Shown here: positions 1 through 64,000 of the stretch, piece after piece | Numbering within the stretch: the first letter of the stretch is position 1 | Layout: each line of letters opens with the position of its first letter | DNA from: Verrucomicrobiota bacterium | GTDB taxonomy: Bacteria; Verrucomicrobiota; Verrucomicrobiia; CAIQCK01 | Assembly (NCBI GenBank): GCA_016235595.1 | Contig: JACRJX010000029.1 | Coordinates: 248,001 to 312,000 of the forward strand | Direction of reading: 5' to 3' | DNA length: 64,000 nucleotides | Translations under genes and position numbers: made by a program | Notes under the pieces: model-generated | What the model was told of the DNA's origin: nothing | The model's database searches: none | What the model saw: only the letters and a program-made list of their open reading frames with translations

Positions 1-228
1 CAGCTCGGCCGCGGCATCGCCTGGCTCGACGCCGGCACGCACGAATCCCTCCTCCAGGCTGCGAACTTCGTGCAGGCGGTCCAGGACCGGCAAGGGCTGA
101 TGATCTGTTGCCCGGAAGAAATCGCCTATCGCCTTGGTTTTATCGATGCCGCGCAATTGCAGCGGCTGGCCCGCGCCATTCCGAACGCCTATGGCGATTA
201 CCTCCAGCGCGTCGCCGCGGACCTCTAG
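1..228 (+). CDS. rfbA: Glucose-1-phosphate thymidylyltransferase, C-terminal fragment
   Basis: The frame is open from the first base and ends with TAG, giving 75 residues of a protein that starts outside the window. The segments [19 protein letters not shown] and [12 protein letters not shown] match the C-terminal part of RfbA, which makes dTDP-glucose from dTTP and glucose-1-phosphate, the first step to dTDP-L-rhamnose. The fragment ends at the usual position for the family, so the 3' end looks intact. Only the tail is visible, so catalytic residues cannot be checked. The next gene starts about 50 bases downstream and is unrelated in function. Confidence 0.9.
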
Positions 229-281
229 CCTGAATGCCGGTCGTTGTGGCGTGGCGCGTGCATCGGCTGCGAGAGAAGCAC

Positions 282-2177
282 ATGAACCTGCGAAACATCA
301 ACCGGTCGATTCTTCACACGACGAACCTGTGTCTGCTGGCGTCTTCCCTCGCGATGGCCGCGGCGGGTGCGTCGCCTCGCATCCGCTTGGAGGAGTTTCG
401 CATCGAGCCGGCAGAGCTGCGGTTGGGTGACGCTTTTGTGATCCGGGCGCGAGCGGTCGCTGACGGCGTCAAGGTGGGCAGCTTTCTCCTGCGCACGTTG
501 GCCGAGACGAAGAAGGAACTCACACCACCCGCTTTCCCGCTCCATGTCAACGGCATGGCCTATGTGGCCGAGAATGGGAAGTATTACCTGAAGGATAACG
601 GCGAATCCGACCGCGACCCGCGCGACGGCGCGTTTGCCATTGAGATCAGCACGCGCGGTTGGAAGGCGGGCGCTTACACGTTTGCGTTTTTCGCCAGCAG
701 CCGGCCGGCGCCCGGCCCGTTTGTGGTTGCGCGCCATGATTTCACCGTTGTTGTGAAAGGCGACCGGGTCACTCTGGAAGATCTGGGCGACGCAGCCAAC
801 GATGTGAGTCGGGCGATAGCCGGTTTCAGCGTGGAGCCGGCGACTGTTGAAGCGGGGCAAACGATTACGATTCGCGCGAGCCTCCGCGGAGCGTCGGTTG
901 CCAGCCTGCAATTGACAAATCCCTGCTGCATTGCCGAGCGTGATGCGTTACCGGGCTTTCGCTACGACACAACCCGGAAGAAATCGTTCCTGACAGCCGA
1001 CGGAAAACCGGACGCTGACAACATCGTGCTGAAACTGGAAACGCGCGGCTGGCTGGCTGGCGTGCATCATTTCGTCGCCAACGCCATCGGTGGGTCCGGT
1101 CACCGCGTGGATTATCGCAACTTCGCCATCAAGGTGCGCGACTCGCGCGACCGGTTTCGCGTGACCGTGGAGCCGTCATATCCATTCGGTCCCGGCACGC
1201 ATTTTGAGAAGTTTGTGCAACTGCGCGACGGGACGTTGTTGTGCGCGGACAAGCTTTCCACCGACGGTGGGCGCACATGGCAGGGCGCGACGGGCGGTTT
1301 CGGGGTCGGCGGTTCTCATCTGAAGGACGGCCGCGTGCTGGGTCTGGCTTATCGTTGTCTGCCGATCGAGGGGCGCGAAGGCTGGTATGCTGCGGACGAG
1401 TTCGTCTCCACCGACAACGGCCGGCGTTTCAGCAAGTCCCCGGCGGAGTTCCACGTGCCCGACGCAAAGGCGGCGATGGGGCACGCATTGCATCGCGGAC
1501 CGCTGTTCATGCGCTCGATCATCGAACGCGGCGATGGTTCGCTGGCGGCGTTCATGGCGGGCTGGTTCAAGAGCGATGTGGCACTCTGCCCCTACGGCAA
1601 AGGCCGGCCGTACTCGCGCAGCTATGTGTGCGAGTCCAGCGACGGTGGCCGGACGTGGCGTTACCTGACAACCATCGGCTACGACCTGATTGGCAGTGAA
1701 GGCTACAACGAAGGCTCCATGCGCCGGCTTCCGAATGGCGAGTGGCTGGCTGTCATGCGCACTGGCAACGCGAACGACCTCAACTGCCAGGACAACCCGA
1801 TCATGTGGAGCTTCAGTGGTGATGAAGGGCGCACATGGTCGAAGCCGGCGCGCACAGGCGTGCAGGGAGCGTTCCCGGGGCTCGCGGTGTTGCCTGATGG
1901 TGTCGTCGTCATGAGCTACGGGCGGCCGGGCGCGATGGTCGTCTTCAGCACCGACGGTGGCAGGACGTGGACCGACGCGACTTGTGTAGATGCGACGCCC
2001 GGCTCGGGTTACACGGATGTGGTGAGCATCAGTCCCGGCGAATTGCTCGTGGGTTTCGGCGCACAGAACTATCTCGATCCGAAGACAGGTGTGCGCGACA
2101 GCATGTTGCGGCTGGCGCGTGTGCAGTATGAGAGGCGGGCGGTGGTTGCGCCAGGCGGCCAGGTTGGACCGCCTTGA
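282..2177 (+). CDS. Secreted BNR/Asp-box sialidase-like protein with two Ig-like domains
   Basis: The protein is 631 residues. ATG 282 was chosen over the longer ATG 234 because a purine-rich GAGAGAAG site precedes it and it begins a signal peptide (MNLRNINRS, then a hydrophobic stretch ending ASLAMAAAGA). Two tandem Ig-like segments follow (about residues 30-160 and 185-300), each with the same IEPAE/VEPAT ... RGW ... layout. The C-terminal half is a beta-propeller with four Asp boxes: STDGGRTW twice, SSDGGRTW and SGDEGRTW. This is the exo-sialidase/BNR fold. The substrate is not defined; many environmental members are generic exported glycan-binding or hydrolase propellers rather than true neuraminidases. 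It leads a same-strand run of secreted enzymes. Confidence 0.8.
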   Translation: MNLRNINRSILHTTNLCLLASSLAMAAAGASPRIRLEEFRIEPAELRLGDAFVIRARAVADGVKVGSFLLRTLAETKKELTPPAFPLHVNGMAYVAENGKYYLKDNGESDRDPRDGAFAIEISTRGWKAGAYTFAFFASSRPAPGPFVVARHDFTVVVKGDRVTLEDLGDAANDVSRAIAGFSVEPATVEAGQTITIRASLRGASVASLQLTNPCCIAERDALPGFRYDTTRKKSFLTADGKPDADNIVLKLETRGWLAGVHHFVANAIGGSGHRVDYRNFAIKVRDSRDRFRVTVEPSYPFGPGTHFEKFVQLRDGTLLCADKLSTDGGRTWQGATGGFGVGGSHLKDGRVLGLAYRCLPIEGREGWYAADEFVSTDNGRRFSKSPAEFHVPDAKAAMGHALHRGPLFMRSIIERGDGSLAAFMAGWFKSDVALCPYGKGRPYSRSYVCESSDGGRTWRYLTTIGYDLIGSEGYNEGSMRRLPNGEWLAVMRTGNANDLNCQDNPIMWSFSGDEGRTWSKPARTGVQGAFPGLAVLPDGVVVMSYGRPGAMVVFSTDGGRTWTDATCVDATPGSGYTDVVSISPGELLVGFGAQNYLDPKTGVRDSMLRLARVQYERRAVVAPGGQVGPP

Positions 2178-2283
2178 GGGAGTGAAACCGATTGGCTGCA
2201 AAGGTGGTCGCAGGTTCATGCGAGGTTTCAGCGCGGGATAGAAATCCGCTTGCCTTCTCACGCCAGTGGTCAAAGAATCTGGC

Positions 2284-5016
2284 ATGATTTTGCGAAGCTT
2301 CCGTAATCTCTTTCCTGTTCTCCGAATTGTGGTTCTGGTCCTCTTCTCTGTTTCTCCAGCCGCGCATGCTCTTGACATCCATGTTGCGCCTGACGGCAAC
2401 GATAGTTGGTCGGGCCGGATTGCGCGGCCCAACAAGGCGCGCACCGATGGGCCGCTGGCGTCGCTCAACGGCGCGCGCGATACGCTGCGGAAGCTGCGCG
2501 CGGCCGGCCAACTCAAGGAAGCTGTCCGCGTGATTGTGGCCAACGGTCGCTATACATTGGCCGAACCGCTCATGCTTGCGCCAGAGGATGGCGGGACAGC
2601 GCAAACGCCCGTGAGTTTCGAGGCAGCGAAAGGCGCGCGGCCGGTGTTCAGCGGTGGACGCGCCATCAGCGGGTTCGAGCGGGGCGAGAACGGCATTTGG
2701 AAAACGCGAGTGGCCGACGTGGCGGCGGGGAAGTGGTATTTCGAGCAGCTCTTCGTGAACGGCCACCGCGCAACGAGGGCGCGCACGCCGAACAAGTTCT
2801 GGTTCCACGTACTCGACGTCCAGGAGGAGAAACTCGACGGCTCGGCCGGCGATCCGAAGACGCGCGCCAAGACCGCCCGCCAGACCGTCCGGCTGCGCGA
2901 GGCTGATTTTGCCGCCATCGCCAAGGTCTCTCCGCAGGAACTCAAGGACGTAAACCTGGTTGTCTATCACAACTGGGACAACACGCGGAAGTTCCTCGAT
3001 GCCGTGGACCCGCAAGAGAAAAGCATTGTCATCAGCGGCGGCGGCATGAAGCCATGGAATCCGTGGCGGCGGAACAGTCCGTTCGTGTTCGAGAACTTCC
3101 TCGGCGCGCTCGATGCGCCGGGCGAGTGGTTCCTCGCGCGCGATGGCACGCTCTACTACAAGCCGCGGCCCGGCGAGAACATGAAGCGCGCGGAGGTCGT
3201 GGCGCCGGTTGCGGAGAAATTCGTCGTCATCGCAGGCGACGCTGCGGCGGGGAAATTCGTCGAGCATGTCAGCTTCAAGGGCCTGACTTTCCATCATGGC
3301 CAATGGCTGACGCCAGAAGGCGGTTTCGAGCCGATGCAGGCCGCGGCGGGAATCGAAGCGGTCGTGCAAGTGGACGGCGCGCGGCACGTGACGCTGGAGA
3401 ACTGCGACATCGGCCATGTCGGCACCTATGTCGTCTGGTTTCGCAAAGGCTGTCGCGATTGCGTTGTGCGCCACTGCGAGCTGCACGACTTCGGCGCGGG
3501 CGGCGCGCGCGTGGGCGACATGGGCATCGCCAGGAACGAAGCCGAGCGCACGAGCCACATCACGGTGGACAACAACATCATCCGCCACGGCGGCTATATC
3601 TTCCCGTGCGCCGTCGGCGTCTGGGTTGGCCAGAGCGGCGACAATCAGGTGACGCACAACGAAATCGCGGACATGTTTTATACGGGCATCTCTGCCGGCT
3701 GGACGTGGGGTTACAGCGAGGGCCTCGCCAAACGAAACACGTTCGCGTTCAACCATGTCCATCATCTTGGCTGGGGTTTGCTCAGCGACATGGGCGGCAT
3801 CTACACGCTTGGTCCGTCGCAGGGCACGCGCGTGGCCAACAACGTCTTTCATGACATTTACGCTTACAGTTACGGCGGCTGGGGTCTCTACACCGATGAG
3901 GGGAGCACTGGCATTCTGTTCGAGAATAATCTCGTCTATGACACCAAGACGGGCAGCTTCCACCAGCACTACGGCCGCGAGAACATCGTCCGCAATAACA
4001 TCCTCGCCAACAGCCGCCAACACCAACTGCAGGCAACGCGCATCGAACCGCATCTCTCGTTCACGTTCGAGAACAACATCGTGTTCTGGACCAACAACTC
4101 GCCGCTCTTTCCCGGCCGTTGGGACAAGGTCCAGCAGATCTCGTGCAGCAATTGCTACTGGAGCGCCGGCGGCAAACTCGACTTCGGGGGCAAATCGCTC
4201 GCGGATTGGCAGACGACCGGCAAGGACATCGGGAGTATCATCGCCGACCCGCTCTTCGTTGCGCCGCGCAAGAATAATTTTCGGCTGCGTCCCGGCTCGC
4301 CCGCGCTGAAGATCGGCTTCAAGCCGTTCGACCCGTCGCAAGCCGGCGTCTATGGCGACCGCGCGTGGGCCGCAAAGGCAAAGCGCGTAACCTACCCGGC
4401 TCTCGAGATTCCGCCCGAGCCGCCGCCCATCCAGATCAACGACGGTTTCGAACGCGACGCCGTCGGCAAGCCACCGCGGGGCGCGACACTGCACACCGAG
4501 AACAAAGGCGACTCGATCCTGATCACTGATGAGACTGTCGCGGCTGGCAAGCACAGCCTCAAGGTTACCGACGCGCCCGGCCTCTCGGCGGCCCATAACC
4601 CGCACTTTTACTACCAGCCGGGCTTCACCAACGGCGTCGTCTCGAATTCGTTCGACCTGCGCATCGAGAAAGCGAGCGCGATTGACTTCGAGTGGCGCGA
4701 TTGGAGCTCGGCCGACTACCACACCGCCATCCACCTCCGCATCCGCGACGGCCGGCTCCAAGCCGGCGGGAGTACGATGGAGTTGCCGCTGAACCAGTGG
4801 TTTCACGTCGAAATGACCGCGGGCCTTGGCAAAGCCAGCACCGGTCAATGGTCGCTCGTAGTGCGCGTCCCCGGCCAGCCACCGCGAGAGTTCAAGGATC
4901 TGCCCTTCGCCAAACCGCAGTTCAAGAAGCTGACGTGGGTCGGCTTCACCAGCAACGCAACCAAGTCCACTGTATTCTACCTCGATAACTTCAACCTCAA
5001 CACGAATCAGAAATGA
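2284..5016 (+). CDS. Secreted right-handed parallel beta-helix protein (pectate-lyase fold)
   Basis: The protein is 910 residues. ATG 2284 begins a good signal peptide ([20 protein letters not shown]); the longer frame uses GTG 2266. The mature start [13 protein letters not shown] is the classic opening of exported right-handed beta-helix proteins. The middle (about residues 360-600) has repeated short asparagine-rich turns such as [21 protein letters not shown] and FENNLVYD, as expected for stacked helix coils. The last 200 residues look like a carbohydrate-binding jelly roll ([12 protein letters not shown]). This fold is used by polysaccharide lyases and hydrolases; no specific catalytic set could be assigned. 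The stop overlaps the next ATG by four bases (ATGA), so the two are probably co-translated. Confidence 0.8.
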
Positions 5017-6305
5017 AACAACGCATCCTTGTCGCCCTCGTCGCCCTCGTCACCACATGGGCCAGCGCCAGCACCAACTACACTCTCTGCGTCACCGCCG
5101 ACCGCCCCGACGCGATCTATAAACAGGGTGAAACCGTCACATTCACCATCAAGCTGCTGCTTGATAAAGAGCCGGTGAACGACGCCGTGGCGAACTGGAC
5201 CCTCTCCAAGGACGGCGTGCCGCCCACCACCAGCGGCAAGGTGAAACTCGCCGGCGGCAGTGCGACGGTCACAGGCAAACTTGACGAGCCGGGCTTCCTC
5301 CAATGCCGTGCCGTTTTCGCGGGACCCAACAAACTTGTCCGCATTGCGCTCGGCGGCGCGGCGATTGACCCGCTCAAGATCAAGCCGAGCATGCCCGTGC
5401 CGGCCGATTTCGACGAATTCTGGGCGGCGCAGAAGAAGAAGCTCGCCACGGTGCCGCTCAACCCGCGCCTAACGCCGGTGAAATCACCAACGAAGGATGT
5501 GGACTGCTTCGACCTCCAGGCTGATTCGGTCGGCGCGCCCGTCAGTGGTTACTTTGCGCGGCCCGCCGGTGCGAAACCGAAGAGCCTGCCGGCCATCCTT
5601 CTTGTCCACGGCGCGGGCGTGCGCAGTTCCGGTCTCGGTGGTGCGGCAGTCTGGGCGCAAAAGGGTCTGCTGGCGCTCGACATCAATGCCCATGGCATTC
5701 CCAACGGAAAACCGGAACAATTTTACACGGACCTTCGCAACGGCGAGCTGAAGGATTATTCCCGGCGCGGCCGTGAATCGCGCGAGACGATCTATTTTCG
5801 CGGCATGTTCGTGCGGCTGGTTCGCGCGCTGGATTTCCTGACCGCGCAGCCGGAGTGGGACGGCCGCACCGTCGTTGTCCAGGGCAGCAGCCAGGGCGGC
5901 TACCAATCACTCGTTGCTGCCGGCCTCGATCCGCGCGTAACGTTCTTCGCGGCGGGCGTGCCCGCGGGCTGCGATCATACCGGCTTCAAGGCTGGCCGCG
6001 TCAACGGCTGGCCACACTTCATCGCGACCGGCGAAACGCCGGCGCCGAACGTCGTCGAAGCCGTCCGCTACTACGATGCGATGAATTTCATCACGCGCAG
6101 CAAAGCCGATGGCATCGTCACGGTGGGTTTCATTGACACGACCTGCCCGCCGTCGAGCGTCTATGCCGCCTACAACGCGATTTCCGGCAAGAAGCGCATC
6201 CACATTGACATCGCCGCCGGCCACACCAACACACCCAAGGCCGTCGAAGCGATGCGCAATGCCATTCTCGCCCACGTCGAGGCAATGAAGAAGACCGCGA
6301 AGTAA
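5013..6305 (+). CDS. Exported acetyl xylan esterase-like alpha/beta hydrolase
   Basis: The protein is 430 residues with a signal peptide ([19 protein letters not shown]), an N-terminal Ig-like domain (about 20-115), then an AXE1/cephalosporin-deacetylase type alpha/beta hydrolase. Visible landmarks are [15 protein letters not shown], which opens the family; ILLVHGAGV at the oxyanion region; the nucleophile elbow GSSQGG near residue 292; and the likely catalytic His in AAGHTNTP near 404. The family removes acetyl groups from xylan and related sugars. It overlaps the upstream beta-helix gene by four bases, which suggests a depolymerase plus de-esterase pair acting on one glycan outside the cytoplasm. 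Confidence 0.8.
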
Positions 6306-6432
6306 AGTTGTCGGCTCAGTTCGAAGGCGGCGTCTTCTTCCGCGCCGGCGCGCGGATTGTCACGCCGAACGCGTGGATCAGCCAGAGCCAACGGCGATTG
6401 GCTGCATCCTGTGGTTGGGCGATGTTTTTCAT

Positions 6433-6837
6433 TCACTCTTGTCCCTTGTCAGCGCCTAACTCCCCTTTTGTTTTTTCATCAAATACTTGTTGGGCTGCCA
6501 TGAGACCGTCCATCGCCCGGACAAAGCCGACTATTGGCGCCAGCTGCAAAATCATCTCAACGATCTCTTGCTCCGTAAAACCCAAATTCAGAGCCGCCTT
6601 TACATGCACTTTCAGTTGTAACGCAGCTCCCAAGGTAACCATGCCGGCAATCGTAACGGCTTCTTTTGTCTTGATGTCCAAGCCAGGTCTCGCATAAATC
6701 TCTCCAAATACAAACTCGAGCAGATACCGCGTGAAATCCGGGGAGATTAGTCTCATTTTCTCGATGACAGCACTGCCCGCTTCGCCCTCCATTTCAAGTA
6801 GCTTCTTCAGCCCCTCGTCATACTTGGAAGATTCCAT
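6433..6837 (-). CDS. Carboxymuconolactone decarboxylase family protein
   Basis: The protein is 134 residues from ATG 6837, which has a strong AGGGAGGG site just upstream; the track extends to 6891 without such support. The block LDIKTKEAVTIAGMVTLG followed by LKVHVKAALNLGFTEQEIVEMI is the CMD (PF02627) signature. It lacks the CxxC redox pair of AhpD-type members, so a peroxidase role is unlikely and it resembles gamma-CMD-type proteins. It stands alone on the minus strand between two plus-strand enzymes. Substrate unknown. Base composition is lower in GC than its neighbours, which could reflect separate acquisition. Confidence 0.85.
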   Translation of the reverse strand: MESSKYDEGLKKLLEMEGEAGSAVIEKMRLISPDFTRYLLEFVFGEIYARPGLDIKTKEAVTIAGMVTLGAALQLKVHVKAALNLGFTEQEIVEMILQLAPIVGFVRAMDGLMAAQQVFDEKTKGELGADKGQE

Positions 6838-7077
6838 TTGCCCTCCCTCTGTGAAAAAGATTGTTGCTGCATGGTGCCTAGCGCCTAACATCCTTATTCA
6901 CCTAAACTCGGCGGGCTTTTCATAGGCGAGCCGAGGCAGGTTCTTGGGGCGGAGGCTGACGGAGAGACGGTTTCGTGTCAAGCGCAGCCGCAAGGACTTC
7001 GGACGAATCTGCATGCGTATTGTGTCACGACACTTTGGAAGTGAAACCATGTTTTCTTTGGTGGTAGGCTCACGCCC

Positions 7078-8937
7078 ATGAGAACCATCGTCGCACTGCT
7101 CCTGCTCATCCAGACCGTCTGCGCCCTCGCCCGCGACGCCCAGTATCAGGTCGTCATCCACACCAACGTCATGGTCGCCATGCGCGACGGCGTGAAGCTG
7201 GCCACCGACCTTTACCTGCCGGCAAGAAACGGCGCGGTCGTGGCGGAGAAATTCCCCACCATCCTCACGCGGCTGCCTTACAACAAGAACGGAAGCAAAC
7301 GCTTTGGCGAATACTACGCCGCGCGCGGCTACGTTTTCGCCGCGCAAGACACGCGCGGGCGCTACGCTTCGGAAGGCGTCTGGCACATGATGGTTGATGA
7401 CGGCCCCGACGGCGTGGATTGCGCCGCGTGGATCGGCCGGCAGCCGTGGAGCGACGGCAAGATCGGCATGATCGGCACGTCCTACGTCGGCGGCACGCAG
7501 CACGCGATGGCGCTGGCCCGCGCGCCGGAGTTGGTGACGATCATTCCCGTGGACGCCATGTCCAACCTCGGCCGCCAGTCCATGCGCAACGCCGGCGCGT
7601 TCGAGATGCGATTTTGGAACTGGATCATGCTCAATGCCGGCCGCGGCAGCCGCGCGAGTCACGACCCGGCCACGGGCGCGATGCTCAAGGAAATGGGCGA
7701 GAACCGCTTTCACTACCTGCTCAACCTCCCGCTCCGCCGCGGCACGACGCCGCTGAAGTTTTCGCCGGAATATGAGGACTGGCTTGTCGAAGCGATGCGC
7801 CACGGCACGGACGATGAGTTCTGGCTTCAGAACAACATCGTGGACCACGCCGACCGCTACAAGGACATCCCGGTTTATCTCGTCGGCGGTTGGTATGACT
7901 CCTGGGCCGGCAACACTACGGCGAACTTCGGCGCGCTCACCCAGGCGCACAAGAATCCCGTCTATCTCATCATGGGCCCGTGGATTCACGGTGCCCAGCG
8001 CGCCTCATCGCACGGCCAGGTGGACTTCGGCAAGGACGCCGCCATCGCCGACGAGTTGGCGTGGCGGCTGGAGTGGTATGACCATTGGCTCAAGGGCCTC
8101 GACAACAGCGTCGGCAAGGCCGCGCCGTTCGCAACGAAGGTCCGCATCTTTGTCATGGGCACCGGCGACGGCCACAAGACCGACAAGGGCCTGCTCAACC
8201 ACGGCGGCTTTTGGCGGGACGAACGCGAGTGGCCGCCCGCTCGCTCGCGCCTGACTCATTACTATTTCCAGCCCAACGGCGGAATCTCGACGCAAACCGC
8301 AGCCGACGTCAAGAAACCTTCCACCGCCTTTACTTTCGACCCGCGTCAGCCCGTGCCGACCATCGGCGGTTGCATCTCGTCCGGCGACGGCATCATGCTG
8401 CAGGGTGCGTGGGACCAGCGTGGCGGCCCGCACATTTGGAATTGGCCGCTGCCGCTGCCGCTCTCGGCGCGCAACGACATCGTCGTCTTTCAAACCGAGC
8501 CGCTGGCGGAAGACATCGAGGTCACCGGCGAACTGGAGGTGAGACTCTGGGCGTCGTCCTCCGCGGTGGACACGGACTTTACCGCGAAGCTCATCGACGT
8601 GTATCCCCCCAGCAACGATTTTCCCGGAGGCTTCGACCTCAACATCACCGATGGCATTGTCCGCGCGCGATTCCGCGAGACGCTGAAGCAGGAGAGGCCT
8701 ATGAAGCCCGGCACAATCTATCCGTTCACCATCCGGCTCTATCCGACCTCCAACGTTTTCAAGAAAGGTCATCGCATCCGCGTGGACATCAGCAGCAGCA
8801 ACTTCCCGCGCTTCGACGTGAACCCGAATACCGGTGAACCGCTCAATGACCACCGTCGCGTCATCTCTGCCGTCAACACCATCTACCACGACCGGGCACA
8901 CCCGTCGCACATCGTGTTGCCAGTCATACCGAGATAG
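7078..8937 (+). CDS. Exported CocE/NonD family hydrolase (peptidase S15-like)
   Basis: The protein is 619 residues with a short signal peptide (MRTIVALLLLIQTVCALA). The N-terminal alpha/beta hydrolase has VAMRDGVKLATDLYLPA, the family opening; the nucleophile motif GTSYVGG with Ser near 134; a likely acid in GGWYDSW near 271; and the likely His in GPWIHG near 303. The C-terminal part (about 400-619) is the jelly-roll X-Pro dipeptidyl-peptidase C-terminal domain, including TGELEVRLWASSS and FKKGHRIRVDISSSNFPR. Family members cleave acyl esters or X-Pro peptides; the real substrate cannot be read from sequence. The next gene starts seven bases after the stop. Confidence 0.88.
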   Translation: MRTIVALLLLIQTVCALARDAQYQVVIHTNVMVAMRDGVKLATDLYLPARNGAVVAEKFPTILTRLPYNKNGSKRFGEYYAARGYVFAAQDTRGRYASEGVWHMMVDDGPDGVDCAAWIGRQPWSDGKIGMIGTSYVGGTQHAMALARAPELVTIIPVDAMSNLGRQSMRNAGAFEMRFWNWIMLNAGRGSRASHDPATGAMLKEMGENRFHYLLNLPLRRGTTPLKFSPEYEDWLVEAMRHGTDDEFWLQNNIVDHADRYKDIPVYLVGGWYDSWAGNTTANFGALTQAHKNPVYLIMGPWIHGAQRASSHGQVDFGKDAAIADELAWRLEWYDHWLKGLDNSVGKAAPFATKVRIFVMGTGDGHKTDKGLLNHGGFWRDEREWPPARSRLTHYYFQPNGGISTQTAADVKKPSTAFTFDPRQPVPTIGGCISSGDGIMLQGAWDQRGGPHIWNWPLPLPLSARNDIVVFQTEPLAEDIEVTGELEVRLWASSSAVDTDFTAKLIDVYPPSNDFPGGFDLNITDGIVRARFRETLKQERPMKPGTIYPFTIRLYPTSNVFKKGHRIRVDISSSNFPRFDVNPNTGEPLNDHRRVISAVNTIYHDRAHPSHIVLPVIPR

Positions 8938-8943
8938 CCTTGC

Positions 8944-10194
8944 ATGAAAAGAAGGATACTGTTTTTCACGGCTGTGTGGTCAATTGGGTTTGCGGTCGCC
9001 AGCTTTGCCGCATCGCAGCCACCGCCACCACGCAATGCGCCCAAGCTGATCGTGATCAACGACGATGGCTTCAGCGCGTTCCACGGCGGCGCCTACAAGT
9101 CCGCCGATGACATCCGCAAACAGATTCTCCGTTATCGCGACACGCAGGTGGCGGTGCTGGAGTGGTGTTTCATTTCCGGCAGTCGCGTCAATTTCCCATC
9201 GAAGACGACCGAGTTGATCGGCGATGGCGTGCCGGAGTTTCCACGACGCGGTGACAAGCTCTGCGCTGAGACATTGCGGCGGCTGGCGACTGAAGGCGTG
9301 GACACACTGGACGTTGCCGCTCGCGCCTGTCACGACGCAGGCCTGCGTTGCTACGCCTCGATGCGGATGAACGGCGACTATCCTGCCAGTTGGATGGGCG
9401 AGACGGTGCCGCGGATGTTCAACAGCAGGTTCTGGTGGGATAACCCGCGCTTCCGGGTGCGCGGCAAGAAAGGTGAAGACCTGACGAAACTCTCCTATGC
9501 ATTCGCCGAAGTGCGCGACTTCAAGTTCCGCATCCTGCGCGAAGTCGTCGAGCGTGACGTGGATGGCGTGAACCTCGATTTTTTGCGGCACCCGCCATTC
9601 TTCGGCTACGAAGAGCCGCTTGTGGCCGCTTTCAAGGCCAAGTACGGCCAGGACCCGCGCGAGTTGGCCGCGGATGATTCACGCTGGCTTGAGTTGCGAT
9701 GCGATGTCATGACCGGGTTTCTAAAAGATATTCGCGCGTTGCTCGACAAGGCCGGTGAGCGCAAAGGCCGGCGCCTGGGATTGTCGGCGCGCGTGGACTG
9801 GAAACAGTATCGGCAGTGGGGTTGTGATATTGAGCGATGGGTGAAGGACGGCTTGCTTGATTACCTCGTTCTGGCGCAACACACGCTCGGCGGCTATGAG
9901 TTCGACCTCAAACCGTTTGTCTCGATGGCCAGGGGCAGCGGTTGCGCCGTTCTCTTCGGCGAGGAAGCCACTCTTTCCGGTCACGACAGGACGCCGCAGG
10001 AAGACAAGCTGATCGCCGAAGGCAAGATGAAGCCGCCGAAGCGCGACCATCTCACCCCGGAGCAATACCGCGACCGCGCCGCCCGGTGGTATGCCGCGGG
10101 AGCCGACGGCATTCACGTTTTCAACGACTGGAACAACCTGCCCGTTTTGAAAACGCTCGGCAGTGACAGCAGGCCCGACAAGACGCCCCGTTGA
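8944..10194 (+). CDS. Exported TIM-barrel glycosidase-like protein of unknown specificity
   Basis: The protein is 416 residues with a signal peptide (MKRRILFFTAVWSIGFAVASFAAS). The segments GLRCYASMRMNGDY and VDGVNLDFLRHPPFF, and a late GADGIHVFNDWNN, resemble the beta-strand ends of a (beta/alpha)8 barrel of the GHL10/family-10-like type, with NLDF as a possible active-site strand. No confident family assignment can be made. It lies seven bases after the CocE-type hydrolase and its stop is 17 bases before the next start, so it sits inside a run of secreted enzymes. Confidence 0.6.
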   Translation: MKRRILFFTAVWSIGFAVASFAASQPPPPRNAPKLIVINDDGFSAFHGGAYKSADDIRKQILRYRDTQVAVLEWCFISGSRVNFPSKTTELIGDGVPEFPRRGDKLCAETLRRLATEGVDTLDVAARACHDAGLRCYASMRMNGDYPASWMGETVPRMFNSRFWWDNPRFRVRGKKGEDLTKLSYAFAEVRDFKFRILREVVERDVDGVNLDFLRHPPFFGYEEPLVAAFKAKYGQDPRELAADDSRWLELRCDVMTGFLKDIRALLDKAGERKGRRLGLSARVDWKQYRQWGCDIERWVKDGLLDYLVLAQHTLGGYEFDLKPFVSMARGSGCAVLFGEEATLSGHDRTPQEDKLIAEGKMKPPKRDHLTPEQYRDRAARWYAAGADGIHVFNDWNNLPVLKTLGSDSRPDKTPR

Positions 10195-10211
10195 ATCCCT
10201 CGGAGGGTGTA

Positions 10212-11351
10212 ATGATAAGACGCCGACTCCTGACTGTCTGCCTGTGTCTGGTCGCCTTTCTCGGCGCGGCGCACGCGGCGGACGACAGCCCCAAAGGCGC
10301 CCCGGCGCCCCGGGTGAGCGATGAACAACTCCAGCAATACCTGAAGCGTTATCCTGACGCCGACGCGAACAAAGACGGCAAGCTCACGTTCGAGGAGGCG
10401 CGGGCGTATCTGAAGAAACTCCGCAAGTCAGGCCAGCCGCAGGCGGGCAAAGGCGCATCAAAGGCCGCCGCGTTGCTGCCCGCTCCCGATCACAAAGATG
10501 TGAGCTACGGCCCGCACGAGCGCAACGTGTTCGACCTCTGGCTTGCGAAGGCGGATCAGCCGACGCCGCTGGTGGTGTTCATTCACGGCGGCGGGTTTGT
10601 CGCTGGCGACAAATCGAAGCTTGATCGCGAGGCGCTCCAACGCGCCCTCACCGCGGGTGCCTCCGTGATGGCGATCAACTACCGTTTCCTGCAACACGCG
10701 CCCATCCAGGACATTCTGCGCGATGCGGCCCGGGCGATCCAGTTCGTGCGCCTTCATGCGGCGAAATACAACGTGGACCCCAAACGCGTTGGTTGCTTTG
10801 GCGCCTCGGCGGGCGCGGGCACGTCGTTGTGGCTGGCGGTGCATGACGACCTCGCGGCCCCCAAGAGCGGCGACCCCGTGCTGCGCCAGTCGAGTCGAAT
10901 CAGCGCCGCCGCGTGCATCAACGGGCAGGTGAGCTACGACATGACGGAATGGGATCATCTCGTTGGCGAATTCAAGAAAGAGTGGCGGCACAGCGACGCG
11001 GAACAGTTTGAATTCTATCATTTCAAGAGCGAGGCGGATTTCAAAACGCCGGAAGGACGGCGCATCCTCGACGATTGCAGCATGTATCGGCAACTCAGCC
11101 AGGACGACCCGCCGATTCTTATGAACAGCATGCAGCCGGGCGGCGAGCCGGCCAATCGCGGCGCCTACGTGCATCACCCGCGCCACGCGTTGGTCATCAA
11201 GAAGCGCGGTGATGAAGTGGGCGCGAAGGTCCAGACACATCTTCAAGCCGACGGCTCCGGCAATGCGGCGGTGATGGCCGTGGAGTTCCTGCTGAAGAAT
11301 TTTGGCGCAGCGCCGCGTGAAACCGCTTCACGGGCCGCGCAGGGTCATTGA
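10212..11351 (+). CDS. Exported EF-hand plus alpha/beta-hydrolase esterase
   Basis: The protein is 379 residues. ATG 10212 has CGGAGGGTGTA directly upstream and begins a signal peptide (RRRLLTVCLCLVAFLGAAHA), so it is preferred over ATG 10191. Residues about 40-65 carry an EF-hand loop (DADANKDGKLTFEEA), then a BD-FAE/hormone-sensitive-lipase type esterase: oxyanion motif FIHGGGF near 124, nucleophile FGASAG near 198, and a candidate His in VHHPRHAL near the end. The family hydrolyses carboxyl esters, often from plant cell walls. The EF-hand suggests calcium binding or attachment, as in other verrucomicrobial secreted hydrolases. Confidence 0.82.
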   Translation: MIRRRLLTVCLCLVAFLGAAHAADDSPKGAPAPRVSDEQLQQYLKRYPDADANKDGKLTFEEARAYLKKLRKSGQPQAGKGASKAAALLPAPDHKDVSYGPHERNVFDLWLAKADQPTPLVVFIHGGGFVAGDKSKLDREALQRALTAGASVMAINYRFLQHAPIQDILRDAARAIQFVRLHAAKYNVDPKRVGCFGASAGAGTSLWLAVHDDLAAPKSGDPVLRQSSRISAAACINGQVSYDMTEWDHLVGEFKKEWRHSDAEQFEFYHFKSEADFKTPEGRRILDDCSMYRQLSQDDPPILMNSMQPGGEPANRGAYVHHPRHALVIKKRGDEVGAKVQTHLQADGSGNAAVMAVEFLLKNFGAAPRETASRAAQGH

Positions 11352-11383
11352 CAATAGCCTGCTGTCCCTTTCTATTGTAGATC

Positions 11384-11908
11384 ATGAGCACGAACGATTG
11401 GCAGGCAGAGTTCCGGAAGGTGTATGACCGCGGCGTCGTGGCTTGGAACGACGGGCGACGCGCGCCGCAAACGATGTTCGACGACAAGGACGCAGCGTTT
11501 CTGGCGACCATAGGCTGCACGGCCCAGGAACTATTCGATTTCGTGGACGATTTTCACCGCTACGGCGAGCCGGATTTTGAAACAACGCTGGCGGTGGCGG
11601 CCATCCGCCGCGACTATTTCCTGAACGTCATGCGCGGCCGGCGGACGGGGCGTTCCGTTTCGACGGACGATTTGCCGGCGAAGACCGCCGAGGTGGATGG
11701 TATCGCGTGGCTACCGCGCATCATCGCGAAGGCGCGGCTGAAGCTGCGTGGCGAGATGCCGGCGGATTTGATGTATGGTTGCGGCGGCGACCGGCCATTT
11801 CTGCGGAAGATGAATCTGGACCTGCCTCGTTTCCTGAAGCTGGTCTGGGAATGCGGTGACGACAACCGCCGGATCGTCGAAGCGGTAAAGAAGTCGGCGG
11901 GGCTTTAG
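11384..11908 (+). CDS. DUF5069-like protein
   Basis: The protein is 174 residues and has no signal peptide or membrane segment. The C-terminal half, WLPRIIAKARLKLRGEMPAD then YGCGGDRPFLRK, resembles the DUF5069 family found in Verrucomicrobia and Planctomycetes. The N-terminal half (QAEFRKVYDRGVVAWNDGRR) seems to be a lineage-specific addition. Function is unknown. It is convergent with the minus-strand gene that ends one base downstream. The assignment is from memory of the family pattern and is only moderately sure. Confidence 0.65.
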   Translation: MSTNDWQAEFRKVYDRGVVAWNDGRRAPQTMFDDKDAAFLATIGCTAQELFDFVDDFHRYGEPDFETTLAVAAIRRDYFLNVMRGRRTGRSVSTDDLPAKTAEVDGIAWLPRIIAKARLKLRGEMPADLMYGCGGDRPFLRKMNLDLPRFLKLVWECGDDNRRIVEAVKKSAGL

Positions 11909-11909
11909 G

Positions 11910-13370
11910 TTACTTCGGGGAGGCGATCCGTTCCATGCCGCTGAAGGCGTAGAGCGTGGCCGAGTTCAGTTCGAACTTCAGCCGCACGGCTTTTCCCTTA
12001 AGCGCAGCCAACGACTTGCCGTTCTTCCAGCGCACGATGCCATCGGTCACGTCGGTGACGATGGGTTCGCAGTCGGCGAGCGCATGACCGGACTCGCCGA
12101 CGATTTCCACCCGCATTGAGCCGCTGCGAACGTCGGCGCTCACGCGCAGTTCATCGCCGGTGCAACGCATCGGTGGCGTGAGGATGGTCGCAGGCCGGCC
12201 CGGTTCCTGCGGTTCGTAGCCGGCGAAACCATCCACGCGCAGCCGCGCGAGGCAGGGCAGACAGTGGCGCTTCCAGCCTCGATGCTTTTCGCGGCTGCCT
12301 CCGTAGTAAATCCAGAGCCGGCCGTCCTTGATGACGGGCGGGCCGGCTTGCGCGTAGATGCAGCCGCCGTCGTAGCTTTCCTTCGCGCCGCGGGGAATGA
12401 ACGGAGTGCCAGGCGCGACGCGCTGCCACGTCACGGAATCGGGACTCCACACCAACTCGCAGTCCACGGTTTGGTCGGAAGCGACGTTATACATCATCAC
12501 GAAACCGAGATAACCGTTCGCATAAGGGAATGCCGGCATGCAGTAGGCCTGGCGGTTCTTGCCCTCGGCGGGTGTCGAGCGCAACACCAGCGCAGGTTGG
12601 GTCCACTTCAGGAAATCCGTGCTCTCGGCGCGCGAGACGAGCCGCTCGCCGATGTAGAGGCGCGTAATGAGCACATGTCGGCCAAGCCAGTCGTCCCAAA
12701 ACATGTTGCTGTGTGTGTCGCCAGCGGTGCCGAGTCCGTCGGGTTTGACCGGCTCGGACCAATGGACGCCGTCGGGCGAGAAGCGCACGCGCATGTTGTC
12801 GGGAAGCCGCACGCCGATGTCATAGATCATCTTGTAACGCCGCGCCGGGTCGGGATCGTGCGGGTCGCGGCAGACGCCGACGTTGGCGACGTCGCGGGCC
12901 ACGGCGTTGTTTTTCGTGGAGCCGTCGAAACCGTGCAGACCCAATTCCGGTTTTTCCCAAACGATGCCGTCCCTCGATGTCGCATAGCAGAGAAACCAGC
13001 CGACTTTGTTGATCGTGCGCGGCGGCATCATCTTCGCGATGACATTGGAGTCGGCGAGCACGCACTTGTACCAGAGCTGGAAACGGCGCTCGGTTTCGTC
13101 GTAGGCGATATTCGGGTAAAGATTGTTGAGCGCGTTCTCCCAGGGCTTGTCCACGTGAAAGAGGGGGTTGTGCTCATCCTTCGCCACGCGGCCCACGACG
13201 AGCCGCGCGTTGTTGGTCTCGGCGACCACGCGGCTGTCGAGCAGCAGGTGCTTGAGGCGGTTGCGAAGTTGAACGCCGGTGATGACGTTATCCTGCTGGC
13301 CGCTGACGGGAAGGACAACTCCGGCGATGAGGATCGCGAACGCGATTCGGAGCACTGACGGGCGTCCCAT
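11910..13370 (-). CDS. Exported five-bladed beta-propeller glycosidase-like protein
   Basis: The protein is 486 residues with a signal peptide (LRIAFAILIAGVVLPVSGQ). Repeated blades carry YPNIAYDETERRFQLWYKC, CYATSRDGIVWEKPELGL, RVRFSPDGVHWSEP and ELVWSPDSVTWQRVAPG, the pattern of GH32/GH43-like propeller proteins common in Planctomycetes and Verrucomicrobia. A beta-sandwich with GDELRVSADVRSGSMRVEI follows at the C-terminus. The acidic catalytic residues were not assigned, so activity is unproven. It converges on the DUF5069-like gene and lies about 20 bases downstream of the DUF1080 gene, so those two are probably one transcript. Confidence 0.75.
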   Translation of the reverse strand: MGRPSVLRIAFAILIAGVVLPVSGQQDNVITGVQLRNRLKHLLLDSRVVAETNNARLVVGRVAKDEHNPLFHVDKPWENALNNLYPNIAYDETERRFQLWYKCVLADSNVIAKMMPPRTINKVGWFLCYATSRDGIVWEKPELGLHGFDGSTKNNAVARDVANVGVCRDPHDPDPARRYKMIYDIGVRLPDNMRVRFSPDGVHWSEPVKPDGLGTAGDTHSNMFWDDWLGRHVLITRLYIGERLVSRAESTDFLKWTQPALVLRSTPAEGKNRQAYCMPAFPYANGYLGFVMMYNVASDQTVDCELVWSPDSVTWQRVAPGTPFIPRGAKESYDGGCIYAQAGPPVIKDGRLWIYYGGSREKHRGWKRHCLPCLARLRVDGFAGYEPQEPGRPATILTPPMRCTGDELRVSADVRSGSMRVEIVGESGHALADCEPIVTDVTDGIVRWKNGKSLAALKGKAVRLKFELNSATLYAFSGMERIASPK

Positions 13371-13391
13371 GGCGTTAGTCCATTTGCCGCC

Positions 13392-14132
13392 TCAATCGAG
13401 CCGGCGAATGCGGAGGTTTCGAAGAACGCCGGTGGTGTCGTAGGAGGCGATGCCAAGCGGCGCGGACTCCTCGATCTCGCCGAAACGCATGCTGATTTTC
13501 TTGCCGGTCGTCGTCACGTCCACCACCTGTTCCTTGTCAATCCAGCATTCGAGTTTTTCCGACGTCACGCGGACCCGGATGGCGTACCAGCGGTCCTTGA
13601 CGAACTCCATGCTCTTGGTTGTCTCGTTCTCCGACGCATCCATGCCGTCAATGGAGGAGATGCCGACCACGCTGCCGCCCCAGCCGCCGAGGATGAGCGT
13701 GCAGTACGACTTGCCCACCGGGAACGTTAGCCCGCAGAAGAAATCGTATCCACCCGCGCGCTTGGCCTCCAATTCCAGTTCGTAGTCCATCCGCGGCACT
13801 GAATTGGTGTCGGCGATGGAGATGCCGGTGAGGTCCCTGCCGGTGCCCAACACGATGGTGCCATCCTTCACCTCCACCTTGCCCTTCCCGATGAAATCCG
13901 TCAGTTTCCAGCCTTTCAAACTCTTGCCATCGAATAGTGACTTCCAACCCTCCTCGTTCGCCGCGTCCGGTTTCGCTGCATCAGCCTTCTTGGGGGCCGC
14001 GCAGGTTTTGCACGAAGGCGCGTTGGTTGACTCGGCTGCGGAGCAGAGCACGATGGAACAGAAACAGACTGCCACGCAAGCGGCGAGCAGTGACAGGAGG
14101 TGATGATGGTTGGGGATGCGAGACGTTTTCAT
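13392..14132 (-). CDS. Exported DUF1080 (3-keto-disaccharide hydrolase-like) protein
   Basis: The protein is 246 residues from ATG 14132; the track extends to 14171 but MKTSRIPNHHHLL begins the signal peptide. After a cysteine-containing linker, GWKSLFDGKSLKGWK is the textbook start of DUF1080, and the concanavalin-like sandwich continues to LRNLRIRRLD at the end. DUF1080 proteins are known to act on 3-keto-glucosides, and they are greatly expanded in this phylum. The neighbour downstream is a glycosidase-like propeller, which fits a glycan role. Confidence 0.88.
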   Translation of the reverse strand: MKTSRIPNHHHLLSLLAACVAVCFCSIVLCSAAESTNAPSCKTCAAPKKADAAKPDAANEEGWKSLFDGKSLKGWKLTDFIGKGKVEVKDGTIVLGTGRDLTGISIADTNSVPRMDYELELEAKRAGGYDFFCGLTFPVGKSYCTLILGGWGGSVVGISSIDGMDASENETTKSMEFVKDRWYAIRVRVTSEKLECWIDKEQVVDVTTTGKKISMRFGEIEESAPLGIASYDTTGVLRNLRIRRLD

Positions 14133-14250
14133 CTTGGTGAATCTCTGATTTCTAACTGGCAAGGCTAACACATTCCGCCTTGTTGCGCGCGTCTATTTCC
14201 AGCACACCGCCACGGAGTGGTGGGATGCCAAGCTGCCAGCGCTCTTGCTT

Positions 14251-15444
14251 TTACCGCCGATGCTGTTCGATCAGGCGCTTGAATTCCTCAAACAGAAAAC
14301 CGGCATCATGCGGTCCCGGCGACGCCTCCGGATGATACTGGACGCTGAACACCGGATGCTTCTTGTGCCGCATGCCCTCGACAGTCTGGTCATTGAGGTT
14401 GATCTGCGTGACCTCGACCTCGTCGGGGTTGAGCGAGTTGGCGTCCACGGCAAACCCGTGATTCTGCGACGTGATGAGCACCTTGCCGGTGCGGAGTTCC
14501 TTGACCGGTTGGTTGGCGCCGCGATGGCCGAACTTGAGCTTGAACGTGCGTCCGCCGAAAGCATGGCCGAGAATCTGGTGGCCGAGACAGATGCCGAAGA
14601 TCGGCACCTCGCCCAGCAGGTCGCGGACGGCGCGGTGCGCATAGGGCAGCGCCTCCGGGTCGCCGGGGCCGTTGCTCAGGAACACGCCGTCCGGCTTCAA
14701 CGCCATCGCGTCCTTTGCCGTCGCCGTGGCCGGCAGCACGTGGATGTCGAAGCCGCGTTGCCGGAGCCGGCGGAGGATGTTGTACTTGATGCCGTAATCG
14801 AACGCCACGATGCGGCAATCCGGCGCCGGCAGTGCGTCGAACATGCCTTGAAACAATCCAGTGTCGCCTTTCGCGGATCGCGTTTCGTCCAGCGTGGCGC
14901 CGCGCGGGATGTCCCAGTTCGCGCTCCACTGGCCGTAGCCCTCCCAGTGGAACGGCTTCTTGTGTGTGACCTCGACGACGTAGTCCACACCGACGATGCC
15001 CTTCCACTCCTTCGCGCGCTTGATGGCGTCGGCGTCGCTGATCGGCTCGGTGGAGATGAACGCCTTCATCGCACCGCGCGTGCGCAGGTGCTTGGTGAGG
15101 CGGCGCGTGTCCACGCCCTGGATGCCGGGAAGCTTGTGTTTCTTCAGGTATCCGTCGAGCGTGAATTCCGCACGCCAGTTTGACGCGACGGGACTGAGCT
15201 GGCGGATGACGAAGCCCGCAACATGCGGCTGCCAGCTCTCCACGTCGAGCGTGTTGATACCGTAATTGCCGATTTCCGGATAGGTCATCGCCACGATCTG
15301 CCGTTTGTAGGACGGATCGGTGAGGATCTCCTGATAGCCGGTCATTGAGGTATTGAAAACCGCCTCTCCGCAAGCCGACGTGCGGGCGCCAAATCCCTGG
15401 CCCCGGAACACCAGACCATCTTCAAGTGCCAAAACTGCGTCCAT
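14251..15444 (-). CDS. carA: Carbamoyl-phosphate synthase, small (glutaminase) subunit
   Basis: The protein is 397 residues, the usual CarA length. The N-terminal domain starts ALALEDG-like (VLALEDGLVFRG) and has FNTSMTGYQEILTDPSY. The C-terminal class I glutamine amidotransferase has VFLSNGPGDPEAL, the catalytic Cys in GICLGHQ near 284, and the His/Glu pair in HPEASPGPHD. It frees ammonia from glutamine and passes it to CarB for carbamoyl phosphate. ATG follows the TAA of the DUF4230 gene directly, with AAAGGA overlapping that stop. It is the last gene of the pyrimidine operon; carB is not in the window. Confidence 0.97.
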   Translation of the reverse strand: MDAVLALEDGLVFRGQGFGARTSACGEAVFNTSMTGYQEILTDPSYKRQIVAMTYPEIGNYGINTLDVESWQPHVAGFVIRQLSPVASNWRAEFTLDGYLKKHKLPGIQGVDTRRLTKHLRTRGAMKAFISTEPISDADAIKRAKEWKGIVGVDYVVEVTHKKPFHWEGYGQWSANWDIPRGATLDETRSAKGDTGLFQGMFDALPAPDCRIVAFDYGIKYNILRRLRQRGFDIHVLPATATAKDAMALKPDGVFLSNGPGDPEALPYAHRAVRDLLGEVPIFGICLGHQILGHAFGGRTFKLKFGHRGANQPVKELRTGKVLITSQNHGFAVDANSLNPDEVEVTQINLNDQTVEGMRHKKHPVFSVQYHPEASPGPHDAGFLFEEFKRLIEQHRR

Positions 15445-16020
15445 TTATCCTTTCGATTGCGGCGTCGGCTCCAGACCAACAAACTGCACATCCGCCGCGT
15501 AGCCGTGACCGCGCATCATGGCGGCCAGAAAATCCCTCATGCTGTCACGCGCCTCACGCAACAGCGGACTGGATGCCGCCTGCTGCAGCACGCTTTGCCG
15601 CATGCCGCGCGCGATGGAATCCCGATCCTCTTCCGAGAACCGGTTCCACAACCAATCTTTCTCATATTGATAGGCTTGGTCGAACACATCCACGCCGACG
15701 ATCTCCGGCTGTCCAAGTTCCACGGTCACGCGCCGTTTCTTCTGGTCCACGATGACGCGCAGGTGTTTGGACAGATCGAACCCGGCAAACACACGCGCCT
15801 TGCCCAGAATCGAGACCTGCGCCGTGCTGATCAGGTCCGACCGCTTATGCTTGTAGTTGAACACGATCACCTGCTCGGCCGAGAACGCCTTTGCCACGCG
15901 TTGGATCTCGGCGGCCGCGAAGTCCTGGCTGATTTCCCGGCGCGTCGTCTGGTTCAACCACAACAATGTCGCCAGTGCGCCGACCGCAGCAGCAAAGAGA
16001 TAGCCAATCAACGTCTTCAC
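15445..16020 (-). CDS. DUF4230 family membrane-anchored protein
   Basis: The protein is 191 residues from GTG 16020, which lies two bases after the pyrC stop with AGAAGAAG upstream; an ATG at 16050 inside pyrC is the alternative start. The first segment VKTLIGYLFAAAVGALATLLWL is a single N-terminal membrane anchor. The rest shows the DUF4230 pattern: VFNYKHKRSDLISTAQVSI, ARVFAGFDLSKHLRVIVD, and VTVELGQPEIVGVDV. The function of the family is unknown. Its position between pyrC and carA with no spacing is odd for a membrane protein and argues for co-expression with pyrimidine synthesis. Confidence 0.75.
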   Translation of the reverse strand: MKTLIGYLFAAAVGALATLLWLNQTTRREISQDFAAAEIQRVAKAFSAEQVIVFNYKHKRSDLISTAQVSILGKARVFAGFDLSKHLRVIVDQKKRRVTVELGQPEIVGVDVFDQAYQYEKDWLWNRFSEEDRDSIARGMRQSVLQQAASSPLLREARDSMRDFLAAMMRGHGYAADVQFVGLEPTPQSKG

Positions 16021-16021
16021 A

Positions 16022-17290
16022 TTACTTCTTCTGCCGCGCGACGCGGCCACCGACGATGGTCGCCACGGCTTTGCCCTTCAAGGACCAGCCGTGGAACGGT
16101 GTGTTGCGCGATTTGCTCGCCGTCTGGTTCACGTCATAGATCCACTCGTGCGCCGGGTCCATCACCGTGATGTCCGCATCGGCGCCGACCGACAACGTTC
16201 CCTTGTTCAGCCGCAGCAGCCGGGCTGGGCCGGTCGTGAACTTCTCGACGAGCTGCGGCAACGTCAGCAGATTCTTGTGGACCAGTGTCATCAACGACAG
16301 CGCCAGCTCCGTCTCCAGACCGAGGATGCCGAACGGCGCTTTGTCGAACTCCACTTCTTTCTCAAAGGCGCAGTGCGGCGCATGGTCGCTGGCAATGGCT
16401 TCGATCGTGCCGTCGGCGAGACCTTCCAGGATCGCCTCCACGTCGCGCTGCGTCCGCAGCGGCGGGCTCATCTTGAAATTGGTGTCATAGCCCTGGCACT
16501 TCTCGTCGGTCAGTGTGAAGTGATGCGGGCACGCCTCGGCGGAAATCTTCACGCCACGTTTCTTCGCCTCGCGCACGAGGCGCACGCTGCCGGCGCTGGT
16601 CAGGTGCTGGCAGTGAATGTGCCAGTCCACCTGCTCCGCAAGCATGACGTTGCGCGCAACGATGATTTCCTCGCCGATGCTCGGCCAGCCTTTCAGGCCG
16701 AGCAGATGGCTCCAGTATCCTTCGTGCATTACACCATCGCTGACGAGGTTGTTGTCCTGGCAATGGTCCATCAACGGCAGCTCGAACATCTTCGCGTATT
16801 CCAACGCACGCCGCATCAGTTCGTTGTTCTGCACGCAATGGCCGTCATCGGTGATCGCCACCACGCCGGCGCGCTTGAGCGAGCCGATTGATGCCAACTC
16901 AGCGCCTTCAATGTTCTTCGTGATGGCTCCTGCCGGCAGGACGTTCACGCTGCCGACCTCCGCCGCGCGCTGTTTGATGAACGCGATGGTGCCGGTGTTG
17001 TCGGCAGCCGGCGAGGTGTTCGGCATGCAGACGACGCTGGTGAACCCGCCGTAGGCGGCGCAGCGCGTGCCGGTCTCGATGGTTTCCTTGTCGCTGCGGC
17101 CCGGCTCGCGCAGATGCACGTGGATGTCAATGAGGCCCGGCGTTACCACGAGGCCCTTCGCGTCCAGCTCCGGCGCGTCCGGCGCTGGCTCCGCGGCGAT
17201 TTTTCCATCGCGCACGAAGACATCGCGCACCGCGTCCACTTTGTTGGCGGGATCAATCACCCGCCCATTGCGAATCGTCAGATTGTTCAT
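16022..17290 (-). CDS. pyrC: Dihydroorotase
   Basis: The protein is 422 residues. ATG 17290 has GGAGGAAG upstream and overlaps the pyrB stop as ATGA, so the track's earlier start is not used. Metal ligands sit in [10 protein letters not shown] near residue 54; CMPNTSP and SDHAPH are also present, typical of the long type I (PyrC/AllB-like) dihydroorotase. It closes N-carbamoyl-aspartate to dihydroorotate in the cytoplasm. The intact metal-binding motifs suggest an active enzyme, not the inactive PyrC-like partner found in some ATCase complexes. Confidence 0.96.
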
Positions 17291-18225
17291 GCTGCTTCCT
17301 CCGCTGGCTGCGCGCCGGCGCACAGGTAAAGCACCGCCATCCGCACCGAGAGGCCGTGCGAGACCTGCTGCAGGATTACACTGCGTTTGCAGTCGGCCAA
17401 GTCGCTATCAATTTCCACGCCACGGTTGATCGGCCCCGGGTGCATGATCAGCGCGTCGGGCTTGGTGTGGGCGAACCGCTCCTTCGTCAGGCCGAAGATG
17501 GAGGCGTATTCGCCGATGCTGGGGAACATGGTCTGCCGCTGCCGCTCGTGCTGGATACGGAGCAAGTTGATCACGTCGGCGTCGGCGATGGCTTCCTCGA
17601 CGTTGTAGCAGACGCGGCAACCGAGCTGTTCGAACACGCGCGGCACCAGTGTGCTCGGGCCTGCGAGCGTGACGCGCGCGCCGAGCTTGGTCAGCAAGTG
17701 GATGTTGGAGCGCGCAACGCGGCTGTAAAGGATGTCGCCAAGGATGGTGACGTTTAGGCCGGCGATGCGCCCCTTTTTCTGCCGGATCGTGAACGCGTCG
17801 AGCAGCGCCTGCGTCGGATGCTCGTGCGCGCCGTCGCCGGCGTTGATCACCGAGACGTCGAGGCGGTCGGCGAGGAACTTCGCCGCGCCCGCCGACGAGT
17901 GGCGGATGACGATGATGTCGGCGTGCAGCGCCTGGAGGTTCAACGCCGTGTCCTTGAGCGTCTCACCCTTGGTGATGCTGGAGGCGGTGGCGGTGATGTT
18001 GACGATGTCCGCCGAAAGCCGGTGCGCCGCCAGCTCGAAGCTCGTGCGCGTGCGCGTGCTCGGCTCGATGAACAGGTTGACCAGCGTCTTGCCGCGCAGC
18101 GCGGGCACCTTCTTTACGTCGCGATGGCCGACTTCCTCGAACGTCAGCGCCGTGTCAAGGATGTGAACGATCTCCTCTGGCTGGAGATCCTGGATGGTGA
18201 TGAGATCTTTGCGGTTCCAGTTCAT
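17287..18225 (-). CDS. pyrB: Aspartate carbamoyltransferase catalytic subunit
   Basis: The protein is 312 residues from ATG 18225, which overlaps the pyrR stop as ATGA; the track start at 18546 lies inside pyrR. The carbamoyl-phosphate motif [13 protein letters not shown] is near residue 50, followed by [13 protein letters not shown] and [11 protein letters not shown], all diagnostic of ATCase. It joins carbamoyl phosphate to aspartate, the committed step to UMP. No pyrI regulatory subunit is present, so control is probably at the RNA level through PyrR. Confidence 0.97.
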
Positions 18226-18731
18226 TCGACAATCACCTCGTCCGCGAGAACGCGGACCTTTTGTTCTTTCGATGTCGGGATGTTCTTGCCGACATAATCG
18301 GCCCGGATCGGCAGCTCGCGATGTCCGCGGTCCACCAGCACGGCAAGCTGGATGCGTGCCGGCCGGCCGAAATCGGTAATCTCGCTCATGGCCGCGCGTG
18401 TGGAGCGGCCGGTGTAAAGCACGTCGTCCACGAAGATGATGTGCTTGCCGGTGACGTCGAACTGGATGTTCGTCTGGCGCGCGACGGGCGGTTTCTTGCG
18501 CAGCGAGAGGTCGTCGCGATGCATCGTGATGTCGAGCATGCCGCACGGCACCGATTTGCCAACGATCTCATGGAGCTTGGCGGCGAGCCTCTGCGCCAGC
18601 CGCACGCCCCCGCCCTGGATTCCAACCAGCGCGACCTTCCCAATGTCTTCCGAACGCTCAACAATCTCGTGCGCCATGCGCGTCAGCGCCCGGTCCATTG
18701 CCACCGTATCCATTACACAGGTATGTTTCAT
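18222..18731 (-). CDS. pyrR: PyrR: pyr operon attenuation regulator / uracil phosphoribosyltransferase
   Basis: The protein is 169 residues from ATG 18731, placed by alignment in my memory to the family opening ([19 protein letters not shown]). The longer track start at 18824 would translate the leader hairpin and is rejected. The PRPP loop [15 protein letters not shown] lies near residue 97 and VGIQGGG near 35. In Bacillus, PyrR binds the pyr leader RNA when UMP is high and promotes termination, with weak UPRTase activity. Here it is the first gene of the operon, directly behind a hairpin with a T-run and a PyrR-like binding loop, which supports the same mode of action. Confidence 0.93.
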
Positions 18732-18737
18732 AGGCAC

Positions 18738-18779
18738 AAAAAAACCGTGCTGTCCCGACTCGAGGTCGCGACCGCACGG
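18738..18779 (-). terminator. Intrinsic terminator (attenuator) of the pyr leader
   Basis: On the minus strand CCGTGC ... GCACGG closes a stem that continues inward as GTC/GAC and CGAC/GTCG around a CTCGA loop, about 13 pairs with two mismatches. Seven T residues follow at once. The T-run ends only six bases before the pyrR ATG, so it terminates before the first gene, as an attenuator would. GTGC and GGTC in its 5' arm can pair instead with GCAC and GACC in the upstream loop, giving an antiterminator. Confidence 0.75.
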
Positions 18780-18807
18780 CGAACATGAACTTCGATCTTC
18801 TTCATAG

Positions 18808-18834
18808 TGCCTTCCCGGTCTCACTGGACCGGAC
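18808..18834 (-). promoter_or_regulatory. Candidate PyrR-binding loop (anti-antiterminator) in the pyr leader
   Basis: The minus-strand RNA reads CCGGTCCAGTGAGACCGG, then GAAGGC. It forms a six-pair stem (CCGGTC/GACCGG) with loop CAGTGA, and its UCCAG-GAGA-C-G-AAGG pattern resembles the PyrR binding-loop consensus as I recall it from Bacillus. Its 3' part (GACC...GCAC) can pair with the 5' arm of the terminator, so binding here would free the terminator. Structure was judged by eye only. Confidence 0.65.
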
Positions 18835-18858
18835 TTAAAGGTGTCTCAAACCGCGCAG

Positions 18859-18888
18859 AACATAGCGGACACGTCCGAAGTCGCGCAA
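18859..18888 (-). promoter_or_regulatory. Candidate promoter of the pyr operon
   Basis: On the minus strand TTGCGC and TATGTT are separated by 18 bases. This would start transcription about 10-20 bases before the PyrR-type loop, giving a short attenuator leader. The -35 is a weak match, so the call rests partly on position. Confidence 0.45.
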
Positions 18889-18956
18889 GGCAAATTTCGA
18901 AAAGCCTTGGGAAAGAGCCGAAATGAACCAATTTTCACCCGCTTTCAGTTCACCAT

Positions 18957-18985
18957 TTGAATGCGGGAAGGTTTTGCTTTAACAT
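18957..18985 (+). promoter_or_regulatory. Candidate promoter for the FAD oxidoreductase gene
   Basis: TTGAAT and TAACAT are separated by 17 bases, ending about 35 bases before ATG 19021. It is divergent from the pyr promoter. This is a sequence match only. Confidence 0.45.
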
Positions 18986-19020
18986 AGCCGCGTATCGCAA
19001 CAGACGAACCAGTCACCATC

Positions 19021-20979
19021 ATGAATCGACGACAATTCATTGCCATGACCGGACTTGGCACCGGCTACTCGCTCGTGGTCCGCGCCGATGGGTTTTCCAG
19101 CGCCGCGCCGCCGTCGCGCGAGCAGCTCAGCACCGCTTTCGACCGCGTCGCGCCGCCGCGGCCGGGTGCGGATCGGCTCGCGGGCGAGCCCCACATGACG
19201 TTGGTGGACCTGGCGTGTGATGTGTTCGTGGCGGGCGGCGGCATGTCGGGTGTGTGCGCGGCGGTTGCCGCGGCGCGCAACGGCGCGACCGTCGTGCTGG
19301 CGCAGGACCGTTCACGGCTCGGCGGCAACGCCAGCAGCGAGGTGAAGATGCACATCGTCGGCGCCAACTGTCATAAGGGGCGGTCCGGCTGGCGCGAGGG
19401 CGGGTTGATCGAGGAGTTCCGGCTCGACGATGCGGTGAACAATCCGCAGCGATCGTGGGAGTTGTGGGACCTGCTGCTCTACGACAAGGTCAAGAGCGAG
19501 CCGAACATCACGCTCTTGCTCGACAGCGTGCTGTTCGCGGCGGAGACGAAGGACGGCGCGATCCAGCAGGTCATGGTGCGCTGCGACAAGACCGAGCATC
19601 TCTACCGCATCAAGGCCAGGGTTTACCTTGATTGCACCGGCGACAGCCGGCTCGCGCTGGAGAGCGGCGCGGCGTTTCGTTGGGGCCGCGAGCAGCGCGG
19701 TGAGTTCAACGAATCGCTCGGCCTTGCGCAGCCAGACCGCCAGACGCTCGGCAGCAGCATCCTGTTCACGTCGAGTGACTATGGCCGGCCGATGCCGTTC
19801 ACGCCGCCGAAGTGGGTGCGCAAGGTGACGAAGGAGCAGCTTCAGTTTCGCTCCGTGAAAGCGTGGGAATACGGCTACTGGTGGATCGAGTGGGGCGGCC
19901 AGCTCAACACGATCCGCGACAACGAGCGCATCCGGTTCGAGTTGCTCTCGGTCGTGCTGGGTGTGTGGGACTACATCAAGAACTCCGGCAATCACCCGGC
20001 GAGCGCAACGTGGGCGTTGGACTGGGTGGGCATGGTGCCCGGCAAACGCGAGAGCCGGCGCATCCTCGGCGACCACATCCTGACGCAGGGCGACTTGGAG
20101 GGGAAGAACGGCGATTTTGCCGATGCCGTCGCCATCGGCGGTTGGCCGATGGACGATCATCCGCCGAGTGGCATCGACATGCAGGATGCCCACCCATGCG
20201 TCCAGATCAAGACGGCGGAAGTTTACAACATCCCGCTGCGTGCGCTCTACAGCAAGACCGTCGGCAACCTGATGATGGCAGGCCGCAACATCAGCGCTTC
20301 GCATACGGCATTCACCTCGACGCGTGTGATGGCCACCTGCTCCGTCATGGGCCAGGCCGCCGGCACCGCCGCCGCGTTTTGCGCGCGTCACAGCCTCATG
20401 CCCCGCCAGCTTGCGCAGGACAAGGCGCGAGTCGGCGAGTTGCAGCAGGCTCTCCTGCGCGACGACCAAACGATCAAGAACGTCCGCAACAGCGACTCGC
20501 AGGACCTCGCGCGCACGGCGAAGATCACAGCATCGGCGGAGTACAAAACCTCCAGGGCCGCGAATGTCATCAACGGCTTTGTTCGTGACATGGAGCACGA
20601 GTGGAAGAACCGTTGGGGCGCGCCCATGACGGCAGACGGCGCATGGTTGGAACTGACGTGGGACAAGCCGCAGACGATCCGCCGCATCCAGATCACGTTC
20701 GACAGCGGTTTCCACCGCGAACTGACACTGACCTCGCAGGACGCCGTCAACAAAGGCATCATTCGCGCGCCGCAGCCGGAGACGGTGCGGGATTATGAGA
20801 TCACCGCCGTCGTGCCGGGCAACGACAAGCCAGTGTCGCTCGCGAAGGTCACCGGCAACTACCAGCGTTTGAACCGCCACACGTTCCAGCCGGTGGAGAC
20901 AAAATCCATCCGCCTGCACATTACCGCCACAAACGGCGCTGACGTGGCGAGTGTCTATGAGGTGCGGTGCTACGCATGA
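19021..20979 (+). CDS. Tat-exported FAD-dependent oxidoreductase (FAD_oxidored family)
   Basis: The protein is 652 residues. It opens with a Tat-like signal (MNRRQFIAMTG). The FAD-binding Rossmann motif AGGGMSGVCAAVAAARNG is near residue 70, followed by DRSRLGGNASSEV, as in the PF12831 family that is expanded in Verrucomicrobia and Planctomycetes. A late MMAGRNISASHTAF and VMATCSVMGQAAGTAA complete the FAD fold. Residues about 500-652 look like a discoidin-like sandwich (AWLELTWDKPQTIRRIQITFD). The substrate is unknown, probably a sugar or polyol. Its stop overlaps the next ATG as ATGA. Confidence 0.85.
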   Translation: MNRRQFIAMTGLGTGYSLVVRADGFSSAAPPSREQLSTAFDRVAPPRPGADRLAGEPHMTLVDLACDVFVAGGGMSGVCAAVAAARNGATVVLAQDRSRLGGNASSEVKMHIVGANCHKGRSGWREGGLIEEFRLDDAVNNPQRSWELWDLLLYDKVKSEPNITLLLDSVLFAAETKDGAIQQVMVRCDKTEHLYRIKARVYLDCTGDSRLALESGAAFRWGREQRGEFNESLGLAQPDRQTLGSSILFTSSDYGRPMPFTPPKWVRKVTKEQLQFRSVKAWEYGYWWIEWGGQLNTIRDNERIRFELLSVVLGVWDYIKNSGNHPASATWALDWVGMVPGKRESRRILGDHILTQGDLEGKNGDFADAVAIGGWPMDDHPPSGIDMQDAHPCVQIKTAEVYNIPLRALYSKTVGNLMMAGRNISASHTAFTSTRVMATCSVMGQAAGTAAAFCARHSLMPRQLAQDKARVGELQQALLRDDQTIKNVRNSDSQDLARTAKITASAEYKTSRAANVINGFVRDMEHEWKNRWGAPMTADGAWLELTWDKPQTIRRIQITFDSGFHRELTLTSQDAVNKGIIRAPQPETVRDYEITAVVPGNDKPVSLAKVTGNYQRLNRHTFQPVETKSIRLHITATNGADVASVYEVRCYA

Positions 20980-21740
20980 CCGCTTCCGCAAAACAGCGGC
21001 CCCTGATCGCGCTGACGCCGGATGTTCAAGAGAGAGGCGGCAGCGGGCTGAACAGCTACGTTCACAAGGAATACACAGACGCGGTGCTGGCAGTGGGCGG
21101 CCTGCCGATGGTGCTGCCGCTGACGGATGATGAGTTGGCGCTGGAGGCGTTGCTCGCGCGCGTCGACGGCCTGTTGTTAACCGGTGGAGGCGATGTGGAC
21201 CCGGCGTTCTTCGGCGGTGACGCGTCGAACCCAACGTTGAAGAGTGTCAGCCGGCTGCGCGACCAGATGGAGTTATTCCTGACGCGACGATTACTCGACG
21301 AAGGCCGGCGGCCAGTGCTCGGCATCTGCCGCGGCTGCCAGGTGATGAACGTCGCCGCTGGCGGCACGCTGGTGCTCGACGTGCCGTCGGAGATCGGCGC
21401 GGCTGTCAACCACAGCGACCCGCGCCAGTTCGAGCTGGTCCATGACGTGAACATCGAAGCTGGCACGCGACTGCACGCGCTGGTTGGCGCGACAACGATT
21501 CGCGTCAACAGCAGCCATCATCAAGCCGTGAAGGAGCTTGCACCTTGCTTGCGCGTGTCGGCTCGCTCGGCGCGCGACGGCGTGGTGGAGGCGGTGGAAC
21601 TCGACGGTCCGCAGTTTTTCCTCGCCGCGCAATGGCATCCGGAACGGCTCCACGCCCGGCACGAGCCGTCAGCCGCGCTCTTCCGCGCCTTCGTGGCTGC
21701 GGCAGCCGCAAAACCCCGTCGGACTCTGCGGAAGAAATGA
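20976..21740 (+). CDS. Peptidase C26 / gamma-glutamyl-GABA hydrolase-type amidotransferase
   Basis: The protein is 254 residues. ATG 20976 overlaps the upstream stop (ATGA) and is preferred to GTG 20967. It has VDGLLLTGGGDVDPAFF, the nucleophile in GICRGCQVMNVAAGG near residue 118, and the His/Glu pair in QWHPER. This is the class I amidotransferase-like C26 family (PuuD-type), which hydrolyses gamma-glutamyl bonds. The usual putrescine-pathway genes are absent, so the true substrate is unclear; coupling to an exported oxidoreductase is unusual. Confidence 0.85.
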   Translation: MTASAKQRPLIALTPDVQERGGSGLNSYVHKEYTDAVLAVGGLPMVLPLTDDELALEALLARVDGLLLTGGGDVDPAFFGGDASNPTLKSVSRLRDQMELFLTRRLLDEGRRPVLGICRGCQVMNVAAGGTLVLDVPSEIGAAVNHSDPRQFELVHDVNIEAGTRLHALVGATTIRVNSSHHQAVKELAPCLRVSARSARDGVVEAVELDGPQFFLAAQWHPERLHARHEPSAALFRAFVAAAAAKPRRTLRKK

Positions 21741-21845
21741 TGGTGGATCGGCTGGAGTAAGTCGCAACGGCCTACAGAGTGCAGCCTCCGACGCCGGGGG
21801 CTTTTCGCAAAATGCGCGCTGGCCCTGTAGAACGAACGCGCACAT

Positions 21846-24212
21846 TCAATCGGCAACGGATTGCCGGTTCATCCCATTCAGCGTCGCGTGCGTTCCTGCT
21901 GCGGCTTTCTTGAAATCAATGAGTGTTGTCTTGCCGCCAAGAGTCATGCGCACGCCGATAGTGGTGGCGGTTTCCACTCGCTCGGCTTTCCAATCGGTAC
22001 GCTGGCCGGCACGATAAGGAACGATGACCGTGAGCATGCCGAGGGAGTCGAGCTTGTCTCGCGTGCCGGCTTCGACGTGCCATTGGTTTGGAAATGGCTT
22101 CTTCGGTTTCGGCTCGAAGCCGTCCCATTGGCGGAACGCGAGCGGTACGGGCGAGAGGTAGCGCACGGTGACGCCGGCTTTCGGCTGCTCGACGGAGAGC
22201 TGCGCGGCCTTCTCGTCCACGTCGAACGATTTCAACGCGTGGAGCATGAACTGGAAAGTGGCGGGCTGCGCGGCGACGAGGTCGTCATAAATGACAATGA
22301 AGGGCACGTCGCCTTTGACGAAGGCAACATGACGGTGGAACCGTTTCAACCGGCCGCCGTAGGCGTCAGTAGCGTCGCCAACAATATCGTCACGCGTCGG
22401 CGTGAGCCTGGCTTCGGCGATGCGGCCATGTGGCGCGGCGGTATGTTTGATCTGGCCCTCGCCGTTCACCAACACACCGTTGTGCGCGATGGTGTTGTGG
22501 ACCCAGTTGTAATGGAACTTGCTGCCGTGGAGGTCGCGATAGACGCACGTCATCAGCAGCGGCTCGCCGTAGGCGTTCAGTTGAAATGTGTTGTGTGGGT
22601 TATGACCGTGGCTCTGCGTGCCGAACGGCGACGACTTCATCAGGAAATGCACATCATCGCGAGCATCGAGCAACGTGGTGTGCAGGCTCGCGATACCGAT
22701 GCCATGAAAAATCTTCGACGACGGCAAGTCGGTCGGCGGCTTGGCGGTGGGCAGTGGCGGCAGGCTGGCTTTGTAGAGGAAGCCGAGCCATCCGCCTTCA
22801 CCTTTCATTCGCCACGTTTCGGTCCACCAACGCCAGTATGCCGCGTGGCCGCCGTCGGGTTGGCTGCCTTTCATGCGGATGTGATACTCCATGAAGCCGC
22901 CGATGCTGCTCGACGGCGGGCGGTAGGCGAGGTCGCCGAAACCAGAGTTGGGGGAACCGGGCGGTGTGATGTAGAGCGGGTAATCACCGACCTGTGCGAA
23001 GAACGGCTTCTTCAAACCGTCGATGCCGAGCGCCGACTGCGCGATCTGCAACCACCAGACCGCCTTGCTCATGTAGCCGCTCCAGTAACTAACGCCTTCG
23101 TGCCAGCCGCCATCGTCATCGGCCCAGATGGGGTAGCAGGAATAGAACTTGTTCACTGCGTAATCGAGCCACATCTCCGCTTCCGGCACGTCGCCGAGCA
23201 AGGCGATGGCCGTTTCGGCAAGCTTGTGCCAGATGCGGTTGCCGTGGCTGTTGAACGGCTTGTTCAGATGGCCCGTGCCGCGCGCAATTTCACCGCTCGC
23301 CCACGCGTCCTGCGCGCGCCGCGTCATGGCAGCTTGGAATTTCACGCGGTCCTCCGGCGTCAGCGTGTCCCAGGCCCAGTCGTAGGCGCGCGACGGACGG
23401 TAGAGCATGACCTTGCCCGCCTCGCAATTGAGTTTGAAGTTCGTCGGTCCATCGGGGTTCCACGACGCGAGATGCATGACCCACTTGCGCGCCGCCTCGC
23501 CGTATTTCTTGTCCTGCGTGATGAGATAGACAAACGCGATCGTTTCTGCCTCGCCGCAGGCTTTCGAAGCCTGCTCGCGGTTCGGCCACCAAAACTTCAC
23601 GGCTTGGTCGTTCTCCTTGTCGCGCGCAGAACCCATCTCCTTTGGCTCCGGCGTCGGCCCGGCCTTAATATAGCGGTCGGCATCAGCGACGAGCTTCGCA
23701 AAATCCTTCGCTTCCTTGCCTCGCGCCAGTTCCCGCAGACGCGGCAAATTCTCCGGTCGCATGAACAGACGCGGATGGCTTTGTGGCACGCGCTGCTTTT
23801 GCTCGGCACGCGTCGGCATCGGAAATGCCACGGCGTCGGACGGCACAACGACCGAGCGCGTTGCACTCCACGTGGAAACGTCGCCTTTCTTCGTCACGAA
23901 ACGATAGCGCCAGAAATAGGTTCCCGGCGCGAACGGCGCCTGATGCGTGTAAGTGTTCCATTGGAAGCCGCTGGTTGACTGCGCGTCGCTGAAGTCCTTC
24001 TTCTGCGCCCACTGGATGGTGTAGGTCTGCGCATCCGGCTCGTGCAGCCAGATGAACGACGGCGGGTTCAACCGCACCACCGCGCCATCGGCCGGCCGAT
24101 AGCCGATCTCATCCGGCTTTGGCGCGCGGTTCTTCACCTGTGGCGGCGCGGCGCCCATCGAGACAGCACAGGAGAGAAGGAGGATTCCGCGCAGCCACAG
24201 AGAGAAGTTCAT
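21846..24212 (-). CDS. Exported DUF4962/heparinase II-III-like polysaccharide lyase
   Basis: The protein is 788 residues from ATG 24212 (MNFSLWLRGILLLSCAVSMG, a signal peptide); the 60-residue upstream extension of the track lies over the gap and the next gene's end. Residues about 25-130 are a fibronectin-like DUF4962 segment (YRPADGAVVRLNPPSFIWL). An alpha/alpha toroid follows (HPRLFMRPENLPRLRELA; WMHLASW-type helices), then the heparinase II/III beta domain with SHGHNPHNTFQLNAYGEPLL and HNTIAHNGVLVNGEGQ. Members cleave uronic-acid polysaccharides. It lies 52 bases downstream of the KimA-like gene on the same strand, so it may share the transcript. Confidence 0.85.
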   Translation of the reverse strand: MNFSLWLRGILLLSCAVSMGAAPPQVKNRAPKPDEIGYRPADGAVVRLNPPSFIWLHEPDAQTYTIQWAQKKDFSDAQSTSGFQWNTYTHQAPFAPGTYFWRYRFVTKKGDVSTWSATRSVVVPSDAVAFPMPTRAEQKQRVPQSHPRLFMRPENLPRLRELARGKEAKDFAKLVADADRYIKAGPTPEPKEMGSARDKENDQAVKFWWPNREQASKACGEAETIAFVYLITQDKKYGEAARKWVMHLASWNPDGPTNFKLNCEAGKVMLYRPSRAYDWAWDTLTPEDRVKFQAAMTRRAQDAWASGEIARGTGHLNKPFNSHGNRIWHKLAETAIALLGDVPEAEMWLDYAVNKFYSCYPIWADDDGGWHEGVSYWSGYMSKAVWWLQIAQSALGIDGLKKPFFAQVGDYPLYITPPGSPNSGFGDLAYRPPSSSIGGFMEYHIRMKGSQPDGGHAAYWRWWTETWRMKGEGGWLGFLYKASLPPLPTAKPPTDLPSSKIFHGIGIASLHTTLLDARDDVHFLMKSSPFGTQSHGHNPHNTFQLNAYGEPLLMTCVYRDLHGSKFHYNWVHNTIAHNGVLVNGEGQIKHTAAPHGRIAEARLTPTRDDIVGDATDAYGGRLKRFHRHVAFVKGDVPFIVIYDDLVAAQPATFQFMLHALKSFDVDEKAAQLSVEQPKAGVTVRYLSPVPLAFRQWDGFEPKPKKPFPNQWHVEAGTRDKLDSLGMLTVIVPYRAGQRTDWKAERVETATTIGVRMTLGGKTTLIDFKKAAAGTHATLNGMNRQSVAD

Positions 24213-24264
24213 GCACAGAGTTGGTCGCTGTTTTGCCGCGAAGGCAAGCCGTTTTGCGAAACCA

Positions 24265-26076
24265 TCACGCATAGACCAGCAGGTCAATCTGCTCCGGAAG
24301 CTGCCGCGCCACCTGGCGAATGATGTTGCCGCGCAGAACATCCAGCAGCACGCCACGCCGCTTGGTGCCAAGGATGAGGCGCTCAGCGCCAATGGTGGCG
24401 GCGATGTCCACGATCGTATCGGCCGGCGAATCGCTCACCGCGTAGCACGGCCGGAATGCCTGACTGCCCAGTTTGTTTCTTGCGTAGGTGAAAATCTGCG
24501 CCGCTTCGTCGTCGTCCTGCCATTTGCGGGCGAAATCAGCTTCAGCGAGAACCGGCTGTTCGCGAATGAAGGCGACGTAGAGCGGCCGCTGCGTTTCCTG
24601 GGCTTCCTTGATGGCGAATTCAAGGGTGCGGTTGATGCCGCGCACGGCGCAGAGAAGCGGGCTGCCGGAAACGACAACCGTTTCGACGCCGGAGGCAGGC
24701 GCTGGCGATGGCTTGATCGGCTCGGTCACCACGCTGGCTCTCTTCAGTCTGCGCTCGTGCACGAGGCCGCGCAGGATCAAGCCCACCGCCAGAACCGTGA
24801 CGGCAAAGACGCGCGCGTTGGGCTTGTCCACGAACAGCGAGATTTCGATCGCCAGCATGATGAGGAACGTGATGAACATCACACCGCGTTCCCACTTCGC
24901 GAGCGGGAGCTTCCGGTCAGTGGAACTGGCGGCAAGGTTGGTGGCAATCGCGCCCACGACGCCCACCGCATAGAGGTCCGCCAAGCCCGCCACGTCGCTG
25001 ACGAACAACACCAACGAGACCGGCACAACGGTGGCCATCACCATCGCGAGCGTCGGGACGCCGAAGCTGTTGAGTTTCTGAAAGACCGACGGCACCTCGC
25101 CATCGCGCGACATCAGGAACTGGATGGCGATCAGGTCCACGATGGCGGTGTTGACCGCCGACAGCAGCAAGAATCCGAACACAATCGAGACGGCCCATCC
25201 TGCAATATGACCGATGGTCGCACCGAGCGAGTTGCCCACAAAGACTTCGGCCATGTAGCGAAGCATGTAGTCGCGCACGCCGGGATGCCCGGGAGCGTTG
25301 ACCTCGCCGTTGCTGGCCAGGAGGCCAGGCAACGCGTTCATGGCCAGACCCAGAAGGGCGGTGAACACGCAGACCTCGACCATGACGATCAAGGTGGACG
25401 GCGTGGATGTTTTTGAAACCGACGGCCTCGCGTCCGTGCTTCCGGGGTTGAGTTTCATCACGCCGGTGGCATTGGCGATCGCCTCGACACCGGAGAGGGC
25501 GAGGACGATGCCGACGAAGCCGTTCCAGTTCGCCATGAAGCCCCCGTGCAGCGGTTGAAGATTGCGCACCGCCTCGCCCAGATGCGGCAGGCTGAACAGG
25601 CTGAGAATTACCACCACAATGACGGTTGGCAGCGAAATCAAGAACGCCAGCCCGCCGGTGTGTTTCGGGCCGAAGAAATTCAGTGCGCCGATGATTACGA
25701 TGGCAGCGGCGGCGAATTTTTCTGGATGCGGCACACCGAGATACTGGAACGCCGACAGCGCGCTGATGGCGGCGGTAACGATGTAGTCCGCGATCAGCAG
25801 GAACGCGCCGACGATCGAGATCATCTCAGAACGGTGCCGCACGCTGGCATAGACGCCACCGCCGTCGGGATAGTGCCTGCAAATGGCGATGTAGTTCAGC
25901 CCCACCAGCGCCGTGAGCAGGCACATCGGCGCGATGAGCCAGAACGAGCTGTAGCCGGCTACGGCAAACGCCAAGCCGACGACGTAGGCTTTGCTCGTGC
26001 CCCAGTCGCCGTAAAGGATCGCCGCCGCGCGCGGCACGTCCACATTGCGCGGGCGCTTCGTATTGGATGCAATCAT
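24265..26076 (-). CDS. kimA: KimA-like potassium importer: APC-fold permease with C-terminal USP domain
   Basis: The protein is 603 residues, close to Bacillus KimA (YdaO). ATG 26076 is chosen because the longer track start would lie in the riboswitch. About 12 membrane helices run to residue 440, with YPDGGGVYASVRHRSEM and GAFLLIADYIVTAAISALSA resembling the KimA YPQGGGAY / LLVDYILTVAVS region. The last 150 residues form a universal-stress-protein-like domain (IAATIGAERLILGTKRRGVL). KimA is a proton-coupled K+ importer shut down by c-di-AMP. A ydaO-type c-di-AMP riboswitch lies directly upstream, which matches the Bacillus arrangement. A generic amino-acid permease is the alternative. Confidence 0.72.
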   Translation of the reverse strand: MIASNTKRPRNVDVPRAAAILYGDWGTSKAYVVGLAFAVAGYSSFWLIAPMCLLTALVGLNYIAICRHYPDGGGVYASVRHRSEMISIVGAFLLIADYIVTAAISALSAFQYLGVPHPEKFAAAAIVIIGALNFFGPKHTGGLAFLISLPTVIVVVILSLFSLPHLGEAVRNLQPLHGGFMANWNGFVGIVLALSGVEAIANATGVMKLNPGSTDARPSVSKTSTPSTLIVMVEVCVFTALLGLAMNALPGLLASNGEVNAPGHPGVRDYMLRYMAEVFVGNSLGATIGHIAGWAVSIVFGFLLLSAVNTAIVDLIAIQFLMSRDGEVPSVFQKLNSFGVPTLAMVMATVVPVSLVLFVSDVAGLADLYAVGVVGAIATNLAASSTDRKLPLAKWERGVMFITFLIMLAIEISLFVDKPNARVFAVTVLAVGLILRGLVHERRLKRASVVTEPIKPSPAPASGVETVVVSGSPLLCAVRGINRTLEFAIKEAQETQRPLYVAFIREQPVLAEADFARKWQDDDEAAQIFTYARNKLGSQAFRPCYAVSDSPADTIVDIAATIGAERLILGTKRRGVLLDVLRGNIIRQVARQLPEQIDLLVYA

Positions 26077-26159
26077 GGCCCAACAACAGAGTCCGCCACC
26101 TGCGATGGCAGACGGGTTCCAGCAAGAGGAGAGGTGATGGACTCCGGGCGAGCCGGAAT

Positions 26160-26335
26160 CGAGGGACATCCCTTGCCCTTAATGTTATCGCCGACGAGGT
26201 TAGCTGTCGGGCTGGAACCACTAAGTGTTCCCGATGCCGCAGGCATCGTAAGCCCCAATCCGTTTCCGGAAACTTCTGGTTTCCCCGCTGGTTCCGCTCA
26301 AGCGGAACCATTAGGCAGACAAAGAACTGCCTGTA
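26160..26335 (-). ncRNA. c-di-AMP riboswitch (ydaO-yuaA type)
   Basis: On the minus strand the leader carries GCCCGACAGCTAACCTCGTC, which matches the highly conserved 3' motif of the ydaO class (CCGACAGCUAACCUCGUAGGC in my memory), and upstream GCGGGGAAACCA ... GATTGGGGCTTAC, matching its GGGG-A-CC and UUGGGG elements. A perfect eight-pair hairpin (GGTTCCGC/GCGGAACC) and a GATGCC/GGCATC hairpin fit peripheral stems. It lies about 85 bases upstream of a KimA-like gene, the classic target. No T-run terminator was seen; GATTCCGG/CCGGAGTC downstream could be the expression switch. Boundaries are approximate. Confidence 0.8.
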
Positions 26336-26413
26336 GCTTCGTCGGCCCCGCCGCCGATGTCAAATCACTTCCGGATGCTCTGCTGGATGCTCGGTTATCG
26401 GCGTCGATTCCAC

Positions 26414-28255
26414 CTACTCCAGCCCGGTCTCGATGAGATTGCGGGCGCTCTTGGCGAGGCGGTCGGCGGCGCGGCGGAGGCGTTTGGCTTTGGCGGACTG
26501 GTTGTCCTTGTCGAGTTGGTCGGCAAGCAGGCGGGCCACGTCGGTCCAGGCGTTCATGGCGAAGTAGTCGCCGTGCGGCTCACGCTGAAGCTCCTCGAAC
26601 TTTGAGCAGATGTGGCGCAGGACCTCGTGATGGCGGTTGTGCCTGCCGGCAAACTTCAGATAGCCCGAAGCAATGCCGCGGAACGCCACCAGTTCGCGGC
26701 CCTGCGTGGTGATGGCGTCTCGATAGACGCGCTCGGCATCGTCCAGATTGCCCTGTTTCTCCAACGCGGCTGCGCGTTGGGCGATGCTTTCCATCAGCAG
26801 GTCCGTGCGGTCGTCGGCGCGGGATTCGAGTTTGCGGTACTGGCGGCGCAGCGTCTTGGCCGTCTCGGTGCCAGCCGGGGCCGAGGCAGTCTCCCACCGG
26901 TCGGCGAGCGTGAGCACGTCGGGGTAGTTGCGGAACGCGCTGCGCATGGCCAGCAGCAGCCGGTCGCACTTCGCGCGCGGCACGGCGTTTTGTTTCAGTT
27001 GGTCGAAGAGCGCGGTCCACGCGGGCAGGTGACGGGAACAGGTGCTGGCGGCCAGTTCGAGTGCGTCGGCGGCCAGGACGGGTTGTTTCTGGGCGGCGAG
27101 AATTTCCGCCAGCCAGATCAACCGACTCGCGTGGCGATAGGCGGGTGAGCGATGCTGCGGGTCGGTCAACAGGTAGAGCGACTGTTCCTTGATGACCTCT
27201 TGCGTCTGGGGATCGTGGGTGTAGCCGGTGGCGTAGCGGTCCTCTGGGAAACGACCGGCAGTGAAGTCCCAGCGGCCCGGCGCCGCCTCGAAGCCGATCC
27301 ACGCATGACCGCCGCGCCGGCCTTCGCCGATGAGAGGCATGGCGGGAATGCCATTCGCCTTGGCAGTGATGGAGGCAAAGTAGGCGCGGTCGCCGCAGAT
27401 GCCGCCTTCTTTGCGGATTTCGGCCAGCGTGTACTCTTTGTAGACCGAATCGCTGCCGAGCAGGCGGTTCCGGTTCCAAGGCACCATTCCGTAGGCGTCG
27501 CCCCAGCGCGATTGCGCCAGCCGCATGTGCTCGCGCGCCCACGCCAGTTCGGAGGCAGGCACGGCGGCGTTGACCACCCAGATCAATTCCCATGGCGCCA
27601 TCTCGTCGAGGCGCGTGCGGAGCAGGCCGCGCTCGGCGGCGTTGCGAAAATCCAGATAACGCTCCCGCGCGTCGAGCGGCGTCGGCGGGTTGTTCTCGGA
27701 CAAGATGCCGGGTTGCGGCCGGAGCATGATCGGCTTGTCGAACACCAGCGCGCAGGCCAGCGCGAGGTTGCGGTATTTCTCGCGTCCCACGGGATCCGCG
27801 CCCCAGAGCCGCGCCCAGTGCTGCAACACCTTCTCGACGTCGTCGGCGCGTTTGACGGACTCGCGATAATCCTCCAGGGACGGCCGGTGCATCAGCAGCC
27901 ATTGCAGGAACGGGCGCAGCTCGGTGTCGGTGGAGAGATAATCGAGCGCGTTGGTCGTGACGCTGCGGAGGAACGCCGCCTGTGCGACGGCCAGTCCGAT
28001 GACCTCGTCGCCGACGGCGAGGTTGAAGCTCTGCGCGCCGCCGGGCGGAGGCAGTCCCTTGAGGAAATCGCACGCAGCGCGCTCCACGAATTGCTGGTGA
28101 CGATCCCACTCGTTCTTCTCGACGGCAGCCGTCGTGGAAGCGCGAAGCTCGCCGGCGGTGATGGGCCGCTTGTAGAGTTGCACGTCAGCGGCAGACACCG
28201 CGCCGACAAACATGGCAATGCTGACTACCGCCGGCAACAAAAGTTGTCCACGCAA
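26414..28255 (-). CDS. Exported transglutaminase-like protein with C-terminal helical repeats
   Basis: The protein is 613 residues if it starts at TTG 28255, which has AAAGGA eight bases upstream and begins a clean signal peptide (RGQLLLPAVVSIAMFVGAVSA); the ATG at 28330 gives a poor N-terminus. The transglutaminase-like triad is visible: Cys in EGGICGDRAYFAS, His in GGHAWIGFE, and Asp in RWDFTAGRF. The region after about residue 420 is TPR-like (LDDAERVYRDAITTQG). Such proteins act as transamidases, peptidases or non-catalytic scaffolds; which one applies here is unknown. It is divergent from the zinc peptidase gene. Confidence 0.75.
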   Translation of the reverse strand: MRGQLLLPAVVSIAMFVGAVSAADVQLYKRPITAGELRASTTAAVEKNEWDRHQQFVERAACDFLKGLPPPGGAQSFNLAVGDEVIGLAVAQAAFLRSVTTNALDYLSTDTELRPFLQWLLMHRPSLEDYRESVKRADDVEKVLQHWARLWGADPVGREKYRNLALACALVFDKPIMLRPQPGILSENNPPTPLDARERYLDFRNAAERGLLRTRLDEMAPWELIWVVNAAVPASELAWAREHMRLAQSRWGDAYGMVPWNRNRLLGSDSVYKEYTLAEIRKEGGICGDRAYFASITAKANGIPAMPLIGEGRRGGHAWIGFEAAPGRWDFTAGRFPEDRYATGYTHDPQTQEVIKEQSLYLLTDPQHRSPAYRHASRLIWLAEILAAQKQPVLAADALELAASTCSRHLPAWTALFDQLKQNAVPRAKCDRLLLAMRSAFRNYPDVLTLADRWETASAPAGTETAKTLRRQYRKLESRADDRTDLLMESIAQRAAALEKQGNLDDAERVYRDAITTQGRELVAFRGIASGYLKFAGRHNRHHEVLRHICSKFEELQREPHGDYFAMNAWTDVARLLADQLDKDNQSAKAKRLRRAADRLAKSARNLIETGLE

Positions 28256-28368
28256 GACGCAATCCTTTCTCGAAGGTGCGCGTAAATTATCAGCCGGCTG
28301 CTGCGGCAGCAAATCATACTTCAGTCGCAAGCTTGCCGCCGCCAGTGCCGCGCCGTAGAGTCCGCCCC

Positions 28369-29268
28369 ATGATTCTGCTGAGGCTTGCCGTCGTCGCGCT
28401 GGCGGCCACGTTCATTTCGCATCGGGCGGCCGGCCAGACGCCGGCGACCCGCGCCACCGTGCCCGCCTCGGCACTGGTGGAGAAGCCGTGGGAGAAGCTT
28501 TCGCACAAGAAGCTGATGGAGTTTGGCGAGAAGGCGCTCGGCGCCGAGCCGCAGGCGTGGAAACACGGCGAGACGGAGCATTTCGTGTTTCACTTCCAGG
28601 AACTGGCTGACGCACAGAAGGTCGGGGAACTGGCGGAAGCTTACTACCGGCAGGTCCAGATGGATCTCGGCGTCACGCAGGACCGGCTCACGCGCAAGAA
28701 CCACGTCTTCATCTTCAACAACGGCAACGAGTGGCAGAAGTTCGCCAAAGTCGTCCGCCTCGACGACTGGGTGATGGGTGTCGCACGCCGCACCGAGCTG
28801 TTTCTGTTCAGCCCCCAGGAGTCGCGCTTTGCCACCGGGGCGCTCGGCCACGAGATCACACATTGCATTTTCTACCGCTTCGTATCGAACCCGGTCCCGC
28901 TCTGGCTCAACGAGGGGTTTGCCGAGTTCGAGAGCGTCCACGCCTACGCGAAGTTCCGTGGCCTCGATGAGACGCGCTACGGCAGCCGCCGCCCTGTCCA
29001 TTACCCGCTCAAGCAGTTGCTCAGTGCCACGAAGTATCCGAAGGAGGACGTTTCGAAGTTCTATGCGGCGAGCGAGCGACTGGTGCGGTTTCTGCTGACG
29101 CAGCAGGACCGGCGGAAATTCCTGCCGTTCGTGCAGATGGTGGCCAGCGGCTCGAAATCCGAGGATGCGCTGCTGTTCATCTATCACGACTCATTCAAGT
29201 CATTCGCCGCGTTCGCCGCCGCTTTCGAGACGTTCAACAGACCGCCGCCCCCGCGGAACGAGCCGTGA
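28369..29268 (+). CDS. Exported DUF1570/peptidase MA-like zinc metallopeptidase
   Basis: The protein is 299 residues from ATG 28369 with a signal peptide (ILLRLAVVALAATFISHRAAG). The zinc-binding motif is GHEITHCIF near residue 160, with the third ligand Glu probably in LNEGFAEFES, 21-26 residues further. This is the gluzincin pattern of peptidase MA/DUF1570 proteins common in the phylum. The upstream track extension to 28276 has no signal and is not used. It is divergent from the transglutaminase-like gene, about 113 bases apart. Confidence 0.8.
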   Translation: MILLRLAVVALAATFISHRAAGQTPATRATVPASALVEKPWEKLSHKKLMEFGEKALGAEPQAWKHGETEHFVFHFQELADAQKVGELAEAYYRQVQMDLGVTQDRLTRKNHVFIFNNGNEWQKFAKVVRLDDWVMGVARRTELFLFSPQESRFATGALGHEITHCIFYRFVSNPVPLWLNEGFAEFESVHAYAKFRGLDETRYGSRRPVHYPLKQLLSATKYPKEDVSKFYAASERLVRFLLTQQDRRKFLPFVQMVASGSKSEDALLFIYHDSFKSFAAFAAAFETFNRPPPPRNEP

Positions 29269-29345
29269 ACCGCTACTGGAGAGGCTGGTTGCGATGCGAG
29301 AACCAAGTGATGAGACACCTGAAAAAGTTGGAGGGGAGCGGTTCA

Positions 29346-29374
29346 TTGACAACCCCGGAGGCTGGTGTTAGGTT
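29346..29374 (+). promoter_or_regulatory. Candidate sigma70-type promoter for the PilZ-pilT pair
   Basis: A perfect TTGACA is followed after 17 bases by TAGGTT, ending about 70 bases before the PilZ start. The -10 is imperfect. Confidence 0.5.
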
Positions 29375-29445
29375 GCGTCAGAGTTGGAAGTTTGGCACGC
29401 GCGCGTGACACCGATGTAACAACGGAAAGAAAGTTGGTCCTAGGA

Positions 29446-29823
29446 ATGAAAGCCGCTAAAGCAGATCAGTCCGGAACCTTTGATCATATCACCCTGAATC
29501 TGGCCACAGGCCCCACAATAGTGCGGCCGAGTGGATTTCATCTTTCGCCTCGCGGCATGACATTCCACAGCGAGCGACGCCTCGCGCCATGGACCGAAGT
29601 GGAGGTGGAGGTCGAAGCGCCCGGCGACGGCTCGAAACACCGCATGATTCGTTGCGCGGGCATCGTGGTTCAATGCGAGACCTCCCCCCGCCACAACGGC
29701 TACGACATTACACTGCTCTTCCTGGAACTCAACAAGCGCGCCTTGGCTGATCTCAGCAAGATTTCCCGGCTTCACCCCCACTCCGCTGCGCATCGTAACG
29801 CTGTTGTCGGCTTCCGCGTTTGA
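29446..29823 (+). CDS. PilZ-like (c-di-GMP receptor-type) protein
   Basis: The protein is 125 residues from ATG 29446; TTG 29434 is an alternative with a better-spaced GGAAAG. The pattern LSPRGMTFHSERRLAPWTEV, then IRCAGIVVQCE and GYDITLLFLELNKRALADLSK, resembles the beta-barrel and terminal helix of PilZ domains. The RxxxR part of the c-di-GMP site is not clear, so ligand binding is uncertain. It is followed 15 bases later by pilT, so it is likely a regulator of pilus retraction. Confidence 0.65.
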   Translation: MKAAKADQSGTFDHITLNLATGPTIVRPSGFHLSPRGMTFHSERRLAPWTEVEVEVEAPGDGSKHRMIRCAGIVVQCETSPRHNGYDITLLFLELNKRALADLSKISRLHPHSAAHRNAVVGFRV

Positions 29824-29838
29824 CCGCGGCCCGCTCGC

Positions 29839-30936
29839 ATGGACCTCCTCCAGAGCCTCCTGCAAACTGCCGTCCAGCAGGGCGCCTCTGATATTCATCT
29901 GAAAGCCGGCGCTGTGCCGACACTGCGGATTGCCCGCCGGCTCTGTGCAGCGGATATGCCCGCGCTCACGGAAGAGCAAATGAGCGAATGGGTCCAATAT
30001 CTCCTGCCGGTGGCCTTGAATGACCGGTTCGCACAAGGACACGAAGCGGATTTCCCCTACACTGCCGAGGGCATCGGGCGATTTCGCACCAACATCTTCC
30101 GCCAGCGCGGCAAGCTCTGCATCGCCATGCGCTACGTCAAGGCCGCCATCCCCAGCTTCGACGAATTGCACCTGCCGGGGGACGCGCTGCGCAAGATCGC
30201 CTCGGCATCCGGTGGCATCGCGCTTGTGGCAGGCGCGGTCGGCAGCGGCAAGTCTACGACGCTTGCTGCGATCATCGAATTCATCAACCAGACCGCGCGC
30301 AAGCACATCATCACCCTCGAAGACCCGATCGAGTATCTGTTCGAGGACCGCCAGTCGCTCATCGAGCAACGCGAGATCGGCCTCGACACGGCCAGTTTCG
30401 ACACGGCGTTGCGACATATCATCCGGCAGGACCCGGACGTCATCGTGATTGGCGAAATGCGGGACGCCGCCAGCTTCATGGCCGGTCTTCACGCTGCCGA
30501 TACGGGCCATCTCGTGCTGACGACGCTTCATGCCAACAGCGCCGCGCAGGCCGTGAGTCGCATCCTGGACTTCTTCCCGTCAGACGAGCGCGAGCCGGTT
30601 CGCCGGCAACTCGGCGTCACACTTAACGCCATCTTTTGCCAGCGGCTGGTGCCCGCGCGCGCCGGCGGCGTCGTGCCGGCGGTGGAAATCCTGCGTAACA
30701 ACGCCACCGTGAGGAACCTTTTTGAAACCAACCAACTCGACAAGCTCCACGCCGCTGTTGAGAATGGCAGCGATGACGGCATGCAGACGTTCAACCAGTC
30801 GCTCTACCAACTGGTGAAGTCGGGCGCCATCACCGAGCAAGAAGCGCTCGCCAAATCCACCACGCCGCAGCAGCTCACGATGAACTTGCGTGGCATCTTC
30901 CTCGACGAATCGCGCCGGATCATGGCCAGCGGGTAG
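29839..30936 (+). CDS. pilT: Type IV pilus retraction ATPase, PilT/PilU family
   Basis: The protein is 365 residues, the usual length. It begins with GASDIHLKAG, the N-terminal PilT signature. Walker A is GAVGSGKSTT near residue 131 (the second residue Ala is slightly unusual), the Asp box is ITLEDPIEYL, Walker B is DVIVIGEMRD, and the His box is TGHLVLTTLHANSA. It powers pilus retraction at the inner membrane. PilT versus PilU cannot be settled without the rest of the pilus genes, which are not in the window. It pairs with the PilZ-like gene. Confidence 0.92.
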   Translation: MDLLQSLLQTAVQQGASDIHLKAGAVPTLRIARRLCAADMPALTEEQMSEWVQYLLPVALNDRFAQGHEADFPYTAEGIGRFRTNIFRQRGKLCIAMRYVKAAIPSFDELHLPGDALRKIASASGGIALVAGAVGSGKSTTLAAIIEFINQTARKHIITLEDPIEYLFEDRQSLIEQREIGLDTASFDTALRHIIRQDPDVIVIGEMRDAASFMAGLHAADTGHLVLTTLHANSAAQAVSRILDFFPSDEREPVRRQLGVTLNAIFCQRLVPARAGGVVPAVEILRNNATVRNLFETNQLDKLHAAVENGSDDGMQTFNQSLYQLVKSGAITEQEALAKSTTPQQLTMNLRGIFLDESRRIMASG

Positions 30937-30970
30937 GAGGAACGAAGAAGCAGGAGTCTCGTTCGGCTCC

Positions 30971-32266
30971 TCACTGTCGTTCGTGGTTCTTTACCAGCTT
31001 CTCCAGCGCCTCCAGTGTCCTTTCCGTTGCCCCACTGCCTTGGGCGATGACCTGTCGCGCGTGCTCGGCGATCTCGCGTCGCCGCTCCGGTTTCGCCAGC
31101 AGTTCCTCCAGCGCTGGTCGCAGTGCCTTCTCGTCCGCCACCTGCACGCCGGCGCCGGCGCGCACAAAATCATCGGCGATGGCCTCGAAGTTCTGCATCG
31201 CCGGCCCGAACAACACAGGCGCGCCCGTGGCTGCCGCTTCGATGATGTTCTGCCCGCCGCGGCCTCGCAGGCTCTTGCCGACAAAAATTACGGTTGCCGC
31301 TTCGTAGAAAGCCTTCAGTTCGCCGGTCGTGTTTAGCAGCAGGCAATCCGCACCCGGCTGCGGCGGTTGGGTTCGTAGCGTCACGCGCACGCCGCAGCGC
31401 TCCGCCACAGCAAGGACCTCCTTCGTCCGTTCCGGGTGGCGCGGCGCGAGCACCAGGAATAGCGATGGGAATGTCGCGCGCAGCTCGCGGAACACGCGGA
31501 ACGCAATTTCCTCTTCGCCGGCGTGCGTGCTGCCGCAGACCCAGATGGGCCGGTCGTCACCGACACCGCAGGCGCGGAGAAACTCCCTGGCCTGCGCGCT
31601 CACCGGTGACGGCACCTGCGCTTCGTCGAACTTCAGGCTGCCCGTCGTACGCAGTGCCACGTCCCGCGCGCCAAGCTTGCGGAACCGCCCGGCATCGCGT
31701 GCGCCTTGCGCACAGACCAGGTCGAACGCGCCGAACACGCGCCGCGAAAGACTGCCGATACAACGATAGCCGCGGAACGATTTCTCCGACATCCGGCCGT
31801 TGACCATCGCCACCGGCACGCCGCGCCGTGCGGACTGCAACACCAGCGTTGGCCAGACTTCGGTTTCCACCACGATCACCAGCCGGGGCCGAAGCAAATC
31901 CATTGCGCGATTCATGCAGGGCAGGAAATCGAGAGGGAAGTAAATCACCAGCACGCCGGGCGGCGCCTGTTTGCGAGCGAGCGCCTGGCCCGTCGAGGTC
32001 GTCGTGCTCAGCGCGATGCGCAGGTCCGGCCAGCGCCGGCGCATTCGCTCAATGAGCAACAGCGCCACGCGCGTTTCGCCGACGCTCACCGCCTGAATCC
32101 ACACAAAGCCGCCGTTGCCGGCTTCCTGCCGGACCTCGGTGGAGTAGATAGCAAACCGCTGCCAGAAGCCGCGGGCAAAGTTGCCGCGCCGAAGCATCTT
32201 CAGCAGGTAGAATGGCGACGACAGCAGGAGTCCGACAGCGAACAACACTTGGAGCAAGAAAAGCAT
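30971..32266 (-). CDS. waaA: 3-deoxy-D-manno-octulosonic acid transferase
   Basis: The protein is 431 residues. An N-terminal membrane anchor (FLLQVLFAVGLLLSSPFYL) is followed by the GT30 core: IQAVSVGETRVALLLIERM, LSTTTSTGQALA, VVETEVWPTLV and RGGQNIIEAAATGAPVLFGP. It transfers Kdo from CMP-Kdo to lipid A precursors on the cytoplasmic face of the inner membrane, evidence for a Gram-negative envelope. It converges with pilT. No RBS of note. Confidence 0.95.
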   Translation of the reverse strand: MLFLLQVLFAVGLLLSSPFYLLKMLRRGNFARGFWQRFAIYSTEVRQEAGNGGFVWIQAVSVGETRVALLLIERMRRRWPDLRIALSTTTSTGQALARKQAPPGVLVIYFPLDFLPCMNRAMDLLRPRLVIVVETEVWPTLVLQSARRGVPVAMVNGRMSEKSFRGYRCIGSLSRRVFGAFDLVCAQGARDAGRFRKLGARDVALRTTGSLKFDEAQVPSPVSAQAREFLRACGVGDDRPIWVCGSTHAGEEEIAFRVFRELRATFPSLFLVLAPRHPERTKEVLAVAERCGVRVTLRTQPPQPGADCLLLNTTGELKAFYEAATVIFVGKSLRGRGGQNIIEAAATGAPVLFGPAMQNFEAIADDFVRAGAGVQVADEKALRPALEELLAKPERRREIAEHARQVIAQGSGATERTLEALEKLVKNHERQ

Positions 32267-32284
32267 CGAGCAGACTTTAACGAG

Positions 32285-32330
32285 TGAACGGTGAAGAGTG
32301 AAGAGTGGAATTCAGAGTTCAAACACGCCG
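32285..32330 (+). repeat. Short purine-rich dispersed-type sequence
   Basis: GAACGGTGAAGAGTGAAGAG followed by TGGAATTCAGAGTTC lies in a gap and looks like the low-complexity dispersed filler common in these genomes. It resembles in style, but is not identical to, the repeat-like stretch at 43.74-43.86 kb. Confidence 0.35.
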
Positions 32331-32422
32331 CGCCACCAGGAATGGGGCGGCCAAGGTTATTTGATCGGGTTCAAGCGGTTGTTGTCGCTGGATGGAGAAC
32401 CTCCTGGCGCCGGGTCCACTGT

Positions 32423-33304
32423 CTATTTCAGCCGCGTTTGCCGGGCGGCGAGCAGGTGTTCCAAGCTGTGGGGGATGACGAGGTCGAGTGAGTTGTCGAT
32501 GGCGCGTTTGTCGTGGTCGAAGGTGTGAATGACGATGCGCTCAAGCTCGACGTCCACGACGCGGCTGTGGCGTTTGATCTCTCGAGCCCAATCGGCGCTG
32601 GTGGTGCCGGTGTGGACGAAGTGGATGCCGAGAGTATTAATGATGGCGTTGGGATGGGCCTGGCTGAGGTGGCTGTGGCCGCTGAACCAAAAGAGGATGT
32701 GCTTGTGCCGGCAGCACAGGTCCATCATCTGGCCAGGGGCGTGATTCTGGTTGATGTAAGCGTTGCCGGCGCGGACGTGCAGTTCGGGGTGGACGACGAG
32801 GTTGGAACCGAGCACGGGGGCGTGACAGGCGACGACGACGGGACGGCCGTCGCAGCGCTTAAGTTCATCGTCAGCCCAGGCGAGCTGCCGCTGCGTGAGG
32901 TAAACCTCGTGCGGCTGGAGGGTGTGCTCGCGGAATCGCTCATTGCTCAGGAACAGGAACGTCAGCGGGCCGCGATCCTCGCGATGCCATGGCAACCGGT
33001 AGCCGTGGGTGCGCAGCCACATGACAATGTTCTCGCGGTCCGTCTCGATCGGCTCGAATTCGATGTCGTGGTTGCCGATGAGGTTGCGCCACGGCATTTC
33101 CAAGCCGTTCAGCAATTCCACGGCGCGGTGCGTCATTTCCGGCCCGCCCGCGCCTGGTTGGCCGCTGACGTCGCCGAGCACCATCGTGTAGTCGGCTCCC
33201 AGTTTGTTGATATCGTCAATCAGCACGCGGTCGGCCAACGCTGTTTTCGCGCTGAAATGACAGTCGGCGATGACACAAAATCTGAATTTAGGTTCCACGT
33301 TCAC
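32423..33304 (-). CDS. Calcineurin-like metallophosphoesterase
   Basis: The protein is 293 residues with GTG start, no signal peptide. Metal-binding motifs are in order: ADCHFS near residue 12 (D-x-H), MVLGDVSG (GD), LIGNHDIEFE (GNHD), VACHAPV and FSGHSHLSQ (GHSH). This is a cytoplasmic binuclear phosphoesterase of unknown substrate, possibly a CpdA-like phosphodiesterase. It is divergent from rpmH. Confidence 0.85.
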   Translation of the reverse strand: MNVEPKFRFCVIADCHFSAKTALADRVLIDDINKLGADYTMVLGDVSGQPGAGGPEMTHRAVELLNGLEMPWRNLIGNHDIEFEPIETDRENIVMWLRTHGYRLPWHREDRGPLTFLFLSNERFREHTLQPHEVYLTQRQLAWADDELKRCDGRPVVVACHAPVLGSNLVVHPELHVRAGNAYINQNHAPGQMMDLCCRHKHILFWFSGHSHLSQAHPNAIINTLGIHFVHTGTTSADWAREIKRHSRVVDVELERIVIHTFDHDKRAIDNSLDLVIPHSLEHLLAARQTRLK

Positions 33305-33382
33305 AGTTCAAGCTATCAAAACCCGCTGATATTAGCCAAGATAGCGCCAAACGCCAGCACTCTCCGCCGGCTTTGAGCCAAC

Positions 33383-33410
33383 TTGACAAGGCGGGAAGTG
33401 CCGGTATGAT
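33383..33410 (+). promoter_or_regulatory. Sigma70-type promoter of the rpmH-rnpA-yidD-yidC-jag cluster
   Basis: A perfect TTGACA is followed after 16 bases by TATGAT, 36 bases before the rpmH ATG. It is the best promoter match in the window and sits where a strong ribosomal-protein promoter is expected. Confidence 0.75.
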
Positions 33411-33445
33411 GCGCGGGCTTTTATCGGAAACGTTGGAGTTTGCTT

Positions 33446-33583
33446 ATGAAACGAACCTTTCAACCTCATCGCCTCCGGCGCGTGCGCAAGCACGGCTTTC
33501 TGGCCAAGACGCGCACCAAGGCCGGTCGCGCGACCTTGAACCGCCGGCGCCGCAAGGGCCGTAAACGCCTGACGCAAGTCTGA
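33446..33583 (+). CDS. rpmH: 50S ribosomal protein L34 (missing from the ORF track)
   Basis: The protein is 45 residues: [19 protein letters not shown] at the start and [13 protein letters not shown] at the end, the invariant L34 pattern. It is too short for the ORF track. TTGGAGTTTGCTT precedes the ATG. rnpA starts five bases after the stop, the near-universal bacterial order. Confidence 0.97.
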
Positions 33584-33588
33584 GCCGC

Positions 33589-33945
33589 GTGAAACGCACG
33601 CTCCGCAAGCGGGAGCGGCTGCAGCACGGCACGGACTTCCGGCGCGCGCGCGCAGAAGGGCGCAAGCTGACAGGCCGCTTGATGTTGCTGAACGTGCTGC
33701 GGGCGGAGGACCTGTTGGGCCGCCGGCTCGGCGTGGTCACCAGCCGCAAACTCGGCTGCGCCGTCGTGCGGAACCGCGCCCGCCGTATCGTGCGGGAAGC
33801 CTGGCGGCTGATTCAGGAACAGCTTGTGGATCCCTGCGATGTGGTCGTGGTTGTGCGGCGTGGAATGGTCGGCTGCGTGATGCAGGATGCGCAGGATGAG
33901 TTGTTGCGGTTGCTGAAGGCGGCGGGCGCGCTAAGAGAAATATAA
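33589..33945 (+). CDS. rnpA: Ribonuclease P protein component
   Basis: The protein is 118 residues from GTG 33589. It is short and very basic, with LRKRERLQHGTDFRRARAEG at the start and the RNR-type motif VVRNRARRIVREAWR (residues about 60-75), the RNA-contacting helix of RnpA. It assists the RNase P RNA in tRNA 5' processing. It lies five bases after rpmH. Confidence 0.95.
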   Translation: MKRTLRKRERLQHGTDFRRARAEGRKLTGRLMLLNVLRAEDLLGRRLGVVTSRKLGCAVVRNRARRIVREAWRLIQEQLVDPCDVVVVVRRGMVGCVMQDAQDELLRLLKAAGALREI

Positions 33946-33979
33946 TGGGTGACACATGCGCGATAGCGCATAGCTGAAA

Positions 33980-34279
33980 ATGAGTTGGCTTTTGATCAAA
34001 CTGTTGCGGGCTTACCAGCTTGTCATTTCGCCGGCGTTGCATGCTCTGCTGCCGGCGGGGTCGGGCTGCCGTTTCACGCCCACCTGCTCGCAATACGCCA
34101 TGGATGCAGTGCGGACGCACGGCGCACGGCGCGGGCTGTGGCTTGCGGTACAGAGGCTGGCACGCTGCCATCCATGGGGCGGCCACGGCTATGATCCGGT
34201 GCCGGCTCCCGACGGGTCACCCACCACTCATCACGAATCGCGGTTTTCACAGCCGTCTGTGGCAAGGTCAAATGGATAA
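33980..34279 (+). CDS. yidD: YidD, membrane protein insertion efficiency factor
   Basis: The protein is 99 residues with [39 protein letters not shown] and [17 protein letters not shown], the complete YidD signature with its conserved cysteines. The C-terminal 20 residues after DPVP are an extension caused by the overlap with yidC. It assists YidC at the inner membrane. It overlaps the yidC start by eight bases. Confidence 0.95.
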
Positions 34280-36017
34280 GAGAGGCATCGTTATCGTCGT
34301 CATCTGCTTTGCCGTCGTTTTTGGATGGCAGGCGGTGGTGAGTCATTATTGGCCGGGGCCGCCGCCGGGCACGGAGCGTGTCACTAAAGGAGGCACGTCC
34401 ACCAACACTGTCGCGCGTCCCGCGCGGCCGCCGGAGATGAAAGCCGCACCGGCGTCCGCGCCGGTGGTGGTCGCGCCGCCGACCGCTCCGCTTGCGCCGA
34501 AGCCGCCGGAGAAAACCGTTACGCTGGAGAACAAGCTGCTTCGCGCAGAACTGACCACCTACGGCGGCGGCATCCGCGATGTGTTGTTGAAGGAGTGGAA
34601 GATCAGCAGCACGAATCAGGCGCCGGTGATGCTGAACCGTTTTGCGTCGGAGCCGGTGTTCGCGCTGACGGGTGGCTCGACGAAGGGCACCAACGGCGTG
34701 GCGTCGGTGCTCGCATGGCCGGGCGCGGACAGCAATGCCGTTTACACGCTGACGGAGAGCGCGCGGGATCGTGTGGTGTTCACGAGCGACGCGGTGGTCG
34801 GGCTGCGCATCGTCAAGGAGTTTGCGCTGGGCAACGACTATACGCTGACATGCCGTGTGCGGATTGAAAACAACGGCAAGCAGGCGGTCGAAACGCCGGC
34901 GTTCGGCGTGGCGGTTGGCACGGCCGGGCAACTGGACGAACTAGACGACGCTACCTACGTCAATGCCGACTACTGGGGAAGCGGCGTCAGTCCTACGGGC
35001 CGAGCCCAGGTTACCTACACGCCTGCGAGTTCGATGCTGAAAGAGGACGTGTTGACCACGGCTGGAGCCCAATGGGCGGCGGTGAAGAACCGCTACTTCG
35101 CGTTGGTCCTGACGCCAAAGGACCCGGCTGGCGGATTTCACGCGCAGAAGGTGGAGCTGCCGCGCATGCTCACGCCCTCGGCCAGCACGGCGCCAGTGGG
35201 CGCGCATGCGTGGTTGTTGATGGGAAGTGTGAAGGTGGACGCGGGCGCTTCGGTCACGCGCGAGTTCCAGCTTTACGCAGGGCCGAAGGAATACACGCGG
35301 CTCGTCGCGCTCGGCAACAAGCAGGAGGAAGTGATGGAGTTTGGTTGGTTTGGCCGGATCGCCGAGGCGTTGCTTTGGAGCCTCACGACCCTTTACAAGG
35401 TCATTCCCAACTACGGCATTGCCATCATCATCATCACCATCGTCATCAAGCTTCTCTTCTGGCCGATCCAGGCGATGAGCACGCGCTCGATGAAGCGGAT
35501 GCAGGAGTTGCAGCCGCTGATCGCCAAGCTCAAGGAAAAATACCCCGACGATCCGCAGAAACAGCAGCAGGAAATGATGAAGCTCTACAAGGAGCACAAG
35601 GTCAACCCGATGGGTGGTTGCCTGCCGTTGCTGGCGCAGATTCCGGTTTTCATTGCGCTCTACAACATGCTGCGGACTGTCGTCGAATTGCGCGGCGCGA
35701 AGTTCCTCTGGATCAACGACCTCAGCCTGCCCGACACGATCTTTACGATCGGCGGGCTTCCGATCAATCCGCTGCCGCTGGTGATGTGTGCCACGACGCT
35801 TTGGCAGCAGAAACTGACGCCGACCACTTCCGCCGACCCGACGCAGCAGAAGATGATGATGCTGATGCCACTGATGTTCGTGTTCATGTTCTACAGCATG
35901 TCGAGCGGTTTGGTGCTCTATTGGACCGTGCAGAACCTGCTCAGCATCCTCCAGCAATGGCTGGCCCTGCGCGACACGAAGAAACCCGCCGCAGTTCCGG
36001 CGCCGACCCGACGGTGA
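34272..36017 (+). CDS. yidC: Membrane protein insertase YidC
   Basis: The protein is 581 residues from ATG 34272; the track frame starts at 34020 inside yidD. One N-terminal helix ([19 protein letters not shown]) is followed by a Pro/Ala linker, the periplasmic beta-supersandwich (about 80-340), and the conserved five-helix core with [40 protein letters not shown] and [20 protein letters not shown]. This is the Gram-negative type with a large periplasmic domain. It inserts proteins into the inner membrane alone or with Sec. The jag gene follows four bases later. Confidence 0.96.
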
Positions 36018-36021
36018 TTTT

Positions 36022-36474
36022 ATGGCGAACGATCCGAAACAGATGTTGAGCGAGTTGGTCCGCCTGATGGACTTCGAAGGCAAGGTGGACCAGTTCCAAA
36101 CCGAAGAAGGTATTCTGTTGCACATCGAGTCTGCTGAGGGCGGCCGCCTTATCGGCAAACAAGGCCAGACCCTCAGCCATCTCCAGTTCCTGCTGAATCG
36201 GATGCTGCGCAAGCAGAACCCCGAAGCGCCGCACGTGATCGTGGACGTGTGCCGCTATCGCGAACGCGCGCGCGACCTGCTCATCAAACACGCACAGGAG
36301 CAGGCTGACCGCGTCCGTCGCTGGGGCGATCCCATTCAGCTCGAACCGCTGAGTCCCTACGAGCGGCGTGTCATTCATCGCTTCTACGCCAACGACCCGG
36401 AGATCGAGACCGTCAGCGAAATGGGCGACGAAATGGGCCGGAAGAAAATCACGCTCCAGTTGCGGAAGAAATAG
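36022..36474 (+). CDS. jag: Jag/KhpB-type KH-R3H RNA-binding protein
   Basis: The protein is 150 residues. The KH core is GRLIGKQGQTLSHLQFLLN (residues about 45-63) and the R3H domain is YERRVIHRFYANDPEIETVSEMG. It lacks the N-terminal Jag_N domain of Firmicutes Jag, as is common in Gram-negatives. Binding of RNA is expected; its role next to yidC is unknown. A weak hairpin (GCGGG/CCCGC) lies just after the stop. Confidence 0.9.
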   Translation: MANDPKQMLSELVRLMDFEGKVDQFQTEEGILLHIESAEGGRLIGKQGQTLSHLQFLLNRMLRKQNPEAPHVIVDVCRYRERARDLLIKHAQEQADRVRRWGDPIQLEPLSPYERRVIHRFYANDPEIETVSEMGDEMGRKKITLQLRKK

Positions 36475-36507
36475 CGCGGGCAGCCCCGCAGGGTTTCCAG
36501 CCTTCGC

Positions 36508-39500
36508 TCACATTGCCACGAACATCCGCACGCTTTGTGGCGCGAGTTCGAGCCGGAGCTGGCGGTTGTAAATGTCCGCGCCGCCGCATTCCTTCCCGGT
36601 CGAGTCCAGTTCCTTCATCTTCTTCCCCTTCGCCTCCGCCGGCAACTGCGCGCTGACGTTGAGCGGCTTGTCGGAGACGTTGATGACGAAGATGGCGACG
36701 CGGCCGTCGCTGGCTTGCCACGCGCTGGCGGTGACGGCCGGTTGCTCCGTGGCGACTTCGCTTTTGTAGCGCGTCCAAAGCTGCGCGATGCGCGGCACCG
36801 GCGCGCCGTTCCGCGTCATTGTCACGCGCGGCGGTCGCAGCATGTCGCCGTAACCAAGCCAGTCAAGACCGGCCTGCCGGAACGCGGCGAGTTTGGCGAG
36901 CCACGCGAACTTCTCCCGGTGCTCCGGCGTGTCGGCCCAGTTAGTGCCATTCCAGCCGAGCTGGCCGCCGAACTGAAACAGCATCGCCTCCTTCGATCGA
37001 AACGTGACGCCCGCCTTGATCTCCGGCCCGTAGATGTAGAGACCGAATAGCGCAACGTAGTCGTGATAAACCGCCGGGAAGAACGGGATGCTGTCGGGCA
37101 GCGCGCGATTGCACATCAACATGCCGTCGAGATAGCGGATGTAAGGCTCAGCGGTGTCCTCGGTCGTGAGCGCGGCGTCGGGGTTCAGGCTGCGGGCGTT
37201 GGCGCGCACGGCTTGCAGCAGTTTCCAGTAGCCGGCAACGTAGTGATCGCCGCCGCCGCGCGCGTGGCCGTGTGAGCCATCGTAACAAAGCTGCGCTTGC
37301 GCCGCGCCAATCTGGTCGAGATAAACCGCGTCCACGCCGACGTCGCGGAAGAGCCGGTCGGTGACGCGCACCATCTTGTCGCGCCAGGCGTCGGTGAACG
37401 GGCACGCCGTCGAGTGATCGTGCTTGTTCCAGTGTTCGATGTAGAGCGAGCCGTCGAACTTTTTCATCGCCCAACGCACTGCCCCTTCGTCGGCGTAGCT
37501 CTTTGCCTGTGTGTCCCAGAGGTGGCCATTGATGTAAGGCATCACGCGCACGCCCCATTCACGCATCTTCGCGCGCACGGCCGGCACGTAGTCGTTCACC
37601 GGGAAGTAGTCGGGATAGAAATTATCGAATGGGATCGAGTGCCAGTTATACCAGTGGAACGCGAGCGGGAATGGCACGGTCTTGCGGAGGTGATCGAACG
37701 TGTCCGTGAGCTTTGCGCCGTCGCGCGTGCCATCTTCGTGCCACCAGACCAGTTTGCGGAACCAGTCGGGTGAATCCTGACGCCGGCGGTTCTTGCCGCC
37801 TTCGCACCACGCCTGCCGCGTCGCCCATGCGCGGTAGTGTTCCGCCAGCGCAAACCAGTCGCCCGCCAGTGCCACCGTCTCCACCTCATACGGCCAGTTG
37901 CAACCGCGCGTAAAACCCATATCGCCCGGATAATGCCGTGCCTCCAGCGACACCGTGCGCTGCTCGTCGTTGCCGAGCGCGACGAAGTCCTTGGTGAAAC
38001 AGCGTCCGTCGCGAGCGATCACACCGAGCGTGGTCTCGCCGCGCGTGTAGCCGACGAACTGCATCGTTGCGCCGCCGCCTGGATAACGGCTTTGGTAGTG
38101 CGCGACGCTCGGCCGTGGCAGCCAGCGGCCCCAGCCGTCCGGCACAAGAACCGCATCATTGCCATCGTCGCCTTCGAGCCGCCCCACGCCGTCAAGCACC
38201 GGGAAATCGAGCCGCCAAGCTGCCGCTCCCTCGCCGTCCACGGCGGCTTCTGCGCGCCAGTAAATGCTTGGTCCGTCGGGCCGCAGCACGAGATCCACGT
38301 GCGCCGGGATCGCGCCAAAGAAAGTGCCTGTGTAACGCAAGCGCAGTTCGCCGTTGCTGAATTCCGCCGACGCACGCTCCGTTTCGTGCGCCGTGAGCGC
38401 CGCCTCGACGCCAAGCGGATTACGCGCGGTAAACCGGAACATCGAACACGGCCGCGACAGCAGTTCCGCGTCGGTCAGCGCTTGATAAAGGCTCGTCAAC
38501 CGCCCCTTTGTGTCGAGGGTCAGCAGCAACTGGTCTGTCACGACGGAGTCGCGGCCGTCGCCAAGCGAAATCAGTTCCACCGCGGGCGGCGTTTCGCGCG
38601 GCAGCGTCCGCTTGGGCGGCAGTTGGGTGATGACGTTTCGCGCGGCAGCGACGTTGTGGAGCGAGTGAAGGTCGGCGATGGCGTGGTTGAGCCGCCAGAG
38701 CTGGGCGGCGCGCGGCGTGCGGTTGCCGAGGCCGGGCAGCGCGGTGTTCAACGCCTTGCGCAGGGACCGCGCCTGCGCTTCCAGTTCCGGCGACTCCGCG
38801 TGAAGCGGTTGCTGGCGATCCACTTGGGCGGCGAGTTCGTCGAGCGCCTGGCGCGGCACGTTGCGCGGGCCAATGTAAAGGTAACGGTCAAACTCGATGC
38901 GCGGCGAGGCGAAGCCCACCCACGGCCCCATCACGTAGAGCAGGTTGGTGCCGTCGTGGACGCGCGCTTGTTTGCTGCCGTCGCTGGTCGCGTGCGGATT
39001 CATCACCGCGACGACGCCATTGTCGAAATAGAGCGCGGCCCAGCGGCTGAATTGCCACGTTCGGTTGGTGTGCGATACCATGCCTTCGGCGGACGGCTCG
39101 CTGCCGGCCCAGCTTTTCGCGAGCGGCAGGGCGGGGGACGGCGCCTCGTCTGCCGGCGGCGTGAGACTCGAGGTCTGGGCGCGCAGTTCCAAAACGTGCA
39201 GTTCCTTCCAAGCGAACTCCCGGTTTTGTGAGACGGCGATGTTCACCTGCACGAACGGCGAGTTCCGAAAATAGGTGAAGCGATATCGGGCCAACGGTTG
39301 GGACTCGTGCTGCACAAGCTGGCCTGCCTCGGTCCGATAGTAGCCGCCGCTGACCTCGACGACCGCAAAGAGTGGGCCGTTGGCAACGAGACGCACGACA
39401 GGCTTTGGGTTGGTCGCGAGCGAAAACTGGCCGACGTCCGTCTGGTAAAGCCGGTCGGCGTAGTCTATCGGCAACGGCGCCTTTGCGCCGGCCACGGTAA

Positions 39501-39948
39501 TCGCCGTTGGAAACCCGCTGGCGAGACCCGGCGTATGTGCGACGCTGAAGACGCCATTGTTAATATGAATGGTGTCGCGGTCGATCCGGGCCATCGGCGC
39601 GTCGTCCTTGCCGGGTTCAACCGGCGAGTCCGTTGCCGGGCGCGCAGTAATCTCATACTTGCCAGCGCCTTGGGATCGCCACAGAAGCCGGCTCGTGCCA
39701 TGGGTGCCGGCCAACGTCTGGCTCACGCAATGCCGGCGCGGTCCGCTCACGGTGAATTGAAGGTTGGTAGCCGACGCGTCATCGCCGGTTGCCAGAATGG
39801 CGGCAAGTTCGCCGGAGATTTCCAGCGGCAGATTACCGGGGGGCGCGGCGTCCACCACAACGCGCAGCGACGCGGCATCCGCGGAGCCAATCAAAAGATG
39901 GAGTCCGGCCGTCATCGCAACGGCCGCCAGCCTCAAACGGTTTTTCAT
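36508..39948 (-). CDS. Very large exported DUF6259-like glycosidase-type protein
   Basis: The protein is 1146 residues from ATG 39948, which begins a signal peptide (KNRLRLAAVAMTAGLHLLIGSADA); the track's extra 100 residues have no support. Residues about 250-700 are beta-rich (SIYWRAEAAVDGEGAAAWRL). Residues about 750-1050 look like a TIM barrel: LAFHWYNWHSIPFDNFYPD, GVRVMPYINGHLWDTQ and DAVYLDQIGAAQ, with DQIG as a likely active-site strand. A small beta domain ends the protein. The layout matches DUF6259 proteins as I recall them. Substrate unknown. It converges with jag. Confidence 0.72.
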   Translation of the reverse strand: MKNRLRLAAVAMTAGLHLLIGSADAASLRVVVDAAPPGNLPLEISGELAAILATGDDASATNLQFTVSGPRRHCVSQTLAGTHGTSRLLWRSQGAGKYEITARPATDSPVEPGKDDAPMARIDRDTIHINNGVFSVAHTPGLASGFPTAITVAGAKAPLPIDYADRLYQTDVGQFSLATNPKPVVRLVANGPLFAVVEVSGGYYRTEAGQLVQHESQPLARYRFTYFRNSPFVQVNIAVSQNREFAWKELHVLELRAQTSSLTPPADEAPSPALPLAKSWAGSEPSAEGMVSHTNRTWQFSRWAALYFDNGVVAVMNPHATSDGSKQARVHDGTNLLYVMGPWVGFASPRIEFDRYLYIGPRNVPRQALDELAAQVDRQQPLHAESPELEAQARSLRKALNTALPGLGNRTPRAAQLWRLNHAIADLHSLHNVAAARNVITQLPPKRTLPRETPPAVELISLGDGRDSVVTDQLLLTLDTKGRLTSLYQALTDAELLSRPCSMFRFTARNPLGVEAALTAHETERASAEFSNGELRLRYTGTFFGAIPAHVDLVLRPDGPSIYWRAEAAVDGEGAAAWRLDFPVLDGVGRLEGDDGNDAVLVPDGWGRWLPRPSVAHYQSRYPGGGATMQFVGYTRGETTLGVIARDGRCFTKDFVALGNDEQRTVSLEARHYPGDMGFTRGCNWPYEVETVALAGDWFALAEHYRAWATRQAWCEGGKNRRRQDSPDWFRKLVWWHEDGTRDGAKLTDTFDHLRKTVPFPLAFHWYNWHSIPFDNFYPDYFPVNDYVPAVRAKMREWGVRVMPYINGHLWDTQAKSYADEGAVRWAMKKFDGSLYIEHWNKHDHSTACPFTDAWRDKMVRVTDRLFRDVGVDAVYLDQIGAAQAQLCYDGSHGHARGGGDHYVAGYWKLLQAVRANARSLNPDAALTTEDTAEPYIRYLDGMLMCNRALPDSIPFFPAVYHDYVALFGLYIYGPEIKAGVTFRSKEAMLFQFGGQLGWNGTNWADTPEHREKFAWLAKLAAFRQAGLDWLGYGDMLRPPRVTMTRNGAPVPRIAQLWTRYKSEVATEQPAVTASAWQASDGRVAIFVINVSDKPLNVSAQLPAEAKGKKMKELDSTGKECGGADIYNRQLRLELAPQSVRMFVAM

Positions 39949-40062
39949 TTTCGGTGAAGCGAACGATAAACGCGCGCTTTCGGTGGTGCAAGCCTGCGAC
40001 ACGCGCTGTTGTTGCATCGCGGACGCACTGTGATAGTATGCGCGCCAGTTGGAAACAGTACT

Positions 40063-41367
40063 GTGAGCGCGAAGTCCATAGATTTGCGCGGGATGTTGCG
40101 TTACATCCCGCAGTTTCGTGACAAGGTGTTCGTCCTGGCCATCGACGGGCATCTTGTCAGCGATGAGGTTTTTCCCGGCCTGCTGAGGGATGTGGCGGTG
40201 TTGCGGTCGCTCAACATCAAGGTCGTGATTGTCCACGGCGCCAGTCATCAGATTCGCGAGATGGCCGAGCAGACGGGCGTGAAAATCAGCGATGCCTATG
40301 GCACTGGCGTGACCGACGCCGAGACGTTGAAACTGGCGCTGACTGCCGCGAACCGGCTCTCACATGAAATTCTGGAAGGGCTGAGCGCCAACGACCTGCG
40401 CGCTGCTGTCACCAACGCCTGCATCGCGCATCCGCTCGGCATCCTGCAGGGCGTGGATCATCTCTACACCGGCAAGATCGAGCGGGTGGACACGGAGTTG
40501 CTGACGACGCTGCTTGACAAGGGCGTGATCCCGGTGATTCCGCCGCTTGGCTTCGATGGCGAAGGACACACGTTCCGGGTGAACTCGGACCAGGTGGCCG
40601 TTACCATCGCCGAGGCGCTGAAGGCGGTGAAGATTATCTTCCTGACGCCGTCCGACGGCCTCGTCATCAATGGCCTCCTGACGCTGCAATTGTTGGCCAC
40701 CGAGCTGGAGACAACGCTCAAACAGCATCGCGACTGGTTTCCACCGGAGCAAGTCAGCAAGGCCGAGTACGCCGTCAAGGCGTGCGCCCAAGGCATCGAG
40801 CGGGTGCATGTCATCAACGGGCACGTGGACGAAGCGATCCTCGCGGAGGTTTTCAGCAATGAGGGCATCGGCACGCTCGTCTATGCCTCCGAGTATCGGC
40901 AGATCCGCAAGGCCGTGAAGAAGGACCTGCGGTCGTTGCACCAACTCATCAAGGTCGGTGTCCAGAACGAGGAATTGATCAAGCGGACTCGCGCCACGTT
41001 GGAGAAGGAGTTGGCGGATTTCTATGTCTATGAAATAGACAAGAACGTCGTTGGCTGCGTTGCGTGCCATTTGTATCCGGAGCAAAGGAAAGCCGAATTG
41101 GCGTGTTTGTTCGTCAACCCCAGCCACGAGAACCTGGGCATCGGCCGGAAGCTGGCAACCTATGTCGAAGCCCGCGCGGCGGAGTTGGGCGCAACCGAAG
41201 TGTTCGCCCTCTCCACTCAGGCGTTCGCATATTTTCAAAAGTTCGGCTACACGGAAGGCACGCCCAACGATCTGCCTGCGGATCGGCGGCATCGCTACGA
41301 GCAGAGCGGCCGGCACTCGAAGGTGCTTCTGAAGAAGATCACCCCTGCCCTGATGCCGGTGGCGTAG
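40063..41367 (+). CDS. argA: N-acetylglutamate synthase (AAK kinase fold plus GNAT)
   Basis: The protein is 434 residues if it starts at GTG 40063 (GGAAA upstream); the track's TTG 40009 adds an unconvincing tail. The amino-acid-kinase-like domain (to about residue 290) has LRYIPQFRDKVFVLAIDGHLV and VVIVHGASHQIREM. The GNAT domain has LACLFVNPSHENLGIGRKLATY and FALSTQAFAYFQKFGY. It makes N-acetylglutamate from acetyl-CoA and glutamate, the first step to arginine. The kinase-like domain usually binds arginine for feedback control. No other arg gene is nearby. Confidence 0.92.
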   Translation: MSAKSIDLRGMLRYIPQFRDKVFVLAIDGHLVSDEVFPGLLRDVAVLRSLNIKVVIVHGASHQIREMAEQTGVKISDAYGTGVTDAETLKLALTAANRLSHEILEGLSANDLRAAVTNACIAHPLGILQGVDHLYTGKIERVDTELLTTLLDKGVIPVIPPLGFDGEGHTFRVNSDQVAVTIAEALKAVKIIFLTPSDGLVINGLLTLQLLATELETTLKQHRDWFPPEQVSKAEYAVKACAQGIERVHVINGHVDEAILAEVFSNEGIGTLVYASEYRQIRKAVKKDLRSLHQLIKVGVQNEELIKRTRATLEKELADFYVYEIDKNVVGCVACHLYPEQRKAELACLFVNPSHENLGIGRKLATYVEARAAELGATEVFALSTQAFAYFQKFGYTEGTPNDLPADRRHRYEQSGRHSKVLLKKITPALMPVA

Positions 41368-41380
41368 AAACCCGGCAGGG

Positions 41381-41806
41381 CTAACGCACCGGGTGCGCCA
41401 CGACCGAGAGAAACGCGCAGTTCGGCTGCGTGGTGTCGAGTCGGCTGTGCTGTACCACCACGGGCACATTGCTTTCCACACGCAGCGCGTAAGGAACGCC
41501 CACCGGCACGCGGAAACCGCCGAGCTGTTCCGGCTTGTCGAAACGAATGTGCCACGTGCGCTCCGCACCGACCGTGACGCGGATGTTTTTCGCGGGTGGC
41601 CGGTCCTCAAAATAGAAGTTCAGCGAGAGGCGCGCCGGTTTCGATCCGGTGTTGACGACACAGAGTGATTCGTGGCTCCAGTAGCCGTGGCCGCTTGCCC
41701 GCTTCGCCTCGTCCGACGCCGTCAGCGGCGGCAGGTAGGCATCCGGCACGATCCAGACACGGCGGCCTTCAGGTTTCGGCGGCGAAAGTGTTTTGGGGCG
41801 AGGCAT
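41381..41806 (-). CDS. ASRT-domain protein (sensory-rhodopsin-transducer-like)
   Basis: The protein is 141 residues from ATG 41806; 41836 is the longer option. It has RRVWIVPDAYLPP, GYWSHESLCVVNTGSKPARL, FYFEDRPP, VPYALRVESNVPVVVQHSRL and DTTQPNCAFLS, the pattern of the Anabaena sensory rhodopsin transducer (PF07100) beta-sandwich. In cyanobacteria it is a soluble partner of a rhodopsin; in most bacteria with this domain there is no rhodopsin and the role is unknown, perhaps carbohydrate binding. No rhodopsin gene is in the window. It is convergent with argA. Confidence 0.8.
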   Translation of the reverse strand: MPRPKTLSPPKPEGRRVWIVPDAYLPPLTASDEAKRASGHGYWSHESLCVVNTGSKPARLSLNFYFEDRPPAKNIRVTVGAERTWHIRFDKPEQLGGFRVPVGVPYALRVESNVPVVVQHSRLDTTQPNCAFLSVVAHPVR

Positions 41807-41848
41807 GGTTGATATTCGCAGTGCGTCATGCGACATGCGGACTGCGCT

Positions 41849-42532
41849 TTAGTTCTTCTTCGGCATTATAGGCGGTTCGTCCGGCAGTATCAGGAAACGT
41901 CCGTAAATCACGCCCACCAGCGCCGCACCCAGCATTGGGCCGATCCAGTAGACCGCGTGATTTGCAAAATGACTGCTGACGATCGCCGTGCCAAACACAC
42001 GCGCCGGGTTCATCGCGGCGCCGGTCAGCGGTTGGCCAAACAAAACACCTCCTGCCACGACCAGACCGACACCAAGCCCGCCGATCTTCGGTCCGCGCAC
42101 ATCCATGACGGTGCCGAACATGACGAACGTCAACAGGAAGGTCAGCGTCGCCTCGACGAGAGTAGCGGCGCCAATGGACACGTCCTTGCCGAGGTTGGGG
42201 GTGGCTGCGCTGACGACACCCGTGCTGAACACCGTGACGCAGAGGTAGCCTGCCAACGCCGCCCCCGCGAGCTGCGCGAGGATGTAGCGGGCGGTCTGCG
42301 CGAATCCCATCCTGCCGGCAAGAAACGCGGCAAAGCTGACGGCGGGATTCAGGTGGCCGCCCGAGACGGCGAGGGTTGCCGACACCATCGCGGCCGTTGC
42401 CAGACCATAGGCGAGCGCAATGCCGAGCAGGTCCATCTGCTGATGGTTGGCGTTATGGATCGCGCCGACGCTGATGAAAACGAGCGCAAACGTTCCGAAC
42501 ATCTCTGCCAGACAAGCTTTGAGATTTTTCAT
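41849..42532 (-). CDS. Aquaporin/glycerol-facilitator family channel
   Basis: The protein is 227 residues with six membrane helices and two NPA loops: GGHLNPAVS near residue 62 and GAAMNPARVFG near 176. The second motif with Arg is the selectivity-filter region. The first helix has AEMFGTFALVFISVGAI. Without a model of the filter, water versus glycerol cannot be decided; the length and NPAR suit the water-channel (AqpZ-like) side. It lies about 40 bases upstream of the ASRT gene on the same strand. Confidence 0.92.
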   Translation of the reverse strand: MKNLKACLAEMFGTFALVFISVGAIHNANHQQMDLLGIALAYGLATAAMVSATLAVSGGHLNPAVSFAAFLAGRMGFAQTARYILAQLAGAALAGYLCVTVFSTGVVSAATPNLGKDVSIGAATLVEATLTFLLTFVMFGTVMDVRGPKIGGLGVGLVVAGGVLFGQPLTGAAMNPARVFGTAIVSSHFANHAVYWIGPMLGAALVGVIYGRFLILPDEPPIMPKKN

Positions 42533-42648
42533 GCCCGACCATTCTTTGAAACTGCGCGTCCTCGTGAAACGCGCGCGCGAAGAATAGCAATCACCGTCAT
42601 CGATGCAAGAGCGGCTTGGTTGACTTGAGCGGTTTCAGCCGGAACCAC

Positions 42649-43905
42649 TCATCGTTCTTTCCAGTCACGCCAGACTTCGCGGGCAGCGCGGCGCAGTGTC
42701 TCGGAAGTCCATGCGCTGACATCCGGTATCGGCGCGGAGCCGCCCTGGCACGCCGCAAAGAACGTCAGTTCCTGCGCTCCGCGCGCGGGCAGTGCGATGC
42801 GATACTCCAGCTTGCCGCCGGGATAGAGCGATTGATCGTTCTCGCCACCGACATCCACGTAACGCTTCGCCGCAGCGTTCAGTTTGCCGGCGATGATCTG
42901 GCCGGGATTCGGCGGCGGGCCGGCGGGGAAGATCCAAATCGCGTTGAGGATTGGGTTCTTGTCCTTCGCGTCAGACGCGCCGCGAACGGTGATATCGAGT
43001 TTGCCGTCGCCGTTTTCATCGCGCGCCTTGAACAGCAACGCGCCGGGCTTGTGTCGGCCCCACTTGGCGATCGGGTCCACCTCCTGCGACGGCGCGCCCT
43101 CGACCTTGCAGAGCAGCCGCCGCTGGCCGGCTTCGGCCCAGTGGCTCTCGCAGAAGCCGAGCACGACGTTCGCTTCGCTCTTCGGTCGCATAGAAAACCG
43201 ATAGATGATCGGCACGCCGCCCATGCCGGCGCGGATGTTGCGGAACGCCGGGTCACACGGTCCAGCCGGCTTCGCCCAACCCCGCAGCGATGAGGCTTCG
43301 TCACAGTAGCCCCAGTCGCGCGGTTTCTCGCCGGACTCTTCGCGCGGTGGCAGCGTCAACACCGCGCGTCCGCCGAGCCTGACGGTGCGGAGACCGGCGT
43401 GAACTTTCGCCGGAAGCTCGAGCGCGAGGGTGACGTTGGCAACGCGGCCTTGTTTCTCCTCGACGCGCACGGTGAACACGTCCACGCCCGCCGGATACGC
43501 CGGTGCGCGGAACGCCGTCAGCTTCAGCGTCACCGCGCCTCGTTGCGACACAGCCTGCGCTGCGGGAACTACCCCGTCGAGTTTGACCGCGGATACCGTC
43601 GGCGCCGCGTCGACCACGCCTTCGCCGCTGAGTTTCACACCGACCGCGCCCCAATCTTCAACGAGGCGGCCGCCGGCGTCCATCTGCGATGGCGGGAAGC
43701 CGGGCGAGGTGAATGAGACGCTGTCAGCGGCAAACGCCGAAGCTCCAAGACCCAGACTCCAAACCCCGAGGAAGCACCAGGCCCCAATGTTCAAACACCA
43801 ACTCCGGCGTGACGAATGTCCGCTTGAAGTTTGCTGCTTGAAGTGTTTTCGAAGCTTCAGGTTTGGAATTTGAGGTCTCCCAATCGTTTGCTGTCTCGCG
43901 TTCAT
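42649..43905 (-). CDS. Exported protein of unknown family with repeat-derived N-terminus
   Basis: The protein is 418 residues. ATG 43905 overlaps the stop of the isomerase-like gene (ATGA); the track's start at 44460 lies antisense in that gene. The signal-peptide region (SWCLNIGAWCFLGVWSLGLG) is encoded by a TTGGAG-type low-complexity stretch and cleaves near ASAFAAD. The mature part is beta-rich with an NPCBM- or FN3-like feel (DWGAVGVKLSGEGVVDAAPT) and an EF-hand-like DENGDGKLDITV. It ends with ETLRRAAREVWRDWKER. I do not recognise the family. Confidence 0.65.
   Translation of the reverse strand: MNARQQTIGRPQIPNLKLRKHFKQQTSSGHSSRRSWCLNIGAWCFLGVWSLGLGASAFAADSVSFTSPGFPPSQMDAGGRLVEDWGAVGVKLSGEGVVDAAPTVSAVKLDGVVPAAQAVSQRGAVTLKLTAFRAPAYPAGVDVFTVRVEEKQGRVANVTLALELPAKVHAGLRTVRLGGRAVLTLPPREESGEKPRDWGYCDEASSLRGWAKPAGPCDPAFRNIRAGMGGVPIIYRFSMRPKSEANVVLGFCESHWAEAGQRRLLCKVEGAPSQEVDPIAKWGRHKPGALLFKARDENGDGKLDITVRGASDAKDKNPILNAIWIFPAGPPPNPGQIIAGKLNAAAKRYVDVGGENDQSLYPGGKLEYRIALPARGAQELTFFAACQGGSAPIPDVSAWTSETLRRAAREVWRDWKER
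43735..43870 (-). repeat. TTGGAG-rich low-complexity/dispersed-type repeat used as coding sequence
   Basis: On the minus strand GGGGTTTGGAGTCTGGGTCT and the preceding TTGGTGTTTGAACATTGGGG show a periodic TTGGxG pattern typical of dispersed filler repeats in verrucomicrobial and planctomycete genomes. It encodes the signal peptide of the gene above. Copy number in the genome is unknown. Confidence 0.45.
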
Positions 43906-45407
43906 GCCTTCTTTGCCTCCGGCTCCGGACGATGTTCCGGCGAGCGGACCACCTTGATGTCGTAGAGTTGGCAGAAGGCTTCGAGCACGCGGCGGTGGTT
44001 GCCGAGCGTGACGACTTGGTGGAAGCCCTTCACGTCGCGGCAGTCCTCGATGTTGTCCATTGCGACCTCGACGGACGTGCGGCAGCCGCCGGCGGGTGGG
44101 GTCTGGACGTTGCTGACGACCTTGCCGGTGTCGATGATCATCTCGTTGGCGTTGCTGAATCGCACGAGCGTCACCGGATTGCCGACGGGCCACAGGACCT
44201 GCACGGAAACACCGAGCGCAGACTCGGAATGGTTGCGCAGGATGTAGGGCGCGGCCGCCTTGTCGAACCCACGAATCTTTGTGCCGCTGGTGCAGTGGGC
44301 AACGATCAGCAGGTTCTTGGCGGTCTCCGGCACGGGATCGTTCATGAAACCCGGCCGGTTGAGCAGGTAGCTGGTCATCATCAGCGAGAACGCACCGAAC
44401 AGATCGGCCTCGCAGCCGGCGGTGATGCCCTGGTCCATGAGCATCGCCCAGGACATGCACGGCGGGGTGGGCATCAGCTTGGCGCTGACCATGCCCAGGC
44501 AGTCCATTGAGAGCGCATTGGCCTGTTCATCGGCCATCAGGCGCTTGGCGGTGACATACGCGCGGGCGGAATTGAGGCAGTCTTTGTGGTTGGGCTCGAT
44601 GATGCGTTTGGCGTGCCGCCGCATGTCGCTGGCAATGTCGCGCACCTCGGTGCTGACCTCTTGTTTGTCGAAGCTCAGGTTGAACGTGTCGCGCGGAATG
44701 GCGCGGACCTTGGCACCGAGCCGCTCCATGACGGTCTCGTTGCGCTCATTGCGGCGGATCCACAGCACGCGCGTTTCCTCGAACATCCGCTTCGCCCGCA
44801 GCATCCTCATGCCGTCCTCGGCGGCGGACCATTCAAGCGTGGAGGCGACGTAAACACCGGGTTCGCGCGAGAGCCGCAGCACGTGACCCGTGAATGCCAC
44901 TCCGACCGGCGCGAACACGATCAGCGGCACGCCGGTTTCTTTCGTCACTCGCGCCAGCCACGGCCAGCAGAAGATGCTTTGAAGGATGACCAACACGCCG
45001 TGTGGCTTGGTGGCTTTGATCTTCTCAATGAACGCGCCGACGCCGGCCTCGTCATTGATTGGGTTGGTCGCGAGATCGGTTTTGATGCCGAGCCGGCGGC
45101 TGGAATCGGCCAGCTTGGCCTTGTATTCCTTCTGGCGGGCGTCGAGATCATAGGTTGTGCCTGGCCAGCCGAGCCAGTAGGGCCGTGGTTTCTCAAAAAT
45201 CGCCGCCATCATCCGCACTTCGGGGTGCGGCAGCAGCTTGCCCACATCCACGTAGTCGGGATTCGCGTACCTCGACTTCTCCTTGGCAACAGCGCTCAAC
45301 GCCGGTCCCACCATGCCCGCGCCGAGCGCGGACATTGAGAGAAACTTCAAGCAGTCGCGGCGCGAGATGCAGCAGTGGCAATTTTGATGATGGTGCGATG
45401 GGTTCAT
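43902..45407 (-). CDS. Tat-exported sugar-isomerase-fold protein (fucose/arabinose isomerase-like)
   Basis: The protein is 501 residues. A Tat-like signal SRRDCLKFLSMSALGAGMV follows a His/Cys-rich start. The C-terminal part has PPCMSWAMLMDQGITAGCE and ADLFGAFSLMMTSYLLNRPG, then FMNDPVPETAKNLLIVAHCT, which resembles the L-fucose/L-arabinose isomerase C-terminal domain. Cytoplasmic isomerases do not need Tat export, so it may be an exported paralogue with another activity. The metal ligands were not all placed. It overlaps the next gene by four bases. Confidence 0.68.
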   Translation of the reverse strand: MNPSHHHQNCHCCISRRDCLKFLSMSALGAGMVGPALSAVAKEKSRYANPDYVDVGKLLPHPEVRMMAAIFEKPRPYWLGWPGTTYDLDARQKEYKAKLADSSRRLGIKTDLATNPINDEAGVGAFIEKIKATKPHGVLVILQSIFCWPWLARVTKETGVPLIVFAPVGVAFTGHVLRLSREPGVYVASTLEWSAAEDGMRMLRAKRMFEETRVLWIRRNERNETVMERLGAKVRAIPRDTFNLSFDKQEVSTEVRDIASDMRRHAKRIIEPNHKDCLNSARAYVTAKRLMADEQANALSMDCLGMVSAKLMPTPPCMSWAMLMDQGITAGCEADLFGAFSLMMTSYLLNRPGFMNDPVPETAKNLLIVAHCTSGTKIRGFDKAAAPYILRNHSESALGVSVQVLWPVGNPVTLVRFSNANEMIIDTGKVVSNVQTPPAGGCRTSVEVAMDNIEDCRDVKGFHQVVTLGNHRRVLEAFCQLYDIKVVRSPEHRPEPEAKKA

Positions 45408-45660
45408 GGCAATGACTCCTTACGGGGTGGGCGAGGGCAACACGAAACCGTGGCCGCGACGTTGGGCGCGACAGAAACTGCATCGGGGCGATGCAGGCAT
45501 TGAGTTCATGCTTCGGCTCCGCTGAAACTCCTGCCGCATGATAACAGCGGCTCGCCGCATGTCGAGTCCTGGTTGCGCCCGGCTTGAATGCATCGCAGTC
45601 TGCCGGGTGTGATGAGAGGCAATGGCGGTCCGTTGCGGGGATAATCTTCCGACGATCCGC

Positions 45661-46572
45661 TCAAGCAGCCTTGGCGCGTCTTCTCGCACGATAGTCGGAA
45701 GGGCTGATGCGGAATTCGCGGCGGAAGAGCCGGTTGAAGAACGATAACTGGTTGAAGCCGTTGCTCAGCGCGATGCTGCTGATCGGCTCGGCGGTGTCGC
45801 GAAGGGCGCGGCAGACCGCCTGGAGGCGGACTTGGTTGAGGAAGGTCGAGAAGGACTTGCCCGCATGACGGTGGAACTGGCGCGCGAAGGTCGCGCGGCT
45901 CATCCCCGCGAGCCGCAGCAGTTCCGGCAGGCGCACCGGCTCGCGGTAGTGGGCGATGATATAGCTGACGGCGCGGCGCACGGCTTCTTGTTGTTCGTCG
46001 GTGCCAGAGAGGGAGAATGGACGCGCGGCCAGCGGACGGATATCCCGCGTGGGCGCGGCAGCCAGTTCGGACAGGAGTTTCAGGAACGCGGCGAGCCGCG
46101 GCAGGCCGGTGAGCGCGGCGAGTTGTTCCATGAGCCGCCGCACGGTGTCTGTCGTCGTGCCGCAGATGTGCAGGCCGCGCCGGGCGGATTCGGCGAGCGC
46201 GCGCAGCGGAGCGGCTTCGTTGAAACTCCAGATGCCGTGGTCGAGCGGGAAATCCCACTGGATCGCCAGCCCTGCCGAGTCGCCGCGCAGATGCCAGTAA
46301 TGCGGGACGTTCGCGCCGATGAGCACGAGGTCGCCGGACTCGAACAACTCGATGCAGTCGGCCACGAAGCGCGTGCCCGCCCCGCGCTGGAAGAGTGTCA
46401 GTTCGGTCTCGCGGTGGTAATGCCAGTGGTCGCCGTAACCTTGCAGCGGGACCGTCTTGCCGGGCGCGAGCACAGCCTCGACCCGCCGGACGTTGCGGCT
46501 CCAGCGCAACAGGCGGAACGCCTGGCCTGCCCGGAGGCGGATGTCTTCGCGTGGTGGCTGCATGACTGACAT
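45661..46572 (-). CDS. AraC-family transcriptional regulator with N-terminal cupin
   Basis: The protein is 303 residues from ATG 46572; the track extends to 47742 but that part is antisense to xylA. The N-terminal cupin sensor has HWHYHRETELTLFQRGAGTRF and LIGANVPHYWHLRG. The DNA-binding part has two HTH motifs: LPELLRLAGMSRATFARQFH and ISSIALSNGFNQLSFFNRLF, typical of AraC/XylS. It is divergent from xylA with 132 bases between, so it probably controls the sugar genes on both sides in response to a sugar ligand. Confidence 0.92.
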   Translation of the reverse strand: MSVMQPPREDIRLRAGQAFRLLRWSRNVRRVEAVLAPGKTVPLQGYGDHWHYHRETELTLFQRGAGTRFVADCIELFESGDLVLIGANVPHYWHLRGDSAGLAIQWDFPLDHGIWSFNEAAPLRALAESARRGLHICGTTTDTVRRLMEQLAALTGLPRLAAFLKLLSELAAAPTRDIRPLAARPFSLSGTDEQQEAVRRAVSYIIAHYREPVRLPELLRLAGMSRATFARQFHRHAGKSFSTFLNQVRLQAVCRALRDTAEPISSIALSNGFNQLSFFNRLFRREFRISPSDYRARRRAKAA

Positions 46573-46704
46573 GATTGGCACCGCTTGCGGGAAAAGGCAA
46601 CGCCAGCGATGAGATGATAGTGTCAGCGATTGAGCGTCAAGGCGTAGCGAGTGAAAACCGCCATCGGGTAGAGTGCGCGCCAACAACTCAACAAAGGACA
46701 TCAC

Positions 46705-47760
46705 ATGAGCACGCAGACCTCGCAACCCGTCAAGTATCGCTTCTCGTTTGGCCCCTGGAACATCAGCGAAGGCGCCGACCCCTTCGGTCCCGAAACCCGC
46801 AAGCCCATCGCCTTCGCCAAAAAACTTCCGCTCTACAAGAAGCTCGGATTCGACGGTGTTCAATTCCACGACGACGACGCCGTTCCCGGTATGGACGCGA
46901 TGACTCCCGCGCAGATCATCGCCAAGGCTCGCGCCGTCAAGCGCCAGCTCGACGACCACGGCCTCGTCGCCGAGTTCGTCGCGCCGCGGCTCTGGTTCAA
47001 CCCGCACACCATTGACGGTGGCTACACGTCCAACTCCGCCGCCGACCGGCAATACGCCCTGGATCGCAGTTTCAGGACCATTGATATCATGCGCACGCTC
47101 GGCACTAACCTGATGGTGATATGGCTGGCGCGCGAAGGCACCTACATCCGCGAGGCCAAGAATGCCCGCCTCGCCGTCGAGCACCTGCTGGAGGCCATCA
47201 ATAAGATGCTCGCTTACGATCGCGGCATCCGCATCGCCATCGAGCCGAAGCCGAATGAGCCGATGGACCACACCTACATCCCGACCATCGGCCATGCCAT
47301 TGGATTGGCCTACCGCACCAACGACCCATCGCGCGTCGGCGGCCTCATCGAGAGCGCCCACGCCATCCTCGCCGGTCTCGATCCCTCCGACGAGATGGCC
47401 TACGCACTGTCCCACGGCAAGCTCTGGAGCGTCCACCTCAACGATCAGAACGGCCTGAAGTTCGACGAGGACAAATCCTTCGGTGCGGTGGACCTCCGCC
47501 GTGCGTTCAATCAGATCCGCGTGCTCGAAGAGGCCGGCTACGGCCGCAACGGCGAGTTCGTCGGTCTCGATGTGAAGGCCATGCGCGCCACGCGGCAGGC
47601 AGATGGCATCAAACACCTGGCCAATAGCCGCGCGTTCTTCCTCGCGCTGGTGGAGAAGGTCCGAACGCTCGACCGCAAGAAGGAAGCGGCTTTCATCGCC
47701 GCGCGCGACTACGAGGGCTTGGAGCGATTCATCGTCGGTCACTTGATGGGCACGCGCTGA
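46705..47760 (+). CDS. xylA: Xylose isomerase (class I-like TIM barrel)
   Basis: The protein is 351 residues, short of the 390 of actinobacterial XylA. AAAGGACATCAC precedes the ATG. Landmarks are GVQFHDDDAVPG (catalytic His/Asp), FVAPRLWFNPHTIDGGYTSN, the metal motif IAIEPKPNEPMDHTYIPT near residue 178, and LWSVHLNDQNGLKFDED. It interconverts aldo- and keto-sugars with divalent metal, most likely D-xylose/D-xylulose, though other pentoses or L-rhamnose are possible. Divergent from the AraC gene; the Gfo/Idh gene follows 77 bases later. Confidence 0.82.
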   Translation: MSTQTSQPVKYRFSFGPWNISEGADPFGPETRKPIAFAKKLPLYKKLGFDGVQFHDDDAVPGMDAMTPAQIIAKARAVKRQLDDHGLVAEFVAPRLWFNPHTIDGGYTSNSAADRQYALDRSFRTIDIMRTLGTNLMVIWLAREGTYIREAKNARLAVEHLLEAINKMLAYDRGIRIAIEPKPNEPMDHTYIPTIGHAIGLAYRTNDPSRVGGLIESAHAILAGLDPSDEMAYALSHGKLWSVHLNDQNGLKFDEDKSFGAVDLRRAFNQIRVLEEAGYGRNGEFVGLDVKAMRATRQADGIKHLANSRAFFLALVEKVRTLDRKKEAAFIAARDYEGLERFIVGHLMGTR

Positions 47761-47837
47761 ACGTCGAACATAATGGCGGGCATTTTGAGCGGTTCTCAGG
47801 TAACATTGGAGCCACGTTTGGTTGAAAGGAGATCGTC

Positions 47838-49190
47838 ATGACACGCAGCATTTCACGTCGACAGTTCCTCCACACCACCACCGCCGGTTTGGCCACGTTC
47901 GCCGTCGCCCGTGACAGCTTCGCCGCCAACGAAAAGCTCAACCACGCCTGCATCGGCGTCGGCGGCATGGGCTGGAACGACCTCAGCAACTTCAAATCGC
48001 ATCCGAAGGTGGACATCATCGCCATTTGCGACGTGGACCGCGCGCGCTTGGACAAGGCGGCCGCGTTGCTTCCCAATGCCCGCCGCTACACCGATTGGCG
48101 CGAGTTGCTGGCGAAGGAAGGCGATAAGGTGGATTCCGTCAACGTCACCGTGCCCGACCACATGCACGCGGCGATCACGATGACGGCGTTGCGCGCAAAG
48201 AAACACGTCTATTGCCAGAAGCCGCTCTGCCACGACGTCGCCGAGTGCCGCGCCCTCGCCAGGGCTGCCAAAGCCGCGGGAGTCGTCACACAGCTCGGCA
48301 CGCAATTTGCCTCGGCGATGGGAGATCGGATGACGGTGCAGCTCCTGCGCAAGGGCGTCGTCGGCGATGTCAAGCGCGTGATCCTCTGCTCGAACCGCGC
48401 AGGCGCGGTCGAGAACTACCGGCTCAAAGGTCCGCGCCCGGCCCAGGGAGAGGCGCCGCCCGCCAACCTCGCGTGGGACCTCTGGCTCGGCACCGCGCCG
48501 GAGAGGTCGTTTGCGCCGGCGATCTATCATCCGACGAAGTGGCGCGCGTGGCTGGACTTCGGCACCGGCTGGTCGGGCGATATCGGTTGTCACGTCTTCG
48601 ACGCTGTCTGGAAGGGACTCGAACTGACCGCACCCAGGACAGTCGTCGCCGAAGTCCAGAAGTCGTGGGAACAATCGCCGGAACGCCGTGCCGACAACTG
48701 GCCGCAGAGCCAGCACATCACGTGGATGTTTCCCGGCAGCAAGCTCACTGGTGGCAAGGAGCTGACGGTCGAGTGGTTCGATGGCGACATGTTTCCGCCC
48801 GCTGACGTGCAGAAGATCGCGAGTCTGGAAAAATATCCGGAGGAATCGGCGATGGTCATCGGCAGCGAAGGCGCGTTGCTGCTCCAGATCGGCACCGGGC
48901 CGCTGTTGTTCCCGCACGACAAGTTCAAGGACGTTCCCCGTCCGAAGCAGTCGCCACGCAATCATTATCATCACTTCGCGGACGCGTGCCTTGGCGGCGA
49001 GATGACTGAGTCGCATTTCGGCCAGACCGGTCCAATGGCCGAGGCGATCCTGCTCGGCACCGTTGCCATCCGCGTGCCCAACACGGTGTTGGAATGGGAT
49101 GCGGCCGGCATGAAAATTTCCAACGCGCCGCAGGCGGAACGGTTCCTTCGACGCGCGTACCGCGATGGCTGGAAGGTCGCGGGACTGTAA
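47838..49190 (+). CDS. Tat-exported Gfo/Idh/MocA family oxidoreductase
   Basis: The protein is 450 residues. AAAGGAG precedes the ATG. The Tat signal is SRRQFLHTTTAGLATFAVA. The NAD(P)-binding Rossmann domain has HACIGVGGMGWNDL, then IICDVD-like AICDVDRARL and the EKP-type motif VYCQKPLCHDV near residue 125. The C-terminal alpha/beta domain has AWLDFGTGWSGDIGCHVFDA. Members oxidise or reduce sugars and glycosides, and exported copies are abundant in this phylum. Substrate unknown. Confidence 0.9.
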   Translation: MTRSISRRQFLHTTTAGLATFAVARDSFAANEKLNHACIGVGGMGWNDLSNFKSHPKVDIIAICDVDRARLDKAAALLPNARRYTDWRELLAKEGDKVDSVNVTVPDHMHAAITMTALRAKKHVYCQKPLCHDVAECRALARAAKAAGVVTQLGTQFASAMGDRMTVQLLRKGVVGDVKRVILCSNRAGAVENYRLKGPRPAQGEAPPANLAWDLWLGTAPERSFAPAIYHPTKWRAWLDFGTGWSGDIGCHVFDAVWKGLELTAPRTVVAEVQKSWEQSPERRADNWPQSQHITWMFPGSKLTGGKELTVEWFDGDMFPPADVQKIASLEKYPEESAMVIGSEGALLLQIGTGPLLFPHDKFKDVPRPKQSPRNHYHHFADACLGGEMTESHFGQTGPMAEAILLGTVAIRVPNTVLEWDAAGMKISNAPQAERFLRRAYRDGWKVAGL

Positions 49191-49218
49191 GAGCCGCCAC
49201 GCAAAACGAGGACATCCC

Positions 49219-50976
49219 ATGCGTTCTGCAACCAAGCTGCTTAGTCTGCTCATCTCCATGGTCGTCGCGGCGTGCGCCGGCGAGAGTTGGAACGTAAAAG
49301 ACGCCGGCGCCATCGGTGACGGCACGACCGACCACACGGCGGTGTTCCAGCGGTTGCTCGACGAAGCGGGCAAGGTTGGCGGCGGTGTCGTGGATGTCCC
49401 TGCTGGCCGATACGTTATCAAAGGAAACCTATCAGTGCCTGCGGGGGTGACGCTGAAGGGAACTTTCCGCGTGCCGCCAACCGTCCAGCGCAACAAAGCG
49501 CGCGAACTCGCCGGTTCGGTGCTGCTGGCCTACGCGGGGCGTGGTCAGGAACAAGGCACCCCGTTCATCCGTTTGGCGGGGGACAATGCCGCCATCTCTG
49601 GTTTGGTCATCAGCTATCCTGAGTGGAAACAAACCGATGTGCCGCCGATTCCCTATCCTCCATGTGTGTTTGCACAGCACGCGGAGAACGTTGGCATCGA
49701 AAACTGTCTCTTCCTCAATCCCTACGAAGCGATCAAGCTGGTCCATGCGGCCCGGCATCTCATCCGCAACGTCACCGGCTATCCCATTAAACGCGGCATT
49801 TACGTTGACGAGTGCTACGACATCGGCCGTATTGAGAACGTCCACTTCTGGCCCTTTGGCGTTCACTACAAACACGACGACCCCTACTGCAAGTGGATCA
49901 ACACGCAAGGTGTGGCCTTCGAACTGGCGCGCACCGACTGGCAGTATGTCCACAACACCTTTTGCTTCGGCTATGGGGTCGGCTACAAATTCTCCCGGAC
50001 GAAAGCCGGCAGCGCGAATGGCAACTTCCTTGGCCTTGGCGCCGATTCGTGCGAGCGAGCGGTGCTTGTCGAACAGGCACAACGTCCCGGCTTGCTGATC
50101 ACCAACGGCGAGTTTGTCGGCCGATGGGGCAGCAAGGACGCCGTGTGTTTGGAGGTTGCAACAAACGCCGTCGGTAAGGTCAGCCTTGTCAACTGCTCTT
50201 TCTGGGGACCGATTGACCGCTGCGTCTGGATGCGCAGTCCTGTCGGGCAGTTTACCGCGAGTGCATGCCACTTCATGAGCTGGGACGTCCGCGCCGCGGG
50301 TTCTCCCGCAATCCAACTCGACGCGGGTCGGGCGATCGTCCAAGGCTGCACCTTTGTCAAAGAGGGGACGCATGTGCAAATTGAGAAACCGGTTGCATCA
50401 GTTTTGCTGATCGGGAATCAAGCATCCGGTGGCTTCGTCGCGGAGAATCATGCAGGAAAGCGAACACAACTATCGGCGAACGAGCTTTCGCCGGTGGAGT
50501 GGACGGCCGAGGCGAGGAAACACTACAGGGTGGCGGTTGGCGCAGAAGGTGACGGCCCATACCTGCGGTTCTGGCACGGACGCGACGCCCCCGCGGCGAA
50601 CGGCAAACAACACACGTCACGCTGGTCGGCGGCGGAGTCGCAGTTGAAACTGCCGGTCGTCCCCGATGAATCATACACGTTGACGCTAAAGCTCAATGTT
50701 CCAGCGGCAGGTGTTTCGTCGGATGCGGGCCTTTATCTTGATGGCAGGAAGATCGCTTCGCTCGAAGTTGGCACAACACCCCTGACCGCCGAACTGCCGC
50801 CATCGCACGCCGAGCAGATCATCCTGAAGGTAATCTGCGCAGGCTGGGTTCCATCCCGCCTCAACCCTGCCTCCAAAGATGGCCGCACGCTGGGCGTGCA
50901 GTTGTCCGAAATCACGATGCGATCAAGAGGGGGCGGAAAACGCGTGTTCCAAGCGAACACAGGCGAGTGGAAGTAG
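49219..50976 (+). CDS. Exported pectate-lyase-superfamily (beta-helix) protein
   Basis: The protein is 585 residues from ATG 49219, which has GAGGACATCCC upstream; the 49165 start lies in the previous gene. A short signal peptide (KLLSLLISMVVAACAG) could also be a lipoprotein signal, as Cys sits at the cleavage point. WNVKDAGAIGDGTTDHTAVF is the hallmark of the pectate-lyase superfamily (PF12708). Coils continue to about residue 420 (NCSFWGPIDRC). The final 140 residues are a beta-sandwich. It probably cleaves a pectin or other uronate chain. It sits between the oxidoreductase and the PcRGLX-like gene. Confidence 0.85.
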   Translation: MRSATKLLSLLISMVVAACAGESWNVKDAGAIGDGTTDHTAVFQRLLDEAGKVGGGVVDVPAGRYVIKGNLSVPAGVTLKGTFRVPPTVQRNKARELAGSVLLAYAGRGQEQGTPFIRLAGDNAAISGLVISYPEWKQTDVPPIPYPPCVFAQHAENVGIENCLFLNPYEAIKLVHAARHLIRNVTGYPIKRGIYVDECYDIGRIENVHFWPFGVHYKHDDPYCKWINTQGVAFELARTDWQYVHNTFCFGYGVGYKFSRTKAGSANGNFLGLGADSCERAVLVEQAQRPGLLITNGEFVGRWGSKDAVCLEVATNAVGKVSLVNCSFWGPIDRCVWMRSPVGQFTASACHFMSWDVRAAGSPAIQLDAGRAIVQGCTFVKEGTHVQIEKPVASVLLIGNQASGGFVAENHAGKRTQLSANELSPVEWTAEARKHYRVAVGAEGDGPYLRFWHGRDAPAANGKQHTSRWSAAESQLKLPVVPDESYTLTLKLNVPAAGVSSDAGLYLDGRKIASLEVGTTPLTAELPPSHAEQIILKVICAGWVPSRLNPASKDGRTLGVQLSEITMRSRGGGKRVFQANTGEWK

Positions 50977-51104
50977 AACGACAAGAAAAAACACACTGGT
51001 TCACAGCCTGCTTCGCCGGCAGTCGCGCAAGGCGGGGTTTGCCGTCAGGGCTTCTGACGTGGTAGGAATGATCCCACAGGTCGTTTCTCAAGAAAGGCGA
51101 CACA

Positions 51105-54100
51105 ATGGAACCACGATCAAAGCCCTCCCTCATAAAACGCAGCCTTGTTGCAGGAGCCGTTTGCGCGCTTGCACTGGTTTCGGCACAAGACACGAATCGA
51201 GATGCCATTTCCGACGAAGTGAAGGCCGTGCTCGGTTGCGATCCGCAGGCGAAAGAGAACTTCGTCACGATTTGGGAGCGGCCGGCGGCGAAGTCGGCCA
51301 AGCCTCCCGCCGATCCGGCACGTGCGATCAAACGCGTCGCGCTCGCCAACGCAGGCGGCAACCGCTTCATCTGGCGCGTGGACTTCCTCGCGCCGTACCC
51401 GGCGGAGAATTCCAACCTGTTGCTCTATCTTGACTCCGACGACAATCCGGCGACCGGCCGCCAACCGGGCCAAGGCTGCGAGTTCATGCTGCACTGTTCC
51501 AGTGGCGCGCCGGGTGTGACCGGCTACACGGCCGACGGCAAGACTTGTGTCGTCCCTGGACCGCGCGTGGCGGTGGCCGGCGGCAGCGCATTCGTCAGCT
51601 ATGATGTGGACCTTGCGCAACGCGAGGGCGCTTCGCGGTTCCGGCTCAATGTTCTTTCTGAAACCATACAACCGCATCGCGGCGTGGGCAGCACGGGTTA
51701 CTTCGAGGCGAAAGGGCCGCCGGCCAGCGACCGGCCGAAGTTGCGGCTCGATAGCGACCTTGCTGAGAGTGTCGGTGTCGAGCAGACGTGGGGTCTGGAA
51801 CGTATCACTGCGCTTGTTAACGACCCGAAGAACGTCCCGATCTGGATTCGCGACTGCAAGCTCGACGGCTTCCGATTCGACCACAGCGAGTATCGCGCTG
51901 ACTGCGCGCTGCGCGGACCGGGCTCGGGTGTCATCACCGCTGCCGTGCCGGCGGGCGCGAGCGGCCGGTTCCATGTGGGTTTCATCTTTTACGACAGCGC
52001 CGGCAGCGAGCGAATCGCCGTCCACGTCAACGGCAAGCGCCGTGGTGTGGCGGTGGCAAACCTCGACGACAACAACCAGCACCTGTTCTTTCTGACGGAG
52101 CCGGTCGAGTTGAAGGCCGGCGACAGCATACAACTCCGCGCGCTTGGCACCGGCGCCGCCTATCGCACCGAAGACCTGCTGTTGCTGCGCGATAAACCGA
52201 AAGCGTGCCCGCCGCTCTGCGAGTTCCGCGAGGTGGCGGCGGCGGAGAACCGGCTGACATGGATCACAACATGGGCCACGCAATGCACTGTGGAACTGGG
52301 CGACGGCCAGAAGATCGTCGAGCCGCTTGCAGCGCAAAACCACCGTGTGTTGTTGCCCGGTTTGAAGCCCGGTGACTCGGCGCGCTATCGCATCACGGCG
52401 TTGGCTCGCGATGGACGCGAGGTCACTTCCGGTTGGCGCAAGCTGGCGTGGAAGCCATTCGCCGAGCCGCGGACGAAGCGGAGCGGCCGTGTGACACTAC
52501 GCGTGGAGCCACCGTCGGATGTTGCCGACAAACTCCGCGACTGGCCGGTGACCAGCGGTGTGCCCTTTCCCCAAGGCGCGCTCGGCACGGCGAAGAACCT
52601 CCGGCTGCTCGATGCAAAAGGTACGGCGGTATCATTGCAGGCGGCGGTGACAGGCCGCTGGGCCGACGGCAGCGCGAAGTGGGTGCTGCTGGATTTCCGC
52701 CACAGCGGCGGCGCGGCGGACTACACGCTGGAGTTTGGGCCGAAGGTCTCGCGCAAGGAGCCGAAGCGCGAAACAACGACACCGGATTGCGGTGAGTTGG
52801 TTCTTGCCGATGTCGCTGGCAAGGAACACAAGGCGAGCGTCGTCGGTCTGGCGCAGGAAGACGGCGACGGTTTGCGCCGTGGGTTGCGCGCAGCGGGAAA
52901 GATCGGGGAATCGGCGTTTGCCTACGACGCGCGTGTGCATGTCTATCCCGGTCTGCCATGGGCGCGCGTGTTGCTGACGGTCGGCCACGCCGAGTCCACG
53001 AACGAGTTCACCACGATCCGCAGCCTGGCATGGCGGTTGCCGAAGACAGTTGGCCCGACGCGCTTCGTGAGGCAGCACACGGACAATCGCTTCGAGTCGT
53101 CGGACGGCGGAGGTAAGCGTTTCAGCGGCGCGGTCGGGCCGGTATTCGTGCGCGACTTCTGGCAGAACTATCCGAAGGACCTCGAAGTTGCTCCGACCGG
53201 TTCGACATTCTGGCTGATGCCACGGCTCAAGGCCGACGAGTATGATTTGTCGAACAGGAAGAATCACGACTGGCACAAGCTCTACTACTGGTTCGACGCC
53301 GGCGGCTACAAGCTGCGCCAGGGCATGACCAAAACGCACGAGGTCTGGCTCGGCCTCGACGGCAGTGTGCCGCCGCTGGACCGGCCGCTGTTCGCCGCCG
53401 CGCCGCCGCGCTGGTATGCCGACTCGGGCGCGTTCGGCGAAGTTGCTATCGTGAATCCGCAGCGGGCTGTCGTGAGCGACTACGACAAGAAGGTGGCCGA
53501 AACGCTCGACGCCTATCTCAAGAACCGTGAAAGCAACCGTGAGTTCGGCCAGTTCAACTTCGGCGACTGGTGGGGCGAGCGGATCATCAACTGGGGCAAC
53601 ATCGAATACGACACGCAGCACGCGTTCTTCCTCCAGTTCGTGCGCAGCGGCGACCGACGGTTTCTCCAGGCAGGCGACGAGGCTGAAACCCACAATCGCG
53701 ACGTGGACACAGTCCATAACCACACCAAGCCTGACCGCGTCGGTTGTGTCTATTCGCACTGCATTGGCCACGTCGGCGACTATCTTGCGAAAAGCCCGTT
53801 GCCCGGCCGCAACCAAGGCAGCCCGCGAGGCGGTTTCTCGGTGTCGCACACGTGGTGCGAGGGGCACATGGAACATTACTTCCTCACCGGCGACCGGCGC
53901 TCGCTGGAGACCGGACTGAAGATCGCCGACCATTACGGCCTCTGGAGGATGATGAACTATGATTTCTCGAACTGCCGTGACTCCGGATGGCATCTCATCC
54001 TGACGATGGCGGTCTATCGTGCGACGGGCGACCCGTTCTACCTGAACGCAGCGCGGATCATTGTTGATCGCGTGTTGGAACGGCAAACACCGGCGCCGAA

Positions 54101-54626
54101 GTTCAACACCAAGGGCGGCGGTTGGCGGCGGATGATGGTGCCGGGCCACTGCCTTTGCGAGCCGACGCACTACGGCAACGCCGGCTTCATGGTTGGTGTC
54201 CTGTTAACCGGTCTGAAGTGGTATCACCTGGAGACTGCCGACCCGCGCGTCGCCCAAAGCATCACCATGGGCGCGCATTTCCTCATTGATGACATGTGGG
54301 TCGAGGATATCGGCGGGTTCCGCTACACGAGTTGCCCTGTCTCGTCGAAAGGGCCGTGGTCGAACTTCCTGCTCTTCGACGGCATCGGCTACGCGTATCG
54401 GCTCAGCCAGAAGGCGGGCCATCCCGACGCAAAACTGGCGCACGTGTTGCGAAGAGGCACCGACCCGGCCATCGAGAACATGCGCGGCATGGGCAAGAGC
54501 TTCAGCCAGTTCATCCGCGTCGCCCCACATTTCCTCAGCTTGCTTGCCGAACTGCGCGAGACGCTTCCGCCGCCGGACTCAGACCGCAACCCGCCCGCAT
54601 CCGCGCCGGCCAAACGCGCGCCGTAG
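51105..54626 (+). CDS. Giant exported rhamnogalacturonan exolyase-like (PcRGLX/YetA-like) protein
   Basis: The protein is 1173 residues. A signal peptide (KRSLVAGAVCALALVSA) is followed by a Ca-binding-like DTNRDAISDEVKAVLG, a beta-sandwich (about 70-320) and an FN3-like domain (365-455). From about residue 458 the PcRGLX/YetA-like core begins: VTSGVPFPQGALGTAKNLRL, WADGSAKWVLLDF, then the alpha/alpha barrel with NIEYDTQHAFFLQFVRSGDR and SVSHTWCEGHMEHYFLTGDR. The fungal founding member cleaves rhamnogalacturonan I from the end. The long N-terminal extension is unusual. Catalytic residues were not assigned. Confidence 0.78.
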   Translation: MEPRSKPSLIKRSLVAGAVCALALVSAQDTNRDAISDEVKAVLGCDPQAKENFVTIWERPAAKSAKPPADPARAIKRVALANAGGNRFIWRVDFLAPYPAENSNLLLYLDSDDNPATGRQPGQGCEFMLHCSSGAPGVTGYTADGKTCVVPGPRVAVAGGSAFVSYDVDLAQREGASRFRLNVLSETIQPHRGVGSTGYFEAKGPPASDRPKLRLDSDLAESVGVEQTWGLERITALVNDPKNVPIWIRDCKLDGFRFDHSEYRADCALRGPGSGVITAAVPAGASGRFHVGFIFYDSAGSERIAVHVNGKRRGVAVANLDDNNQHLFFLTEPVELKAGDSIQLRALGTGAAYRTEDLLLLRDKPKACPPLCEFREVAAAENRLTWITTWATQCTVELGDGQKIVEPLAAQNHRVLLPGLKPGDSARYRITALARDGREVTSGWRKLAWKPFAEPRTKRSGRVTLRVEPPSDVADKLRDWPVTSGVPFPQGALGTAKNLRLLDAKGTAVSLQAAVTGRWADGSAKWVLLDFRHSGGAADYTLEFGPKVSRKEPKRETTTPDCGELVLADVAGKEHKASVVGLAQEDGDGLRRGLRAAGKIGESAFAYDARVHVYPGLPWARVLLTVGHAESTNEFTTIRSLAWRLPKTVGPTRFVRQHTDNRFESSDGGGKRFSGAVGPVFVRDFWQNYPKDLEVAPTGSTFWLMPRLKADEYDLSNRKNHDWHKLYYWFDAGGYKLRQGMTKTHEVWLGLDGSVPPLDRPLFAAAPPRWYADSGAFGEVAIVNPQRAVVSDYDKKVAETLDAYLKNRESNREFGQFNFGDWWGERIINWGNIEYDTQHAFFLQFVRSGDRRFLQAGDEAETHNRDVDTVHNHTKPDRVGCVYSHCIGHVGDYLAKSPLPGRNQGSPRGGFSVSHTWCEGHMEHYFLTGDRRSLETGLKIADHYGLWRMMNYDFSNCRDSGWHLILTMAVYRATGDPFYLNAARIIVDRVLERQTPAPKFNTKGGGWRRMMVPGHCLCEPTHYGNAGFMVGVLLTGLKWYHLETADPRVAQSITMGAHFLIDDMWVEDIGGFRYTSCPVSSKGPWSNFLLFDGIGYAYRLSQKAGHPDAKLAHVLRRGTDPAIENMRGMGKSFSQFIRVAPHFLSLLAELRETLPPPDSDRNPPASAPAKRAP

Positions 54627-54683
54627 TACAAAAGCCGGGATGAAGCGATTGCGTGTGGACCGCTCTCCCGCTACGCTGCGGCT

Positions 54684-55769
54684 GTGCGACTGATTGTTCT
54701 ACTGCTGACCGCGCTGGCGCTGCGGCTCGGTTTTGTTTTCGTGGTGCTGCCCGCCATCGAGCCGCGCTTGGCGCTGCGCTTCGACGCCGACAATTATACG
54801 GCCATCGCGCAAAGCATCTGGCGTGGCGAGTGGAACAATGTCGAGCGCGGACCGATCTATCCGCTCTTTGTCGCTGTATGCGGCGGCTCGCTACCGGCGG
54901 TACGGCTTGCGCAGGCGCTGCTGGATTGCGGCACGGTCTGGCTGGTGTTCCTGCTGACCCGGCGGCTGTGGGGCGAAAAGCCGGCGTGGGTCGCCGCGTG
55001 GCTCTACGCAGTGTACCCGCTGGCGTGGTGGCGCGTCGCGTTCATGAACAAGGAGATCGTGCTGACGCTGTTGCTGGCGGCGACAGTCTGGTGCTGGCAA
55101 CGGCCCATCGCTTCCGGCGTCGGGCTGGCTCTGGCCAACCTCTGCAAACCGAGCTACCTGTTGTTGCCGTTGCTGCGACGGTGGTGGTCGCCACAAAGAA
55201 AGACTTTCGCAGTGACACTGGCCGTGATGCTCGCCGTCATCGCACCGTGGACGGTCCGCAATTACGTCGTCACCGGCGAACTGTTGCCGGTGGCAACTGA
55301 GCGTGGTGGGTTTACTGCCTACGTCACCAACTGGTGGCCGACGCGCGGCGATTGGGAAACGAACAAATCGCTCTGGCAGGCTGAACTGGATCGTATCCGC
55401 GGGCAGCACGCCGACCTGAATCCCGTCCAGCTCGATCGGTTGTTTTACCGGCTCACGCTGCAAAATATCGTCGCCGAGCCGGGCCACACCCTGCTGATGT
55501 TCGCGCGCAAGGCTGTGATGTTTTGGTTCGTCAACGCCTCGGGTCGCGCGTGGTGGGCGGGGGCGTTGCTGCAACTGGTTTACCTCGGTCTTGCGGTGGC
55601 CGGCGCGGTGCGGCGACGGCCGCCAGCCGAACTGCTCACCGTCGTGCTTTACACGTGGGCGCTGCACGCGCTCGTCATTGCTGACGTGCGTTTCGCGCTG
55701 CCGGTGATGCCGTATGTCTGTGTGATGGCCGCAGCGGCGTTTCGTTATGAAGACAAAAAGCTGGCTTAG
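54684..55769 (+). CDS. GT-C fold membrane glycosyltransferase-like protein
   Basis: The protein is 361 residues from GTG 54684. It has about eight membrane helices. The motif RFDADNYTAIAQSIWRGEW in the first periplasmic loop, with the Asp pair, resembles the GT39/ArnT-type acidic motif. GLALANLCKPSYLLLPLL is another conserved segment. It would add a sugar from a polyprenyl-phosphate donor to a lipid or protein. It overlaps the next gene by 23 bases and shares its kind. Confidence 0.75.
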   Translation: MRLIVLLLTALALRLGFVFVVLPAIEPRLALRFDADNYTAIAQSIWRGEWNNVERGPIYPLFVAVCGGSLPAVRLAQALLDCGTVWLVFLLTRRLWGEKPAWVAAWLYAVYPLAWWRVAFMNKEIVLTLLLAATVWCWQRPIASGVGLALANLCKPSYLLLPLLRRWWSPQRKTFAVTLAVMLAVIAPWTVRNYVVTGELLPVATERGGFTAYVTNWWPTRGDWETNKSLWQAELDRIRGQHADLNPVQLDRLFYRLTLQNIVAEPGHTLLMFARKAVMFWFVNASGRAWWAGALLQLVYLGLAVAGAVRRRPPAELLTVVLYTWALHALVIADVRFALPVMPYVCVMAAAAFRYEDKKLA

Positions 55770-57471
55770 CCTCACAGCCATCGTGGTCGTGGGGCTGGCA
55801 CTCGGTTTTGTCGGCATCGGTTGGGGCTTGCCGTCGGCGCGACGCGTGGCGTTGCTCGGCGAAAGCCTGACGCAGTCCCGTGCCGCGCTTGCCGCACGAA
55901 CTTCGCGCGAACTGGAAACGCGGCGCGACCACGCAGCCATTCTTGCGGCGCAGCCCGCCGAGGAACGGATCGATCTGCCGCGGCTGGTGCGGCGTTACCT
56001 GATGTTCTCCGATTCGCCGGACGAGCCGCTCACGCTGCTGGCGCTGGCGAAGATGCGGCCGCGTCAGTTCGACTTCAACCCACGCATGGTTGAATACGGC
56101 GGTCTGCACGTCTACGGCACCGGCGCGGTGATGACACTGGCTCATGCGCTTGGCTTCGGCCACATTGCAGGTGATGTCTCTCACTACGCCGACCATCCCG
56201 AGCACATCGCTGGACTCTATCTCGCAGGCCGGTTGCTCATGGTGCTCTACAACGTCGGTATCGCCGTGCTGTTGTTCCTTTTCGCCAACAGCCTCGGCGG
56301 CGAAAATGCAGCATCCAGAACATCACCCCCCCAATGGGTGGGTGTTGCCGCGGCATTGATGTGGCTGCTGTCACCGCCGTCGCTTGGGTTCTCGCACATC
56401 ATCAACCCGCATCTGCCGGCGGCCTTTTACGGAACGCTGGCGGCGTGGCTGGCTTGGCGGGCGGCGACTGTGGCGGGTACGCGTTGCTGGTTTGGCGCAG
56501 CAGCAGCGAGTGGCGCGGCGGCGGCGTGCGCGCTAAATGCAGCGGTGAGTTTCCTTGTGCTGCCGGCAGTGGCGTTTTGCACTGCACACGCCGCAGAAAA
56601 AACACTGAAGCCTGAGTCCCAACAAACTGGCGGTTGGAGTTCGGGTTTCAGGATGTTCTCGAAGCTCTGCGCTGTCGTGGCACGTCCGTTGGGGTTGGCG
56701 CTGTTGATGGCGGCGGCATTCTATCTGGCGTTGAATCCCTACTGCCTTGCCAACCTCGACGTGCTGCGCGAGGAACTGGCGCGTTTCCGGCAGTTTCGTT
56801 CGCCGCTGCCGGATGTGGGGAGCATTGTTATGTTTTGCGGTGGGCCATTGCCGCACGCCATCGGCGTCGTCGGCTTGGGTGCGACGCTTTTTGGTGCGGT
56901 GACGTTGTGGCAAGCTTCCAGCGGGGGCCGCGCGCTGGTGAGCTACGCGGTGGCAGGATTGTTACTCAGCGCGTGGCTTGCTGGTTCGGATGCGAGCGAG
57001 GCGCTGAGCGTCCGCTTCGCGATGTTCATACTGCCATTGCTGTGCGTGTTCGTCGCAGTGGCGCTGACCGGTCCGTGGCCGCGCTGGTCGCGAGTCGGCG
57101 CGGCGGCGCTCATCGCGCTGGCGGCGGTCAGTGCGACGGCGGTGCATTTGCCGAGCCTTATGCGTTCGCCGCGCGACAACGCGGGAGAATTCATCAATCG
57201 CACACTGCCGACGGGCAGCGCGGTGGCCGTGCCGAAATCGCCAGGGCCTTACGAGATGCCAGCGTTCGACTTCGTCCGGCTGCGGCTCGTCACCGATCCG
57301 AAAGCGCCGCACGAATTCGCGGTGCAGGTGGAGGACAGCAAGAAACCGGCGATACCGGCCGGGTTTGAGTTGATGGCCGGTTTTCCCGACGCGCGCGTGC
57401 AACGGCCGACCCCGCTGTCGTTCTCAGGCCGGTTCGCGCGGATTTACCGTCGCACGGCCTCTCACCAATAG
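55747..57471 (+). CDS. GT-C fold/GT39-like multi-pass membrane protein
   Basis: The protein is 574 residues with about ten membrane helices. The N-terminal helix has LSLTAIVVVGLALGFVGIGWGLPS, then a long periplasmic loop with FDFNPRMVEYGGLHVYGTGA, as in dolichyl-phosphate-mannose-type transferases. It begins inside the previous gene, suggesting they form a pair. The acceptor is unknown. A C-terminal soluble domain of about 90 residues ends with ...FAQ-like IYRRTASHQ. Confidence 0.72.
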   Translation: MKTKSWLSLTAIVVVGLALGFVGIGWGLPSARRVALLGESLTQSRAALAARTSRELETRRDHAAILAAQPAEERIDLPRLVRRYLMFSDSPDEPLTLLALAKMRPRQFDFNPRMVEYGGLHVYGTGAVMTLAHALGFGHIAGDVSHYADHPEHIAGLYLAGRLLMVLYNVGIAVLLFLFANSLGGENAASRTSPPQWVGVAAALMWLLSPPSLGFSHIINPHLPAAFYGTLAAWLAWRAATVAGTRCWFGAAAASGAAAACALNAAVSFLVLPAVAFCTAHAAEKTLKPESQQTGGWSSGFRMFSKLCAVVARPLGLALLMAAAFYLALNPYCLANLDVLREELARFRQFRSPLPDVGSIVMFCGGPLPHAIGVVGLGATLFGAVTLWQASSGGRALVSYAVAGLLLSAWLAGSDASEALSVRFAMFILPLLCVFVAVALTGPWPRWSRVGAAALIALAAVSATAVHLPSLMRSPRDNAGEFINRTLPTGSAVAVPKSPGPYEMPAFDFVRLRLVTDPKAPHEFAVQVEDSKKPAIPAGFELMAGFPDARVQRPTPLSFSGRFARIYRRTASHQ

Positions 57472-58124
57472 CCCCACTTGCCGCTCGCCAGGATGTAGCA
57501 CGCCAGCAGCAGGTTGGTGACGGCGTGAGCGATGATGCAGGCCCAGAGCGACCGGGTGCGGTAATAGATCCAGTTGTAGAGCACGCCGGTGATCATGCCG
57601 ACGTGCCAGAGGGTGTTGTGTTCGATGCCGAACATCAGGACCGTGATGCCGAACGATTCCCACGTGAATGTGCCGAGCGGCACGCTGCGAAAATCCGGCT
57701 TCACCAGCCAGCGAATCATCCAGCCGCGCCAGAACAGCTCTTCCATGATGGGCACCACCAGCACCGCACCGGCGATGCGAAAACACGTGGCCAGCGTGGA
57801 GCATGGAGCCGGGAGCACGGTCGGGTTGAAACCGCCAACGGTGAAATCGGTCTTAGTGAGACGCAACAGTTCCGGCGCAACCCAAATGACAAGTGCGGCA
57901 ACGCCAATCAGCGCACCGAACAGCGCGCCCCGTCGCTCGCGCAAGTCGTCGCGCACGCCACGCCACGCCCAGACCAGCGCTGCTGCGACGGCGACCGTCT
58001 TAAGCGGGTAGAGCAAAAACACTGATGCGACGCCGGCCTGTTCCATCATCAGAAACACGAGGTACACCACAAAGGGCGCGACGTAAGCGGCTGCCGGGTG
58101 TCTGACTTGTTTTTGATGGGCCAT
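57462..58124 (-). CDS. CPBP/CAAX membrane protease, exosortase-associated type
   Basis: The protein is 220 residues from ATG 58124 (58139 is the track start). It has about eight membrane segments. The catalytic EE pair is in PIMEELFWRGWMIRWL near residue 128, with His in FGIEHNTLWHVG and a second in LWACIIAHAVTN. The sequence around DFRSVPLGTFTWESFG and the final YILASGKWGYW resemble TIGR03008, the CAAX-like family tied to PEP-CTERM/exosortase systems. The substrate is unknown. It converges on the GT-C gene with a ten-base overlap. Confidence 0.82.
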   Translation of the reverse strand: MAHQKQVRHPAAAYVAPFVVYLVFLMMEQAGVASVFLLYPLKTVAVAAALVWAWRGVRDDLRERRGALFGALIGVAALVIWVAPELLRLTKTDFTVGGFNPTVLPAPCSTLATCFRIAGAVLVVPIMEELFWRGWMIRWLVKPDFRSVPLGTFTWESFGITVLMFGIEHNTLWHVGMITGVLYNWIYYRTRSLWACIIAHAVTNLLLACYILASGKWGYW

Positions 58125-58676
58125 GATTCTTCGCCACACATTCTAGCGATGCCGGCCGCAAAGAAACACCAAAAGTTGAAGAAGCGTCCTCTTTGACCGG
58201 ACTCGGGAGAGTGGCACGCGGGTGACAGTTGCTCTTGGCGCACGAGGCAATAGGCACACATCGGTGTGATGGCAGGTTTGGTGTTGACGGTCAGGAACAT
58301 CAGCGTAGTCTTTGCGCTGGTGGGTTTATGAAGTTGTACAATGGAGTCCTTGGGAAGTGGGAGCTCTTCTGGCGATGGGGCGCGGTGGATGCAAGCTCGC
58401 CCGTCTCATCCACCTGCCGAAATCAATGTTCCTATCAGCTGCTAACAGCAGTTTTGAGAGCGGTATGAAACTGCAAAACACCCGGCCTTGAACACTCCCG
58501 CAAGGATTGACCGCGTGAAACCAACCCATCCACCCGATCAACAATGGCGCAAGATCACACGGGCCATCTCCGGCGCTGTTGGCGAAGTCGTAACCGCGTA
58601 ACAAACTGAATCACAGTCGTCAGCCTTACAGCATCCGATCCAGAAACCTGTGCCATCGGCCAGATTGGAGGAAGCC
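58125..58676. other. Non-coding gap before the patatin gene
   Basis: This gap of about 550 bases holds no tRNA, repeat or convincing ORF. The only notable item is a 28-codon GTG frame (58515-58601) with AAGGA eight bases upstream, which may be chance. No clear promoter was found. Confidence 0.6.
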
Positions 58677-61600
58677 ATGAAGAACAATGAGGAGGTCAGG
58701 GATTTTAGGAAACTTGTTAAAAAGGAGCGCGATGCGTTGAATGCCGCGCAAAAGAAAACCGCGGAGGCAGAGAAAAAAGCATGCAAGGCGCCGGAGAAGG
58801 GCAACGACAGACCGTTGGGCGACGCCGAGGGGACGGAATGCGTGGTTTCCACTTCGGGCTGCGCGGAGGAACCGTGGGTGACTTTCACGACGGATGACCG
58901 GGTGGGGCTGGCCTTGTCGGGCGGCGGCATTCGCAGCGCCACATTCAATTTGGGCCTGCTACAGGCGTTGAATGAAAAGGGAGTCCTGAAACAGGTGGAC
59001 TATCTCTCGACGGTGTCGGGCGGAGGCTACATCGGCGGGTTTTGGACGCGGTGGTGGCAGGCCGTTTCAGAAAAAAAGCCGGAGAAGGCCGGTCAAGTAA
59101 AAGACTTTCCCCCACCCACGGAGAAAGATGACGGCACGGCGGTGAAGACGCCGAAGGAAATCCCGGAGCCGGCGGCGATCCGGCACTTGCGCGAGTTCAG
59201 CCGGTTCTTAATCCCCCGCCAGGGTCTGAACATGGAGTTCTGGAGCGCGGCGATCACGGTTCTATGCGGAGTGGTGACGTCGTTAGTCGCGGCGCTGGCG
59301 ACGGTGCTCTTGGTGATGGCACTGTGGGCGTTGTTGGCCGCGCAGATGATTGAATATCGCCCGTTTGGGAACGGCGTTATTCTCGCCGTTGTCGTCCTCG
59401 CCGTGTTCGGGGCGTCGGAATTGGTTTCACGACGAGCGGACGAGTCTGAGGTTGCACCGTCCATGCGCAAGACTTTCAAAAGATGGCGTCGCTTCTGGGC
59501 GTCAATGGCGGTGGTACTTACGGGTGCGTTTTGGGGTCTGACCACGCGGTGTTTTGCCAAAGAATTGGAAACCAGCTGGCAATGCCTGTTGCCCGAGTCG
59601 GGCGCGATTCTGTTCGTGCCGTGCATGGTTCTTGCGGGATCGCTTGCCGTGTTGACGATCACACGATTGTGTTGGGAACGCTTCAGAAAAGAACACGATA
59701 CTGAAAAACGAGGCAGACACATTGCACGCGCTGCGGCCTTGGAGCAGGTGATGGGGCGTTTGCTGGCCGTCCAGGTGGCGTGGGCGGTCATGGCCGGTGT
59801 TTGGGCGCTGGCCCAATGGCTGAAACAGAAAGCAGGTGACGGGAGCTTCACCGGGGTCGGAGGCACAGGGACGTTAACGGCCGTGCTGACGATGTTCTTT
59901 GTTTGGACGCGGGACTGGCTGACCCAACCCAAAAAGGAGGCGCGCTACGAGAAGTTCTTGGATAAGCTGAAACCCTGGGTGCCGCAACTGCTGGCCAACG
60001 GCATCGTGGTGTTATTGTTCGTGCTGGCCGCCGTGTACATCCTTGGCTGCAGTTCGGCAGGTGGCAACTGGCTTGTGTTCTGGATTCTGCTGGCATGTTT
60101 GGGCGTGTTGGGTCTTGTGGTGTTGCTCTTCGACCCAACGAGGGTGGGGATGCATGAGTTCTACCGCGCCCGGCTGACGAGATGCTACTTGGGCGCAAGC
60201 GAACGCGCTGAGCCAGAGGACCAGGGGTCAGCTGCGCCACGCGACCGGACGTCAGTAGAACACTCAGATGACGATATGAGGTTGCACGATGACAATGGCA
60301 ACCCCATCCACCTGATCTGTTGTGCGGCCAACCATTTGTGGGGAGATCTGATGAGCACGCTGCATCGCGGTGCGCGCAGCGCGGTCTTGTCGCGCCACGG
60401 CATCGCGATAGGCAATTGCTGGATTGAGGACAACGACCTGTGGCTTTCCGCTGCCTTGACGGCTTCGGCCGCGGCATTCAATTCGCTGATGGGCGAACGG
60501 AACATGGAGTTGGGACGGGCTGTGGCATTCGTCATGACGACGTTGAATTTGCGGCTGGGGTTGTGGGTGAAGAACCCAGCCAACTGCAAGCATCATGACC
60601 CCGAGGGCAGAAAACTGCCATCGCGGCGCACGTGGTTCCCTGGACTGTTCTTCTTCAAGGAGATGTTTGGCATGGCCCAATGCCGCACCGACAAGCACGC
60701 CGCGGCCTACATGCACCTTTCGGACGGCGGCCACTTTGAGAATCTTGCGCTCTACGAATTGATTCGCCGCCACTGCCGATACATCATCGTTTCCGACGCC
60801 GGGCAGGATCTGAAGTTCGACTTCACGGACTTTGGGCGGGCCGCGCGCCGGGTGCGCGAGGATTTTGGCGTGGAGATCGAGATCAATCTCACGCCACTAA
60901 AGCCTGATGCGGACGGACTCTCCAAGCAACATCTTGCCGTGGGAACCATCCATTACAATGGCGTGGAAGGCGCCGACAAGGGCACCATCGTTTATTTCAA
61001 GCCCACCTTGGTGGGCGACGAGCCGCCGGACGTGCAGCAGTATCGGCGGCGCGAACCGAGCTTTCCTCATGAAACGACCGGAGACCAATTCTTCGACGAA
61101 GCTCAGTGGGAATCCTACCGACGCCTTGGCGAACACATCTGCCACGCCAGCTTGAGGATGATCAAGCGACGCGCGTTCATATCCTCCCATGATCTGTTTC
61201 GCCAGATACGCTTGAATTGGTATCGCGTGCCGTGGATGCAAGGCGACGGCGGCATCCGGCTCTGCGAGCACGCGGCCGCTTTGGAAAACGCATTGCGCGA
61301 ACACGACAATCCAGCGCTGCGGCGGGAGTTTTTCGGAGACATGCTCAGTGCTGCGCCTGTCAGCCCAGCCGCGAATGCCGGGACAGCCCCAGCCGCTGCC
61401 GTCGGGCAAACTGCCAGCGACGTGTTGATGGCCATTCGTGCCTTGAAGTTCATGGAAGAGGCGTGGCTGATCTGTGAGCTTGACGACTATTGGTCACATC
61501 CTCTGGCCAACAACTGGATGGCTTGCCTGCATCGTTGGGCTGCCATGCCGACGGTGCGCCACTGGTGGCCTCTATTGACGCCGTTGTTCGGCACGGATTT

Positions 61601-62147
61601 CCAGAACTTCGCCAGAGAGACATTGAAGCTGCCATCGCTTGGACCTGACCGTGTCGCTCTGAAACTCGTGCTCAATTCAGTCAAAGGCAATTTCGTTCCC
61701 GAGGACGGTTTTGCCTGGCGGCGCTTTCAAGAGTGCCAGCCCAACTTCAAAGTGGGCCAGTATAATACACTTTTCAGCCTCGATCTGACTCTGCCAGCCA
61801 CAGGTGCTTCCGCGGCCTTGACCATCCAAGTCGGCTTGGCGTTCCTACGGTGTAACGGCTCGGTTGCGCGGTGGGACATTGACGATTTGTTTATCCCGCC
61901 GGAATTGCATTGCGGCGGCTTCACCACCAGGCTGCTGGATCTGTTGATCAAGCATTTCATGGGACAGAAGGGCGTGATGCCCAACCCCATTGTTCGTCTC
62001 GAAGTTTCAATCGAGCCCTCGCTCCGCGATCAGGCTGCGCGGCAGGAGCAGATCGAGCTTATTGATTTCTATAGAAGCCGGGGCTTTAAGTTCGTCGGCA
62101 CAACATGCGGCAATGCAAAGAACAACTGCATGGTTCGTTTGATCTAG
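58677..62147 (+). CDS. Patatin-like phospholipase with central multi-TM block and C-terminal GNAT-like domain
   Basis: The protein is 1156 residues. ATG 58677 has GGAGGAAGCC just upstream. An N-terminal charged coiled segment (LVKKERDALNAAQKKTAEAE) leads to the patatin motifs: LSGGGIRSATFNLGLLQAL near residue 81 and the nucleophile in STVSGGGYIGG near 114. About eight membrane helices (residues 185-485) are inserted before the second half, where the catalytic Asp sits in LSDGGHFENLALYEL near 682. The final 130 residues resemble GNAT (LHCGGFTTRLLDLLI and IDFYRSRGFKFVG). Patatins cleave phospholipid acyl chains; membrane insertion between the catalytic halves is unusual, and GNAT at the end more so. 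Codon use matches neighbours. Confidence 0.83.
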   Translation: MKNNEEVRDFRKLVKKERDALNAAQKKTAEAEKKACKAPEKGNDRPLGDAEGTECVVSTSGCAEEPWVTFTTDDRVGLALSGGGIRSATFNLGLLQALNEKGVLKQVDYLSTVSGGGYIGGFWTRWWQAVSEKKPEKAGQVKDFPPPTEKDDGTAVKTPKEIPEPAAIRHLREFSRFLIPRQGLNMEFWSAAITVLCGVVTSLVAALATVLLVMALWALLAAQMIEYRPFGNGVILAVVVLAVFGASELVSRRADESEVAPSMRKTFKRWRRFWASMAVVLTGAFWGLTTRCFAKELETSWQCLLPESGAILFVPCMVLAGSLAVLTITRLCWERFRKEHDTEKRGRHIARAAALEQVMGRLLAVQVAWAVMAGVWALAQWLKQKAGDGSFTGVGGTGTLTAVLTMFFVWTRDWLTQPKKEARYEKFLDKLKPWVPQLLANGIVVLLFVLAAVYILGCSSAGGNWLVFWILLACLGVLGLVVLLFDPTRVGMHEFYRARLTRCYLGASERAEPEDQGSAAPRDRTSVEHSDDDMRLHDDNGNPIHLICCAANHLWGDLMSTLHRGARSAVLSRHGIAIGNCWIEDNDLWLSAALTASAAAFNSLMGERNMELGRAVAFVMTTLNLRLGLWVKNPANCKHHDPEGRKLPSRRTWFPGLFFFKEMFGMAQCRTDKHAAAYMHLSDGGHFENLALYELIRRHCRYIIVSDAGQDLKFDFTDFGRAARRVREDFGVEIEINLTPLKPDADGLSKQHLAVGTIHYNGVEGADKGTIVYFKPTLVGDEPPDVQQYRRREPSFPHETTGDQFFDEAQWESYRRLGEHICHASLRMIKRRAFISSHDLFRQIRLNWYRVPWMQGDGGIRLCEHAAALENALREHDNPALRREFFGDMLSAAPVSPAANAGTAPAAAVGQTASDVLMAIRALKFMEEAWLICELDDYWSHPLANNWMACLHRWAAMPTVRHWWPLLTPLFGTDFQNFARETLKLPSLGPDRVALKLVLNSVKGNFVPEDGFAWRRFQECQPNFKVGQYNTLFSLDLTLPATGASAALTIQVGLAFLRCNGSVARWDIDDLFIPPELHCGGFTTRLLDLLIKHFMGQKGVMPNPIVRLEVSIEPSLRDQAARQEQIELIDFYRSRGFKFVGTTCGNAKNNCMVRLI

Positions 62148-62449
62148 CGCGTTAGGTCATGGATTCCGCTCGCTCGGCCTGTGCAAAGGACGATCGAGAA
62201 GCGCGGCTCCTTGATTGACCGTGAAGGGATGTGCGGAAAACATGGTTCCAGCCCCGGTGATATTTCCCATCCGTATCCTTCAAGCCCTTCCTGAACCCAA
62301 AGCCGAATGGTTCATAAACTGCCTCCGCATCGCTGTTCATCTGCGGCCCACAACACGTGCTTTACATGATACAGCGGCGGGCGGAGAATGGCCCCGAAGT
62401 CGTACGTGGAAGGAATGAGAGGTCGGAGGCAGGAGGAAATGCGAGGAGA
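62148..62449. other. Non-coding gap before the ankyrin gene
   Basis: About 300 bases with no convincing gene. A 62-residue minus-strand frame (62152-62340) has no family match that I know and no RBS. No strong promoter is seen; AGGAGGAAATGCGAGGAGA directly before ATG 62450 gives a strong RBS. Confidence 0.55.
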
Positions 62450-64000
62450 ATGAAGACGATCCGCCAAACACTGCTGCTGTTGCTGGCGGGAATTCTTGGA
62501 ACAGTGGTTGCGGTCTTTGCCCTGAAAACTGTTCGAACCGTTCTGATGTATCGCCACGGCGGCGGTGGCAATGCGTGTGTGCACTATCAGCGACTGCCGA
62601 TACTCGATGAAGCGGAGGCAAAACCGATTTTGGACCGCGCCATCCAGCGGATTCATCAACGTCTCATTCAAGCCGGGGATCATTTGCCAGCGCTGTCGGA
62701 AATCAGCGAAGCAGACATCGCGGGATTCTGCCTCGCATATCGGAAGGGGAATGCCTTCGGCAGCAGGACGGGCAAGCGTGTCTTTGAACCGCCGGATTCT
62801 TGTCGTCTATCCCTGCAAGCAGAATATCCGTTCGGGGAGTCGCCGATGTCGTCAATGGCGCCAACCAAGAAGTATTCAGTGGAGGGGGAAGGTTTTGCTT
62901 ACGGCGCAGAGCTCGAGGTGGCCTCAGACAAGGACGAGATCCACGGGATCATTGAGCAAGAGATGGATCGCGCCGCCGGGGAACTTCAGAAGGCCGCCCG
63001 GTCCAAGGCGCTCAAGGCAGGAGAGGAGATCCACATCGCCGTCAGAGTTGGCGACGTGGCCAGGGTGGAACAACTTCTGGCTGCCAAACCTGAATTCGCG
63101 AATGCCAGGGACAGCCGCGGTTATACGCCGCTGCATTGGGCAAGAGACCCGGGTGTTGCGGAGCGGTTGCTCGCGAAGAGTCCCGATGTCAACGCGGCCG
63201 ACACGCTCGGTCTCACGCCGCTGCACTGGGCGGTTTATGAAGACCGTTTCGAGGTCGTGAAAATGCTGGTGGCGCACGAGGCCGACATCAACCGCAAAGC
63301 CAGCGGCGGCTGGACGCCGATGAGCCTCGCCGAGGAACTATGTGGCGAAGGCGGACGAATCACGCGTTTCCTTCTTCAGCACGGTGGGGTCTCTGAAATT
63401 CCAGATGCGAAGTTGAGTTACGTCATCAAACATCCAACAACACCGGACTTGAAACGCGTGTTCCAAAGGCGGCCCGATGTTGTCACCTGGAAGGACGAGC
63501 ATGGCTGCACGGCACTGCACTACGCAGTGGGCTCACGCAATATACAAATCGTGGAGTTTCTTCTGGCCGCCGGCGCCGGGGTCAACGTCAGGGACAACTC
63601 CGGACGCGCGCCCCTGCTGTATGCAGCGGCCTCGCGCGATGTGAAAGTGGTGGAACTGCTGCTGGCTCGCAAGGCTGACGTCAATGTCAGAAACGAGATG
63701 GGCGAGACGCCGCTTGATCTCGCAGAACGGGTTGGTCCACCCGAGGTCGTTGACCTGCTTCGGGAATGCGGCGCGATAAGTGGAGCCGGTGCCATTCACG
63801 ATGCTGTGGGTCGGGGGGATATGGCCAGGGTGAAAGAGTTGTTGAGTTCCCAGCCGGCGCTTGTGAATGAGAAAGACTCTTCGGGTTGGTCGCCCGTTCA
63901 CCAGACATTGAATCGGAATCAACAGGAGATGTTGAGACTGCTGCTGGATCACAAGGCCGATGTCAACGCCAGGACTCCTCAGGGTGAGACGGCGCTTCAT
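62450..64000 (+). CDS. Membrane-anchored ankyrin-repeat protein, 3' end outside the window (not in the ORF track)
   Basis: The frame runs from ATG 62450, with GCGAGGAGA upstream, to the last base with no stop: 517 codons. It is missing from the ORF track because it is open at the edge. A hydrophobic N-terminal segment (TLLLLLAGILGTVVAVFAL) is a signal anchor. From about residue 190 ankyrin repeats are clear: DSRGYTPLHWA, DTLGLTPLHWAVYEDRFEVV, DEHGCTALHYAVGSRNIQIV, DNSGRAPLLYAAASRDVKVV, NEMGETPLDLAERVG and DSSGWSPVHQTLNRNQQEML. Ankyrin repeats bind partner proteins. It follows the patatin gene by about 300 bases on the same strand. The role is unknown. Confidence 0.85.
   Translation, partial: MKTIRQTLLLLLAGILGTVVAVFALKTVRTVLMYRHGGGGNACVHYQRLPILDEAEAKPILDRAIQRIHQRLIQAGDHLPALSEISEADIAGFCLAYRKGNAFGSRTGKRVFEPPDSCRLSLQAEYPFGESPMSSMAPTKKYSVEGEGFAYGAELEVASDKDEIHGIIEQEMDRAAGELQKAARSKALKAGEEIHIAVRVGDVARVEQLLAAKPEFANARDSRGYTPLHWARDPGVAERLLAKSPDVNAADTLGLTPLHWAVYEDRFEVVKMLVAHEADINRKASGGWTPMSLAEELCGEGGRITRFLLQHGGVSEIPDAKLSYVIKHPTTPDLKRVFQRRPDVVTWKDEHGCTALHYAVGSRNIQIVEFLLAAGAGVNVRDNSGRAPLLYAAASRDVKVVELLLARKADVNVRNEMGETPLDLAERVGPPEVVDLLRECGAISGAGAIHDAVGRGDMARVKELLSSQPALVNEKDSSGWSPVHQTLNRNQQEMLRLLLDHKADVNARTPQGETALH

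Follow-up and report, generated by a model that had tools for sequence, protein, structure and literature searches.

A c-di-AMP riboswitch precedes a predicted potassium importer of a proposed third KUP-superfamily branch in Verrucomicrobiota

Main finding

In the window, a stretch of 64,000 nucleotides from a Verrucomicrobiota bacterium of the class Verrucomicrobiia (contig JACRJX010000029.1, positions 248,001 to 312,000), a ydaO-class c-di-AMP riboswitch probably controls a K+ importer with a C-terminal Usp domain, a member of what we read as a third KUP-superfamily branch. This reading best explains a set of direct observations, namely the aptamer itself, the gene order, the homology to KimA and Kup, a K+ site that is conserved, the organism's genes for a cyclase and a phosphodiesterase, and the absence of four known types of K+ importers from its assembly. 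The riboswitch and its connection to K+ are known biology, c-di-AMP riboswitch cases having been predicted in Verrucomicrobia (PMC6488665); what is new is the branch to which the importer belongs.

A conserved c-di-AMP aptamer

The original prediction recognized a c-di-AMP riboswitch in the minus-strand leader from its ydaO-class core motifs, and CCGACAGCTAACCTCGTCGG, GGGGAAACC and TTGGGG were located on the minus strand within 26160-26335. The covariance-model search that had been set beforehand as a check bears this out: in the window, the RF00379 model matches minus-strand positions 26327-26174 over its full length (1-134) with 47.1 bits (E 8.1e-8), above the gathering score of 38 bits. This is the sole RF00379 match in the 6.65-Mb assembly.

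Covariation was tested on 11 homologous leaders aligned by sequence alone, using the Rfam structure, to which the platform hairpin described below and an extended P2 were added. Pairing is kept in 91% of the cells, and 19 pairs show changes on both sides, compared with 9.3 in shuffled alignments, none of 500 shuffles reaching the observed count. Sliding the partner by 1-3 columns leaves a pairing of only 31-45%, and no slide matches the true structure. Ten of the pairs in the tested structure belong to the platform hairpin and are poorly conserved, so the aptamer alone scores better: its core helices are paired in 98-100% of the cells, several with compensatory changes, and its core motifs are invariant across the 11 leaders. 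The aptamer lies 97 nt ahead of the permease start in the window, and the closest relatives retain it 95-97 nt before the start codon. The window aptamer is real and conserved.

The permease gene and its Usp domain

The gene behind the aptamer (24265-26076, minus strand) encodes a protein of 603 aa, whose placement in a third KUP-superfamily branch draws on sequence, profile and fold comparisons. Besides a Usp domain at residues 483-594 (24295-24630, minus strand; PF00582, 32.5 bits against a cut-off of 24), Pfam recognizes nothing in it, and Usp is matched in all 25 members of alignment A1; the predicted 603-residue permease with a C-terminal USP-like domain thus holds. The family alignment is consistent with initiation at ATG 26076. 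A second in-frame ATG, at 26169, would give a reading of 634 aa; it was rejected because the frame is broken in the related locus L004 and the alignment lends it no support. The proposal that the riboswitch fixes the start codon stands as regards the codon, which the alignment of relatives supports; the riboswitch alone does not settle it, as ATG 26169 lies inside the 3' tail of the aptamer.

Kinship with KimA and Kup

Single-sequence searches with the permease against the PDB and NCBIfam returned no match, phmmer did not find KimA, the K_trans (PF02705) cut-off was not passed, and a shallow family profile had no match in the PDB. KimA became detectable with the addition of the paralog clade, in a deep profile of 34 members (A5), for which the KimA structure 6s3k is the top PDB match (E 1e-13), the next chain following at 1e-3. 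An AlphaFold model of the permease (pLDDT 82.9, pTM 0.69) places three KimA structures at ranks 1-3 of a fold search (E 6e-19 to 5e-15); cation-chloride cotransporters and amino-acid transporters rank below them. Profile and fold matches together extend KUP-superfamily homology over the membrane and cytosolic domains; the large rmsd over both domains indicates that their arrangement is not reproduced, so that the fold is supported and the dimer is not.

In profile comparisons, the window family reaches 97.5% with the KimA-type proteins of the class and 94.9% with its Kup proteins, whereas the latter two reach only 8.7% with each other. As the family is akin to both and those two are barely akin to each other, we read it, from profile comparisons rather than a rooted tree, as a branch of its own within the KUP superfamily, the third next to Kup and KimA. 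Aside from its Usp tail, this branch is left unnamed by Pfam, NCBIfam and the single-sequence searches run here. Ordinary sequence searching links the KimA-type protein of the class to KimA at 2e-57 and does not link the permease to it. The permease is an APC-fold protein and is not an orthodox KimA. Its description as KimA-like is therefore apt for the layout, the K+ site and the best family-profile and fold matches, but does not extend to KimA proper, considering its separate branch and its loss of the mapped c-di-AMP contacts. Clustering with amino-acid transporters lacking USP, which had been named as grounds for abandoning the prediction, was not found: the permease has a Usp domain, and KimA is its best match by profile and by fold.

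The potassium site and the c-di-AMP contacts

K+ is coordinated in KimA by Asp36, Tyr43, Thr230 and Tyr377 (PMC10284832), which align to D24, Y31, S195 and Y369 of the permease. Three of the four ligands are unchanged, and one shows a conservative Thr to Ser replacement, all four positions being invariant in 34 sequences. As to the importer, the original prediction holds in its essentials, and K+ is the probable substrate.

The contacts of KimA with c-di-AMP include Arg337 and Pro479, of which Arg337 was reported to be non-essential (PMC10284832). They align to Ser330 and Ala477 of the permease, so that neither mapped contact is kept; the comparison covers these two residues, as the His579-Ser582 loop of KimA could not be mapped. 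With both replaced, the alignment gives no support to direct inhibition of the permease by c-di-AMP, which may occur all the same, given the reported dispensability of Arg337 and the loop outside the comparison.

c-di-AMP enzymes and potassium importers in the genome and the class

A search for a diadenylate cyclase in the genome, proposed with the original prediction, found a DAC-domain gene encoding a PTS_EIIA_2-DacZ_P-DAC protein (L002, 568-1935), and c-di-AMP is accordingly predicted to be made in this organism. The fusion would tie c-di-AMP to a phosphotransferase signal. A PgpH-type phosphodiesterase is also encoded, in the form of a PgpH-like 7TMR-HDED protein that has an HD motif. The assembly, which is about 97% complete, yielded no match to K_trans, TrkH, KdpA or the KimA type (that is, Kup, Trk/Ktr, Kdp or orthodox KimA). 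The window family has two members in this genome, the permease and one sister gene, and these are the only K+ importer candidates found there.

By standard models, 62 of the 286 genomes of the class are devoid of all four known importer types. The window family fills this gap in 49 of these 62 genomes, which spread over 19 families, and occurs in 38 of the 224 genomes that have a known importer (Fisher p 1e-19, in a test that ignores shared ancestry and assembly gaps, some genomes being incomplete). The Usp-fused third branch is more likely than not the main or only K+ importer of many Verrucomicrobia devoid of Kdp, Trk/Ktr, Kup and KimA, with c-di-AMP control exerted, in some of these bacteria, at the RNA level and not through direct inhibition of the protein.

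Distribution and targets of the riboswitch

RF00379 occurs in 62 of the 286 genomes of the class. K+ importer genes lie behind 25 of the 30 loci inspected: 12 are of KimA type, eight encode Kup, two KdpA and three members of the window family. Band_7/SPFH-domain genes lie behind the other five (L039, L044, L049, L051 and L055), a target that was not met in a limited literature search.

Of 32 permease relatives that the genome collection contains, only seven have the aptamer directly upstream, some of the loci ending short upstream. A search for hidden weak aptamers in six relatives whose upstream DNA is long enough gave nothing even at E 1. The distribution is patchy, and members of the family have gained or lost the switch. 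Freshwater Spartobacteria (L017, L018, L021, L023, L024, L026 and L028) have the permease without a riboswitch, downstream of what, judged by eye, is a cytochrome-oxidase-like cluster.

Other arrangements were observed. At L013 (4348-7803), the riboswitch is followed by a gene for a BBP2 beta-barrel porin with the permease immediately behind it, an arrangement suggestive of a porin-importer operon; listed along with this locus was a 1.5-kb gap at G044:C11. At L016 (1463-7615), window-type permease genes stand in tandem, a riboswitch accompanying each, beside a divergent second-clade paralog, and divergent permease/paralog pairs also occur at L007 and L012.

Expression platform and downstream lyase

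The candidate expression platform, a terminator-like site on the minus strand (26113-26091), consists of a 10-bp GC-rich hairpin followed by TCTGTTGTT. The hairpin ends 14 nt ahead of the start codon, its U-tract is weak, and it is also present in L003 and L004. A clean two-state platform was rejected: the hairpin is predicted to fold with or without the aptamer core, and one terminator-like site was found where 2.1 are expected by chance. The 5' arm of P1 (GUCUGCC) recurs in the 5' arm of this hairpin; no claim is made from this recurrence, as the predicted pairing is not exclusive.

Where their direction is known, ydaO-class riboswitches lower the expression of K+ importers upon binding c-di-AMP (PMC6488665, PMC10284832). 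The window riboswitch would likewise bind its ligand when K+ and c-di-AMP are high, thereby reducing the expression of the importer, and a drop in c-di-AMP at low K+ would allow the importer to be made. The hairpin at 26113-26091 may act either by termination or by blocking translation. We infer, besides ligand binding, this off-switching and the platform, that K+ is the substrate and that its import is coupled to H+.

The polysaccharide lyase predicted 52 bases downstream is indeed found 52 nt past the permease stop codon, as a DUF4962/heparinase II/III-like gene (21846-24212, minus strand; Pfam). The same lyase follows the permease in L003 (87% identity by tblastn) and in L068, and L004, whose permease is 82% identical, has a heparinase II/III gene at the corresponding position, along with a weak match to GH79. 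An ORF survey of more distant relatives, which has artefacts, shows no lyase. It is plausible that the lyase lies locally on the permease transcript, and it may possibly share the control of the riboswitch.

Alternative explanations

The permease could transport something other than K+, such as an amino acid, a polyamine or a sugar acid, perhaps in connection with the lyase, and be placed under c-di-AMP for osmotic reasons. Pfam amino-acid permease models match some members of the family, amino-acid transporters are near by fold, and genes for polysaccharide degradation lie behind the permease in L004 as well as in the window genus. Nevertheless, we consider another substrate unlikely, given that none of the four K+ ligand positions is lost, that KimA is the best solved match in both sequence and fold, that the family stands in for K+ importers across 19 families, and that most of the riboswitches inspected in the class stand ahead of K+ importers.

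Two further alternatives concern the RNA. A switch that turns the gene on, or that responds to another signal, would be compatible with a platform that is ambiguous in folding, the direction of control being one of the inferred steps; it is at odds with the riboswitches of known direction cited above, and we hold it to be very improbable. Least probable of all is that the aptamer is a relic or a match in sequence only, having lost c-di-AMP sensing here. Its 47 bits are exceeded by many members of the class, which reach up to 79, and folding yields no clear two-state platform; a relic is, however, hard to reconcile with core helices paired at 98-100%, compensatory changes and invariant motifs over 11 leaders, and with the constant distance of the aptamer from the start codon in the nearest relatives. 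A functional off-switch ahead of a K+ importer thus remains our preferred reading.

Significance and comparison with known systems

What most merits attention is the importer branch and its presence in genomes without any known K+ importer. The riboswitch upstream hints at the function of a permease for which family databases give none, and the locus would be an instance of K+ uptake controlled by c-di-AMP beyond the well-studied Gram-positive bacteria, one in which the mapped regulatory contacts of KimA are gone and the RNA switch is still there.

The kimA gene of B. subtilis offers a close parallel, as the same RNA class leads an APC-fold importer whose C-terminal domain is cytosolic. KimA, a K+/H+ symporter (PDB 6s3k, 8b70, 8b71), has its K+ ligand positions in common with the window permease, save for one Thr to Ser replacement; the sequence resemblance is confined to the profile level, and the Usp domain of the permease is one that Pfam detects. 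Unlike B. subtilis KimA, the window family is found in Verrucomicrobia, beside or in place of orthodox KimA. Kup (PF02705), a K+ importer that likewise follows the riboswitch at 8 of the 30 class loci inspected, shares with the permease the helix-1 signature GD.GTS..Y (YGDIGTSPLY and YGDWGTSKAY, respectively), whereas the window protein has no K_trans model match and is related to Kup through profile comparison (94.9%). Finally, the kdpFABC operon of B. thuringiensis places a K+ importer under the RNA class of the window leader, and c-di-AMP was shown by experiment to cause termination there (PMC6488665); its importer type differs from the window permease, whose control is predicted from the sequence.

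Follow-up and report, generated by a model that had tools for sequence, protein, structure and literature searches.

How a single bacterial protein could carry the two catalytic parts of a phospholipase on either side of a block of membrane helices, and what such a protein might do with a further C-terminal domain resembling GNAT enzymes, are the questions raised by one gene in the window, that is, the whole stretch of 64,000 nucleotides of verrucomicrobial DNA analyzed here. On the forward strand, positions 58677-62147 form a single uninterrupted ORF of 1156 amino acids with its stop at 62147, as read directly from the sequence; an in-frame GTG at 58650 is a possible alternative to the ATG that follows the Shine-Dalgarno-like element listed in table 1. 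Upstream, on the opposite strand, lies the gene for a CAAX-type (Rce1-like, CPBP) membrane protease (57462-58139), while downstream on the same strand a long ankyrin-repeat protein (62357-64000) whose N-terminal region has a hydrophobic helix runs past the edge of the window; its counterpart in L128 has 832 amino acids.

Catalytic Motifs and Superfamily Membership

The preliminary description recognized a patatin in the N-terminal region from the GGGIR motif and a serine near position 114, and our analysis bears this out. Pfam Patatin matches residues 78-128 with 30.7 bits against a curated cut-off of 27.7 (E 4.5e-7), this being the sole Pfam match of the protein above a curated cut-off, and a search of NCBIfam with the whole chain gave no match. 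The GGG, the Arg and Ser114 are present in all 43 aligned sequences, with the fourth position of GGGIR varying between I, V and L. The second catalytic residue was correctly identified as an Asp but lies at position 683 rather than 682; together with Gly684 it is retained in 44 of 44 sequences, the third residue of this DG[GA] motif being Gly in 43 and Ala in one. Overall, the residues that are invariant or nearly so in the family alignment comprise the GGG, R86, S87, S114, G115, G116, D683, G684, N689, D707 and D729.

The nucleophile elbow has the form TXSXG, in which the first Gly of GXSXG is replaced by Thr in 42 of the 43 sequences and by Ser in the other. Ser114 is found in a strand-Ser-helix elbow (strand 109-112, helix 115-133) within the high-confidence part of the AlphaFold model. 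Textbook patatins (PNPLA) have the exact GXSXG motif (PMC12871566), from which the TVSGG of the window protein deviates, and membership is therefore claimed for the patatin/cPLA2 fold superfamily only. We assign the protein to this superfamily on the Gly-rich motif, the nucleophile elbow, DG[GA] and a patatin-like fold assembled from the two halves.

Table 1. Position of the features discussed in the text (coordinates of the window, except for the last row)
Feature	Residues	Position	Strand	Evidence or remark
Shine-Dalgarno-like GGAGG		58667..58671	+	5 bases upstream of ATG 58677; read directly in the sequence
Whole ORF	1156 aa	58677..62147	+	Membrane-split patatin core, then helical and GNAT-like tail
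GGGIR, Gly-rich oxyanion-hole motif	82-86	58920..58934	+	Pfam Patatin; GGG and R in 43/43 aligned sequences
TVSGG, nucleophile elbow with Ser114	112-116	59010..59024	+	Ser114 in 43/43
Eight predicted membrane helices	184-484	59226..60128	+	Hydropathy, family mode of 8, AlphaFold helices, positive-inside loops
Second half of catalytic core, including D707, D729 and the signature DQFFDEAQWESYRxLG	about 530-822	60264..61142	+	44-sequence alignment; pLDDT mostly >90 in 680-830
DGG with catalytic Asp683	683-685	60723..60731	+	D and G in 44/44
Helical part of tail	about 822-985	61140..61631	+	HPxxxxWM...RWA..P..R.WWP kept in five tails
GNAT-like domain	about 1022-1156	61740..62144	+	Pfam GNAT matches in three relatives, profile-profile score 32.7, beta/alpha order
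GNAT motif A-like DDLFIPPELHCGGFTTRLLD	1069-1088	61881..61940	+	CoA loop degenerate
GNAT motif B-like FYRSRGF	1131-1137	62067..62087	+	Tyr kept in 4/5 tails
Cytochrome c, GMC and patatin loci		L070:8270-12306, L079:3401-7837, L080:323-4779, L027:2642-5785, L125:1555-5373

Membrane Helices and Structural Model

The separation of the catalytic parts by about eight membrane helices, as initially proposed, is upheld by hydropathy, by the AlphaFold model and by the charges of the loops. Seven 19-residue windows between S114 and D683 exceed the hydropathy threshold (shuffled sequences give a mean of 3.1 and a maximum of 7), the eighth span (about 270-296) being weaker by this measure, and AlphaFold builds eight long helices at 184-484. 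Lys and Arg number 7, 4, 4, 6 and 5 in the putative inside loops and 1, 0, 0 and 0 in the outside ones, an alternation that would put both catalytic pieces and both termini in the cytoplasm.

The full-length AlphaFold model, built from 44 sequences, has pLDDT values mostly above 90 at residues 80-130 and 680-830, of about 45-76 in the membrane part and of 23-64 in the tail; modeling of the full chain, suggested earlier as a check, thus gives confident catalytic halves but too weak a tail to establish a GNAT fold. In a fold search, the best PDB match of the model is human cytosolic phospholipase A2 (cPLA2, group IVA/IVD; PDB 1cjy, 5iz5), with E 1.4e-4 over 412 columns but a low TM-score (0.17/0.29) and a sequence identity of just 12-15%, followed by PlpD and then by VipD and ExoU, the latter two weakly. 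Because these are the best solved matches, the fold carrying the Ser114-Asp683 dyad is most likely of the patatin/cPLA2 type, with the variant elbow TVSGG. The dyad Ser and Asp of cPLA2 are about 320 residues apart, hence distant in sequence as in the window protein; cPLA2, however, is a soluble enzyme that includes a C2 domain, and no membrane-helix bundle separates its dyad residues. The Gly-rich loop and nucleophile region of PlpD, VipD and ExoU also align with the window protein (PlpD with 37% identity over 51 columns), whereas these proteins are secreted or located in the outer membrane and have compact patatin domains lacking an inserted membrane bundle.

Distribution of the Membrane-Split Core

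Relatives of the core were collected by scanning genome contigs, and the best 80 of 187 encoding relatives were retained. Among these 80 the matches stop between about residues 815 and 856, with the exception of L001, and their hosts belong to Pseudomonadota, Acidobacteriota, Gemmatimonadota, Planctomycetota, Myxococcota, Verrucomicrobiota and other phyla. Plasmid-borne relatives are annotated as 'patatin-like phospholipase family protein'. Since the Ser-Asp spacing is 483-730 residues in all aligned members and eight is the most frequent count of hydrophobic spans between the dyad residues (44 of 90), the split by membrane helices is, judging from these alignments, a trait of a widespread family and not peculiar to the window gene. 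Members of this unnamed family from Proteobacteria and other phyla share with the window protein the core (74-821), with GGG[IV]RS, TVSGG, about eight spans, DGGHFEN and DQFFDEAQWESYRxLG. Unlike it, many of them stop where the core ends, and many Variovorax/Lysobacter-type members bear a different tail of ~400 amino acids, the GNAT-like tail having been found in a verrucomicrobial clade only. No characterized member and no biochemistry of this branch were found in the papers searched; literature searches, with most subscription journals outside their reach, likewise returned no account of a split patatin combined with such a tail.

The ~400-residue tails of the Variovorax, Pseudomonas and Lysobacter type (L003:10218-11462, L026, L043:10302-11540 and L077) are unassigned, often contain one extra hydrophobic span and gave no Pfam match in those scanned. 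They were considered as homologues of the window tail and rejected, BLAST finding no relationship.

Relatives in another branch are associated with GMC oxidoreductases. A complete GMC protein is fused ahead of the membrane-split patatin core in two Planctomycetes and one Verrucomicrobium (L027:5844-10625, L047:5748-10517 and L125:5425-10569), and a separate GMC gene adjoins the core gene in L070, L079 and L080. At five of these six loci (table 1) the neighboring gene encodes a RoxA-like cytochrome c with two CXXCH motifs, which suggests that cytochrome c, GMC oxidoreductase and patatin form a recurring three-part module.

Extent and Origin of the C-Terminal Extension

Beyond the family core, the window protein continues for 335 residues (822-1156). 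The same order of domains was sought in other genomes, as had been advised, and the tail was found in four further verrucomicrobial proteins, namely L001 (partial), G124/L116, G475/L136 and G468/L137. The window tail is about 27-33% identical to the other four, which among themselves reach up to 43%. Across the phylum, 388 genomes were searched; the core was present in 20 of them and the tail in two, G124 and the genome that contains the window. Among 150 genomes belonging to G124's family, three full-length tail bearers were found, G124, G468 and G475. The phylogenetic tree of the core places the four full-length tail bearers in one clade together with the tail-less L117, with 100% support, and the simplest reading of this topology would be that the tail arose once. 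L117, which may have lost the tail or never had one, is a core relative within the same clade, and the tail is therefore dispensable. In combining patatin core and GNAT-like tail, the protein represents a domain arrangement that is new for a known, uncharacterized family.

The helical part of the tail weakly matches L157 (G645 C147:12018-12251; E 3.8e-4), a membrane-anchored protein of 193 amino acids that has the W/HP motif in common with it and was found in one of the 286 genomes searched.

The GNAT-Like Domain

Both motifs on which a GNAT-like end had been proposed, CGGFTTRLL (1079-1087) and FYRSRGF, are present. The loop corresponding to the acetyl-CoA signature Q/RxxGxG/A reads HCGGFT, NGAGIS, YGAGFT, VGGGIM and KGCGFT in the five tails, so that only the central Gly is kept throughout, with neither the initial Q/R nor the final G/A conserved. 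Because motif A retains this Gly only, ordinary binding of acetyl-CoA appears doubtful, and acyltransferase activity of the tail seems improbable. The earlier pairing of an acyl hydrolase with an acyl transferase consequently survives in its first half, the membrane-split hydrolase being backed by invariant residues, topology and fold, and is doubtful in its second, with the CoA loop degenerate in all five tails.

These residues also bear on whether the protein is a bifunctional enzyme, in which the patatin core would free a fatty acid or lyso-lipid and an active GNAT would re-acylate or N-acylate the product, completing a remodeling cycle within one protein. Both domains would be cytoplasmic, four of the five tails keep the motif B Tyr and all five keep the central Gly in motif A, and other family members are fused to or lie beside a GMC oxidoreductase, all of which would agree with two linked activities. 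Given that neither end of the acetyl-CoA loop is conserved in any tail, and that the sister protein L117 dispenses with the tail, we regard such an enzyme as unlikely.

The fold itself can be considered apart from activity. Pfam GNAT models match three of the five tails at the same place (E 0.017, 0.11 and 0.19), all under their curated cut-offs, the best score being 15.9 bits against a cut-off of 27 (Acetyltransf_7, tail of L137); the window tail itself gives no match to them. A profile-profile comparison of the five tails with 12 GNATs of the same genome scored 32.7 (E 3e-4 for one comparison) in the expected register. The highest control scores were 12.7 among 60 column shuffles and 18.5 among 28 other families, and the reversed profile gave 11.9; as a null the other families are rough, since they include some wrong-frame ORFs. 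The predicted succession of strand, strand, strand, helix, strand, helix, strand and strand is that of GNATs, though model confidence is low. The tail might instead be an unrelated alpha/beta domain resembling GNATs by chance, as would be consistent with the failure of every tail to reach a curated GNAT cut-off, with the tail-only model (from a two-row alignment of the window and L001 tails), whose pLDDT is about 35 and whose fold matches all fall short of significance, and with the lack of any PDB match for the five-tail profile. The coincident Pfam matches, the profile-profile score standing clear of its controls, the order of helices and strands and the several GNATs among the low-scoring fold matches of the tail model make this quite unlikely.

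The last ~135 residues thus resemble the GNAT superfamily (Acetyltransf_7, Acetyltransf_CG) in motif A- and B-like sequences and in strand/helix order, and differ from it in their sub-threshold scores and degenerate acetyl-CoA loop. We consider a GNAT-derived fold probable for this segment, and likewise its GNAT identity, which rests on sub-threshold profile matches; the initial claim is sustained to this extent by the profile-profile score and the three Pfam matches, but not by a score above a curated cut-off or by a confident model. KCTD1 was rejected as an identity for the tail, its Pfam match (E 0.093) being found in one relative and covering residues 55-90 of the tail, which do not belong to the GNAT-like part, and its fold match deriving from a low-confidence model.

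Proposed Mechanism and Role

We propose, with a probability of roughly 0.72 for the explanation as a whole, that the protein is an inner-membrane acyl hydrolase of patatin/cPLA2 fold with a split Ser-Asp site and an accessory GNAT-like module. The N-terminal piece with the Gly-rich motif and Ser114, and the piece past the eighth membrane helix with Asp683, would both lie on the cytoplasmic side and there come together as a single Ser-Asp active site next to the eight-helix bundle. Through this bundle, phospholipids, lysophospholipids or neutral lipids may enter sideways from the inner leaflet as acyl ester substrates, which would be cleaved to release a fatty acid, leaving a lyso product. The cytoplasmic tail of one verrucomicrobial clade would add a helical module and then a divergent domain of GNAT fold, whose most likely role is to bind an acyl-carrier, another ligand or a partner and so to regulate or couple the hydrolase. 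Lipid remodeling or turnover would be a plausible function. Comparison of loci favors a metabolic rather than toxic role for the core, because it is fused to or lies beside GMC oxidoreductases, with cytochrome c at five of six loci.

A variant in which the GNAT-fold domain is an active acyltransferase using a donor other than free acetyl-CoA (e.g. acyl-ACP), joined once in Verrucomicrobia to the split-site phospholipase, is distinctly unlikely in our judgment; if true, this single protein would form a complete acyl-recycling machine at the inner leaflet. Patatin domains are used by the toxins ExoU and VipD, which are among the weak fold matches, and by CapV-type defense effectors, but the toxic effector of the preliminary description, or a defense protein acting on membranes, is rejected as highly improbable, since a PADLOC search gave no match up to E 1, no phage homologue was found, inspection of the five tail-bearing loci revealed neither a common gene neighbor nor an immunity gene, no hydrophobic signal was seen at the N-terminus of the 1156-residue protein, and the core has eight conserved membrane helices and is widespread across phyla.

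The inner-membrane hydrolase proposed here would represent a large branch of membrane patatins, annotated in many phyla, in which the active site is split around an eight-helix bundle, and would provide a bacterial example of a membrane-embedded cPLA2-type enzyme. Its core recurs in combination with other modules, the GNAT-like tail in this clade and GMC oxidoreductase elsewhere, and these associations offer testable hints to its substrates.
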